Source: Mesodorylaimus sp. YZB2_4
Lineage: Eukaryota; Nematoda; Enoplea; Dorylaimida; Dorylaimidae
DNA length: 64,000 nucleotides
Assembly (NCBI GenBank): GCA_030248295.1
Contig: JASANH010000781.1
Location: 186,001-250,000 of the forward strand
Direction: 5' to 3'
In this document: one piece after another, positions 1-64,000 of the stretch
Layout: every line of letters begins with the position of its first letter
Numbering within the stretch: the first letter of the stretch is position 1
Made by a program: the position numbers and the translations under genes
The notes under the pieces: model-generated
What the model saw: the letters and a program-made list of their open reading frames with translations, nothing else
The model's database searches: none
Told to the model about the DNA's origin: nothing

Positions 1-198
1 TGGTATTCGATGCCTGCATCTGTCGAAAGTGATGATTTTTCGATATCGAATAAATTGGAAAATGAATATTGTGACTTTGAATATTCAATGAGAATAATCA
101 TTTGTTTTTGTGAAACCGATTTAATGGGTAGCAAAGTAATGACAGAAGAAGAAATTCAAGAAAATGATTACGAAAGAACAAATTATTTAGTTCCATGA
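1..198 (+). CDS. Possible C-terminal exon of a gene entering from the left edge
   Basis: The reading frame is open from base 1 (TGG TAT TCG ATG...) to a TGA at 196-198, so this could be the last part of a longer protein whose start lies outside the window. The roughly 65 residues are acidic, with clusters such as ESDD, TEEEIQENDYE and a C-terminal TNYLVP. A short hydrophobic stretch (RIIICFC) is too short to be a confident membrane segment. I recognise no domain. It could be the cytoplasmic tail of a membrane protein or a chance open frame; the even, codon-like composition favours coding. Confidence 0.4.
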   Translation, partial: WYSMPASVESDDFSISNKLENEYCDFEYSMRIIICFCETDLMGSKVMTEEEIQENDYERTNYLVP

Positions 199-1436
199 TT
201 TAATACAAATCGACCTTCTCCCTGGATCTCCCCTATTATCCAGTGCTAGGCTCACTCGAGTGGAAAATGATTTTATCTTGCAGCACTACTTTGTAAAATG
301 ACTAATTTAATCAGTACAAAACAAAAAACTAGGTGAACTAGTTTGAAATTTAAAATTCTCTTTCGTTCCAGTTTTTACTAATTTTTCATGTGCCAGAAAA
401 ATTATGATGGCATTTCGGATATGACTTTTCTTGTAAAACCTGAAAGTGTGCTTCTAATTTTAAGTAGAATAAGTGCATTTTTAGTTGTTCAGTGGACGCA
501 GGACTGCACGAGTTGTCAGTCTAATATTTTAGCACCCTTTCAAAGTGTGCCAAATAATTAGCTATGCAGAGCTTGACTAATTTTTCTTGACACTCGAGCC
601 CGTTTCTGCAAATAGAATTCCCACCCCGCTGGACCTACATCAAAGTTCTTGATGGTGTGGAATGCTTGTAAAATTGTGGTGCTAATAATGGATGACATGG
701 AAGTTGTGTTCATACATGACAAAGAGATGTTTCCATGTTTTTAGAGTTTTGTGTGCGAGAAATAGGCTTTGGGATTTTTGGTGATGTTCTGTTTTTCTTG
801 CTATCTTTATTGCGCAATTATATTTGCTTTGGCAAAAACTAAAATAGACTTAATTGATTTGAATGTATAAAAATCCCCTCGATTCAGGCACAGTTGCAGG
901 ATCGAAAATTATTTTGCGAACACATAACTTTAGTTGGCATTTTCCATGTAGTTACAATTCAGATAACCAGATTTTAAATTAGGAGGAAAACTGACTTGGA
1001 TAATGTGGGCTGAAACAATTCAGATATTCGCTATGAGTGCGTTGCTGCCATGTAATGTGAAGACAGCCGATGGCAGTGTCAACATCAAAAATTTCCTAAT
1101 CACGTGGTTCGGAGGTTTCTGAATTTCAAATTTTGGTTGAGAAACCTGTGCTTTTTTTGGAGATGCAGTGAACGTGGGACTGTAGCTGAGTTTGATAGGA
1201 TGGGCAGCACCTAACCGAAATGACCATATGGCATGGACTGGACTAACGTAACCAATTGCAACTATGAGTGGAGGACTCAAGCAAAAGAGATCGTCACTTG
1301 CTAAATTTCATATGACACCATGTTTCACCACATACTGTGGATCGTCAGTACGGACCTCTGATGACCTATTTTATGATGGCTGTGTAAATAGTAACTGGCT
1401 TACACAGCACATTGCAAAATGGCTGCTTTTTTCATT
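199..1436. other. Intergenic, no gene recognised
   Basis: AT-rich sequence with only short shadow frames. I see no spliced gene, RNA gene or clear repeat, apart from the start of the foldback element at about 1437. Confidence 0.5.
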
Positions 1437-2372
1437 CAAGCTATACTGTACTAGCACGGGGGAAGGTGTTATCTTGAAGAAGGTGAGTATGCTCTGATAT
1501 GTGGTCCCCATGTAAAATAAGGCTGGCATACTTCGTACGGATAAGGTTTTTAAGATTTTCAAAGAAAGTTGAATTGCACGCACTTCGCGCGTTTTCAACC
1601 GTGATGCGCTGGCAGCAGGTCAGACTGTAACTGCTCTAATCAATTTTTTAGTGTTCCTGAAATTTTTTCAATTTGTGATTAAAGTTACCACGAAAATTTG
1701 GTGAAAAATGGTTCCAAAAAAGAGTCATTGTCAATTTTTAGGACCCCCAACCCCAACTCTTCGTCCTAGAGTGCCATATGATTTTTCGCTCGAAAGTTCT
1801 GAGTGCTAGCTACGCTAGGCCAGTTTCGACAGGAATACTTACATGCTTTAGCGGAGAAATGCATCTGCTTTAATTTTTTGGCGCTTCAAAAAATTTTCAT
1901 TAATGATTTCTATGTAGTAATTTTCAGACCAATCAATTGCAATCCTGAGTGCCGGTGCGTGTAAGACTCTTGCCATATAGTCGTTTACAGTTTCAGCACT
2001 AAAAGTGGGAGCATACAAATGTTAACATATGCCACATTATTGTTGACCCAACATTGATATAGGCTACAGGGAAGCGTACGTTGTTAAATCTCAAAGAAAC
2101 TTATAAAAAAATAGTTCTCGCCTATTTCTCACCAATCCCCCTGAAAATCGTTGCAGTTACAGTACTCTATCCTGCGCATCACAACCAAAACCGCGCGAAA
2201 AGAGTGCAATCCAACTTTCTCCAAAAATTCGATTTTCGCATTTCTTAAAACAGGGATACGAATTTGAGCAAAATGAAGTATGCCAACCTTATTTTACATG
2301 GGGACCACATACCACAGCATGCTCATCTTCTTCAAGGCTACCCGCCCTCCCCAGTGCTACTATAGCTTTGAA
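1437..2372. mobile_element. Foldback (inverted-repeat) element of about 0.93 kb
   Basis: The left arm (about 1437-1640) reads AGCTATACTGTACTAGCAC, then CTTGAAGAAGGTGAGTATGC, then TGTGGTCCCCATGTAAAATA. The reverse complement of about 2145-2372 gives the same order with substitutions and small indels: CTTGAAGAAGATGAGCATGC, then TGTGGTCCCCATGTAAAATA. Deeper in, both arms carry AAAGTTG-ATTGCAC and GTGATGCGC...ACTGTAACTGC. Arms of about 200 bases flank about 500 bases without coding capacity. This fits a non-autonomous foldback or MITE-type DNA element. No target-site duplication was established. Confidence 0.7.
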
Positions 2373-3603
2373 AAAGTAAAATATCTTTGCAGATAATCAG
2401 ATCAGATCAGAGATTTAGAATGAAAAAAGTGCGGATTTTGCGCCCTTTATGGTGTAAGTGTTTTGAAAAGTACACTTAACTGGATTCAGCCTGTTCTCAA
2501 CGAATGCAGGCAGCCTGACAATCAGCTCCAAGACCATCGCAAAAATTTTTGCTTTGTATGCTGCGATTTTCACTCGTCAATTCACCACGATTGCTCAAAA
2601 TTGTTTCAGTCGCTTTCTACCTATTAATTCGAACTGCAACCACAACATCGCATTAACGGGAAGCTGCTTAATATATGTAAACAGCCAAGAATATTCCTTG
2701 CTGAGAAGGCACTTTATGAAGCATAAATTTCAGTTTTCTTGGTTTATCTCAATAAGACTGTTGCATTGCTGGAAAAATTGTGTAGCGCTGCGGAAAAGCT
2801 GGAATGGCCAATAGAGACACTTTATTGCTCGTCATGATTCTGTTTTTTGAATATTATAGCACATTCTGTGAGAATGTTGAAGGTGAGCGGTCCTCGTATT
2901 CTACATATTTCCAGGATCTCAAAACTTTTCTTTGCTTTTTTTACAGTTGCTCTTATCTGCGCAAATGAGAAAAAGAAATGGATTTTTTTCCCAAATGCAG
3001 CCAATAAAACATTGGTTCAAGGTGTGTATACGAGCCTTCGTAAAATTCTACACAAGACAATGTCACGAGTTTCCATAATCAAATTATTTCCACCAAGAGG
3101 TACCGAAAATTCACAAAACTTGAGGCCCGAGGAATCGAACCCTCGCCAAAAAGATTTTTATCTACTGTGGCTTACGCCACAGAACTGGCATCGGAACGTG
3201 TCACAGTACCCTTGAGACCTGAAGAAGCCATCGTAATTTTCACTGCAGGACAGAGACTATTTTACAGTTTCCAAAAATTAAAAAAAGGCGCGCTACAGTA
3301 ATCTTCTGGATGACTGTTTATAAAAAATATAAACTTATTTTCGCGCTTTGTGTGTTCATTTTTCGGACAGGACCATGGATCCACTTTACTTAAAGAAGAT
3401 CCATGGACAGGACAATAAGGAGGGAGGATAGCCTTACGCGAACTGCTAGCCACGTAAGAAATTTAAAAGTTGAAGCTGCCAAAAACTTTGAGTTTGTTAT
3501 TGCTGGACGTTCAAAATGTTTGCTTGCCTCACTGAAGCGAGGGAAACCAAATCTGCGCTAATCATTTGCAAAGGCATCCAACAAAAGTCTTTTGCAAATT
3601 TTT
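2373..3603. other. Intergenic, no firm gene
   Basis: Short open frames occur, one with a hydrophobic run near 2920-2970, but no exon chain can be supported. At about 3120-3145, read on the minus strand, is a tRNA B-box-like sequence (GAGGGTTCGATTCCTCGGG). It does not fold into a complete tRNA with its flanks and is probably a fragment of a tRNA-derived repeat. Confidence 0.4.
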
Positions 3604-3892
3604 AGGCAAATGGAAGATTTTGGAGGAGATAATGGCATTCGCAATAACAGTCAACGATTTTGTTAACTTAGTGGGCCCAGCAGAACACACATGTGTCCTG
3701 AAAGGGTACGATTACGTTCAGCCGTACAACCCAAACCATTGGGCTCCATTTCAAGTGGATGATGAAGTAGTGGATTATTACGTTTTCAATGGGCTGGCCG
3801 ACATCTACACGTCCAAGAAAACAATCAAAAGACGAGAGAGAGCCAAATCTGTACTTAAAAAATTAAGGAAAAAACTTAAAAAGAAGGCATAG
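3604..3892 (+). CDS. Possible terminal exon of an unrecognised protein
   Basis: A TTTTTAG acceptor at 3605 is followed by an open frame of about 95 codons to a TAG at 3890-3892. The predicted peptide has the look of coding sequence: a mixed middle part (GPAEHTCVLKGYDYVQPYNP, HWAPFQVDDEVVDYY), then a lysine/arginine-rich C-terminal tail (KKTIKRRERAKS...KKLKKKA). No known domain is recognised and no upstream exon was found, so this could be a relic or a chance frame. An ATG at 3631 could also start a short protein. Confidence 0.3.
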
Positions 3893-6060
3893 ATTTAGGA
3901 GAAAATCTGCGAGCTGTGCATTGATTGATTTTGTAAAGGTCTTAAAAAGAGCAGGGTTCATGGTCTGGTGGGTAAGGAGTCTTCCTCTCACCCCAGGTGC
4001 GCAGTTGCTGGTGGGTGTTCGACTCGCGGTCAGGTAAGTCATTTCGTGCATAGTCTTCATTCAGCTGGGATTTGGTAAAGCAGGAACATGAGCATGTAGT
4101 GCCGATAAGCAATATGGGTTTACTGTCTGTTCTCTCACTAGTGTAAAGTCAACCTTACAATTCTGTGTGTACAGTCGCTATACGGGCATACGGTAAAAGA
4201 TACAGCAAAATTAGTTCCCCGTAAACTTAAGAAGACACTGACGAGAATAAAGCGCCAATACGTATGTTGGATTGCCAAAACATTTGACATGTGATGGTAG
4301 TGGTTCATTGTTTCTGGTTTGTCTTAATGCACAGGTGAGTAGAAGTACAGATCCGCAACCACCCGGGCTCTCACTTCTCAGAAAACTCAGTATTCATCGA
4401 CGGGAATCACACTTTTTCTTACGCTTTTTTTGTCAGTGCTTAATATGTCCCGCCTTATTCATCTGTACATGAGCGCGTAAGGGCACTAAAAGGTATAAAA
4501 TACAGCACGACAAGGCAGTAGGAGGGTTCGAACTACTGCACATTGCCGCCATTGTCAGCCTGACAATTGGGGGAACTTCAAAAGCGAGCACATAAATAAG
4601 GACCACTCTGTCTGATAGGAGTTTTCCAGCCTAGTCTGCCGTGATCCTGTTATGCCCCTGATTAGGGCTAAAAGTGCGAAAGCAGCAGCACAGTGTGCGG
4701 CATGTAATCTGTCCCAGCATGGTACCATTCTGGGACAGAATATATGCCAGTGTAAAGTGAATGACATGCGTAAATGACAAAATATGGCAGTGTAAAGTGA
4801 AACTGGCCAAAGGGCACTGTTCAGTAACATTTCTGAGCTCTGTTTAAAGTTGTTTAGCGAGATTTTAAGTGGCTGATGTTTCATCGATCACGGAAGTTTA
4901 TCGAAACTTGGTGGAAAACATTTTAGCTTGCAGCATTGTAGCTTTAGTTGACGTCCAAGAGCGCAGTCAACATTGATCATGTAAAGTCGGATAATTGAGA
5001 GTGGACGTTTGAGACAAAAATGGAGGCATCTCTTTTGTCGGCTCAGCTTGGACAGTAGATTCTTGACCTCAGTTGAGACTTATCTTTAGTAGTGCGCCAG
5101 TTTTTTTCTGAAATCAGAGTTTGATCTTCTCCATGTTTCAGCAGTTCACGGCTCCGAGCAAGCTGTTCTGTCGAAGATACTCGTTTCTTGGCTCTTGTCT
5201 GCCGTATGTACTATGCGCACGAATGATGGAAACTCCAACCTGAAACTATAAATATATTACACAAAAAAACACCCTAGACGTGGCGCTGCGCTTTAAATAC
5301 AGCAGGGATTGCTATGCACCGAAGGACCGCATTTTTCGCGCAGCGTCTGTTGTGCATTCAGTTTCAGAAAAATTCGCTCACGTTCGGCTGTAAAATTAAA
5401 GATGAGAGTCGCATATTGAAGTGAACTTACACGGGTATAATGTAAATGCCCACATCCTAGTATAAGAAGGTAAAATTAAGTTTCAAATTTCGTGTGGATT
5501 TCCATGATGGATTTTTCATGTGGTACAGACTTGAATCTGCAGTTGTTGTCAGGACTGAAGCACTAATCTGCTTGTGGGCTGGACATAGTGTGCTACTTGT
5601 GATCACCTGACTTAGCGCTTTCAATGCAGCCTTTAACTCTAAGTGTCGTTTTTTAACCTTACCCACAGGTGGAAAAAGCACAAAGACTCGAAATTATTGA
5701 ACTAATGGTGCGCAATGCGTATACATACCCTTGCAGGAAGGAGTTCCTATGCATAATGCAGGTCCGAACATTGTGGCACATTCGCGACGATCTTAGGTTC
5801 AGTGCTCTCCCTACTCCTTCTCTTTTCCCACCCCGTCTCACTGATCAACCCACGACCTATCACTTCTTATTAGACGTATCGATCGCGTGTCTAATCACTT
5901 CTAATAAAGCTGAGCTAATCGCATTGTCATCAATGCCCCGCCTCGTGTCATCCATGGCGCCCCTCCCCGAAGGCTCCTGTCCAGACTCGTGATATGAGTT
6001 TTGATAATTACATTAGTTCCTAGCAAGGATTAAACATAGAATTCAATAAACTTCACTCAC
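3893..6060. other. Intergenic with tRNA-like repeat heads
   Basis: No gene supported. At about 3955-4045 lies a tRNA-derived repeat head: an A-box-like GGTCTGGTGGGTAAGGAG, then a B-box-like GGTGTTCGACTCGCG. A B-box-like GGAGGGTTCGAACTACTGC sits at about 4522-4540. The rest shows nothing recognisable. Confidence 0.4.
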
Positions 6061-6074
6061 CCTATGTCGTACCT

Positions 6075-6081
6075 TATATAG
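6075..6081 (+). promoter_or_regulatory. Candidate TATA box
   Basis: TATATAG lies 109 bases upstream of the start codon at 6184, which would put transcription start near 6105 and leave a short leader. No clear initiator was seen, so this is tentative. Confidence 0.3.
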
Positions 6082-6183
6082 TCCCTGCCTTCGATCCTAC
6101 TCCCTACATCTCTCGGCTAAGGTCGACATTGAATCTTCTGTCGTGCCACGATCAACTCTGCTGGCCTTGCCGCTCCTACGGAT

Positions 6184-6525
6184 ATGGCCTGTCTAAATAC
6201 GAGACAGATGAGATTTTCCCTTCTAGCCTGTCTTATCTTCATTTCGCTGACTTGTGGTCAACTGAGTTTGATTCGGGCTGAGGACTCGCCTGACCAGTTG
6301 CAACTATTCGATGACGATTCGGCCAATGATCAAGATCCTGTCGAAAATGAGGATGGGAAACTCCGTTTAGCTCATTTGGCTTGGCGTCCGTTTCACCCCG
6401 TCGACGTTTGGGCCGCTCAGTCACCGCGAGTTCACAATAGCGGCGGGAAACGTACGTTCACTAGCGCCGGTTTGAAACAGTTCCTGTTCAATGGTCGTCA
6501 AGATGTGCGATTGGGACGCCGTTAA
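6184..6525 (+). CDS. Secreted peptide precursor with one predicted C-terminal amidated peptide
   Basis: A 113-residue protein. A hydrophobic N-terminal segment (RFSLLACLIFISLTCG) forms a signal peptide; the ATG at 6208 would give a more compact one than the ATG at 6184. An acidic spacer follows (DDDSANDQDPVENEDG), then a Trp-rich stretch (HLAWRPFHPVDVWA), then a Lys-Arg site. The last part is a 20-residue peptide beginning TFTSAGLKQF and ending DVRL, followed by Gly-Arg-Arg and stop. KR before and GRR after are standard prohormone cleavage and amidation signals, so the likely product is a 20-residue ...DVRL-amide. I do not recognise the family. A 3'-UTR intron begins 10 bases after the stop (GT at 6536, acceptor at 6944), and AATAAA lies at 7092-7097. 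Confidence 0.7.
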   Translation: MACLNTRQMRFSLLACLIFISLTCGQLSLIRAEDSPDQLQLFDDDSANDQDPVENEDGKLRLAHLAWRPFHPVDVWAAQSPRVHNSGGKRTFTSAGLKQFLFNGRQDVRLGRR

Positions 6526-6535
6526 TACATATTCG

Positions 6536-6944
6536 GTAAGCTGATCTGATCGATCTGGTGAAGGCTGATCAACTGATGAGTCCGTCGTCTGACTCAGTCA
6601 GTCCGATCATACTGATCCAGCCAGACCTATGGTTAAGTATAATGACTTACTGACCAGTTTTATCACACTTACTTGTCAGTTTAATCAGACTGACTGATCA
6701 GTTTGATAATACTTACTGATCCGCTCGATCAGACTTACCAGTTTGATCGAACTTACTGATCAGTTTGATCGGACTGATCAGTAAAGTTATACCGTGGCAA
6801 TAACTGATCAGCTCGATCGAACTTATTGGTTAGTCTTATCATTGGTAATGCAGCTCGTCATGTTCAATCTGATCTGATTTTGATTGAACAGATTTTGATC
6901 AAACTGATCGATCACTTCTATAATTTTTTTGTTTTTCCTTTCAG
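6536..6944 (+). repeat. 3'-UTR intron filled with degenerate TGATCAG-type tandem repeats
   Basis: The donor GGTAAGC follows the stop codon of the peptide gene by 10 bases, and the acceptor is CCTTTCAG. The interior repeats ACTTACTGATCAGTTTGATC-like units with a ragged period of about 24-35 bases, best seen from 6620 to 6800. The palindromic TGATCA core makes the tract able to pair with itself. Confidence 0.6.
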
Positions 6945-7099
6945 ACCGCAATATTCAAGATAAAGAGAAGAAGAATTGATAGAATGATCAGTAGTGATCA
7001 GCAAGTGCTATGAAATCATTTTTGTAGCAAATGTGCATAAAAAATATTAGCGCCTACAGTAATCTCTGAAGCGTAGCGCTGCTCAAGGATAAATAAAAG

Positions 7100-8330
7100 C
7101 TAATTTAATTTTTTCCTACCGTCCATATGCAAATAAGGCCAGCCTTGACGCATATTTCTTGTTGATCTAGGGCGAAAATATTGCTCAGAAATTTTAAAGC
7201 CTGCATAAATTACGTATGGCCTTTCCTCGTATTAACAAGGAAAGCATGTATATCGGACAGCTTCGACAAATATGCTGATCTCGTCAAACAAAAGCCTCAC
7301 TTTTATCTGTAAATGTTATGACAAATTTAAAGGTCTTACGCATTGCGAGGCAAATCTACTCGCGAGTAACATCATGTCAAGCGATCAAATAACAGTGTCA
7401 ATATAGAAATGGAATGTGTTTTCATAATCTTCACAAAATGACATGTTTGCTAGAACCTTCGTGTTTCTTGACTGGCATGCCTATTCCTTATTCTTCTTTG
7501 CAGATTTAAAATTCTCTGTTCAAAATTTACTGCGTACGACAATTCTAGTGTCCCTCAAAATGTACCTACATACATTTCCTTTCATCAGCCTGAAGAGTCC
7601 GAGAATCCGTCTTTGCTCACCTGCCATGAGGCACCTACCAATCTACCCTGTAAAAAGTTCTGGCAGCTGACTGCCGTCTGAATAAACTTTGTCTGGCAGG
7701 TCATTCAGTAGGCGGCCTATTCAGGCAGACATCTGGACCTAACTGACCTTGTGTATCTTAATTCAATGTAAGACCCTATTTTTAGGATTTAGATACAAGC
7801 CTATCGTCGTGAGATATGATGTTATCCGTGCTAAAAAGGTAGAAGTTCTCGACGTGTGACGCAGATTCTAGTAAGCTGTACTGAATGACGCCAGAGACAA
7901 AAAAGAACTGTTGAATGGACTATCGTCTTCAAGCCAGAAATAGCAGTCTTTTGGTTTTGCTAAATGTCGATGTTTTGCAGGATTTATTTTTAACCTTTCC
8001 CCTCGTATGTGTGGCATGAATATATTCTCTTGAGACACAATAATCTGGGTTTAGCTTCAGATAGGGATATAAAAGTGAACGGCAGAAACCTGCACCTGAA
8101 ATTGCAGAAGAATTCGAAACAGACGGCCTCAGAGACCTACCAACCTTTAAAAAATCAAACGCATTCTTTGATACAGTATATATTGCATGTATGCGGCATA
8201 TATGGGCAAAATGCATGGGAAAAAGATCCGTTAAATTACAGTGGCAATAACTGTTTTACTCTTAGCTGCTCAATGCTTTTGTCACCGGAAAACAATGTCT
8301 TGAATATCTTGGCGTATGTATAAAGTATAC
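7100..8330. other. Intergenic, nothing recognised
   Basis: Several short open frames, none with family resemblance or splice support. Confidence 0.4.
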
Positions 8331-8334
8331 AGCT

Positions 8335-8569
8335 CGTTATATATATATATATATAATTTAAGGATACCATGCATATTGGAAAGTATGCATATATAGATGT
8401 ATGTTTATTTGTTATAAACGATTTGCTTACAAGTGTATATTATCCAAATTTTAAAGTATATATCCATGTGTACGATTGTGTATAAATGCATATAATTTTG
8501 CCTTGTATATATACATAGTTACATGTAAATGAATATACAGACATTTTTTGGTATATATATATCTTTATA

Positions 8570-8607
<38 letters not shown>

Positions 8608-8700
8608 CATATACAGTTTCAACCCATATGTGCTGCACATATATTTCATATTTGAATTCGCAATCTGTGGAATGTAAATATATATATGCCGGATATGCAA
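8335..8700. repeat. TA-rich microsatellite region
   Basis: Runs of (TA)n at about 8337-8355 and 8572-8602, with degenerate TATATGTATA spacer. Two further tracts of this kind occur at about 43130-43350 and 43765-43830. Confidence 0.85.
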
Positions 8701-8789
8701 CTCTCTTTAAACGAATGGCTTTCAAGTAGTGATCGCGTTCTGACGGAATATTGTATTAATACTCATCAGTGACCAGTGCAACACAAACT

Positions 8790-8795
8790 TTTATT
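8790..8795 (-). terminator. Polyadenylation signal of the PAN-domain gene
   Basis: TTTATT on the plus strand, read as AATAAA on the minus strand, lies 83 bases beyond the stop codon at 8878. Confidence 0.6.
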
Positions 8796-8877
8796 TCAAA
8801 AATGCAAGGAAATGTTGGTTTTTTTTCCTCAAATATCCCCCCTTTCAGTTCCACCACAAATTCAGTCGTTGCAGCAG

Positions 8878-11800
8878 TCACAATAAATGCGGACATGGTT
8901 CGAAATATTCCACATCATCGAAATTAGCTGGCGAGTACTGACCAGGGGCAGAGGCACGACTTTCCTTGTTTAAAATACAATTCTTTTCTTTGCTCTGAAA
9001 ACACTTTAAAAGTTATTTTCCCCAAAAAAATCACGGAAGTATTTTCACCTTTCCGTAGAACATCCCAGACCGACAGAAACTTCCTTCTAGGATGCATAAA
9101 TCAACACATTCATCCAAATTTTTTGCCGATGTGACATTATTTGCAAAGCCAACAAGAATTTGATTGCTGATCCGAACAGCCAATTTTCCATCACATGCTA
9201 CAATCAATAAATTTAAAGTAGCAATAAAACATAGTCTATACTCACTTGTTTCATTTTCAGAATCATTCATTTCTGACGTTGGAATGACAAATATTTGATT
9301 TTCTTTGCATGGCTCAAAATAAATAACTGGATCGAAGGCCTGATGGGTAAACACTTCGGCTACGGTCCAACGCGTTTCTGTATTAAGCATGCAGTTGTTT
9401 TTAGTTTCCTTTAAAAAATCATTCACAGACTTGAAAGGGGGAGTTAAACAGTTCAACTTACATTTTTGTAAAACATGCCTGATTGACATTCTTCTGATTT
9501 CATACAAATATCAACACATTCATCGAGGTCCTTTGCTGAAATAACATCGCTAGCAAATCCGACCAGGATATAATTCACAGCGAGGTACGATAAATTGCCA
9601 ACGCAATTGCCTGAAATGTTTTATTTTACCAAGCCTCTTAAAAAAGTCAAAATTTGAACTTCGCGCTGAAACTTAAACCGAACAGAATCTGACCTACCTT
9701 CTAAACACTGTCGTATTACCTAAACCATACTTTACGCAAGTTAGATGAAGTGCTCCCATAACCCCCACCCCCCCCCCCCCCCGACTCCCTTCACTCTGGA
9801 ACCATATTTTACGCAAGCTTGATAAAGTGCTCCCAGAAGGCGCTCCCGATTCCTTTTAATCTAAAACCATATTTTATGCATGCTGGTCGAAGGGTTGGAA
9901 AAGGCGTCATTTTATCCAGCCAAAATGCATAAATGGAGTCAGTGTGCTACGAGCATTGTTGTACCTGCTTTTGCGGACTCTTTTTCCGCTGATGTTTCTT
10001 TCCTTGTCTTCACCTCGCCCGTGCATGGTTCAAAATAGAGTACGCCATCCTCGAGTTCTATTTTGTATTGACTCGGTTTAGTCAATCGACTTTCAGTATT
10101 CAAAATGCAATTTTCTTCTTTTGACTAAAAATATTACGAAAAAAAGAACATTTTTAAATTCTTTCAAAACGTGTTTTTCATACCTTATGATAGAACATTC
10201 CTGACAAACAGGATTTTTCTTTCTCTTTGCACAAAGCAGCGCATTCTTCTAAATCTTTTGCAACTGTCACATTGTTCGCAAAACCAACCATGGTATAGTT
10301 GGAGGCTCGATATGAGATTGGACCATCACAAATGCCTGAGAAAATGTGTTTTTCCCATCGTATTTACTGCAGAAACGCTTAAAGTGAGTGTTTACTTGAC
10401 GAGTCGTTTCCACTGAATGGCCTTTCTAATGTAACGCCCACCATCTCCTGGTGGCATGGTTCAAAATATATTACTTGGTCTTCTTTTTCTGCCACATATT
10501 CACTTGGTTTAGTTAGTCGACTTTCGGTGTTCAAAGCGCAATTCTCAGTTTTTGACTGAAAGAACAGGTTAAATTCTTAAAAATGTCTTGAACAGAATTT
10601 TTTGCTAAAAGCGTCCCATCCAAATTTTAGCTCTGATAAAATTTGAAAGACTTAAAGTGAAATCTCACTCACCTTCGAGTAAAAAATTCCAGACTGACAT
10701 TTTATTCCAATCTGGTTACAAATGTCAGCGCATTCTTGCATATCCTCGACTGTAATAATTTTATCCGCAAAACCAAGCAGAATTTGATTATGTGCTCGAA
10801 AAGTCGTATTGCCTGGGCATGATTCTGCAAGAGCAAGCCTTGCACTGCATAAACCACAGGGTATTTTATTACTTTGTCCGCCCTTCCCCCCCCTCCCCCC
10901 CCCCCCCCCCCCAAAGCTTACGCGCCTGGCCCATAGATGAATTTTGTTTTAGCCGTGCAATTAAAATCGGCGCAAAACTTGCGAAAATGTCTGCTACTAG
11001 CGCGAAAGTGCACGGCTAACAGAAACAGCGAGGATAAAAACGGTCACCCCTCCAGTGCGTAGAATTTCTCTTTCCACTGCTTACCGTCCTCGGCAAATTC
11101 ATACAAATCCGTTCCATTAGCTGCCTCATTTGTATCATTTCCATTTGAAAAAATGTCGAATGCTGATGCAAAGGCACTACAAGGCTCGAAATAGTCCACT
11201 GCCACTTCTGAGTTGGGAAAATATTTTTCAGGTTTTGTCTTGCGACTTTCACTGTTGAGCACACAATTGTTTCCAGTTTGCTAAAAAAAGTGGCATCCCT
11301 CTTAGGTTTCTCATATTTTCCCTTGGCTATATAATCAATTTTGGTTGAACGAGCTCAAAAAATGTTAAATGTGCCGCTTTTTTTTTAGACGGGCTTTCTG
11401 TAAAGGTCGACCCAGTGAATGCAAAGCTTTAATTTTTGAACCTTTTTTGTTTGAGATTTTAATGCACCCGTGAGTGGTGATAGTGACGCAATAGTGGGTT
11501 TTTGTGCAAACGCGATTTGAACGGAATTACCCCCAAAAAAGTTTTTTCGAAAGTGCTTCGGCGGTATCGGCCATAACTCACTGAGCTTCCAGTCTTTCTC
11601 GATCAACGACATATCAGCGTGTTCGCAAATGATTGAGGAATCGAGTGCTTGTCGCAAAAAACTTCTACCCTTCACCTATCTCGAGATATTTGACGCCAAA
11701 GTTGAAGGTCCTCTCGATGTTGACCCTTTTTAGACCTCCTGTTCCTCTATGCTAACAGTGAATCGGGATTTGACCAGCCTAAAATTTGCCCATGACATCT

Positions 11801-13396
11801 AGCTCTCAACATGACCCCATCATGTATACCTTAGTCTTACATTTGATATCCATATATGCAAAAAACTGCTGCCAACTCTAGGGAATTTTCAGAAAAATCC
11901 ATTTTTGAAAATCTTGCAAGATATCTCGTGGAACCTGTCATTCCTTTTCGGATAAAGCTTCTGAAATGGCATTAGCTGGTTTTTCCCGGTTGAAATAAGA
12001 CTTCTTATTATGAAAATAAAACTGAAGAAAGTAGAAATCACCAAGTGCCTGAAGTACGTGCCTTTTGAATTTCCCGCCCTACGTGCTGCTAATGAGAAGT
12101 ATGCGGTTTGGGCTGCTTCCTGTGGAAATAACAGGAAAATATTAACCTTTCTCGCTTTTCACGATGTGTCGATCTAATCGTGAGTTTGTACTAGAAAATT
12201 TGCTTTTCGTGAAAAATACTAGAAGTTACAAATTTTTCCAGCGATTTGCAAAGTAGGCAGCCGAAACCGCACTCTTGTCATAAGCAGCACGTGAGGCGGG
12301 AAATTCAAAAAGCACGCACTTCGGACACTTGGTGACCACTACTTTCTTCCTCTTTTTTTTCACAATTAGAAGTGTCCATGCCATTTTTCATACTCTATCT
12401 GAAAATGAATGTCTGGTTCTACGCGCTTTCTTGCAAGATTATCAAAAATGAATTTTTTCGAAAATTCCCTGAAGTTGGCTGCAGTTTTTTGCATATTTGG
12501 ATATCTAATGTAAAGCAATAATATAGACAAGGGGAATCACGGTGAAAGCTAGATGGATGTGGCATATTTCAGGCAGGCCAAATCCTGTCTCCCTCTTAAC
12601 ATAAAGGAACAGGAGGTCTGAAAGTGGTCAACTTGGAGGGCACCTCCAAATTTGGGGCCCAATATCTCGAGATACGTTGAAGATAGAAACTTTTCGCGAC
12701 AAGAACTCGGCTCCTCATTCATTTGCGAATACGCTGATGTGTCGTTGATCGAGAAAGACCGTAAGGTCAGTGAGTTATGGCCAATATCGCCGAAGCACGT
12801 CAGAAAAAAAACGTTTTTCTGGGGTAATCCCGTTAAAATCGAGTGTGCACAAAAACCAACTGCGCATCACTATCACCACAAATGGGTGCATCGAATTCTA
12901 ACATTGAAGGGGGGTCAAAAATTGATTCTTGGCAATGTACTGTATCTCACATGGGTCGAACCTTCATAGAAACCCTGTCTTAAGTACTGTAGCTGTCGAC
13001 TTAGAAACACGAAAAATTACAACAGACTTCCATTTTCTGATGCATTTCGCTGACTCGCAAACAGTTGACACTTACGATGAGAAAAACGTAGAGTTTTTGA
13101 AACTTACATTTGTGAAAAACATTCCGGAACGACATTGGCCATTTTCAGTCAAAAGGCACAAGGCGACACATTCGTCCAAATTTTTAGCTGATGTAAGATT
13201 CAATTCGAAATCGATCAGTGTGTAATTCGGGGAATAATATGAAATTGTGTCGTTGCATGCGGGAGTTTCTGAACAAAAATATTTTGCAAATTATGAAACC
13301 TAAAAATTCAAAGTTATTACCGCTTGCGTCGTCATGCATAAAAATTGCAACTGAAATAGCAGCTTGGACTGCCAAGAGAAGACATTTCGACGACAT
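8878..13396 (-). CDS. Secreted protein with five PAN/apple domains (11 exons)
   Basis: Exons, in coding order: 13396-13321, 13268-13108, 11280-11085, 10824-10673, 10555-10396, 10335-10184, 10124-9965, 9610-9462, 9408-9246, 9197-9049, 8994-8878. All junctions keep frame and give 544 residues. Exon 1 is a signal peptide (MSSKCLLLAVQAAISVAIFM). Each domain uses two exons. The first carries Cys, a hydrophobic Tyr/Leu-Val-Gly-Phe strand, the KxLxECxxxC helix and CxSGMFY. The second carries NCxLNxESR, then YFEPC. Introns alternate strictly: phase 1 before each domain, phase 0 inside it. PAN/apple modules mediate protein or glycan binding outside the cell. The product has no membrane segment and ends soon after the last domain, so it is probably secreted. 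The domains are diverged, so the duplications are old. Domain 1 has a long Asn/Asp-rich linker at its end. Confidence 0.88.
9760..9785. repeat. Poly-C tract inside an intron
   Basis: A long run of C interrupted by few bases, in the intron between PAN exons at 9965 and 9610. The surrounding intron has three copies of an ACCATA(C/T)TTTA(C/T)GCA motif. A similar poly-C run occurs at about 10886-10912. Confidence 0.8.
11389..12980. mobile_element. 1.6 kb imperfect palindrome in intron 2 of the PAN gene
   Basis: Read from 11389 forward and from 12980 backward, the sequence is the same with moderate divergence over about 780 bases per arm. Ends: GGCTTTCTGTAAAGGTCGAC against GGTTTCTATGAAGGTTCGAC. 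Middle: GGCCATAACTCACTGA then GTCTTTCTCGATCAACGAC in both. Inner: CTTTTTGAATTTCCCGCC in both. Only a few tens of bases separate the arms near 12170-12210. No transposase is encoded. It looks like a large foldback element or an old head-to-head duplicate. Its transcript could form a long double-stranded RNA. Confidence 0.8.
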
Positions 13397-13399
13397 GTT

Positions 13400-14000
13400 A
13401 TAACAAGTTCGAATCTATTCGTTTTATCTAATTGCGAGTCAAATGGTTGCAAAGATCAATATTGAGAGCACTTAAGACTTTTAAGAATAATCTTCTAGAC
13501 TGCTCTCATAGAATATAAAATTTAGTTTTATACGGATTCTGTGAAACCTGTTTGCCCAAAGCACCGCCTCCTGTGCGGTAAGACTACGCAACTTTCGTAT
13601 TTTTAGAATTCATTTGTTCGAGCAACAAAATCCCCAATTGTATGCTGGTTGTGCAATCTTCTTTGCGCAGTTACCTACAGAAAAAGTGTAATTCGTCTCA
13701 ATTTTGCGAATAACTTTTTGGAAAAGATACACAGTTGGAAAGAGTTCCACGGATTTTTAGCTCGAATAATTTGCGCGCTTTGGCAATTTGAAAAATTTGC
13801 GTGCTTACTTGAGCGTCGCAAAGTGGGCATACAACTCAAAAAAACAAAATCCCGCCCCGCGTTCTATGCGATGCTCAAGTAACGCTTTCAAATTTTCAAA
13901 AACGTCCGATTTATTCCAGTTAAAAGTCCTGTGACCTCTTGCCAATCCGACTTTTTAAATCTCAAGTGTGTAATTTACAAAATCGGATTTTCTGTATATA
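13400..14000. other. Intergenic, nothing recognised
   Basis: Upstream of the PAN-domain gene. No gene, RNA or clear promoter motif found. Confidence 0.4.
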
Positions 14001-14526
14001 CAGTCGAGTCCACTTGATATCACTGGTTCCGGACGGGAAGAAAATGTGACAATATTCGGGATGTGACTAAACCAAAGTGCACTCAAAAATGGCAAAAACT
14101 TGAGTTTTTGCTTTTTCCCGCTCCATCATACCATTTTCGTGTATTCCTAACCGTTTGAAGGACGCAACGCTTTTTCAAACAATTTTTGTGATCAAAGAAG
14201 GTTAAATTATGTGGGTCAGTCGAATCAAAGCTGAAGCACAAGGTGCCATGCCCCAAAATGTTCATGTTTTCTGGTAAAAATCCCAGTTTTTGACAAATTC
14301 GCGCTTGTTTCAGGCTGCCAAGGGTGTAAATGAGACATTTTTCTGATTCTGCTACCGCTTGGCACAAAAATTTATGTGACAGCAAGCGGACTGAGCCAGA
14401 TTCAGTGTGATAATAAGCGAACTCGAAATACACACAAGGAATAGGGAAAAAATTCGGGACTTTGACAACCTGTGATAATAGCCGGAGTGTGACATTATCC
14501 GGTGTGACTATACGTGGACTCGACTG
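14001..14526. mobile_element. Mariner/pogo-like MITE, 526 bases
   Basis: The left end CAGTCGAGTCCACTTGATATC and the right end (reverse complement CAGTCGAGTCCACGTATAGTC) form terminal inverted repeats. The inner parts of both ends carry GTGACA-ATTC/ATCCGG-type motifs. The left flank is TA, the typical mariner-superfamily target; the right flank is AA, so the duplication is imperfect. No transposase frame is present. Confidence 0.65.
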
Positions 14527-14559
14527 AACTGTAGTACTGTACCCTGATTTCTGTTGGCC

Positions 14560-14840
14560 GAACTTAAATCACGTGGCGTATCCGTATTGCTTGGGAGCGA
14601 GTGGCTGGACTCGTCCCGGGTTTGATCCCCGGTGATAGGTCGGTTTGCGAACAATGAACCCTCGCTGACGCCAAGCCGTGGGTGACTCACCCAGGACCAT
14701 CGAGGGGCTTCGAGCAGAGAGCCTGAAGGCAAGGAGACAGTCTCGGCTATCGAACACGGGAGGGGTTCATACTGTAGCCCCCGCCATCATCCGAAGAAGT
14801 CGGTCGAGGTGCTCCTAGAGGAGTCGCACAGAGGGAAGCT
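14560..14840 (+). mobile_element. tRNA-derived SINE-like repeat, copy A
   Basis: A tRNA-like head with B box (CCGGGTTTGATCCCCGG) is followed by a conserved body: GGTCGGTTTGCGAAC, CGCTGACGCCAAGCC, GGGTGACTCACCCAGGACC, ATCGAGGGGCTTCGAG. The copies near 22350 and 28090 share the same order of blocks. Confidence 0.65.
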
Positions 14841-15990
14841 GGCCTGTTTGCTGGTCCCCGCGCAGCCTTGATTTTACGGAAGGTGTCTGCTGACCGGCTA
14901 TGACAAAACGGACTGCGATCCAAAAATCTTCGACAAGAAAGAACACCAGCAAAAAGTCATTCAATAATCAAGATTCTGCTGCATCACTGCAGTTTGACAG
15001 GGTTGTGTCCTGTGTGGTGTAGGACTCCGAGAATATGCTCCAGTGTCAGCTCCTGAGGGCCATGCTCTCTAAGACTTCTTTATTGCCTGAAGCCCCTTTT
15101 TGCCTCTAGCTGGCCAGCAGTCAAACCCTGCAAGCAAGGCTGTGCGAGAACCAGCACAAATGGGCGTCCTCTGTTCCGTCTTTGCGACTGCATAACATTG
15201 GAGCACCTCCCAACGATGCCCTCCAAGCCTTGCCCCAGATTAGTGAAAAGACTGAGCGCTCTACGCGCATCAGCCTGCAGTACAGTAGCGTGGATACTCT
15301 GTCGCTCTGACGACGAGTAGTTGCAGAGGAACTCACAATGAAAAACCGACGTTCTCTCTTCGTCGACCCCACCCGTAATCTTGGGCGTTTTTATCCTACT
15401 GCTCCTTCTCTTTTACTCTTCCTTTCGCTTTTCGCTTTCGCCTGCTATCGTCAGCAAAATGTGTTGTTTTACAGTACGATCCAGCTGTTTCTTTTCTATG
15501 AGACAGAAGCGCGAATTTAAAATCGTCAAAATTGTCACTGTCACGGGACAATTCAAAATCTTTACCCTGCGGAAAATTCCCGCCCTTACAGTATGTTGGG
15601 AAGAAAGCAGACTGAAAAAACTTCTGCAGACACCCGCGGTAATGGGCAACAAATTTTATCAATTTATTAATCTTGTCGACACGCGTCCTTCTAAACTCCG
15701 TCATCACACGGGGCAAAAAAATTTACAACTCAAATTACTCCTCTAATCTGTACAAACAAAGAAGTTTTTTATATTCTACCCCTATCATATTTACCACCAT
15801 TTGAATATGCTCATTTTAAAGTATTTGCATTCGATTTAACCAGCCTCCATCTTTAGTTTATTTTCACCCCGCTTATAACTCACTCAGAAGCATAATTCAA
15901 TGCATAGAACTCGATTCTAGCGGTAGTTGTTCGCCAGCTTCTACCATCTGTTGTGTGTGAACACTGCGAAAAGTCAGCAGAAAATCCACC

Positions 15991-17043
15991 ATGCTACTCT
16001 TCAGCTTTATTGCATCCATGCTAGCCGTGACTGTAACTGGCCGCACACCCCGTCAGTGCCGTTCGGTTGGCGATAAATGGGTCGCGGATAAAATCAAATA
16101 TGTCTGCTCTGAAGAAGGAGATGCGTTGAAGGCCAAACCAGTGGGTAGGAGAAAACATTTTTTTGAGAATGCAAGTTTTAAGAGGTGGTTTCTTGCTTTG
16201 TTCAGCATGTATTCTTAGTGGTCGAGAATACGGCCCTAATGACCAATGGACAAGCTCTACTTTCAAATTCGAATGCAAACCTACCGAAGATGGTGGCTTG
16301 ACGGTCAATGTGCTGAGTAAGTGCTGAAGCGAATGTAAAATTCGAAGCGGTCCGTTCAGCGTCCATTTTCGCACAGCATAATCAAAACAAGGCCTAGTGT
16401 GCTATAGAGTGTTTTAGCGACGCCCGCGGGAAATTCGAAAGATCAAGCTGCTAAAAACTGTGAATTGGTTTATTGGGTGGATGATGTGTGTAATTGATTT
16501 TTTAGCATGCCTTTCACCCAAGGGTGAAGAGCTTGCCATTGGCCAATCAGTAATTGCCTCTAATAATCGTAACAGAGGTCGTTTCCAATGCATCAAAAAA
16601 GCCAATGGCTGGGTGACACGCAAATTCCAACCTGGCTGCGTTTTCAACGGCACGTTCTACCAACCAGGTCGAACTTGGTTCTCTGGAAATACCAGTCTCA
16701 CTTGCCTCCGATTAAGAAACAAGAAACAACACGAAGTTAGAGCTACAGGTAGAAAAAAATTAAAAAATTTGCAGTGTTTCCAAAATTGCTGTGGAAATAT
16801 GATTTTAGCTTGCAAAGCTGAAGAAAATGTGTGGGTGGCAGTTGACTCATATTATGAAGATGTCGCGACAAACAAACATTTTAAGTGCGAACGAAGCAAA
16901 GAAGAATCTACTGGTGCCATACTGGTGCCAGCTGATGGTAAGTTGTCATCAATTCTTGTGATTAATTTTTAATTCATGATAATTTTTTAGCACTAAGCTA
17001 CAACAGATGGTTCAAACCATTTGCTGATGCTCAAGAAAATTGA
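15991..17043 (+). CDS. MIG-18-like secreted protein with fibronectin-I-type modules
   Basis: Exons 15991-16144, 16206-16316, 16506-16748, 16809-16937 and 16991-17043 join in frame (229 residues); all four introns are phase 1. A signal peptide (MLLFSFIASMLAVTVTG) comes first. Repeated small modules follow the pattern Cys...Gly/Trp...aromatic-x-Cys. Examples are QCRSVGDKWVADKIKYVC in exon 1, CILSGREYGPNDQW...FEC in exon 2, two modules in exon 3 and CKAEENVW...FKC in exon 4. This pattern is that of the nematode family annotated as abnormal cell migration protein 18-like fibronectin type I domain proteins, extracellular proteins linked to basement membrane and cell migration. The phase-1 introns fit module shuffling. 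The tail (ALSYNRWFKPFADAQEN) has no cysteine. Family assignment is from pattern, not alignment. Confidence 0.7.
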
Positions 17044-17867
17044 ACATTTGCAATATCGGCGCGTCATTGAATTAAACTGTTTTTTGTTGGGTTTGCATTT
17101 TTCTGTTAGCCGTGCAACGCGATTTCCTTCAGGGTTACGGTCCATGGCAGGGTAAAAGCAGAATGTTACCGTAACTGATAACCTGATCATATTTTAAACT
17201 TTTACTGATAAGACTGTCGGCTTGGTAGCAAAAAGCAAGAAGCACACGGCTAACTCAAAAATGCAAACTCAAAAAAAAGGTTTTATGCGCGTCGCTATAA
17301 TTTTACGTCATCAGTAAAATTGAAGTTGAGCTTCTGTTGCTAACGTCTTTCGCTTGCACGAGCTTGAACGTAATTGCAAAGCGTGTCACACTCGTTGCAT
17401 GAGCTGCTCCCGGGCCAGTGCAATAAGTGTCATCCAGCTGTTCAGACGAATCAAGCATAACTAAAAAATTAGCGTATATTCAATGCCTGTCGTCTCTTTG
17501 ACACCCGGGTCTCCTAGAAGAAGACCCTTTGTTGCTCACTTGAAGATGAGGCGAATCAAGAAGAAAAAACTTATTTTCCATTCACTATTGATCCTTTACT
17601 AGGCTTCTTATCGTCATTCACCCAAGGAGCATAGCCGCACAAGAGACTGCGAAAGCGTGCACTAATTTAAAACGACAGACGATATGAATGTATGAAAAGA
17701 ATTTTCTCGTTTCTCATTTTTAGTGCGTCAAGTAGCAAGGAGCCTATTTCTATGAAAATTAAATAAGTTTGCGCTGCCAGTCAAGAAAAATCGTCGTCTT
17801 ACATGCAGGACTTCAGCCTCGTCTAGTCGTTCTCCGATCACCCCACCTTTAAGGCACTTGTACGAAC
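17044..17867. other. Intergenic with a short TTAGCCGTGC element
   Basis: A small element at about 17100-17247 begins TTTCTGTTAGCCGTGC and ends with the inverted CACGGCTAACTC. The same end sequence occurs at 10940-11025, 54784-54800 and 56329-56338. The rest of the stretch shows no gene. Confidence 0.45.
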
Positions 17868-18183
17868 ATGGCGTCTAAGCTTGTTTCTGCTATTATTTTT
17901 TTCTCATGTTTGCAAATCTTGATTTATCAGAACCCTGTCTCCGCCAGAATCAGATTATCGGATCGATTATTCTATCGCGGATACAATAACCAAGCACGCG
18001 GCAATGAGTAACTGAGGTTTTTTGATGTCATCCCATCACGAGTGTCCTTTCTTTAGATTTTCGAAAGATGACAATGATCAACGCTATCAAGCACCATCAC
18101 TGGTGGAAAAACTGAAGGGCAGTGGAAGAAAAAATTCATTGTGTCATTTAAGCCCTGTTCAGTGTCTGTTGTTGAAGAAGTGA
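17868..18183 (+). CDS. Secreted precursor of a Cys-x6-Cys ring peptide, allatostatin-C/somatostatin-like in design
   Basis: Two exons: 17868-18007 and 18057-18183, joined by a 49-base intron (donor GTAACT, acceptor CTTTCTTTAG, phase 2). They make an 88-residue precursor. The N terminus is a strong signal peptide (SAIIFFSCLQILIYQNPVSA). A spacer rich in Arg, Asn and Asp follows (LFYRGYNNQARGNEFSKDD), then Gly-Arg-Lys, then NSLCHLSPVQCLLL, Lys-Lys and stop. Two cysteines six residues apart at the C terminus, after a basic site and with Pro inside the ring, match the layout of allatostatin-C peptides (insect ring CYFNPISC). Such peptides act through somatostatin-type GPCRs. Without the intron, exon 1 alone would read a 47-residue secreted peptide ending at 18011. 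The weak donor and lack of transcript data limit confidence. It has the same architecture as the genes at 25060 and 26622. Confidence 0.6.
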
Positions 18184-18955
18184 TTGACAGTATTGCATAC
18201 TGTACCAGCAATGAGAAGCTGACGTAGAGAAAGTAAACGAATCTGCTGTCTGGAATGAACACGGCAGACTCCTATGAACTTCAGCAGGTGGTCGTGCCAG
18301 CGAAATACCATCATTTCATTTAGGCGTTGCCACCTGATGTTTGCCGACTAGACTATAGGGTGCATGCTTTCAGTAACTTCATCTAGCATGTATCTAACTT
18401 TTACCACGATGTTCAATTTCATACATCTGGTCAAAAAAAGTTGTTTCTGCAAGAGACCAAAAAACTATACATGCTCAAAATGGCATGGCCTACGAGTCTC
18501 TGTGCGTAAGACTGTGTTTAAGCAAGAAGATGGTAAACCATAAAAGCTGCTTTTTCCTCCTTTCTCCTCCATCATCGATTTCGCTTCAACTCCATCGACA
18601 TAATTGAATGCCCACTTACCACTCGAAACTCCCTCTCCCTGATAGTGAGTCCAGTGTGCGCTTCAAACCTGCACACACCTGCTTCACTCCATTTCCAGCC
18701 CTCACCTGCGTGATACGGCCTTAGTGCGAAATATAAAGCCCCTTTGTTTAATGCCAAAAACAGGTGATCCCAAAGGCTGTTTTGCAAGGCAAATTTTTTG
18801 AAGTGGTGTCCCTTCGAGCAAGAACCTGAGACAAACGATCTTGACCCAGCCTCCAGCCACCTGAAACTGTTACAGTTCTATCGTTGTTCACGAAGCATGA
18901 TTGCTATCCCTAGCGTGCAATTTCACCCTTCCTCCATGAAATCTCGCTTCAAATT
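18184..18955. other. Intergenic, nothing recognised
   Basis: Contains GCCACCTGATGTTTG at about 18329, a short sequence shared with about 24207; otherwise no support for a gene. Confidence 0.35.
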
Positions 18956-18989
18956 CTCGATATATATATATTCTATACATATTCTACCA

Positions 18990-19560
18990 TTTGAGCCGAA
19001 ACCATATTTTACGTAAAAATTTCCAGCTTTTCTGGCAAAAAAAGCTTAAGAATCCCAAGCAGGTTAAAATACACTTCAGATTTTATTGTAAAAGTAAGTT
19101 TCAGCTCATATGATGAACTAGAGTCACATAGGTAAAATATAGTTTCGGCTCATATGGCGAAGTATGAGCATAACAGGCTAAAATATAAAATTCGTCAAGT
19201 ATGGCTTCCGCTTACATGACCGATTGCTCATGAGTTAAGAGGGTAAATATGTTCTAGTTGATGCAATACGATTTTGGCTTCTCTGGCAAAGATAACTTTC
19301 AGAATTCCAAGCAGGATGAAATAAGCTTCAGTTTAATTGGTAAAGGTGGTTCGAGCTTTGATGGTGAATTATGATCGCATGGGTAAAATACAGTTCCATT
19401 TTTTTCAGTAAAATATGGTTTCAGCTTACGTGGCGAAGCGTGGTCATAATAGGGTAAGATATAAATTCAGTTGAGCGGCTTCAGCTTAAATGACAAGTAA
19501 TTAAGGTCTGGTCAGATACTTTCCAGCTGACTCAGTAAAATTGGGTTTCAGCTTTATGAT
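18990..19560. repeat. Degenerate tandem repeat, GGTAAAATATGGTTTCAGCTNATATGG-type
   Basis: Units of about 50-65 bases contain AAAATATAGTTTCGGCTCAT or close variants, then ATGGCGAAGTATGAGCATAACAGG. At least seven diverged units can be followed. The core (A)ACCATATTTTACG on the opposite strand also occurs singly near 9725-9890 and 63577. Confidence 0.65.
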
Positions 19561-20009
19561 GATCTGTGTTCATCAAAAAGCAAATTGTAAGATACAAAGA
19601 TACAGTACAGTTCAATCGAGAAAATATGTTTTAGCTTTGCAGCTCTGTTTGATTTAAAAATTCCAAGGCGTCTAACAACGCAAAAATGTGACGCACTCGA
19701 AAAGAAACATTTGTATATAGATTTTTTAAAACACCAATTACAGCTTTTCAATCTTCTTAATCAGTCAGATCAGGTCCGGCAAATGATAGATGATGGATAT
19801 TTGGCGCTGTCAAATATTTTGAAAGCACCTTGATATTTTCACAGTGCTGCTTTTTTTATTCACCGATTCCACTAAAATTTTTCTCAGTCTCTTTTGACAC
19901 AAATAAATAACAACAGCAGAATCTTTCATGCACAGTACCACCAGTCTTTCCATTCCATTTTCCCTCTCGAGCCATATCGACCCAACATTCAACACAAAAG
20001 GCCTAATTC

Positions 20010-21512
20010 TCAGACATTCCCCTTTCCCACATCCACACTCTCCTCTTCTGCATGGCCGGATGGCTGATTCTCACTTGCGCATTCTTCAATCTCGAATAAT
20101 TGTCTCTCCAATGTTGTGCAAGTATTAAAATTCGGATCGATATCAAATTGGTTTGCTGTTTTTGCACTCGACTGTCCTCGAAGTGATCTATTAATTTTTG
20201 ATCGCCTTCTTCGCTGTCCAAAATCAGAATCACGTGCGCTGCGCGGAGCCACATCCATCGATCGATCGCCAATCACCGAAGCACCTTCGGTACAGATGAC
20301 AAAATCACGGTACATAGCCGCACAAAGGACCATACATATCAGTAAGAGTATAGTTTTCGCGATCGCCAAATATTGACAAATTATTCTGCCATAAGCAGCT
20401 GCTACATAAATTCTAGATTCGCATGGCATCGATTCATAACATGCCGTTGATCGATTTCCGATCAATCGATAATTTTCAAAATTTTCACAACAAGAAAGAG
20501 GGAACGGTAATAAATCTTTTTGTTGCTTATTTTTTTCTAATTCTTTTTGAATCCACCATTTTGATTTCATCCAATCACCCACTTTCGTGAACCCGCAACA
20601 TCGACCCGATTGTTGAATATCATCAACAAATTGAGTCCCCATTTTTGCGTCTAAATCTCCATATTCATATTCCAAAATAATTTTAAAAAATTCTTTCAAA
20701 TATGAAATCGCTTTGCGTTCGCTGATAAAAAGTGTACAAACGCCAGTAAATGTCATTAAGAAATCGACAAATACAAATCGCATATAATATCGAAAATAAC
20801 CACATTGACATATTAGACCAGAAACAAATATTAGAACGCTCATTCCATCCAAACAAGATGACGATGCCATCAACAGCATGCCACTCATCGGATAGGAGCC
20901 GACATCGAAATTAGTTTGACGTATTTTACTCACATCAGCCACTCGAAAATCAGCATTTTGAAAATCGATAATTATCAAATAGACGAAAATTGATGCTAAC
21001 GCTAATTTGGTAATGAGTAAAAATAAAAGTGAAAAAAATTTTTTCTTCGATCGTCTAATTATTCTTTCAATACCTAATTCTCGTTTTTGTCGAAGTAAGA
21101 GTAATCGTCGTACTGCCTTACCTCGATGTAATTTTTTACTTTTCACGGAGCTAACGCTCTGATTATCCGCATTTGAGGATCGTTTTCGATTGATTGATCG
21201 ATTTTTTGGTCGATCAAATGTTAAGTCTCGATTATTATTGATTTTTTGAACTTTTTCTTCAGTTTGTACTAAAATTTCTGGCGAAGCAAAAAACACTGGT
21301 GGGCTATCTTTATTAGCCATGACCACTGGCGAGTAATCGTGGGTGCTGAGTCGAGCAGCTGCATTAGCTCGAACTGGTATAAATTCACCGCCTGATTGTT
21401 TTCTCCGAATTGATCCAGATGATTTCTTGCGACTGGGAGATTTAGTTACAGATTTTTCGCTGGATAAACTAGCATTGGAAAGTGATCTCACTTTTTGTGG
21501 TGATGAAGACAT
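20010..21512 (-). CDS. Intronless tetraspanin with long basic N-terminal extension
   Basis: A 500-residue open frame. The first 150 residues are Ser/Lys/Arg-rich and cytoplasmic, with repeats of SRKKSSGSIRRKQSGG type. Four hydrophobic segments follow: one near 160-182 (FFSLLFLLITKLALASIFVY), one near 210-240, one near 245-265 and the last near 385-405 (AIAKTILLLICMVLCAAMY). Between segments 3 and 4 lies a large loop with the tetraspanin signature CCG (GRCCGFTKVGDW). Further cysteines are LSCCENF, ACYES and PCES. Tetraspanins organise membrane microdomains. The usual length is 200-300 residues, so the extended N and C termini are unusual. A minus-strand AATAAA lies near 19856. No intron is needed, which could reflect retroposition or a lineage trait. 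Confidence 0.85.
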   Translation of the reverse strand: MSSSPQKVRSLSNASLSSEKSVTKSPSRKKSSGSIRRKQSGGEFIPVRANAAARLSTHDYSPVVMANKDSPPVFFASPEILVQTEEKVQKINNNRDLTFDRPKNRSINRKRSSNADNQSVSSVKSKKLHRGKAVRRLLLLRQKRELGIERIIRRSKKKFFSLLFLLITKLALASIFVYLIIIDFQNADFRVADVSKIRQTNFDVGSYPMSGMLLMASSSCLDGMSVLIFVSGLICQCGYFRYYMRFVFVDFLMTFTGVCTLFISERKAISYLKEFFKIILEYEYGDLDAKMGTQFVDDIQQSGRCCGFTKVGDWMKSKWWIQKELEKNKQQKDLLPFPLSCCENFENYRLIGNRSTACYESMPCESRIYVAAAYGRIICQYLAIAKTILLLICMVLCAAMYRDFVICTEGASVIGDRSMDVAPRSARDSDFGQRRRRSKINRSLRGQSSAKTANQFDIDPNFNTCTTLERQLFEIEECASENQPSGHAEEESVDVGKGNV

Positions 21513-22340
21513 TTTTCCAAAAGACCGCCAACGCCTAGACTAGGCTGTCCGAGTGAGCGAATTAACGAATGCAAAAGAATCAAGAAAATACGCGCACTAG
21601 GGGACCTCGGGTCTAATCGTAAGCATAAATGGCCAGGCAAAACTGACGGGATTAGAAAAACCAATCAATTTGAGCTCTATTCAATGGCTGAATTGAATCT
21701 TATTCAATTAGGCCTCATTGCTCCATGCCAAGTCGTGGATGCGACTAACAATGACTCCGTTCTACTTGCACGAAAAAGAAGCTGACTGTGCTTTTTTTCA
21801 GCTGCAACAAACTTTCAGCTGCCCAGAAAATAAATTGTTCTGTGATGGCCAATCAATGAAGTCGTGGCAAACTTTTTTCGTATTATCAGGTACCTACGAT
21901 CAGAGAGAAGATTTCAGATACCTAAGCCCCCCCCCCCCCACCCCCTGCGCGACGGGGCGCGATGGATTCAAGGCTCACATTGCAGCCTAGGAGAAGCATC
22001 GTCGATCTGTGACTTTGTGATGTGATTGTGTTCCCCTTTTATGCGTTGTTTGCTTCCCTGTGGTTCACTCTTCGTTTCTGTCGCAGACCAGAGTGGTCCC
22101 TTCTTATCTTTGTCCATAAAGACAGTGTCTGTGTCGAAGTCGAAGTGTCGAACGAAGTCTGTGTTATACTCACTGTCAGTCTCTCATCGTCGGCCGACCT
22201 GCGCAGGAGGTCCGCTCATTCTCTCTTTTATTCTACGCTTCCACAACGCCGCTCTCGCTACAGCTAGTGGACAAAGTATGATTTGACGACATGGCTAGGC
22301 TATACTCATACCCTTTCTCTGATCCCCGCCACTCCCATGT
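21513..22340. other. Intergenic with poly-C tract
   Basis: No gene supported. A poly-C run lies at about 21929-21944. Confidence 0.4.
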
Positions 22341-22344
22341 TTCA

Positions 22345-22650
22345 AAATCGGAGCGGCCGCTGTAGTGCAAGTGGTTCGGCATTCGTCAATCAGTATTGCT
22401 TGTGAGAGGCTATGCTGTGTGGAGCGTAAGTTCGATTCCCGGTGATGGGAGTCAGTTTGCAAATCATCAACTGGCATCAACTGGATGGCCTCGCACGCCA
22501 GGCCCTGGGTGACTCACGATCAGCCGGTGCAGCTGAGGTGCTCCAGATGGAGCGACGGGAGCCAAACGAGTCGACAGTCTCGACTGTCGAACACCGACAG
22601 GGCTCACAGACGACTTTACATAGTCCAGAACAAGGTTCTGTGCATGGTAA
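22345..22650 (+). mobile_element. tRNA-derived SINE-like repeat, copy B
   Basis: The head has A-box-like TAGTGCAAGTGGTTCGG and B box AAGTTCGATTCCCGGTGATGG. The body shares GTCAGTTTGCAAA, CCTCGCACGCCAGGCC and GGGTGACTCACGATC blocks with copies A and C. Confidence 0.7.
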
Positions 22651-22871
22651 AACGGTAGTACGGTGAGGTGTGCTGGTGTAGAATGGTGGCGAAGGAGATT
22701 AGAAGCAGCCATGTAGGTAAAAAAATTCGGTAGAAAAGCAAATCAAAAGGCTGGGAATAAAATTTCCGTCGTTTTTCATGGAATAAGCATTCAACTGGAG
22801 CGATATTCGCTAATTTTTCCGGAAAAAATGCGGAAAACAAGGAGGCGCAACAGAAAATTGCTCTTTCAGAT

Positions 22872-23502
22872 GAATCACCCTCACATCTGTATGTACCCTA
22901 CTCGTAATTTGACCCAACTGCACACGAATATAGAACGGGCGAGAACGTCCTGGACATGCGAAATGTCAAAAGGATATTCTTGCGCACACGGCGACATTTA
23001 CTGACGATGGTGGACGTGATAAATGGCCTGCATGTATGGCCATGTAGTCAGCAACTTATGATGCCAACATGCGACAAGCAAGCAGAAGCCGTTACCTTAT
23101 TGACTACCTCTCCAATCTCAGAATCAAGCAGGGCGTGCCCACAGATAGATGCACTTGGGGAAGAATGATTGAGACGAATCGCATGTAGAATAGCGTCTTT
23201 TAGTGGCTCGAATATCAAACAATTTGACATACCAGATTTCCGATCACTAACCGTTTTTGGCGCGTGGCTAACATCGCGAGATCTTGCCAGCACCAGAACT
23301 CGTAATGCGCGTCCGCAACATGTGATCGCGATGTTATTTCGCGCCGGAAGCAATTGGCGCAAGAACAGTGATTAGTATCTTAACTTGCAATCAACAGACT
23401 ACGACGTCATGTGGAAATCTTACGTATTGCCGCTAATTGGACGACCATTGCATCGATACATCGAGAAATACCTTAGCTCACGTTCGAGCTGATCGTGCCA
23501 AA
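22872..23502. repeat. Left arm of an inverted duplication (pairs with about 25395-26030)
   Basis: The reverse complement of about 25395-26030 matches this stretch closely. Shared anchors are CACGAATATAGAACGGGCGA, CGGCGACATTTACTGACGAT, TTGCCAGCACCAGAACTCG and TTCGAGCTGATCGTGCCAAA. Several differences are indels, for example around 23105 against 25795. The right arm lies immediately upstream of a ring-peptide gene; the left arm stops before any gene copy. Confidence 0.8.
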
Positions 23503-25059
23503 CTGAATAATCCTGAATAAAGCTGACAGTTCATGCAATTGTAACCAGGCGGCGGGAGAAATGATAGATCGAAGTCTCCGGGACAAAACGCTCCGACTGG
23601 AGGTAGTGCAGTCAAGTCTCGCGACTATACCTGCCCTAGAAATATCAACCAGAGTGGTTGACCTCTTTAAGCCACAGGAGATATCGATCTCACGGGCGCC
23701 AGCAATGCTGGTTACACGATTTGGCAGCAAGGTTCTCTCAATTGTGTGTGACAGGTTGAGAAATTTCCAAATTAGTCTGCCGCTTTTTGAAATGCAGCTT
23801 GGTGGAACACTTGCGTTGCTGAAACTTATTTGCTCCTGCACAATATTTTTTGTGTTTAGTGTTACTTCGCATTTTCCATTCTCTGAAAAAGCAGGCCAAA
23901 GCGACGGCCCTTTGTCGTTTACGAGCAAAAACGTGACAAAATCTGGTGCCTGGCTGTGCCATGATACGCACGCACAAGACGTCAGTCGTTATATTACCTC
24001 TGACTGATTGCCGTGATCATTACTGACTGCCAGGCATTTCCTGTCAGCGACTAGATCCTCATCTTTGCTCAGGCGACCTATAAGGCGTGGTGGCAGAGCA
24101 CTTGCTGAGCCAAGTGCCTGAACAGAGTTGGTGTGATACAAGATTGCGCCAGCTGCTGCTAGAACTATCTTATGATTAGTTGATTATGTACAGTTATACG
24201 AGTGCCACCTGATGTTTGGGCGACTCAAATATAGAATAGTCACGGAAGTGCAGAGTGCCCAGTGCATTTCGCACCGAACGCCAGGACATCGACACGTCCT
24301 CAGCACGGGCACACGGCCTGCAGCCATGGTGACTTAGAGTTGCGATTGATCATGTGACTAAGTGACATCAGCTGGAGCAGGGCGATCGAAGATGCGCACA
24401 AAAGAAGACAATGAGGAAACTTACTGAGTAAAAGGTTTTTGGTGGCTGGAAAAGAATGCAGCTATAATGCATGCTTTATATAAGGTGCTGCTTGATCTAC
24501 GAAAGTCAGATAGTTTCAGTAGATACAGAGTTCCAGAGCAGTAAGTGGAAATAAAGCAGCGTGCAGTGAGTGGCACGTCCAAGGCAAGCGTCAAAGTCAC
24601 AAAACTCTGAGTGTCTGATTCATATACCTCACTCGCATTTTTTCCGCCAGGATTTTATTGCGTTCCTTGACACACCCATAGTCAGAGCCTGTATTTTACA
24701 ACCTTCCTTGATATGTAACTGCTCATCTGACAATCGATCCTTCGCACGATACAAGCGATCTTCTGCCAAGCGTCACCCGTCAGAGTGATGTTTCAGCCAT
24801 GAACTTGGAAGGAAGACTCTGCTGGCTCCCCTGACCTCCGGGGTAAAACCGGTTTCAGTGATACTGACCCGGTCTGGGAAACAAGGCGCTGCAATCACGA
24901 ACACTCGTTTAATCATCGCACACCACAAGCGACAGAACGTGAGGTAATGGCACTACCATATAGGCACAAAACAGAGACACAGATATGTCGATGTAGTCAA
25001 GCAGAGCAGTCACTCTCAGGAAGAATCCAGCACAGATCGCGTGATCTCTGAACATCTCA
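23503..25059. other. Between the arms; no gene recognised
   Basis: Short open frames only. From about 24925 the sequence is homologous to 26485 onward, the downstream flank of the duplicated peptide gene. Confidence 0.4.
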
Positions 25060-25313
25060 TCATCCCAGGCGGGCGCAATTGGTCACACTGATGTAGCACT
25101 TGAGGATGCTACTGGGCTTTACTAGTATCTTCTTGCCCTTGATGGCCTCCTTGTTGGCTAAAGGGACTCTGCTAGAAAGGACAGATGTTCTAGTTCTGGG
25201 CCATTCTGACAAGAAATTGCTTACCCCTTGGCCTTATCGTCCACCTTTCCCGCTGCTTCGCCAGAGAGCGACGTCAGAATCAAGCAGGCCACGAGCACTG
25301 CGATCAGATTCAT
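25060..25313 (-). CDS. Secreted precursor of a Cys-x6-Cys ring peptide, duplicate copy 1
   Basis: Exons 25313-25225 and 25171-25060, separated by a 53-base intron (GTAAGC...CTTTCTAG, phase 2), encode 66 residues. The signal peptide is MNLIAVLVACLILTSLSGEA. A Lys-rich spacer with a GKK cleavage site follows, then ILVKPSSILKCYISVTNC and Ala-Arg-Leu-Gly stop. The two cysteines enclose six residues (YISVTN), as in allatostatin-C rings. The final Gly directly before the stop could serve for amidation, giving ...ARL-amide. Intron phase and size match the ring-peptide gene at 17868, so the two are probably paralogous. The nearest earlier AG gives an immediate stop, which supports the CTTTCTAG acceptor. 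Alternative view: a generic small secreted peptide unrelated to allatostatin-C. Confidence 0.62.
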
Positions 25314-25345
25314 TTCTTGCCGTCGGTGTCGAGTTGGGGACAAAA

Positions 25346-25377
25346 ACTGACCGGAGCATGCGCTCGTCCCGTTTATG
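25346..25377 (-). promoter_or_regulatory. Degenerate TATA and initiator of ring-peptide copy 1
   Basis: On the minus strand CATAAAC lies about 29 bases before TCAGT (25350-25346), in the same places as the clear TATA/initiator pair of copy 2. The leader to the ATG would be about 35 bases. Confidence 0.4.
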
Positions 25378-25394
25378 TGCTCTCTCTGACTATA

Positions 25395-26030
25395 ATTATG
25401 CATTTTGGCACGATCAGCTCGAACGTGAGCTAAGGTATTTCTCGATGTATCGATGCAATTGGCGTCCAATCAGCGGCAATACCTGGGATTTCCACATGAC
25501 GTCGTAGTCTGTTGATTGCAAGTTGAGATCACTGGTCTTCTACCACTGGGTTTCGGCGCGAAATAACATCGCGATCAAATGTTGCGGACGCGCATTACGA
25601 GTTCTGGTGCTGGCAAGATCTCGCGATGTTTGCCACGCGCCAAAACGGTTAGTGATCGGAAATCTGGTATGTCGGATTGTTTGATATTAGAGCCACCAAA
25701 AGACGCTATTCTACATGCGATTCGTCTCAATCATTCTTCCCAAAGTGCATCTATCTGTAAGCACGCCTTGCTTGATTCTGAGATCACTTATAGAAGAGGC
25801 AGGCAATAAGGTAACGGCTTCTGCTTGCTTGTCGCATGTTGGCATCATAAGTTGCTGACTACATGGCCATACATGCAGGCCATTTATCACGTCCACCATC
25901 GTCAGTAAATGTCGCCGTGTGCGCAAGAATATCCTTTTGACATTTCGCATGTCCAGGACGTTCTCGCCCGTTCTATATTCGTGTGCAGCTGGGTCAAATT
26001 ACGAGTAGGGTACATACAGATGTGGGGAGT
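25395..26030. repeat. Right arm of the inverted duplication
   Basis: Reverse-complement partner of 22872-23502. It covers the upstream region of ring-peptide copy 1. A more diverged direct copy of part of it (CATGCGATTCGTCTC block) lies at about 27170-27300, upstream of copy 2. Confidence 0.8.
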
Positions 26031-26621
26031 AGGGATAGTCAGGCTAGTTCGAACAGCTTTTGGCGCCAGCATGTATTGGCTCCAGAATTGGCGCAGAAGA
26101 AAGGTAAATACAAGCAGTAACGGCAACTTTGCGAGGCAAGATGAGGGACAAAGCGCCTTGACCTTGAATGACCTTCTTGAGTCGACCACCGATTTGTCAC
26201 AGCCTGCAGTCATGCGTAGACGGCAGAACAAAGTTACGTAAATCCAAACGTGCAGATAATCGATTGGTATTTTAACAAAAGAGAAGAAAATACAATGGCG
26301 AATGTCACCCTGTCTACTTGACAAATCGACACCTATACGCCAAAAGACACCAAGTGTCGAAATATCAGTTTCGAGAAAGCAAAGCTCAAAGTTTTGGCTT
26401 CTGAGTGACATGCAAAGCGCGCGAACCAAAGTGCTGATTATGGTGGATGTGAGTCCGGCCATCTTTAATTTTTGTGCGGCCATGACAGCGACAGAACGTG
26501 AGGTGATGGCACTACCAAGTGGCCACAAAACAGAGATACAGTACAGATACGTCCATGGTCAAGCAGAGTAGTCGGTTTTGGGAAAAATCCGTCACAGCTC
26601 ATGTCATCTCTGAACATTCCG

Positions 26622-26875
26622 TCATCCCAGGCGGGCGCAATTGGTCACACTGATGTAGCACTTGAGGATGCTACTGGGCTTTACTAGTATCTTCTTGCCC
26701 TTGATGGCCTCCTTGTTGGCTAAAGGGACTCTGCTAGAAAGGACAGATGTTCTAGTTCTGGGCCATTCTGACAAGAAATTGCTTACCCCTTGGCCTTATC
26801 GTCCACCTTTCGCGCTGCTTCGCCAGAGAGCGACGTCAGAATCAAGCAGGCCACGAGCACTGCGATCAGATTCAT
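26622..26875 (-). CDS. Secreted precursor of a Cys-x6-Cys ring peptide, duplicate copy 2
   Basis: Exons 26875-26787 and 26733-26622 with the same 53-base intron. It is 1562 bases from copy 1 and almost identical to it. The only coding change seen is Gly to Arg at residue 22 (EAAGK to EAARK), just after the signal peptide. The ring part (LKCYISVTNCARLG) is unchanged. Unit homology runs from about 24925/26485 to beyond 25365/26927, so the gene was duplicated as a tandem segment. The two copies then differ completely beyond the core promoter, and may be expressed differently. Confidence 0.62.
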
Positions 26876-26907
26876 TTCTTGCCGTCGATGTCGAGTTGGG
26901 GACAAAA

Positions 26908-26941
26908 ACTGACTTGAGCGTTGGCTCGTTCCGTTTTTATA
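26908..26941 (-). promoter_or_regulatory. TATA box and initiator of ring-peptide copy 2
   Basis: On the minus strand TATAAAAA starts at 26941 and the initiator TCAGT lies at 26912-26908. The distance from the TATA start to the initiator A is 31 bases, the canonical spacing. The predicted leader is 35 bases to the ATG at 26875. Confidence 0.6.
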
Positions 26942-27329
26942 TGTTACCGGCGAAGCCTTTGAATACACGTTTGTTTCCCTTTTGGCACGATCAGCTCAAG
27001 CGTGCGCGAGCGTATTTCTCGACTTATCGATACAAACTGGTGTCCAATTAGAGGACAATGCGCGGGAGTTTTTACCGAGCGTCATTGCAACTGCTGATTA
27101 CTAGTTTGATATTAACACTCGACTAACTCACGGCAAGGAGTGTTATCACTGTGCTCTTAGCTATCAGGTCGGGATCACATGATCTGGACGATAATGACAT
27201 GTTCGTGCTAGCAAGATCACGTGATCCTGGATGTCGTGCCAGGCTACGCTTTCCTGCATGCGATTCGTCTCGATCATCCTTCGCGAGGCAAAACGATTCG
27301 GGCATGGCGATCTAGATTCTGATGAGGTC

Positions 27330-28080
27330 TGACTGACCTGACTGTTCTAACTCTTTGCGAGACGACGAGGAACATCGCCGTAGGTGCCTAATGAGCAGAA
27401 AGTGCCAGGCTGGTAGTGGAACATATGCACGCCAAACACATTAGAAGAGACGGATTATTAGGGCCGAACTTATGACGTAGTGGGTGCGCATACCATGGCA
27501 CAGCCTGGTACCAGATTCGGCCATGTTTGTGCTCGTAATCACATATGGCAGCCGACTGCCGGGGTTTTGCTTTCCTTAAGTGAAACATAACGAAAAGCGA
27601 AGGACAAAAACATTAGTCGCACAAAACACTGAAGCAGCAAATTAGGTGCATTAGTGAGGTACAGAAAGCTGGATTTTCGAGCTCTTTGAAGCAGGGAAGT
27701 TGATGCACAATCGAGACAAAGTTTCCATTTTCCAAAGAAAAAAGTTTGAGCGTGGCTTCAGCTCGTTTTGTGTCTCAAACATGCTTGTGTGTGTGGGCGA
27801 GAGTGCGGTGTGGTACATAGGTGCAGCTGCAGATTTGAGGAGCTTGTTCGCTCGTGGTGTTGCGAGTCGGCGAGGTGCCTTGTTGGGCTGATGTAGTAAA
27901 GCTTGGCATCTCCTTGCACGCGTTGGTTGGATGACATTAGCGATAAATCTTTGGAACATTGGTAAGACTCTCGCCTACTGTAGTTGTGGTCATTACTGTA
28001 GCTAGGAGATACTACGTTGCGGCCCTAATGTAGCTGCCGTGCACTACCAGGTCCACTAGGTAGGCAACGTCGTTACAGGT
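27330..28080. other. Intergenic, nothing recognised
   Basis: No supported gene or repeat. Confidence 0.35.
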
Positions 28081-28084
28081 GCAG

Positions 28085-28370
28085 CCGTGCGGCATTCATT
28101 GCTCCATGTTCCTTGGTTGCGAGCGGCGACTCGTCCTGGGTTCAATGCCTGGTGACGGAGGTCAGTTTTCGACCATAAACCATCGCTGACCTCGCACGCC
28201 GAGCTAAGGTTGAAACACCCGCGTCGTCGAGGGGCTCCGAGTGCCTTCAAACACCAACAGGACTTACGTCATTGTCTGAGGAAGCCAGCGTCTTGCCAGG
28301 ACGTCATCGCTTGGAGGTGCTGCTAGTGGACACACAGAGAGGGAATTCCTAGCCCAAATGTGGGTGCGAA
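28085..28370 (+). mobile_element. tRNA-derived SINE-like repeat, copy C
   Basis: The head has B box CTGGGTTCAATGCCTGGTGAC. The body has GGTCAGTTTTCGACC, ATCGCTGACCTCGCACGCC and GTCGAGGGGCTCCGAG, in the same order as copies A and B. Confidence 0.7.
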
Positions 28371-28387
28371 AAAGTACTACTGTTTGG

Positions 28388-29115
28388 AAAACATCTGCCA
28401 TCAAACAACGAAAAGGTTAGCCCAGCCACCCTACTCTAACCAAATGAAAGGCGAGACGAGGTTGGCTGGGCTCCCTCGGCGGCGTTTGTAGAAAAATTGT
28501 GATCAAACCGAATTGCTACACTGTAACGAAAAAGAGTGTCAGGGGTCCCCACCTCAGCCACTTGATTCAGGCGATAGAGAAATGGAAACACAAGGGCCGA
28601 TGGTCGTTCTAGTGCTGAAGGTTGTACGCCTGAAGCTATTAGCATACTGGCTCTACAGAAGCTGAATTTTCTGTTCCAGTCTCTGAGTAGGTGCCAGACA
28701 TGCAGTACTCGTGCTGTCACGACAGATGCAACCAAGTCCTCACTGTTTCCCAAGTAAGTTCGAGGTAACAAAAGGCAATCGTATTCCAAAACTCCAAACT
28801 TCCGAACTCACTCCGAAATACGAATAAGTTTCATGAGGGTATAGGCCTTTGGTAAAAAACAGAAAAAATAAACTCCCAGAGGGAGTCGACCCCACGACTC
28901 CACGATGCACCGAGTACAACACCGAGGCATGCATTATGAGTGAGTGTGGGATTACGATCGTGAGCCTCGCCCTGAACGCAACATAAACGTAGATATATCA
29001 CGTCCACATAAGTATAACCCACTCAAGCATGTACCGCAGAGGGAGCCCGCCAACCTCGTCTCGCCTTGCATTTGGTTAGAGTGGGGTGGCTGGGCTAGCC
29101 TTTTCGTTGTCTGAT
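28388..29115. mobile_element. DNA transposon remnant with 75-80-base terminal inverted repeats
   Basis: The left end reads CAACGAAAAGGTTAGCCCAG then CCACCCTACTCTAACCAAAT. The reverse complement of the right end reads CAACGAAAAGGCTAGCCCAG then CCACCCCACTCTAACCAAAT. Both continue with GGCGAGACGAGGTTGGC. About 570 bases lie between them, with no transposase. An inner minus-strand tRNA-like head (about 28880-28960) suggests nested insertion. Confidence 0.78.
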
Positions 29116-32100
29116 AACAAATTTTTTTTAAATTTCATCTACGTTCAGAAAGATCTCCAGAGAAGGAAGTTCAAAAAGTTCGTAGCCCGAGTACTTTCCG
29201 CATGAGCTTGAAGCAGTGAAATTTGTACTACATCGCCACACATCCCACTAGAGCCCCTCAAAAAACTTACAGTGATCCATTCACGCATTCTCGTACCAGA
29301 TGCAAATTATCTAGCAGCTGATTCAGACTGGCATGATCTAATCTGATCACGCATTCAAATTCAGTTTTTGGACTCCTAAAAAATCGTCAGCACGAGGATT
29401 ATACTGATCACATCTCAACAATCATTCCCCTTTTCGAGCTGCAAGTTTCAAATAAAAAGACCTTAGCTGAGGGGACATTTTTACCGAGGCACTAAAATCT
29501 TACAAGGCCTGTTCCTCGAACAAAATGGTGCTGGTCTTACAGCCATCATATCCACCCGCCAAAGGAGGAAGAGTTTTATGAGAACCGTGGCTAAACCAAC
29601 GAAATGAGCCCTGCAAGGCCCTTCTGACTTGTTTAAAATCTATTACAGGTCACAAGTCTATTCTGAAAACTTGTGAGTTTATGAACCAAAATCGCTTATA
29701 GCTCGTCAATAAGTCCTGTAACATCCGGAAATGTCGATGACTTATTTTGGTGAATCACGAGTCAATTGTGGACTTGTAACTTTGGTGAACCTGTCCCGGA
29801 TGTAATTCGTAGTCATTCCACGCTTAGTATTCATTTAGAATGATTTGTTTAAAGTCATCTGCAAGGGACATTACAAGGAAATATTCACAGGGAACATATT
29901 CAAGGAGTGTTTCAGAAGGAAGATAATAATTAGGCTTCCTACAGGTGACTGCGAGTCGGCGAGAGATCAGGTCAGAGCTCGATATTATCTGCTGACAGAT
30001 GATTTCTCAGTCCCGTCAGTCAGCCTACCATGTCGAGTTAGCCTAGCGGGGGGCACTAGGATCTGCCGACTCGAAATCAAAAAAGGACATCATCTCGCAG
30101 TGGCTTCAATACGCCAGGCCTGAACCACATGCTCATGCTGACCCCAAGTTGAAAAGTGGTTTTTTTGCATTGGGCTCCAAGAAAGGTTGACCTCCACAAC
30201 CCAAAACCACCTAGTCTAAAACGCTGACCGAACCTAACCCAAGAAAGCCAAAAAATGGGTTGGGTTGCGTTTTTGGACCCAACGTCAGACCTGGCATGGA
30301 GCATAAACCAGTCCAAAATCGACTTCATACGGAAGAATGGATTTCAAGAGATGCGCAGATGTATTTGGGGGAGGATCGCCCTCTTACCCACATTTCCTTT
30401 TGTCGCATAGCCTGTGTAAGCTATTTGAATGAATTTCCAGAAATGTTTGCTTTAAGTAGCCAAGCGCGCGAGTTTCAAATTTGTGACTTCTGATCTTCGT
30501 GAGTATGTCCTGTATCACCAGATATATTCAGCCCATCAGGCTACTTTGTAAGACACTGGGGCGCGTAGTCGTTCATTGCACTGCAGAGAAGAAACAGGTC
30601 AGATTTCTTAAAACTCATCTTAACGATGCCCTATTACAGAATTTTCCTATCCCAAAATTCAGAACCCTTCGCAAACAAGCACGTTTACTCAACGAGACAC
30701 TTATTTCTTTCAAGTGGTATTAGCCGCTGGCTGAGTTCATTGAACCTGAATTGCTGATTTATTCCACCCCGCCGTTTTCGAGGTCACATGTTTACAGTTC
30801 TGTGTCAGACTTAAAAACTTTTTGTTCTTATGACGTCATTGCAATCACGAGGTTTAGAGTGCTAAGAAATAAAATATGGGTATTCTGTGTTTGAGGTGCA
30901 ATATGTGACAATGCGACCTACCACGTGATGTGTCGGTATGTTGGTTACGTATCCTGGTTTGTCGGTGTGTCAGTTACGTATCCTGGTCACTGACATTTGT
31001 GGCATACTTTATGACATAGTTCAACAAAATGATAATTATAGCACACAAGTATCAAGACTCACAACAACTTTATAAACCAATACACCACGCAATATGCCAC
31101 GGTGAAGCCTGTACAAAGTTCCCTGACTCTGATATTGCCTTGCAATCGATAGTTTGAACTAATCGATAACTGATTTTCTATCGCTCAGGAGTGATCGACC
31201 GATAATTCGCTTTCGATTCGAAAATCGTTTATGGACAGCTGACTTTCTGTCAGTTCACGTTTGATCGATCGATAATTGATCAGGTCATGTATGAATGGTG
31301 AGTAATGCTTTCCAATTTGATGTAATCGATCGATAATTCCATGTTATCAGTTATCATTCAAACTGATGATCACGACCTCAAAATAAAATATCTTGTCCAT
31401 TTCGGCCTTGAATTATAGTCATTTTCCATCAGGGAAAGGACCAAAGCACAATCGATTCCATCTTCTCTGGTCACCCTCTCGAAATGACTGGAGTGATATG
31501 TCATCATAGACGACACAGGAGGCGTAACCAAATAATCTTCAATCGGTGGTTGCCAGGACATAACGTTGAGAAAATTCAATGCAATTTTACTTTCCATCTA
31601 GTGCCGCCCTTAAAACTGCCGAGTATTTATACCTTTTCCAAAAAGACGCTGGCCAATGTTCAAATAACAAAACTAGTGTTTACATCTAACACACTGCCCC
31701 GCGTATTGACTACGAAAAGTGGGTGGTACTCGACGGCCGTGAAACAAAAATGTCAAGACAGACAGTTTGACTTTATTTAGCGTAGGTTTTCGCGGATCCG
31801 CCCACGCCCAGGGCTACAATCGCAAATGCATTGCCACGCCCAACTCGTCCAATTTTGACTCAATTTCTGTGCCGTTCATGCACTATAGCGGTATCTAAAA
31901 AAGCACTCACAAGACAAGACCGAGCCAGATATTACAAGCTGACAGTGCGTGTCATCGCAAGTGATAGGAGTACCCATGTTTGCTCATCACTGCACCAGCC
32001 ATGTGCACACTTTCAGTGATATGTCATCCAGATCAAGATAAGCGATGTTGCACCTTGACGCTGCCAGAAACATCAGCGATGTTGACGTGAACGATTGAGA

Positions 32101-32540
32101 GAAGAGATTATGAATGAAAAGTTACTCAAAAAGACCGGTTGTTGGACGTGATATTAGCATGGTTTGTGCAATATTTGGCTGCCCCGTCATGAATGGAAAG
32201 AGATTTGTTGACTGGAGAGAGAATGTTCCATGTGACGAATTGCGACGACCAACAGTAGATCTACGCTGATCATTGGAGTTTTGGAGAAGACACGTGATAT
32301 TTGCTTGAATTTTCTGTGGCCGGTGCATGCTGACTGGCTGAACACCTTGTGAGCAGGATCAGCAGTGGCAAGCCTGGGCATTGTGGACACGAGTTCACCT
32401 CTGATGATGCCTAGCTGCATGTAGAGATCAGCTGATGAGAGACCGCCGTCAGGATTTGTCAGTGGGGGCTGATGGGGGGGGGGGGCCCAAAGCATTCCGC
32501 CTAACAGCTTCCAGGTAGAATGATTAAGTGGCTAAAGGTG
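29116..32540. other. Intergenic, no gene supported
   Basis: Several open frames under 100 codons lack family resemblance and splice context. A tRNA-like head lies near 30020-30120 (GAGTTAGCCTAGCGGGG...). GATCGATCGATAA-type clusters occur around 31140-31330. A poly-G run is at about 32476-32486. Confidence 0.4.
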
Positions 32541-32573
32541 ACCACCAGATCGCAGTCACCACTTGCTTGCTGT

Positions 32574-32690
32574 GGGGCCATCCATAAAGGTCGACCGCAG
32601 CCTAGGGGGGGAGAGGGTTAGCAAAAAGTGGTCAAGTGCGGTCGGGGGAGGGGGAGGGGTAGCGGCCAATGGTCGACCGCAGAAAATTTT
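32574..32690 (+). repeat. CCATCCATAAAGGTCGACC-type repeat, copy 1
   Basis: The order is CCATCCATAAAGGTCGACC, a G-rich tract, GTTAGCAAAAAGTGGTCAAG and a second G-rich tract. It repeats with changes at about 35220-35330 (GCATCCATGAAGAAGGTCC ... GTAAGCGAAAAGTGGACGG). Confidence 0.5.
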
Positions 32691-32854
32691 CAAACTTTTG
32701 ATGACAAGAAACACCTTGTATCTCCTTCACCAGTACAGGGCTCTAACCCTTGAAAACTTTTTTTCTTCTCTGCTCCTTGGTCGTTCATTTTCGATAATGC
32801 AATTTCGGCTTCATCAGGACTCTTATTTCCCAACTGGAATGGCATCTGATCCGG

Positions 32855-33170
32855 CAAGGAAGAGTTGCGAGGCGTTGGCTCAGCTGGTTCAGGCGTCATC
32901 CGCCTTTCTGGCCGGCAACCCTGACTGGGAGGCCGAGGTTCTATTCCGACGGAGGACGGCAGTTTAATAGCTTGTCGCTGGCTCTGGGCAATACTCCTGC
33001 TACTGTAAAGTGGCGGACGCCCACCCAAGGAGTAGAGAATTTGGAAACTGTCCTCGAACACCAGTCGGGAAGGTCCCTAAGCTAAGCCTAAGCCCCTTCT
33101 CACCCAGTATGCCCTCGTGTGGAGGTGCTCCCACTGAAGACACAGGGAACCTGCCGTGAGGGCTGGTCAC
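32855..33170 (+). mobile_element. tRNA-derived SINE-like repeat, second subfamily
   Basis: A-box-like GCGTTGGCTCAGCTGGTTCAGGCG and B box GAGGTTCTATTCCGAC head a body with GAGGACGGCAGTTTAATAG and CGCTGGCTCTGGGC. The same order on the minus strand is found at 45640-45930. Confidence 0.7.
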
Positions 33171-33854
33171 CTCTGGGGACAGGTCGGGATTACCTATTTC
33201 CGGGATTGGGATCAGGGCAAGCCTGATCGGGGTCGGGACTTTTTGTTTGAGGTCGTACATTTTTTGCACACACGAAGGAGATAAGTCTATTTTCTCACTA
33301 AAGCTCACTTTAGTCATCCAGGTTTTTGCAAGCTTTTTATCAGGTCGAGTTTCAGTCATTATAAATAAGCTGAAATTGATGAGTGCATTAGCAGTTTCGA
33401 TACTCGTCCAGCAAGGTCAGCCTAGGCTAAGTAAAATCAGTGCTGCTATCATTATCGATTTGAGTCGATGTTGCTGTTGTCTCTTCATCGCTACTGCTTC
33501 ATCGCAGATATGGTTGATCAGAGTGTACTATGCTTATGCATATCATATTTATTAGCAGAATCCCGATGCCTCAATGTCAGGATCAGGGTCAGGGTCGGGA
33601 TCGGGATCCCCACCGATCCCTGGTCACCTCACAGCCTCGCTCATCATATCATGACTGCTTGCCAGCTAATATGATTGGAAGTCCTGTGGAGAACTGGGCT
33701 GGTGCGGCCCAGCCCGCAAAATGTTTTTTATGAAATGGGGAAAAGTTTGTGAAGGCTTTTACAAAATAGAAATCCGCTTCATAAATCAAAAAAGATTTGC
33801 CTTCGAAGGAGAGGGCACCTTGTCGAGCTTTCTGCCAAAGAGGTACTGTTTTAT

Positions 33855-33990
33855 TAGAGGCCGAGCACCGTGGCGGGTGCTTGTAACACAGCGAGTTGCG
33901 GGCCGGACAAATCCAGGTTCAAACCCTGGTTGGTTGCTTCACCTTCCATCCCTCCGGGGTCGGTATATGAGGAAACTAACTGACACCGCC
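33855..33990 (+). mobile_element. tRNA-derived repeat head
   Basis: A-box-like GCCGAGCACCGTGGCGGGTG and B box CCAGGTTCAAACCCTGG. The spacing is tRNA-like, but no paired acceptor stem is present. Confidence 0.5.
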
Positions 33991-34689
33991 GAATCAACGA
34001 CGCGATGCAATGGACCACAAGTTAGTGGCAACATCAAACCAGGGAGATCGACCAAGGTCAATGTCAATGGCGAGATCAATCCGACGACGAAACGGTTCAT
34101 CAGCATCAAATCAATGATGGGTCAAGGGCAGTTCAAAGCAACGGTGTGGACGTGAAAATACTGGCGAAATATCAACTAGCGAAGCTGGAAGGCGATGTAT
34201 CGCTAGGCAACGATGGACGAAAGCTAAAAAGCGGACGATGAAGCTGACAGTGCGGTGAAGTCATGGCATTGTGATGTACTGGAGACGTTTCAGTGAAGCT
34301 ATGATGTGGTCAGGGATCGGTCAAAAACTGGATGAGTGGATTCTGAAGCGTGCAGTGACGAGTGAAGTTGTCTGGTATGAACAAGATGAAGCTGAAAAAC
34401 AAAAAAAAAACTGTTTTATGCGAGAATGCTGTATTCGAAAGACCGATATGAGTGGCGGTGGATCTCGCAAGCGAAGATTCTTACTAATATCCCTGCTCGG
34501 CCATTCCAGCGGTGGCGCAATGCAGGGGCGTACGCAGGACTTGAGGAAGGGGGTGGCCATCGAAAAGTCAAAATTTATATGAATTTTGGGATTCTTGTTT
34601 TGATGACAATGATTGGAAAATGGCAAAATGACACAATGAAAAAACGTGGACAGGAACAGTCACAAAGGTGTAGGCTCATAAAGGACGCC

Positions 34690-34870
34690 AGGCTACCGGG
34701 GGGGGGGGGGGGGGAAAAAGAGGGAAGGGGGGGAAGGGGGGGGGGGGGGGGGGGGGGAGGACCTAGGGGGAACAACCAAACACCCCCCCACCACCCACCC
34801 ACCACCAAAACAACACCCCTTTTAAAAAAAAAAATAAAAAAAAAAAAAAAAAAAAAATTAGGGACAAAAG
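34690..34870. repeat. Extreme low-complexity run: poly-G, poly-C and poly-A
   Basis: About 100 bases of nearly pure G broken by short A runs. Then come C-rich CCACC units and about 40 bases of A with rare T. The abrupt succession of three homopolymer blocks is unusual for genomic DNA and could be a sequencing or assembly artefact. Confidence 0.8.
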
Positions 34871-34954
34871 GTGTATGACAGTTGTAAAACGTGTACCTTG
34901 ACACACTTTCTGGGCAGGGGATTTTTGCACCCTCGCACCCTCTGCCCTGGGCAC

Positions 34955-35110
34955 GCGTTTGCAATGGTTTATCGTTTGTCTACCCTTGTAGCGAGCGGCT
35001 GAGGGTTCAATGCCCGTCGTCAGAGGTCGGTTTAGGAAACACCCGCTGACCTTTTACACCTTGCCACTGGGTCACTACCGTCGATCGACTGATGTCAGTC
35101 AGTAGACGCG
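34955..35110 (+). mobile_element. tRNA-derived SINE-like repeat, truncated copy
   Basis: B box GAGGGTTCAATGCCCGTCGTC, then AGAGGTCGGTTTAGGAAAC and CGCTGACC, as in copies A-C. The body is short. Confidence 0.55.
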
Positions 35111-35330
35111 CATTCCTGCACTAAAATAATAGCCCACTATTTCACGTGGGTTTAACAGCAAGGCGAGAAAAATAATTTCGTGCGTCGCGGTGGTGCAGCT
35201 GTTCGGCTATCCATACAGGGGGCATCCATGAAGAAGGTCCACGCTACTGCGGTGGGTGAGGGTAAGCGAAAAGTGGACGGGAGTGGATGGGGAGGGGAAG
35301 TCTGTCATCAAGGAAAGGTCCACTTCTCAA

Positions 35331-36730
35331 AATTGGCGTGCAATTGGCGTCTTGGAAAAATAAGAAAATTATCAATAGTAAATATCGGATTTAAAATTAT
35401 CAGGATTTAAATCATCAGAAGACGATCAGGTACTTCAAAACATCGTTAATCTTTTAGCTTACTGTTTCAAACAGTAAAAACTATTTCAGCGCTGTCAGTG
35501 TTTCACTGCTCAATTCAGGCGCCTCATGTAACTGAAGGTTGGAATGCGACCATCGGCCAGACAGAAGCTCTGACTGGAGCATGGCAAATCTTGCGACTAT
35601 ACTGTACCTGTGACTGAAACATCAACCTGAGGAGTTGACGCCTCCCAGCCAGGGGAAATCACTAATTCTCTCCCTCTCTCCACAGCCCAGGAATACACTT
35701 TTTTTGTTCCGTCACTGGGATGTCAGAGAAGATGCTAAAAAATGCCAGCAACGACATCTGACCCTCGGCCTATCTGCTTCAAGAAATACGCCTCACCAGC
35801 CTGCCCTGTTTCCTCGTTGTCACTGTCCATCAGACCTCACCAAAAAACTCAGCAGAGCTAACCTGCACCAAAAGCGGGATTCAATACCAATTTGAGATAA
35901 AAACTGGGATTTTTCAAATATCTGTAGCATTCTACATAATTTTCAAGCAGATAGCAAATTTTAGCTGCCAATTTGGATGATTGTAGCAGTCGGATCAAAT
36001 TGAAGTGATCCACCCATGGTCGGCGGATCGGTCGATGCTGGGAGCAATGCTTTTGCAGGTGAATATTTTCATTTCAGGTCCGCTAAAGTGGACTCCAGTT
36101 TGGGTTGGGGGAGTCAAAAACCGCATTTTTTGGTGGACGTCGTTCATGGATGGCCCTAGTACAAACAGTTTTTTCCATGGTATTTTGACCACTGCACAGA
36201 AAGAAATGCCATGTGCATGAAATACGTGGGATAGGTTTCGACAATGCGGTTCGAATCGTCCAAGGTAACCATGTGAAAAGTCAGCCCGTGCTGCGTGAGG
36301 CACATCAACAGTGTTTTCTGCTGCATGACTGGTTGCTAAAGGTACTTTTGACTTCAGTAATAATTGACAAGCTCGTCGACCAAAATTTTGTGTGTTTAAA
36401 GAAACTTTCACTGATGATGAGTGTTTCACACTGAAAAAACCTATAAACTTTACATAATTGCAACTTTTAAACACCTGATTTTTGCTTGACTTATGAATGT
36501 TTACCCTCAGGTAATTGCAAAATCGCTTACTGCAACGTTGTTTTGGCTTCCCAGTAGAGTCGACTGTGACGGATGCCTAGAAAATATGTTTTTCGGAAGA
36601 ATAAAACATATTACTTTTCATTTTTTTATTTTTGGCACAGAAATCTTACAAAAAATTTGATTTCCACCGGATTTGCATAGATCCGTGCGCCTCTAAATCT
36701 GATTCGCCAATTCAAGCACGCGCTTGATTC
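35331..36730. other. Intergenic upstream of CPEB
   Basis: No gene recognised. A CCAAT-type motif (ATTGG within CTGATTGGCTG) lies at about 36731, some 245 bases before the CPEB start codon, followed by a GC-richer stretch that may be the promoter and 5' leader. Confidence 0.35.
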
Positions 36731-36977
36731 TGATTGGCTGACCTCGAACGCGGAGGGGCGGAGCTACAAACTCGGGGACAGCTAGGTCAGTCAGTGCAAG
36801 CAGACTTCCGTTGTGTCTGGCCGTGCTGTGGTTGGGGCTGACGGGGAAATTTGGGTGCGCTGTTCGATCGAGCTGTTCTCGGTTGTTGACAAGGCTGCGA
36901 GTAGATTGTCGCAGAGCGAAAAAAATATTTGACTTTTTTATTGTTTTATACCGATTTTATAAAAATTTTACGAAATC

Positions 36978-39900
36978 ATGGCGATAGTTCATGGCGGATT
37001 GAAATTCAGTCCGATCGTAGGCGATGGGCGTAAAACTAATTCAGTCTTTTCGCCCCATTCGATGTTAAAAACGCCCCAAAAGCAACTTCCATTCAATCAG
37101 GACAGGTAAATTTAATATTAGTTCTTGACATTTTGCAATTTACATGCAGTTTTGTTCAAAGTTTTCGGATCGGTAGTTTTTATTTAAAATTTTTCTACAT
37201 GATTTTGAGGGCCTTCCTTTGAAGTTATTTTTGAAAAATGTTTGTCAAGTTTCATTGAGAAACGGCCTAAAGGTTTAAAAAAGTTCCAAATTCGATGAAA
37301 AAATTTTTTGAAATATATTTTTTTTTTTTGAAATCTTGACCATCGATTTTTTCAGCATGACTCCAAACCGTTCGGACTATTTTCAACCGCTCGTGCTGGA
37401 TAATTCTCCGACTCCAATTTTTCTCTCATCTGGTATGCCTTCATTTCGAACGCCGACAATGCCACGATTTGGAGAGCCGCATTTTCAATCACCGATCGGT
37501 GCCTCGTCGCCGATTTCATCTTTCGGACGTCTGCATTCGACCAACATTCCGATCATGCCTGATTTCAATCGATCGCCACCGCAGTCCACGGCTTCGAATG
37601 CGAGTAGCAGCGACGGTCGTGCCACTCGTTTGGAATCGTTGGCAGTTTCGGCTCGATTATATCGCAAATCAGCCGTTTTATTGAATGATGCTCGTTATAC
37701 TTGGAGTGGGCAAATGTCGCCTCCACATTCGGAAAATTTCGAAACGGTACAATTTTCGCGAAAAGTTTTTATCGGTGGTATTCCGTGGGATATTACGGAT
37801 GGTAAGTGTTGTCTGGTCTGTTCGTGAGTGTATCTCTGGCTCGATCAAATCTCAAAACCATTTCAACGCAACCTGTCGAAAAAATGGTGATTGTTGCACA
37901 GTAGGTCAGGTGTCTGTCGCACGCTCGCGAACGAGTGCGAGTTCGACTCCTGGTCCGGGTTGATGAGAGATTTTGGTTTAGTTCAGAAATTGAATATTTT
38001 GATCAAAACTTCTTTGTCGATCAAGCCCATGCATAACTGACGAAGAAAAAATTCAAATTTAAAATGGCGGGAAAATAATCTTGACTTGAGAATGTAGAAT
38101 TTGGTTTACAATCATGGCCATTATAGCTAATTCTTTTAATTAAAGACTATTTGATCAGAATATTTGGAATGTACGGATTTATCCGTGTCGAGTGGCCTAA
38201 TAATGATATTCGCTATGCCAGGCTATCAATGACCCAGTCACCGAAATCGCGTGGTATGCATGCTTGTCAGGCTGGCCTCCATGTTCAGATTTTTGTCTAA
38301 TTTTTCACTTCAGGATACACTTATTTGATTTCGCATAGCGATAAGGCGGTCAAAGCTCTTTTGCACCGATGCTCTTTCGATAAGAATGGGCTGAGCCAGT
38401 TTCATTTTCCTTTGATCTGGCGTGCAGAAGGAAGGGAAGAGTTTCGTCAGGTAAGCACGGGAGAGGTGCATTGGGGATGGCAGGTTGAGTTGGCAGGACT
38501 CTTGGCATCGACCGAGCCGGGTCCCACGTCCAATCGATAAGGCGATTATCGGTATCGGTCGATATTATCGATTGGTTCTGGCGCCTGCTCATTTATTTTC
38601 TAGCATGATTCCGCAGGTCCGCAGTCAGGAGTGGGGGGTGGATGGGTTACTGAAGCATTTTGGCGGAAAAGACCTGCTTTTGGCTCCTGCCTGCACGCAA
38701 GAGTTATCAGGGTCTGAATAGCCATGGACTGCACGAGTTGCAAGTATGTGGATAGAAGGTGGGGAGGGGTCCAAAATAGTGCGGACATCATTTCTGGACG
38801 GTCCCCCCAGTGGGTTGAACCCAGCATCCTGTTTTTTTGGGCGCTTGAAAAGGGGATCTAAGAAGCAGAAAACAAGTTTTTTTGCACCCATTGCTTTGTG
38901 AACTTTTTACTTTCAATTTTCAAACATGGCGCGGAAAATGACTTTTTCAAGGTTCCAGGGGTGAAAATTAAAAATTTTCCTGCACTAAATTTCCCAGTTT
39001 GAAACATTAAAATGTATCCTTTCACAGTTTTCCCTGATTTTTGCTCAAAGATTCCCATTTTCTCAAGCTTTTCCAAATACTTATCGGACTCCTGAAACAT
39101 TGCCACGCCAAAAGTCTGGGCAGGGGTCAGTATTTCCTCGGCTTTTCCATGGTGGGGGGGGGGGGGGTCAGGCAATTTTTTCAAAATTTGAACATCACAA
39201 AATCGAGGTTTTTCATCCCAGGGTTTACCCCTTCCCCCAGTTTCATATGTTGGTTGAACTTTTCGAGGTTTTCTGGATACTTCTCGGACTCCCTGACACA
39301 GGGCCACGCCAAAAGTCTGGGCGTGGCCCTGTACCAATATATTGTAGTTGCCCGCAAAAAGTACTCGATACCTACTACTTCAGAGAGAAAGATTTGGCGG
39401 GAATTCAAATTTCCCAATTCGACCGACCAACAGGTTGGGTCGATTCCTCTTGTGTTAGAAATGTTCTAACCATTGTCGGAATTTACGTTCATTCAGGGTC
39501 CTTACAAGGCTGGAAAACCTGGACAAGAGGGGAAACTCTAACAGTGCCTGGAAAACCTGGTAAAGTAAGGAATATTGGAGCCAAAATCAGGGGAACTGTG
39601 AGCATTTTAACGTTTCGAATTTTGAATTACCCGCATTTTCCACCTGTAGATCATACTTGAAATCAGTAATCAGTTGTAATTGGTTAAAGTTAGTCTGAAA
39701 TAAATTCAGAGAAAAATCGATTTTTCGTCTGGGATGGAAAAATCAGAAAATCACTTTCCGCTTCTTGTATAAACCTTGTTTCAGATTCAAGTGATTCCAT
39801 GGAAAACATCGGACAGTTATCACGTCTTTAACGCTACTCAGCGCATCGATTATGACAAGACCGTATTCGTTGGTGGCTTGCACGGGGTCACGACGGCTGA

Positions 39901-42304
39901 ACTATTGGGACGTGCTTTTAACGACCTGTTTGGTGGAGTGGTGTGCGCAGGTCTGGATATCGATAAGTACATGTATCCGATTGGTGAGTGACTGCCATGG
40001 CTGGTTTCTCATTTGGGGAACACGCAGAAACATTGCAGATACTTGTCGGCACAAGTTAACTTCGTCAGGATTTATAAAAGGTTGGAAAACCGGGGAAAAT
40101 TGGAATTCTGGAGCCAAAGTCGGGGAAGACATTCCGAGGTTTCAAATTTCGAATCACCCGCCTTTTTTGTGCATCTGTTGATCGTGCTGTAAATCACTTA
40201 AAATTTGTTTTAAGTTGTGCTGGGACAGTTGAAATAATTTAGGAATAATTTTAAAAAATTCAAGGGGAATTATTTTCCACTCCTTATATGCGTCCTTTTT
40301 TAATACGAAAACCGGAAAAATGACTGCTTTAAAATGGAAAAATTTTCCAGGTTCTGGTCGTGTGACGTTTAGTAACGATGCGAGTTTCAAGAAAGCGTTA
40401 GCTGCCGGGTTTGTCGAAATCAAGACTCAAAGATTTTCGAAAAAGGTAATATTAATGGTTTTTTTAGCGAAATTTTTTATATTCTCCATTTCTATTTTTA
40501 TATTCTCTATTTCAGATTCAAATTGATCCATTTTTGGTGGATGGAGCCGTGTGCTCGAATTGTAGACAAGCACCTGGTCTGTGCTTTTGTCGCGAGCCTA
40601 TTTGCTTCCGCTATTTTTGCGAGGAGTGCTGGCAGGTGAGGGCTGAGTGTGGCGAATAGTGGCTCATGGAACACTGTAGGTGTAAAGTGGACGTACCCCA
40701 AGAGCTGGCTTTTATGTATTTGCTACACAGAATGTACTAGTTCTGTTTCCCATCCTGGTCGTTCTAGCTGAGGCTTATTCCCCCACGGGTGGGGCTGGGG
40801 GCTTGTTACTTGACCTGATCTTGGTATCGGCTAGGGGTCCATTCGGGATGCATGCCTGGAAAAAGCGGGTCTCGGTCTGAACTCCAGTACACCACAAGAG
40901 AGGACTCGGATTCGGGACCCTTCCGCCCCGTAAGCCCCTCCTCCTTTATCGTCCCCAGAGGGATGAAGGGTGAGCACTCACAACCAGGCGTGCAAGGTGC
41001 AGAGAACTCTGAAGCGTCTCAGGTGGCCAGAGTTGAACGCAGGCCGACCGCTTTTCAGCTCTGCCCAGCAAGACTCCTTTGACTGCTGCACCACCAGGGC
41101 GGCAATGTATAATAGTCACATGCATATACATATTTATAATGTTATACATACAAAATGTATAATGTTTAGGTCGACATATACCGCCCACTACAGCAGTAAC
41201 AAAATGAGTTTTAGACGGTTCTGGGTCTCATTCAAGTTTCCAGGGTGTGCATGTGCACATAATGTACCTCCGCCTGTAAGATAAAAGCAACAAAATCCAG
41301 TTTATATTTCAATTTAAATAAAGGGAACTCTGCTGTTTCATGAGTAACTTCCTTTTACTCGAGCATCCAGACCCTGTCCTGCCAGCTGTGTTTTAACATT
41401 TATGCCCACTTCCTGACAGTGTCCCACGGCTGGTCCTAGAGGTGTCATGCGCTGCCTCAAATGTATGACATCTCTGCGAAGAGGAGTTTTTAGTTGGGAT
41501 ATTGCAACTTACATACAGTAGTCTTTGGGCTACCAGATTGATTCAAATTGGTCTTCAAAGGAAGCCTGGCATCCTAAATTAAAAAACTGCATGTTTTAAG
41601 GATGGGGATCTGACCAAAATTTAATGTTCCCGCCATAAAACTTAAACTTTTTAAGTTTTCAAAAATTATCGTTATCATCGGCCGATAATTGCGTTATCGG
41701 TTATCGCCCGATACCGATAATTGCCTTATCGGTCGGACCTGGCTGTACAAACATACTGAGTATGAAGCAAGTATATCCAAGATACAGTATACGTTGGGTA
41801 TATAAAAGTCCCTTGTACAGTATAATAGGTAAATCCCCAAACCTTGTACAGTAGGTAAATCCCTCATGGCAGGTTAACACGTACAGCAGATAAATCCCTC
41901 ATCAAATCCCTTATACAGTAGGTACTGTATATCAGGATATGCCGCGTATAAACTCGATATATCAAACTATGATGCTTACACAGTGCGCTTATCCGCACTG
42001 CATATATTTTGTATATATAAGAGGTCAATCACTTAAACTCCAAGTATATCCGTGCATGCAGCAGGTATGTCTGCATTTACTGCATATACGTATATCTCGT
42101 TTATTGTGCACACATGGGACTCGTTTAGCATTTGCTGTGTGTAGTAATGTAGGTTATGCTAACGGTGCGGCGTATTTTTAGACCCAGCACTCGTTGGATG
42201 TAATGCGCTGGCATAAACCTTTGATGCGTAATTTTTACAAGCATCAAAGCAATGATTCATGCCTTTTGCCTTTGGCACGAGCGGTAAGAAAATTGCAGTT
42301 CTAA
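36978..42304 (+). CDS. CPEB: Cytoplasmic polyadenylation element-binding protein, CPEB1 type
   Basis: Eight exons: 36978-37105, 37356-37801, 38146-38253, 38314-38450, 39785-39983, 40351-40445, 40516-40635, 42182-42304. All join in frame (451 residues). The N terminus is Ser/Pro-rich. RRM1 starts near residue 179 ([13 protein letters not shown], then [10 protein letters not shown] and [13 protein letters not shown]). RRM2 starts near 290 ([39 protein letters not shown]). A Cys-rich ZZ-type zinc-binding domain ([27 protein letters not shown]) leads to HKPLMRN, the family C terminus. CPEB proteins bind U-rich elements in 3' UTRs and control translation in germ line and neurons; the IPWDIT and EWP motifs are of the CPEB1/Orb class. 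The last exon lies 1.5 kb beyond exon 7 and adds a 23-residue tail (FYKHQSND...). Exon 3 uses an AAAG acceptor. AATAAA is at 42827-42832. Confidence 0.93.
38600..39780. repeat. Repeat-rich CPEB intron 4
   Basis: Contains two direct copies of a roughly 80-base unit (39045-39125 and 39253-39335, both with GCCACGCCAAAAGTCTGGGC). The block at about 39500-39660 (TTGGAGCCAAAATCAGGGG...GAATTACCCGC) recurs in intron 5 at about 40075-40170. A poly-G run is at 39154-39166. Long open frames here are shadows of repeats. Confidence 0.6.
40830..41105 (-). mobile_element. tRNA-derived SINE-like repeat in CPEB intron 7
   Basis: On the minus strand the head is CGCCCTGGTGGTGCAGCAGTC, then GCCTGCGTTCAACTCTGGCC (A- and B-box-like). 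The body has GTGCTCACCCTTCATCCC. It faces against the host gene. Confidence 0.55.
41750..42060. repeat. Degenerate TACAGTAGGTAAATCCC tandem repeat
   Basis: At least five imperfect copies of a unit with (C/T)TTGTACAGTA and GGTAAATCCC lie just before the last CPEB exon. Confidence 0.5.
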
Positions 42305-42832
42305 AAGACAATGGGAGAACGTTGAAAATTTGAACGGTGGGAAAAACGGTGAGTTGGTGTAGTCTGAGGTATGAAATTGGCAAGCTTTAGTAACTACGAC
42401 ATAGCAGGGTGAGAATTCGAGTTGATGTTCATTTGATTATGAAGTTTTCGTGTTATATCGAAGAATATTTTTTAGTTTTCGTATATACTTGTACTTCTAT
42501 TGGAGTGTTTCAGGTTTTTGCATGTTTTTCAATTTAGATATGAGTATACTGTAGAATAAGGGTTATGTTGAGATGGTTAGTTTTTAGCAGAGGTGATGTT
42601 AGTGTGTACCTGACAGAGGTCTCGAAGATTCGACATTGATGTGGAATAGACCATTCAGTCATCGTTTTTGATAGAAATTATTTAGTTGATAGCATATAAA
42701 ATGTAATGAAATTCTGTACCTTTATAAGCTGACAAAGCTTGCCCTGGTCAGTACTGGGCAGCGCGCAGAGAATTTTATGTTCTTGTTCATGTTTGAGTTG
42801 ACGATATTGCGATGGACTTGTGGAATAATAAA

Positions 42833-44340
42833 ACAAGCTAAAATAGTAATGGTTTTCTAGAAGTCCTTATCTCCAGGTAAGGAAATGATATCCATTTTTA
42901 TAACAAATTTAAATTTGGCGGAAGCCTGAGAATCTTGTTCTTGTTAAGGCTGTGCAAGAAGTATATGTACTGCACAGTGGATAGCGGGTAGCGGGCTTCT
43001 GAACTTATACGTCGTTGTAGGAGCTATGTCGTTCTATAATTATCTGAAAGTAACATTTGAACAGTGAATGTAAGCATAAACATTTGGTTCATAACTCTAG
43101 AAAGTGATGGTATTAATCAAATAAGTATGTCATGTATATATACCGGTATATACCGTATGTATATAAAACGTACATGGACGTACGTATATACTATAATAAA
43201 AACACTATATAAAAATGAATTATACATTATCTCATATATATATATATATATATATATCTTTATTATTATTTTATGTTTATATATATTAGATTAATACCAC
43301 CCTGTATATTTATTTATTCTCTTTATACATAAATGTATATAGTATATTATAAAAGTATAACAAATTATGTATGCTGATATACGCATCAGAATGCTAATCT
43401 TCAAATTTGAAGATTAGCACTCTGATGCTTTAAAAAATATAAGATTGGTGGGGATGACGGCACTGCGTCCTCACTAACCCGCTCTGCTACCTCACTGTCA
43501 CTCTCTCTGAGACCACTCTAAAGGACACAAAAAAATTAACCAGCGCCTAAAAGGGGGATAAATGCTGATTCGAGAGGAAAAATAGGATTTTCCCATAATA
43601 ATATGCCACACCTTATCATTTTCCAGCAGATACACTACAAAAACTTTTAGTTGCCGATCTAGCAGCTGGATAGGATCTAGATGCCGGCATGCACACACAG
43701 AAGTGGCAACTCTTTTATACCCATATATGTCCAATTTGGAAAGCAAGTATACATTTAGTATAACAAAAATATATATACCGGTATATATCGTATATATATT
43801 AATATATAAATATATATGTATAAAACCTACATGTATATCAAAATAACAGAAGACCCAGAGAAGCTTGCATAGCCACCCGCATGTACTCTAACGTAAGACC
43901 CACAAGCAGTCCCGCTCTACCGTACTGTATAGAATCCATAGACTGTGAAACATCAACCCAACTGGTTGGCTTTATGCCTCGTGCCACATGGCATACTTGC
44001 AGCTCACAGGTTACACAAACCTGGTTCCTACTTCCGTTGAAGCAACTTGATTAAGCAATTCACTAATGCACGCTGACGATGTCAGCCAATCTCAACGAGG
44101 AAATCAGATATCCTCACTCCACTACCTGCAGCCACGACCCAATGCCAGGCACACCACACCTCGCAACATTTAATGGTCACAATCTTACGACAAATAACTG
44201 ATTACAAACAGTTCATAACCAAACCATTCGTCCCTCCACCATCTCACTTTCTTCCTGCTTCAAACAAAAACTAGCAAGCAATTTTTAAAAAAAGAAAATG
44301 CACTCAAACAAGTCAAAGTCAATCTTTCACAAAGTCCCAC
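42833..44340. other. Between CPEB and SRRT 3' ends
   Basis: Convergent genes with no gene between them. TA microsatellites lie at 43130-43350 and 43765-43830. A near-perfect palindrome TGCTAATCTTCAAATTTGAAGATTAGCA lies at about 43392-43420. Confidence 0.5.
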
Positions 44341-47300
44341 TCAATAAATGTCTTCGGGCGCGTCCAGGTCAGTGTACGTGACTGGCACTCTAGGATCGCG
44401 TCGACCATCCCCGTGCGTTGGTGGGGGTGGTGGAGGACCCCCGCGGCCACCCCCACTGTTGTAATTGCGATTGCCACCACCTCCGTAATCACGACGCTGA
44501 TAATGATCGCGACGATAACCACCGCCACCACCACCTGAAACAATGAAGAAATTGAGGTGAGAACAAACGGCTTCGTGAAGAACACTAATCCATCCCATCA
44601 ATGAGGAAATACCAGGCGCCGCCCCCCCGGCGGGAACGTGAGACAAGTGGCCTCTGATCTGAAGTAAAACACCCCTAGCATACCATATCCACCTCCTCCA
44701 CCATAATCGCCTCCATATGCACGGTGATATCCACCACCGCCTCCTCCGTATCGGTGACCACCTCCGAAGTCCCGATGACGATCCATACCACCCCCTCCCC
44801 GGTACTCGCCGTATCCACCACCTCTATCGTAGTTGCTCGCCCCGCCTCCACTTCCGCCTCCCATACTGCCAGCATTCGGCGCCTGCCTCGGCAAATCCAC
44901 ATCCGCTGGTCTCTTCGGATCCGACAGGTAATTGTTGTAATAGGTCACCTGCAAAATACTATCCCTCATTCCCCGCCATGGCATGCCCCAAAAACATCTG
45001 GACTTACCTCTAACCTCACTTCCTCCAATTTTTCTCCATGCTTATTCGCAATATGCTTCCTAATAAATTCCGGCCCCTTAAACTTCTTGCCCGACAACGG
45101 ACACAACCACTTGTCCTTGGCCAATTCCACACAATTCGACGTAATGAACGCCTCCACTTCCTTGTCCGGGTCCTTCTTCCCCATCTTCTCCACTTCCGCC
45201 TCCGACAGACGTTCTTTCGGTGTCAACAACTGTTGCATCTTTTGTTCAAAGCCTTTCGTGAATTCACTAACTGAAAAACAAACCGAATCCACAATAATTG
45301 CCATCCCCTCAGCAAACATTAGCACCCTTACTGAATTGAACAGAGATCAATGGCTGCCCACTCTTTTCGTCCTGACCCCACTGAGTGGGCGACGGCGGAG
45401 GTCCGCGTACGTGCATCAGACCACATCGATTGGGCATCTCCTCCTCGCTCGGGTACTCGCCATGATTGTAGTAGTCGACCGAATGGACAAGACGCAAGTA
45501 AATCAGCAAGCGATCCAGAACCTGAAACAGCAGTCTTGTTTAAGGCTAGATGACGGCCCAGGTAGTTTTTGTTATTTTTGTGGGTTGGGCCCCGTGCTGC
45601 CCCATTTCCAACCCGTTCTGCCTAAGCCGACCAGCAAGCATGTTGTAAGCGAGGCCATGAGGTGACCAGCTCTCACGGCAGCTTCCTTCTGTGTCTCCAC
45701 TAGCTAGCCCAGCACCAGCGTCCCACGATGATACTGGGCGTGGTGAGTCCCCCAGAGCCTGGTAAGCAAGGCCAGCGACGGACTTACTGAACTGCCGTCG
45801 AAGACCGGTTCCCACTCTGAGAACGAGCTTACTAAACTGCCGTCCTCAGTCGGAACAGACCTGCAGCCCCCCGCCAAGATTGCACGACAATGCGGGACAA
45901 ACGCATTGACCAACTGAGCCACCTCGGCTCGGACCTCAGGTAGTGCAGGGCAGTCAATGGCCTCAAAACCATTTTAGCACATGCAAAAGAGTGGATGCGA
46001 TCCTGTCCTCAGCCCAGCCCATAATAGGTATCCCCAGTGCCCCACCAACCACATTTCTTGCCTCAGCAAGCCATGTAAGGGGGTAATGTTGCGGGACTGT
46101 GGGGGCACTGTCACCGAAAAGTTGCCACAGGTCCCATTGTGCATATTTTACTCCCTAACTCTATCTAAGACGACAGACTCACAAGAGCCAGAGCATTCTC
46201 GTGAGCAGGGGCTGGTTTCACAGTCATTAAGGACATGTCCCTCAGAAGTCCTTCCAAACATCATTGTGATTTGACTGTAATACCCGTTTGTGAAAGGTGC
46301 CTTTTTTGCATGATTCGAGAAAAACCAGTAGAAATACAATTCCTTCCCCTCCTTGGCCGCGTGAGACCAGAGGTTGGGTTCGGATAATACCAGACTCTGA
46401 GTGGCCTGGCCACATCTCTATCACATTGGCTCTACACTGAAAGCACCCAAATCAACCCTTCACCTCCGGCGGATGCTGAGAGTGGCTCTAGCACTCGACC
46501 TAACAATCGCACTCCCCTCTACTCACCTTCAACAAATTCTCATCTCGTTCCATCACCACTTTCTGCTCGTCGCCCACTCCATTCGACGAGTTCAATCCCA
46601 ACAATTCGTCCTCCTCGGCGCTGCCCTCCTCGATCAAATAATCCGTTATATTCTTCAACAGCGGGTTCTTACTCGCCACTTGATATTCCTACAAATCAAT
46701 ACAGCTCATTCCCCGTCTCCCATCCATCCCACATACCACTCACCAAAGTCGGATATTGATCAGGATTATTCGTCCTCGACGCATCCTCGTTCTCGTCTTG
46801 CCACAAACCCCATTTCCTATCGCACACTTGTACCAACCTGGCCGCCAATCTCAAATCATTCTGGGCCGCTTGTTTATGCGCCGTCACGCCATTCACTGTT
46901 CGAATTCGTCTCGTCAAATCACGATTCACAATCGCCCCCAGATCGCAATCTTTCAAACGTATACTATTTAAATTCCAACAAATCTCCTTAATATTTACGT
47001 CTCGTCGAAACGTCACCCATCCTCGACGATAGAATCGACGTTCGGGCAATGGCTCGGCCAAAGAAACACGTAAAAAGCCCGGATATCGTTTGCATAACTG
47101 AAAAAAAAACATGATCCCTCCATTTCTCAAATGAAACCGAAGATATGCTTGCTTTCGCGTGAAGGATGCAATATTTTTGACTCCCCTGCGAGGGGTCTGC
47201 GACAATGTGGACGCTTTCGTTGCGGTCGCAAACAGTCCAGTCGCAGACGCGCTGGCTTTTCCAGGGTAGAATCAAGAAATACGCAGCCTGCACGCGATTC

Positions 47301-50300
47301 TTTGCGATAGGCACGACCGTCTGCCTTCGGCTCGCCATATATTCCCGGGTTTGTCTCTCAAATTCAGGACAATTCGAACGGATCCCCCCTCCATCGAGCG
47401 TACATTAAAATTTGCCAGCAGGAAAGTCAGATCATGAACATTTTTCAAAAATTTGAACACAGCATCCCAAAAATTATGCATCGAATGCACGCACATGTAA
47501 GGATAATTTCGATTGTAAATTTTCCCGCCTTTTTAAGATTAAAATTTTTTCTGAAATATTTTTGCGTTTTTTTCAACGAAAGCATGGACTAATGATTTCT
47601 GAGGCGATGAATCCCAAAAACTTACCGTCTCCACTTCTTGTTTCGTTATTGTAGGTGCCATATTTCTCAAAAATATACTAGCCGTTTTATGCAACCACAT
47701 TTGCGGTTGACCACTCTTCGAAGACGGACTACGCGATCGACCATGTTTCTCGTCGTTTATTGACGAACGACGAGCAGGTGACATGGATTTAGTAGTATCG
47801 CGTCGATTGGCTGCTTCTTCAGTCGACGAACGGAAGCCTTGTTGAATCGGAGCAGGTATCGATTCGCCCTCATTGGGCGGTACCACATTCGGCTGATCGT
47901 CGATACTCGATCGCTCGCCAAGTTCTCCTTCGACGCTCGCAGGCGGAGATCGAACTGACGATTTGCCTAAAATCACACATTTAACATTTTCTGTTTCCTT
48001 CAAATGACAGAAACTTCATCCAAATTTCCACTTATTGACCTAAAATTGCATAAGATTTTGTCGGAATCCTTTGACGCCCACCTCAGTGCTAATTACTCAG
48101 GCGGGTAACACCTAAAAACCGTTTTTATAGCACGCGTAAGTTAAGAAGAATAAACATTACGAATTTATTCTTCTCCAGAACACAAGCGTGCTGCACTCTT
48201 CCCCCTCCCCCCCAATTCAGACATACTTACTCGACCGAACCGATCCTTTGTCCGACATTTCACCATCCTAAAAATCAAAACAATTTTTAACCTCCAACCA
48301 TCAAATTCTCCTTCCATAACTTCTCAGACAATCATATCAGATTATCGCTTCTCAATTGTCCCCAAGCAGGGCTAGTGCTTTCGGACTGGGATAACTGGCA
48401 AAGCTTGTTTTATCATCATTCTTATCTCAATTTTACCCAATCTAGATAACTCTGAAAAATAAAAATAAACATACGCTTAACGCCTCTTCTTCGCCATCTT
48501 TCGCCTTCCTCGTCGTCTTCTTCGATTCCCATTCCCCCAATTCACCGTCCCCTTCATTCTCTTTCTTCGTCCTGCCATCCTCATCGCCCGATTGATGACG
48601 TTCCGACGACTCCCTAAAATAGAGAGAATCAAATAAGACCTAGCAAAAAAAGTCCTGATTCACCGTTTTTCTCGTTTGGACTGTCAACTAGGTCATTTTA
48701 TTTCGAATCAGTCAGTTCTGTCATTTCTACATTGCCTTTTCAGACAGGGATAACTGGTCATCATTTCCAAATCCCCTCTGCCCCCCAAGACTATAAGTAA
48801 TCAAAACATGACTTACGCCTCTCTCGACCTCTTTTGTGGTCTCTCTTCGGATTCGTCATCGCCTCTTCTAGTCGATTCCCTCGATCCTTGTCGAGCCTCT
48901 CGTTCCCTCGATTCCGTCTGCTCATCACCATACGATCGACCGTGTTGATTCGATTCGTCATCCTCGATATCTTCCATTTTTTCCAATAGTGCCAAATCCT
49001 CATCCGTGCCGCCTTCTAATTTCACGACAACTAAAAACACAAAATTGCACCTGTAATTTTCTGAAATAATTTTGCTCCTTGTTTTGACTGAAAACATTGA
49101 CTGGTGATTTATGAGGAGGGTTGTCCTGCCCTTTCCCTATGCTCATCCGAAATCGAATCAGTAACACTGCTTATCCACAATAAAATTCAGACAGGGATAA
49201 CTTGTGTCATCATTTTCAATTTCTACGGCACACGCATTGAAGGCACATTTCGTGGATTCTGCCTGCTCATAAGCGTCGGTTAGAAACAGGCCAGACTCCA
49301 CCTGAGCCACCTCCCAAAAGCATCTTCATCACCGGGGGTCGAACCCTAGACAAGCCTTGCGACCATGGTGGCACAAGACTTACGGGCATCCATTAACTTG
49401 ATTAAATGCCTTCCATTCGTGTGTTCCATGGACGCCTTATCGATCCACCCTTTCGCCATCAATTCTTGAAATACTTCTAATCGTCTTCGCACAGCCGCTT
49501 GTTGTTCTTGCTTCTTTTTCGCACTCTCTTCAGGATGATATTTTAATCGAAACCTCAAAAAAATTTCACAAACTTTTTATTTACTTTGTACAAATTCTCC
49601 TATTTTACCAAAAACCTAAACCGAATCCCAACAAATTTTCTTTTTGCATGATCCAAAAAAGAGGCAACTCGAACCTCGATGAAAAGAAAAGCTACAGCAA
49701 AATCCAAGAATAGCATATTCCAACATAGATTTGTATCTTACCTCAACCATATGCTTATCAGATTTTCACGCAGCCACGGTTAGAAAGAACCATGAACTGG
49801 CCACACACATGATTCGTGTATGCATATTTTAAAGATAAATGTATAAGTAGCTTTCTGACTAATGTCTCCCGTAAGCCGCGGCATAATACGCCTCTGGCCA
49901 GTCTTGTGAGTCTTGTTTGTCAAAAGCAAAGGAAAAATCATATGCCAAATGTAAAAAACCAAGAAATTTTTCTCAGCGCTGATATAAGTAAAGCATTTTC
50001 AGAAGACGTGAAGCAGATATTTTTGTCTTTCGCAGCATATTTTTTATAGAAACATAAAGGAACAATGGTAGCCCTCCTTACGACAGCGGATGCAGCGGCC
50101 GATATCAGAGATCTTATATAAAGAAAAGATGGTATTCTTTGATCAAAGAGCCGCATAAAAGAAGATATATCCATTAACCGATATAGAAAAAAGACGGTTT
50201 GATATTTTTGCGTCATTCTCGCGCTAGAAGTCGATAAAAAGTTGTTATTTATACTGTATACATACGAAATCTTAAGATTTAAGATGCTAAAACCTTAAGA

Positions 50301-51043
50301 GCTCACAGAAATCTAATTTCGCAATAAAAATATTGAAAAACTCACCATTCTTGATCTTTATGCGCGATAAAAAATGCGTGCAGTTGTTGGCGTTTATAAT
50401 CCAATTTGTACTCGTTATATTTTTGAACAGCGTCTTCATCCGAAATTGAATCATCTTGTTTCGCCAAAAATTGTTTAAATGACATCATTGGACCGAGATT
50501 GCCTTGCAGAACGCCACTCGATCCACCAGCGGCACCTGACGACGCACTTACTGATCCACCAGACAATGATGGAAGACCGTCAATATTCGGTCGTTTGTTC
50601 GGTGGCGATGGATCGAAATCGCCACCATCGTCCCTGAAAAGAAACAAATCGAACTTTTGTCGGTATTTTACAAGCACAAACGTGCAAAGCACTTTGTCAT
50701 TTTTTCACTTAGTTGCCCGTACTTACCAATCTCTCCGTCTTTTCATTGGAGGACTGTCCATACGAATACCACCAGGGCGAAATGGTTTGTAATCTCGATT
50801 TCCATACTGATATCCACGTCTAAAATATATTTGATTCGCGTTTGTTTAATTTTGTTCTCTCGTTTTATGCAGAATCCACAAAAAATTGTCGTTAAAAGAA
50901 AATTAGTTAGCTTACCTATCCCCACCACCGAAATCACGTCGACCAGCGCCACCACCTCGATTTTCTTGAAAATCGCTCCTTTCTTTCGTAAATTTATCCC
51001 GTCCACGGCTTCGACGATCGTATTCTTCGTCACTTTCCGTCAT
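44341..51043 (-). CDS. SRRT: Serrate RNA effector / ARS2 homolog (14 exons)
   Basis: Exons in coding order: 51043-50916, 50819-50727, 50633-50346, 49553-49384, 49030-48817, 48613-48475, 48267-48231, 47966-47626, 47097-46744, 46688-46527, 45521-45332, 45270-45008, 44948-44684, 44534-44341. All join in frame (945 residues; the human protein is about 880). The start is acidic/basic with RG repeats. The SERRATE N-terminal domain spans about 125-300 ([47 protein letters not shown]). A charged linker spans 300-450. The central part is [20 protein letters not shown] and the Arg-rich [18 protein letters not shown]. The Ars2 domain has [34 protein letters not shown] and the zinc finger [19 protein letters not shown]...KH near 762. 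A Gly-rich tail ends [12 protein letters not shown]2 links the nuclear cap-binding complex to RNA processing and small-RNA biogenesis. Confidence 0.96.
45640..45930 (-). mobile_element. tRNA-derived SINE-like repeat in SRRT intron 10
   Basis: On the minus strand: GGCTCAGTTGGTCAATGCG (A box), then GTTCCGACTGAGGACGGCAG, a second GACGGCAGTTCAGTAAG, then CGCTGGCCTTGCTTACCAGG. It matches the subfamily at 32855. The direct 45-base internal repeat (GACGGCAGTT) is a difference. Confidence 0.65.
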
Positions 51044-51327
51044 TTTTATGTTCAAAAAATTGTAATCCAACTTATAATTGGTGCGTAAAACTGATCCAAA
51101 ATTATCGAAAGGCTGTCAGTTCTATCGCCTTCGGTTGGCTAGCGGGCAGTCGCACTGTACCAGCAACATGCTGCTTATTGCAAACAAGGAAACGTGAGAA
51201 TCTGAATGCGATAATATGTACCTGAACATCGAGGCGGGACTTTAAAAACTTGGAGGGAAGCACTATTGATCATTAATCCGAAACTTTATAATTTATCGCT
51301 AGATTCTTGCGTTAAGTCATTTTTCGA
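51044..51327. promoter_or_regulatory. Probable SRRT 5' leader and promoter region
   Basis: The 285 bases between the SRRT start codon and the upstream hairpin element. No clear TATA box or initiator was seen. The hairpin limits the simple promoter to this interval, unless the element itself contributes. Confidence 0.3.
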
Positions 51328-51788
51328 GCGTTAAACCGTAGTTGGTCGAACTCTTGGGTCCACAGACCCAACGCATGTTATAACACAGGGCGAAACGGTT
51401 TTATCTGCATATCTCGACAACCAGCTATTATTTTGCAAAACCGTTTGGTAGTATCATAGGTTGATAGGTAGGACATGCTAGTACCGAAAATTATCGAAAT
51501 CGATCAAGCGGTTCTCAAACGGCGGTTCGTACGATTCATGTTTCAATTGAAGTTATTATTGTTTTTGGGCACTTTTTTGGGGTTTTCGGGCCGCCGTTTG
51601 AGAACCGCTTGATCGATTTCGATAATTTTTAATACTAGCATGTCCTACCTATCAACCTATGATACTACCGAACGGTTATGCAAAATAATGGCTGGTTGTC
51701 GAGATATGCAGATAAAACCGTTTCGCCCTGTGTTATAACATGCGTTGGGTCTGTGGACCCAAGAGTTCGACCAACTACGGGTTAAAAC
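51328..51788. mobile_element. Near-perfect 460-base hairpin (MITE) upstream of SRRT
   Basis: Arms of about 205 and 195 bases are nearly identical in inverted orientation. Both contain GTAGTTGGTCGAACTCTTGG, GTCCACAGACCCAACGCATG, TTATAACACAGGGCGAAACG, AGGTTGATAGGTAGGACATG and CGATCAAGCGGTTCTCAAAC. Only about ten differences are seen, and the loop is about 55 bases (51535-51590). High arm identity points to recent origin or gene conversion. No coding capacity. Confidence 0.88.
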
Positions 51789-52460
51789 AGAAGCCTGGTG
51801 TCAGAGCGCTGAAGTACATGGCGTGACAACAGTCGCGACATTGATAGTGAGGTGATAAAAAGGGTGGCAGAGCTGGAAAAATGACCTGGACCTTCATCTC
51901 TCTGTGGTCGATATACGAGGAGAGACCTTGCGGGGTGAGACCCTCGAATTCGGATACCCTCACTGGGCACAGACATCGCGGAGTAGTGACTAACACGCGC
52001 TCTTACCCGGCATGCATTTCGAATTGAACCTTCTCGATGGCAAGACAGGGTCAACTAACAAGCCCCCTAGCCACAGGAAAAGAGCTACAAATCGACACCT
52101 GGAACAAACCGCTCATTACTGCCTACCTCTTTACTGCGGAGTAATCTCCAAGCGAGTATCCAACTTCAGAATGGCCATCTCTCGAATACAAACTGGATAC
52201 AAAGGCCTTATCTGAAACTTACTTTTATGCATGATTTTTTAAGTTTGGCACGCCTCTGCTCCCATCTGTTCCACATGTGTAGAGAGGTCAAAAGTCAGTG
52301 ATGAACAATTTTCTATATAGGTACCTCCTGTAAATGCCATATTATCTGCAGGTAAAAGTAAGTTTCAGGTTGGGCCTCAGTTGAAGATGATGAATTTTTT
52401 GCAACTTCAGCGAGCCCCTGCAATGAATGTGAAGACACATTCGCCTTTTAATTACCCCTT
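51789..52460. other. Intergenic, nothing recognised
   Basis: GTAAGTTTCAG-type segments near 52215 and 52353 are in opposite orientations (TGAAACTTACTTTTA against TAAAAGTAAGTTTCA), suggesting a small inverted repeat of about 140 bases. Confidence 0.35.
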
Positions 52461-52469
52461 GATACAATG

Positions 52470-54125
52470 TGGAATCCCTAAGACTCAGTGTCCAAATTGC
52501 ACCTCGACTGATCGGCTGCCAAGCTAAACAAGCCATCTGAGTTGATGTGCATTCACATTGCATACCTCAGTTGGCTCAGCTTATGGCTTGTCGTCAGTTT
52601 TGCGGCTTGCAGTCATCTCAGCTCAGCTGGGTCATTCGCATTAGAAGCCCTGACGCTGCTTACATTCTGTCTACTTTCGGCGGGCTTGGCAAAGGAGCTC
52701 AGCTTGCTCGGCTTGCAGAAAGCTTTCCCAGAAGCAAGATTACTGCAGAGGATTATCATCGTCAAAATCAGAAGAATAAAACTGAAATATGTCCGCTATT
52801 GGTCTGCTGAACGAAGAGCAGTAGATGACCTATGCACACCCTGTTGCATCAGATTATCTCTAGCATCATGCACATACCAATCACGCATATGTGCGCTGAC
52901 AACCGAACATTCACGTTCACAATCGTTCACATTGCGACCATGAGCTCAGCCAGCTCAGCCTGCAGTCAGCTCGGTTTGCGGCTAGCTCAGTTTGTGGCTT
53001 GGGGTTTATCTTGGCTGGCTCAGCTGGGCTGTTTATTCATCTTGGTCTGCGACTCAGGAGCTCGGCCAGCTCGGTTGGTAAAATTGGAAGTTTTCAATGT
53101 TTCCAGCTGAGCCAGCCAAGCTTGGAACAATGGTTCTGGAGTTATCAACAGGAAAGTATAGGCAATTTCGATAAAAATATGGATTATGATGAAATTATTG
53201 AATTATGGTGAACTTATGAACGATATACATATCAGTTCTAAGGGCTAGGAATCTCCAGGAACTTTAAGGGTTTAAACCAGGGAACTTTAAAAAAAGCGGT
53301 TGGCGTCTGATGCGTGTCGCCATTATTTGTGGGCTAAGGCGACAGGGTAGGACTAAAGTGTAAAATTCGGCATTTTAATGGAAAACAGGATCAGAGAAAT
53401 GCCCTCGAGGAAGTCCGCTAGAAAAAGTGTGATTCAAGATTTACAGAAGGCACGCTAATTGAGTTTAGAAACGAGCAACTACAGCAGAGTTGCGACGAAT
53501 ATGTGCATCATATGCATCGATGAGAGTAGTACTAAAAATGGCAGGAGTAGAACCGACTCCGCCAAAACAGTAACTGATTTTGTTCCATCACTGTTCCATC
53601 TCATTCTTGTTTTCATTCAGATCATTAGCCATAGAACAGCCGACCCGATACTCCATGTGTCTACCGAGTAAACAATATTTTTGTCAGTGCGTCAGTTCAT
53701 GTGTGCGTGGTTGGTTTGTCCATGATGTAAGATAAGTTGATGCAACACGTTGTGCATACCTATGTCACGTACTGGTTTTTCGTTTAGCAAACCCATTGCA
53801 GGAGATTTTGGTTTTTTTCTTTTGACTCTCTGATAATAATTCTCTGCAGTGGTCTTGCTTCTGGGAAAAATTTTTGCGAGCCGAGCAAACCGAGTTCCTT
53901 AGCCGAGCCTGCCGAAAAGCAGACAAAATATTTCAAGCAGCGTCGCGGTTTCTAATGTGAACAGCCCAGCCGAACTGAGATGACCGCAAACAGCAAACTG
54001 AGCCAGTCGCAAGCTGGGTCAACCGAGGCATGCAATGTGAACGCACGTCAGCTCAGCTGACAGCTCGGCTGGTTCGGTTAGCTCGACAGCCGATCAGCCG
54101 AGGTGCAGTGTGGACGCCGCTTTAC
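52470..54125. mobile_element. 1.65 kb element with about 290-base inverted arms rich in AGCTCAG
   Basis: The left arm (about 52470-52775) carries TGCACCTCGACTGATCGGCT, GTGCATTCACATTGCATACC, TCATCTCAGCTCAGCTGGG and CCCAGAAGCAAGATTACTGC. The reverse complement of about 53820-54125 carries TGCACCTCGGCTGATCGGCT, GTGCGTTCACATTGCATGCC, TCATCTCAGTTCGGCTGGG and CCCAGAAGCAAGACCACTGC. A third partial copy of the AGCTCAGCC block lies inside at 52890-53110 in direct orientation. No transposase is seen. Confidence 0.75.
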
Positions 54126-55100
54126 ACGGCTTTTCAGTACCAAATCGATCGAAGGATCAATCGACCAAGGACCAATCGAAGGATTGTGAAATGACCCACT
54201 TTAATGATGAATTAGACAACAGATTTCGGGGGGGGGGGGGGTCTGATGAGATGCTGCCAGAAACATACTTCCATGAAAGTCGATAATTGGAAATGACGTC
54301 GAGTAAGAAAGTCGGAGGCAGTACTACATTATACTACTGTATTGTGCAACATTTGGGGAGGGGCTGCCAATTATCGCTTATTTTTCGCTTCGCTGCTTTC
54401 GAAGAAGAGCTCAGAATAACCATTCCCGTTGAATGTTCTTGTGCGTCATTTGTGACATTTCCATGCCTCTAACTCCATGTCCAAGGCGTCCTAATTTTCC
54501 TTTTTGAAGAGTGTTTTCGTGAATTCACACAATGAACACTCATAATGCAAATGCTAGGCCAAGGATTCATATTCGGGTTTATATTTTTTAGTCTTTTCTG
54601 TTCTGGAAAAGTGCTTCTAAGATTTTTCAAAGCGCTATCTAGTTTTTCTGGTAGCTGTGCATTTCCTCTCGGATTTTCTACAGCGTAGGTGCTGCCCCTG
54701 AAAAATTGAGCACCAATCGGATCAAAAATTTCCACAAAACTCTCAGCTTTTTTTGACGTACTGAAAGACGAATTATCGAAAACGCACGGCTAACAGAAAC
54801 TTGCGCCGTTAAAAAGGGATGTAGATACGTTCGATAAAGCCATACAAAAGGCGGAAAAAACAAGCAGCGAAAATAAACCTTTTGCGGGCCCTCTTGCAGA
54901 CCTTTCTGTGCTGGCACATACACTGTACATCCTTGGATTGTATGCTAAACGATGTGGCACTTACGTTAAATCACAGGACCCTCTGGTAATAGTCGATGTC
55001 TGTCTTAAGTCTAGCCTTATGTATTGATGGATAACAGACGTCAAAGAATCCATTCAATCCAATCTAGACCGTTAATGACTGACTTATCCACCCGCTCCAA
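54126..55100. other. Intergenic, no gene
   Basis: Contains a poly-G run at 54229-54241 and a GCACGGCTAACAGAAAC end of the short TTAGCCGTGC element at about 54784. Confidence 0.4.
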
Positions 55101-55103
55101 CCA

Positions 55104-55137
55104 TTTATAATTGGGGAGTACTTAATGAAGCATCAGT
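55104..55137 (+). promoter_or_regulatory. TATA box and initiator of the GPCR gene
   Basis: TTTATAA starts at 55104 and TCAGT lies at 55133-55137, with 31 bases from the TATA start to the initiator A. The predicted leader to the ATG at 55247 is about 112 bases. Confidence 0.5.
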
Positions 55138-55246
55138 TCATCCTCTCTTTTCAAAGACCAGGCTTTGTCTGTTGGCATTTCCAAAAGGCGCTCCAAGAAC
55201 TTCTCGCTTCGGCTAGCTATCACTGTGGATCCCTCCGAGTTTCATC

Positions 55247-56188
55247 ATGAACACAAGCGGAATCGACAACATTTCTTTGTCTTCCCTATCCCAACAAGCA
55301 TCCACTCATTTGTCATGGATTATCTTATCCCCCATATCCGTTTTATCCAATTCTCTCCTCATTCTGACAATCCTTCGTTCCAAAGAATTACACTCGAAAA
55401 GTTGTTTTGTTATGTTGAGCCATAGCGTATCCGAAGCATATCTAGCTTCGACCTACTTTGCCACTGGTCTCAGTCGCTACATACCCTACTTGTCCAACAC
55501 GCCAGTAACCACCACTCAGCTGATTTGTATCCTTCGAACCCAACCCATTGGTCTTGGCTCGACTTTGGTTCAAGAATTTACATTTTGTTTAGCCCTGGAT
55601 CGTTTTCTGTGCATCAGGGCACCCGTATTTTATCGTACCAAAAGTACCCAACAGTATTTATTTCTTATCAATTCTTGTTGTTGGGGGCTTGCAATTATTC
55701 AGCACATGTTTTTATTTTTGAAATATAATCCCGACAAATATTTGCCCATTTGTAATGCGGCAATCAGTTTTGATGCTACTTATATGCAAGTAGCCACAAT
55801 TCTAGGCAATGTCACTCGGGCTCTCACATTTCTTCTTTATCTCTTGGCAGCTTCAATGATGTTTGTTCGATACAGAAAAGCCAATTTGGTTGGCGAAAGT
55901 CAAAAGAGCGAATGGAGGATAGAAATCGAGTATCATATATTCGTTGCTATGACAACTGTAGGCATAATATACTTGTTGACTTATGTTGGCCCAACTGTCC
56001 TCAATTCTTTGACTGCTTTTGATCCGACCATAAAAAATGTCGTAAAATATATCCCCATCAGTACTACGTTATATATGTTAAGTGGCATGTCACATTTTCT
56101 AGTGTATTTAAAACTAAATTCTACGTTTAGAATGTGTTTTAAACGGTTTTTATGTAAGGAAGAAAATAATGTAGTAGCATTGACATAG
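55247..56188 (+). CDS. Rhodopsin-like GPCR, nematode SRSX-type (intronless)
   Basis: A 313-residue open frame with seven hydrophobic segments. The first is near 22-42 (WIILSPISVLSNSLLILTIL, with the GN-like SN of helix 1). Helix 2 follows RSKELHSKSC. Helix 3 ends in LALDRFLCIRAP, an Asp-Arg-Phe form of the DRY motif. Later helices include SCCWGLAIIQHMFLFL, ALTFLLYLLAASMMF, a segment after EIEYHIF, and ISTTLYMLSGMSHFLVYL. An Asn glycosylation site (NTS/NIS) is at the N terminus. The short C-terminal tail begins after FRMCFKRFLC, a possible palmitoylation site. Size and layout fit the nematode SRSX/SRW-type receptors. The ligand is unknown. AATAAA at 56221 follows the stop by 33 bases. Assignment to a subfamily needs alignment. 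Confidence 0.82.
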   Translation: MNTSGIDNISLSSLSQQASTHLSWIILSPISVLSNSLLILTILRSKELHSKSCFVMLSHSVSEAYLASTYFATGLSRYIPYLSNTPVTTTQLICILRTQPIGLGSTLVQEFTFCLALDRFLCIRAPVFYRTKSTQQYLFLINSCCWGLAIIQHMFLFLKYNPDKYLPICNAAISFDATYMQVATILGNVTRALTFLLYLLAASMMFVRYRKANLVGESQKSEWRIEIEYHIFVAMTTVGIIYLLTYVGPTVLNSLTAFDPTIKNVVKYIPISTTLYMLSGMSHFLVYLKLNSTFRMCFKRFLCKEENNVVALT

Positions 56189-56226
56189 CATGAAAAAAAA
56201 AGAAAATTTCATTAGATTTGAATAAA

Positions 56227-57425
56227 TATTTCATTTCGAGTGCTTTATTTTTGATTCCATGCGATCTCTGTTGTGGAAAAGTTACTGTGCTTTAAAACTT
56301 GTGTGGAGCAGAAAGTTTTAATTTAGCCGTGCCTAATGGTGTGGAGTGAAGCGTAGGCATCAATATGTCTTTTTTAGCCTTGGCCGCACAGATGGATGTA
56401 TATGGGCACGGGGGGACCCTTCTGAGGTTATTGTAAGTCAGCTAAAAGTTATCGAGTATAGCATCTGCACCTTGCAGGAAATTCTGTCTTAGGTAGTTTA
56501 TCATATCTATACAAGAGCCAAATTTCTGGGCAAAATGCTAGCCACTCGCCTACTCGTCAGATACTGGACGGATTTCGATAATAATTGACATGATTGCAGA
56601 TCTGACCTATCTTGCAGAGCTTGCGAAAAATCAACTTTTTTGGTTCAATCGTTCTTGAGTTATCGACTATTGAAAGTAGCTAGCGCTGGTGTTTCTGTTT
56701 TTTCATTATCGGTGGGGAGCTTAGAAACATCAACTGAACGGGTTGAGGCGCAGCGCCATTGATTGGCTAGGCTCAGGCGCTCTCATGAAGATGGGTTTGG
56801 CGGACACCAATTAATTTTCTGATAATAAATTGAGAATATGTGAAGGAATATAAATGATGTGGAAAGAGTTTCAATGGCAGCACATGTTTTGTTTGATGTA
56901 AAGTAATATTGTTGAGGACAATTAATAACCTAAGCTAATAATAACCTGACAGAACTTGCGGATCCTGAGTTCTGTTTCAGCTTCTGATGGAATGCTCTGA
57001 GAATAAAGAAGTTAAGACCACCCCGAGAATGAGCTAGTTTTGCTTAGGCTGGCTTCGGTTTTGATAGGTTGTCACTTTACTTTCATTTGTTACCTTTGTC
57101 TGCTTGCCTTCTCGCAATGTCAGTAATGTCAGCATATTTTTGCCATAGAGCATGTTTTGCGTACAAGGAATATGAGCGGTCTTACGATTAGACTTTATGC
57201 CTACTCAAAGATAGTATCGGGTATGATAGAGGCATGATCTGTAGGCGGTCTTTACAAGTAATTTTATGGGTGCGGGCTCACGTTCCGTTTCATGTTTCTG
57301 TTTTTCAGAGGTTTGGAGGAAGGCGTATGATAGTCATACAATTTTCTCAGTTTATCTATGTATGTACAGTATGCAGGGACATGCAGTATTTTGCTGCAGT
57401 AGTTTGTAGCAAAAAACGAGAAACG
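56227..57425. other. Intergenic, nothing recognised
   Basis: A TTTAGCCGTGCC motif at 56329 is an end of the short repeat described at 17100. No gene supported. Confidence 0.35.
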
Positions 57426-57429
57426 GTCT

Positions 57430-58205
57430 TATTATTTCAAAAAAAGTCTGTTATGACAGACTCGAAACTTTTAGACGCCAATGCACACAGTGGAACCAGG
57501 TCTTAGGATGGCTGACCTACTCGGTCACTGCTAAACGAAAAAACGGTTAGGAAAAATGTCTGAGCAGAAGGTGCTTTCTCTGCATGAATATCAACTGGAC
57601 GACTGATCGTGGCAACGAGCAGAGGACCATGCAATCCTGTGCTCGTGGTCCACATAAAGGGCTAGGAGTGTCTAACTCTAGGGCTATCCGTAGTAGCGCT
57701 TGCTCTTATTGTTGATAGGAGTGATCGACTCGTGGCGAAGGTGAATCATTTTGTGTCATGTGTCCCTTCATCCTCGAGCAGTTCATTACTGATATGATAA
57801 ACCATGAGCATGAACATAAAGTAGGAAGAAGGGGGTGGAAAATTTTCCGATGTCCCTTGAGGCTTAGGCATGTAACGATAAGCCATGTTACTTTACTCGC
57901 AACGCTACAGCTTTAACGTGTTTAGGTTGCTCACGTGAGACAGCACAGCTGCCTTTGGGGAGCCTGTATGAAGAGCAGCAGTGCACAGAACACAAGCTTT
58001 GTGGATTTGACGCTGACATCTCAATGCATACATACAGTAAATGTGTGCGAGCGATTACACGCTGTGCGCAGCGCCTAACATGTTGGGACAGTTCCCCTTT
58101 TTCTTGTGGCCGAGTAGACCAGCCATCCCAAGCCCTGGTTTCACTGTGTGCATTGGCTGGTCTAAAAGTTTCGAGTCTGTCATAACAGACTTTTTTGGAA
58201 ATAAT
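57430..58205. mobile_element. Inverted-repeat element of about 0.78 kb
   Basis: The left arm (57430-57545) reads AAAAAGTCTGTTATGACAGA then CTCGAAACTTTTAGACGCCA. The reverse complement of the right arm (about 58095-58205) reads AAAAAGTCTGTTATGACAGA then CTCGAAACTTTTAGACCAGC. Both go on with CAATGCACACAGTG and GGATGGCTG-CCTACTCGG. No transposase frame. Confidence 0.72.
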
Positions 58206-58859
58206 GTTGGGTTGCATGCAAATCAGCACAAATTATCAAAAATTTTAATGGCCGCAAAATTTACCCAATAACTAATACTTATTGTTAGTCTACAATGTGC
58301 CAAATTCCACTCCTTCAATTGACGCTAGGTCCGTTTTCGCAGTGCGAACAGTAAGACACGACTTTTATATATTAGGGCCTAATTATAGCCAGTCATTCTC
58401 CTGTCACCTGGTCACCAAATTCGCGGAGCTGCCGCTTTTGGGTGACTTTTCTCGAAATTTTTAGCGATAAGTAGATGTCAGCGGCAATTTTGTAGAGAAA
58501 ATCAAGCTCTATCGAGCAGATATTTCGTTTTCAGTTTATTTAAAAGATTTTTCGTGAATTTTTGCAATTCAAGCGAAAAATTTTGTGTCATAGAAGCAGA
58601 AAAAGCAAAACAAATACAACTAGTCAATAGAGAATATTCTTCTCTAAAAAATTGTCGCTGACATGAATCTTCGTTATTGCTGAAAATTTCGATAAAAGTG
58701 GCTGAAAGCGGCGGAGGCCCAAAAGTGCATTCGACGCATTTCGACAAGGCGTGGGTGCATTCAACTATAATTCAGCCCTTTGGACAAAGGCATTCATAGT
58801 CAATCTACATGCGTGACAGGGCGTTCCAAATCTTGGACGTGCTGATGTCATGCGGCTGG

Positions 58860-60588
58860 TCATCGACCGCTTGCCAGAGACAGCTCATTGTAAGTGACAG
58901 GGACCATAATTGAGGCCGGGACGTAGCCCAGTTGACCGCTCACATTGCTGCAAGCCCACCATCGCCGCGTATCGTCCAGCACTTCCAAATGTTCACCTTT
59001 CGTCACTGTCAGTTCGCGGATATGACGCGACACACGATCGGCCACTGATCGACCCACCTTCACGCCCCGTCTCCTTAAATCTTGAAGAAAGGCGTTTTGA
59101 CGACGTTGCTTTTGATACGATTCTGCATCGTCCTCTTCCTCCTGGAATGAACGTGGTTGGGATTAGCGAAAGCTCAGAATCGGCAATAATCGATGGATCC
59201 ATCTGGTTGATAGGTTAATCGTTAACCGTTCAATCGATTGATAAATCGAATTGCAAATCCCTAATTTGGAAACGCGAGCGATCATGCGCTTACTGAATTA
59301 GTTGATTATCGATTATTCTGTTGATCGATCGACATATAACTGGACTACTGTAACTGTAATGTGACAAATCCATACCAAGCCTTCGATAGGCTCAAAAATG
59401 TAAGACAGTGGCGTCGAAATTGCCTGGGGGCTGTAGCTCACATGGTAGAGCGCTCGCTTAGCATGCGAGAGGTACGGGGATCGATACCCCGCAGCTCCAG
59501 CGCTTTTTGAATACCTAGTTATCCTCCTCTCTCGATTTTGTGCATAGCGATGCGACACGTTTGAACCTTATCGACGGAAAACGCAGGAAACAGTCAACTC
59601 AATTTTGCCTACCTGCCCCATCCATGGCTTGAACAACAGCCTACCTGAAAATCGTTCGGTGGCAAGCTCGCACTGAATGGATACCGTGTAGGCCACCTTT
59701 GATAACTCGGCGACGTATTTCCTGGCGATGCTGCGCCATCATCGTCGTATGTCAGGGCAATGTTGGCCGCAGTGATAGCTTTGCAAATAGGACACCCTTC
59801 GCAGCAAGCACCTCGCCCCTTGATAGTAGAGAATTTATCAAAATTTTTCAAATGGTGTAAAAACGCCTTGTTCATGCCACTCGGTGCCCGTCCCTGGTAG
59901 GGCGATTCAGCACCAGGCCCAGCGATCGTTGTATGACGACGGACGATCGAGGTTGCTGCGCGAGCATGAGGAGCAGGTGGGTGCGACTCGAAACGTGGTG
60001 CTGGATAGTCGGGTTGAGGTGGTGGCAAACTTGTGGCAGAGTATGTTTGTGCAGCTTCAGCTGTCGTTCGTACCACTCTGTCAAAAAACAGAGTATTTTG
60101 CTTCACAAAAGTAATGGAACGGGTAGGATTCGAACCCTCACATGCGCCCAACAGTTAAAAATTTGCCTCTTAAGTGTGAAGGCGCCAAATATCCCTTTGC
60201 AAGGGTCACAATGAAAAACATTTGATTGCGAATAGGCGATATGGTAAAACATTTTATGGTTCCACAAGCAAACTTCCTCACCTGCCAATTTTTGTTAATT
60301 TGAACACAAAATTTCAGCGTTTTCACATCGTATCACATCCTGGCCTTGGATTAAGACACAACTTACTCGCCAGTATGCCTTTGTGTTTTTGCATCTCCAA
60401 AAGTTTTGAACGGATATCTCCCACTCTCTTGATAATACAATGGCGGTAACCTCGGTTTTGACGGGCGCACACCAAAATCATTCATTGGATAATCGGCTGG
60501 TGGTGTGAATTGGGTTGTTTCGCGTGCCATTTCGAATGGAAATGATTGAGCTTCGTACGTTTTCAAATAATCAGGTCTCGATTCCATT
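58860..60588 (-). CDS. EPS8-like SH3-domain protein (three exons seen)
   Basis: Exons 60588-60367, 60077-59645 and 59141-58860 join in frame (phase 2, then phase 0). With the ATG at 60587 the product is 311 residues. Exon 1 is Pro/Tyr-rich (YPMNDFGVRPSKPRLPPLYY). Exon 2 is Pro-rich, then has NKAFLHHLKNFDKF and a Cys cluster CCEGCPIC. Exon 3 carries ESYQKQRRQNAFLQ and an SH3 domain of EPS8 type (ELTVTKGEHLEVLDDTRRWW, then GQLGYVPASIM), close to the EPS8 ELSV...LEILDDRRQWWKV...GFVP pattern. EPS8 proteins regulate actin and Rac signalling. Full-length EPS8 has an N-terminal PTB domain, which was not found here or up to 62300 on this strand. Exon 1 begins right after an AG acceptor, so a coding or non-coding upstream exon is likely. 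Treat the start as unsettled. Confidence 0.7.
59427..59499 (+). tRNA. tRNA-Ala (anticodon AGC)
   Basis: 73 bases with a complete cloverleaf. Acceptor GGGGCTG pairs with CAGCTCC, followed by discriminator A. The D arm is AGCTCACATGGTAGAGC, the anticodon stem CTCGC/GCGAG has loop TTAGCAT (anticodon AGC), and the T arm CGGGG/CCCCG has loop ATCGATA. A box (TAGCTCACATGG) and B box (GGATCGATACC) are intact. There is no intron. It lies in an intron of the EPS8-like gene, on the opposite strand. Confidence 0.97.
60108..60190 (-). repeat. tRNA-like fragment in EPS8-like intron 1
   Basis: On the minus strand, GAGGGTTCGAATCCTACCC resembles a T arm and is followed by CGTTCC, but no matching 5' acceptor stem (GGAACG) is found upstream. 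Probably a tRNA-derived repeat remnant, not a working tRNA. Confidence 0.45.
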
Positions 60589-62352
60589 CTAAACACCAGA
60601 GCAGACTGTCCTGATTGACGATGTCGTAAAACGAAATCCGGACAGGACAGTGCTTATAAAAATGCACCTCGCCTTATCTCTCCTCTTTGATAAAGCAATG
60701 GCTGGGTGTGTTTTGATGGATGGAACCAGTGTGCAAGTCATCAAATGTCACCACGCGATAGATAAGGCGTATGACGGCAGCCAGGTCCCCTACGTGCATA
60801 TTTTACCTCTATACGACTGCCTGCAATAAATTCTTAAATGTCATGTTTTTGATGAAAGGATACAAAATTTAAATTTTACGCTCTCATGTTTTGAAACGCT
60901 GTGATAAGCTAAAGTTTTGTCCTGTTACCCCCGCTGGCAAAGCCTTCCGGCTTCTATAATAGGGCTGATAAGAAAATTAGCGGCGCATGCAAATTTGTCA
61001 AATGTTTTGAAAAGTATGCCATCATCCGCCGGATCAAGGGGGGGGGGCTCGCAACTTTGTGCTTTCGGACTAATACGGCAAACAGCAGAGCTAGCACGTG
61101 CACCAGGTTCAAGACACCTGCAGGCAGTTCCATGGCGGGGAGAATGTTCGAGATGTGAGTAAATTTGAGGGAATAGGATAAAACTTGCCGGCGAATTGTG
61201 TCCTCAGTCCTGCCATCATTACCGTGACCACAACTGCTGTTCATGGAATTCGCAGAAACATTACTGTAGTTTCTTGCCATTTTCACATTCCACTCAAGTA
61301 AACCAAGACACAGTTTTTGAAGCGTCAATTATTTGAATTTCCCGCGGGCGTCGCTTGGCACTCTATAGCACCTTGGCCCTTCTCCTCATTTCCCTGTGCG
61401 AAAAAAAAGGACAAAACGTAAGAGCATGTTTAAATTTGCTAAAACCAGTCATAAAGAATATTAATGTAGCGTACATTTTCTAATATTCGAGAAACCGTGA
61501 AATAATCCCTTTTAACACGACTCAAGACATTTCATCGAAGGCACATGTCGAGTCAAACAGCTGTGTGAGCAGAAAAATTATAAATCTAAACGGGCTAACT
61601 CAAGCGTTTATGAGCAGAAAGTACTGGGGAATTTCTACATGAGAGTATTGGTGCATGCTGCATGCATGGACCAAGAAAATCACAAGAAATCCTATAGCGT
61701 CTTGAATAAAAAATAATCTACATAAAACGTTTGAAAGATTCAAACTTCTAAACGTACAACGACTTGCTTAAAAAATCAAACTTTTTTATTCTTGGGTAGG
61801 TCTTGTGGTGGGCTTGGAATGCTGCGTCTTCTTTTATTTGCCCTCTACCTGTCGCTTGCACAAGATTCGGAGTGCCCAGAGGAATCTTTTGCGACAGCTA
61901 TGAGAGTTGTTGTATTAAAATTTTCCTCGAGGCAGCATCGAAGCTAACACTTTTTTCGATAGGCATTGACCTTCATGCGATTACCTGACAAGTTATCTCG
62001 AGTGTTGGTAAAGGTTTCTGTTAATTTATTTACATACAATAATTTTTATGATCTCGCAGACGCGGCAAGGCTTTTTATTTCGTTTTGCCGCTGCCATATA
62101 TGCTCAGATGAAAATATAATTTTTATACGCCCTGCCCATAGATTACCCATAGACTCTCTCACTTTTTACTCGAGCAAAAATTTCTCTCTTAGAAATGTTA
62201 TTACTTGCACCCTTTAATTCCAAATTACGCACGATCTCTAAACCCAGTTTGCATATTTCGAGAGAAATGTCAAATTCGTAGAGACATGCCAAAACGATGG
62301 CCATAAATGGGCAGAGAGTGCTAGTTCGTGGCAGTGTTCAAGGCTAATCGAA
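60589..62352. other. Intergenic, no gene recognised
   Basis: No EPS8 PTB-domain exon, no other gene. A poly-G run lies at about 61036-61044. Confidence 0.4.
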
Positions 62353-63403
62353 ATGTTCAACGTGTCAGACTTACAAGAACTTCAAGCTCTCCTCGAGCTC
62401 CTCTTGCATTCCACGCCAGCCGCATCGAACGAATGGTCCAAACGCGTTACAACGGCCAGCTTGTACGCAACTTTCGGCTCTTTGGACATCATGCTCAACA
62501 CGTTTCCCATCCTGCTCACCTTCTGCATCTGCGCAAGAAGTACGTGCACGTCATGGTGGCCAGTGTGTTGATGGGTGACCTCCTGACAAGTCTGGAATTC
62601 GTGTTTGGTCAAACCTACCACATCCTCTATGGCGAGCAACTCAATCAGATCGCGTGCCACGTGCTGGCTTTCATCACCAGCACGGCCGCCTTTTTCGAAT
62701 ACGTATGTCTTAGCATGCTGTCTATCAATCGATATATCTCTTTGTATTACACGCAACACTACGATAGGATCTATACCAGTCGTAACATATCACTCATGGT
62801 GCTGGGCAGTTGGGTCCAGGCCGCGTTGTCCCCCCTGGTGTTCTGGATAAGTGGCAGGTAGGCTTCGACGATGATAATCAGCACTGCTGCATAGCGGTCA
62901 AACACGAGCACGTAGGCTGGTCCATACTCTATTGGTTCACCATCATCATACCCCTGCTGACAATGTGCGATGGCACTGTCATCTTCTGCAATTATAAAGT
63001 TTACAAAAAAGTATCTGCACGCGCCACAGTTCTCACTTTAAAGAATAATGTGATACAACAAAATAAGGAGCTGCTTTATCATCTTTTCGCTGATATGTCC
63101 TTTCCGATTATTTTTCAAAAATCTTATCAACTGTCCAAATTCATTTTGGCTGATCGCACATCACTCGTGCACAAACGCATTTTCTCTTGTTTATACTTGG
63201 TCAATGCCTTTTTGCGTGGCTTGGCCACATTGACCATGTTACGCCCGTATAGGAATGCTGTCAGGCACATACTCACCTGCGGGTGGCTCAAATTTGGAGG
63301 CACCAATTTAGTCGCACCATCCGTTCAAACCGGGTCAGTGGGAAACAAAATGGGCGTGGGCCCCGCCATGCGTCTAGAGGTTCCGCGAAATGCTGCAAAA
63401 TGA
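62353..63403 (+). pseudogene. Rhodopsin-like GPCR broken by two frame shifts
   Basis: Three overlapping frames together give one receptor. Frame 1 from the ATG at 62353 holds the N terminus and helix 1 (GSLDIMLNTFPILLTF). A second frame, from about 62535 to 62861, holds helices 2-4 (VHVMVASVLMGDLLTSL, CLSMLSINRYISLYY with a possible NRY motif, LMVLGSWVQAALSPLVFWI). A third, from about 62860 to 63403, holds helices 5-7 (GWSILYWFTIIIPLLTM, LYLVNAFLRGLATLTML). Both breaks are equivalent to one missing base, near 62525-62540 and 62855-62866. No GT-AG intron fits either break. Protein-level layout is otherwise kept, so these are either recent disabling mutations or sequence errors in a live gene. 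It is distinct in sequence from the GPCR at 55247. Confidence 0.72.
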
Positions 63404-64000
63404 AAAAATTCAATGCTCGCCTGACACAACCTTTGAGTCTGGAACTATATTTAACCCAGTTAAAGTAAAATAGTCTACCTTCCAAATTTGTTTTCGTCAA
63501 ATTCTGCCTGTGTAACTGAGATGGCATTTTGGAGTAGCACGTGAGAACTCCTATCATGCAGCTGAAAACCCATCCGAAACCATATTTTACGCTCGCATGC
63601 ACTGTTGCACTACTATACCAAAATCTAACTATAGCGTACATAATATCAAATATAGTTTCTAACTTGACCCCTTTTATACCCTAACAGATTCATTGTTTAA
63701 AAAATTTTACTGTAGATCGCATATACTCGTAGGTGAAGATGATAGATTAGCAGTGAGGACAAAGTCGTGCCACAATTGTTTTTTGTGTAAACAAAGATTG
63801 GTATTTACATGATTAGTGCACGGATGCCAGATGTTAGAAATCCAGCACATTGCTGTATGAACTGGAAGTTCTGATTGTGTGTTAGACATTTTTGTGCAGT
63901 CTCGTGCACTGCTCGTTTTAGAGCGTGAATGCTGGAGGAAATGCGGCTACTCTATTTTACACTCTATTTTACATGTTTCTCTTCAACTATACTAATACAA
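63404..64000. other. Intergenic to window end
   Basis: Carries one GAAACCATATTTTACGCTCGC copy of the motif described at 18990; no gene recognised. Confidence 0.4.

Follow-up and report, generated by a model that had tools for sequence, protein, structure and literature searches.

A split gene for a probable allatostatin-C-like peptide, a divergent member of a nematode gene family estimated at about 100

At positions 17868-18183 on the forward strand of the window, a two-exon gene is predicted to encode a precursor of 88 amino acids with a hydrophobic leader, an Arg-Lys site and a terminal ring, CHLSPVQC. The window is the whole 64-kb stretch that was analysed and corresponds to positions 186001-250000 of contig C28. 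We suggest, with a probability of roughly 0.8, that this is a real prepropeptide gene of the nematode allatostatin-C-like (AstC-like) type within the somatostatin/AstC superfamily, and that it is divergent within its family, which comprises some 100 genes in the same genome. As far as the sequences tell, the gene is new and the size of its family is unusual, while the nematode AstC-like family as such is already known.

The spliced translation is MASKLVSAIIFFSCLQILIYQNPVSARIRLSDRLFYRGYNNQARGNEFSKDDNDQRYQAPSLVEKLKGSGRKNSLCHLSPVQCLLLKK, with the C-terminal end ...GSGRKNSLCHLSPVQCLLLKK, see Table 1. An earlier note on this DNA had proposed two exons separated by a 49-nt phase-2 intron, a dibasic Arg-Lys site before the ring and a locus with no long open frame. 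At the level of sequence all of this holds: the exons join across GT-AG borders into one open translation, the dibasic codons are in place, and the locus has stop-to-stop frames of 52 and 55 amino acids only. The donor, GA/GTAACT, agrees with the consensus at 5 of 8 positions and the acceptor is TTTCTTTAG. The leader was judged by its Kyte-Doolittle window score, which is 2.67, and is a putative signal peptide. The stop codon is found five residues downstream of the ring. In the 600 bases downstream of the gene there is no AATAAA, only the weaker variants AGTAAA (18232) and AATGAA (18254), and there is no Pfam match at E-values up to 0.1. The C. elegans-type SL1 sequence has no match in the window either, which says little.

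Table 1. Positions of the parts of the gene model in the window
Feature	Position	Strand	Description	Basis
Exon 1	17868..18007	+	ATG, hydrophobic leader (residues ~1-26), spacer with RIRLSDRLFYRGYNNQARGN	translation
Intron	18008..18056	+	49 nt, GT-AG, phase 2, within codon 47 of 88	
Exon 2	18057..18183	+	spacer, processing site, ring, stop	translation
Arg-Lys dibasic site	18127..18132	+	precedes NSLC	sequence; cleavage predicted
Predicted mature peptide	18133..18174	+	NSLCHLSPVQCLLL, C-terminal KK removed	predicted from dibasic site and terminal KK
Cys-x6-Cys ring	18142..18165 (C28:204142-204165)	+	CHLSPVQC	sequence

If the transcript is spliced as modelled, the hydrophobic leader would take the precursor into the secretory pathway and would then be removed. 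Cleavage after Arg-Lys and trimming of the terminal Lys-Lys would leave the peptide NSLCHLSPVQCLLL, in which the two cysteines may close a disulphide ring with the proline at the turn. The peptide could then be released from neurons or endocrine cells and act on a G protein-coupled receptor (GPCR) of the somatostatin/AstC type, presumably with a neuromodulatory effect.

The ring layout, Cys-x6-Cys with an internal proline, is of the allatostatin-C type, as had been proposed. The ring of insect allatostatin-C is CYFNPISC. The window gene has the same number of in-ring residues (six), the same place of the proline, a ring near the C-terminus and a phase-2 intron. However, it has LSP instead of FXP and QC instead of SC, and its model is without the N-terminal phase-0 intron. 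Elevenin, nematocin, CCAP and somatostatin were rejected as identities on the length of their rings, which differs from that of the window gene.

Among nematodes, the AstC-like neuropeptide-like proteins have a signal peptide, for which the hydrophobic leader of the window gene is a candidate, and they resemble the window gene in the Cys-x6-Cys ring ending in (S/T)P(V/A)QC and a basic residue before the ring. According to the accessible part of the published survey, nlp-88 to nlp-91 share RNCFF(S/T)P(V/A)QC and nlp-92 to nlp-96 share (K/R)NC(F/Y)F (PMC8764417). The SPVQC of the window ring is identical to the former motif, whereas the start of the ring, KNSLCHL, fits neither RNCFF nor (K/R)NC(F/Y)F, with H-L for F-F and L-C for N-C. 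The earlier statement that the residues differ from known rings thus stands for H-L, which is unusual, but not for SPVQC, which fits the nematode motif as given in that part of the survey. Because the full motif is absent, membership in the nematode AstC-like group is based on how the ring ends, together with gene structure and paralogs. As regards structure, the AstC genes of D. melanogaster and C. elegans have a C-terminal phase-2 intron, and SS/AstC genes generally have a conserved N-terminal phase-0 intron, as described in PMC7536072. The window-gene model likewise has a phase-2 intron, within codon 47 of 88. The N-terminal phase-0 intron is absent from this predicted two-exon model, although the gene may have further introns.

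Rings of this kind are numerous in the assembly, which was searched as a whole (145.1 Mb, 1067 contigs). Col_cuticle_N, which we take to be confined to nematodes, has 133 matches in it, so the assembly is that of a nematode, and the window itself matches Srsx and, barely above the cut-off, Fn1_2; the 14 control genomes without Col_cuticle_N look prokaryotic and are therefore a weak control. The pattern C-x-F-x-P-I-Q-C gave 81 matches against none in the reversed control, C-x-F-x-P-x-Q-C gave 136 against 18, and P-V-Q-C, in which the second base of codon 4 could be C or G, gave 51 against 16 in the reversed control. As many as 79 of the 81 P-I matches read C[FY]F[ST]PIQC although the pattern placed no constraint on codons 2 and 4; the other two, CFFLPIQC and CRFHPIQC, were excluded. 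From the P-V-Q-C matches 24 were dropped, ten on their reading frames (L017, L042-L050) and 14 on ring residues alone. Two of these ten, L047 and L050, have a stop right after the ring but were rejected for ring residues unlike the family (GHT and RYG, respectively), the L047 frame being 19 amino acids long.

With 79 PI and 27 PV rings, the window gene among the latter, at least 106 rings were judged to belong to the AstC-like family. Adding at least seven PL, PN, PA, PT and PS rings among the 100 C-x-F-x-P-x-Q-C matches listed out of 136 raises this to at least 113 rings on 63 contigs, with seven on C45 and seven on C51. Ten of these rings come from contigs with numbers of 500 or higher and may be uncollapsed alleles. 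Reading frames were inspected at 69 of the other 112 loci (26 + 40 + 3), and 66 of them reach a stop codon no more than about 20 codons past the ring; in L076, L081 and L094 the fetched stretch ended earlier. About 100 genes is thus our estimate of the family size and does not mean that so many have been proven.

The phase-2 intron is shared across this family. We took 4-kb stretches around 46 loci, namely each of the 26 PV paralogs plus the 20 other loci that come first in contig order, and a script chose the best combination of leader, intron and ring at each, ignoring phase and requiring a minimum leader. A model was obtained for 45 of the 46 (L018 and L020 with relaxed limits) and none for L065. 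The intron is in phase 2 in 39 models, in phase 1 in three (L019, L022, L069) and in phase 0 in three (L020, L027, L039); for L019 a phase-2 model scored equally in another run. Against an expectation of 1/3 the binomial probability of this excess is 1.9e-13, an overstated figure as many of the loci are tandem copies and hence not independent. The phase-2 introns span 45 to 1268 nt, with 17 of the 39 at most 66 nt long. The loci L100 and L101, with the ring CHFSPAQC, also have phase-2 introns (61 and 59 nt), and L102 gave no convincing model. The residues FFR before many spacers were rejected as a conserved peptide, being the acceptor TTTCAG read through in phase 2. Two further AstC-like genes, L067 (C28:263655) and L068 (C28:157563), lie on the same contig outside the window and represent another subfamily, FTRC[FY]FSP[IS]QCWFTP.

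A ring-anchored view of 46 proteins (the 45 models and the window gene) shows where the ring is constrained. No protein departs from C, P, Q or C, places that were fixed by the search patterns; the choices of Y/F and S/T within the P-I pattern were left free. The first Cys is followed by Y or F in 44 of the 46 proteins and then by F in 42, and it is preceded by N in 38; leaders and spacers vary. The F kept in 42 proteins is that of FXP, the ring motif of AstC as given in the accessible text of PMC8851493. The window gene has H-L at the Y/F and F places and L-C in place of N-C.

The window gene has relatives that share some of its features. The pattern CH-SP-QC, with His at the first ring place, is common to the window gene, L100 and L101. 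A search for C-x-L-x-P-[VIM]-Q-C, with Leu encoded by TTR or CTR, yielded five matches, of which the window gene and L037 belong to the family. In exon 1, RIRLSDRLFY resembles IRLSDRLLY in exon 1 of L041, and of 1000 shuffled versions of residues 27-47 three scored as well against the family, in a test made post hoc when the likeness had already been noticed. Whole-protein BLAST among 48 proteins gave weak matches, the best with E-values of 2.5e-4 (L070) and 5.2e-4 (L041), and no paralog matching the exon-2 spacer. In summary of structure, L041, L040, L070, L100 and L101 are alike the window gene in leader, phase-2 intron and P-[VIA]-Q-C ring, and L070 also in its tail, CLLL. In contrast, spacers and the remaining leader align poorly, in a comparison that L100 and L101 lie outside. 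The suggestion of an undescribed AstC-family member is supported, in the form of a divergent new member, by SPVQC, the phase-2 family, exon 1 of L041 and the CH-SP-QC paralogs.

Judged by its own locus, the gene is only moderately unusual. Its combined leader and splice score of 20.7 ranks fourth of 44, itself included, among the Cys-x6-Cys motifs at most eight codons from a stop in the whole window. The three higher scorers are the two copies of another tandem peptide gene (25060-26875) and one motif that uses exon 1 of that gene, so this control is contaminated, and the best remaining motifs score 20.3 and 20.1. Such close scores are what one would see if unrelated frames had yielded a leader, splice sites and a Cys-x6-Cys stretch by chance, and the leader and splice score alone is not decisive. 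It is the family present in this genome, with its ring type, its phase-2 intron and one related exon 1, that places the gene above chance. Given this, together with the SPVQC match and the CH-SP-QC paralogs, a chance origin is highly improbable. It is unlikely, to a lesser degree, that the gene is a decaying copy, i.e. a family member by descent that drifted to H-L and lost N-C and makes no working peptide. CHLSPVQC occurs once among the 51 P-V-Q-C matches of the genome, in the window gene itself, the altered ring places are kept in 42 to 44 of the 46 proteins, and the spacer resembles none of the others. However, the frame, leader, splice sites, Arg-Lys site, both cysteines, proline, glutamine and the short tail ending in KK are all intact, the His is not private to this gene, and a related exon 1 has been kept in L041.

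Another reading concerns the use of the family rather than its origin. With human SSTR2 as the query, 115 stretches of the genome matched at E-values up to 1e-5, many other peptide GPCRs among them. Four GPCR frames were compared with the PDB, and for three of them, L096 (first 167 residues), L097 and L098, somatostatin receptors are the best matches. L097 is 55% identical to L096, and for L098 mu-opioid receptors follow close behind. The frame L099 resembles L098. The top match of the SSTR2 search, L095, was rejected as a candidate, its nearest receptor being NPY2R. The genome thus contains putative somatostatin/AstC-type receptors, at C57:114060, C145:64069, C132:175560 and C53:396250, with which the present peptides may pair. 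For comparison, the somatostatin and galanin-like group of C. elegans comprised 24 receptors, for which no ligand had been identified as of 2012, according to PMC3527849.

At least 106 rings stand against few frames nearest to somatostatin receptors, namely two that are 55% identical plus a second kind. It can be speculated that a set of about 100 exceeds the apparent need of the receptors and that the family expanded for use outside the nervous system, as secreted cyclic peptides against host, prey or microbes, a part of them directed, for example, at the AstC system of arthropods that serve as host or prey. How parasites and venoms mimic peptides has been reviewed (PMC12962067). We consider such external action quite unlikely, both for the family and for a part of it. 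The number of receptors may be higher, given that four GPCR frames were compared and 115 stretches match SSTR2, and the number of ligands need not equal that of receptors. Moreover, variation is found in leader and spacer but hardly in the ring, a pattern not known from diversified toxins. We favour an AstC-like prepropeptide gene whose product would act on a somatostatin/AstC-type GPCR.

Across nematodes, 16 AstC-like nlp genes have been named, seven earlier and nine new (four of these nine in C. elegans), and two clade 2 species have reduced nlp sets, according to the accessible part of the survey (McKay et al. 2022, PMC8764417). The present genome has about 100 such rings by our estimate. 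We found no report of an AstC-like set of such size in the open-licence PMC literature, represented mainly by titles and the beginnings of abstracts. If the count is right, this set is to our knowledge among the largest for one neuropeptide type, which would raise the question why a single ring stays conserved as the genes multiply. Short split peptide genes evade annotation, and the combination of ring motif and intron phase finds them.

The second split peptide gene of the window is present as near-identical tandem copies on the reverse strand (25060-25313 and 26622-26875), with a leader, a 53-nt phase-2 intron and a terminal ring, CYISVTNC, followed by ARLG. By tblastn, related stretches occur on C67, C11 and C91 as well as at other places on C28. 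It is possibly a distant arm of the AstC-like family without the proline.

Elsewhere in the genome, a 488-kb contig contains frames of the mitochondrial genes COX1 and ND4 next to a partial COX1 copy in inverted orientation (L051, C73:251816-256168), and COX1 pieces match on further contigs too; these frames are either nuclear copies or a mis-join. Upstream of the window gene, 16418-16969 (+) contains an Fn1_2 domain barely above the cut-off, and downstream 20010-21539 (-) is a frame of 509 amino acids with a tetraspanin match below the cut-off. Two GPCR-like regions, 55217-56188 (+) and 62325-63400 (+), match Srsx and 7tm_1 best, respectively, and 49151-49221 (-) matches the Rfam family snoR38 with 53.4 bits (cut-off 45).
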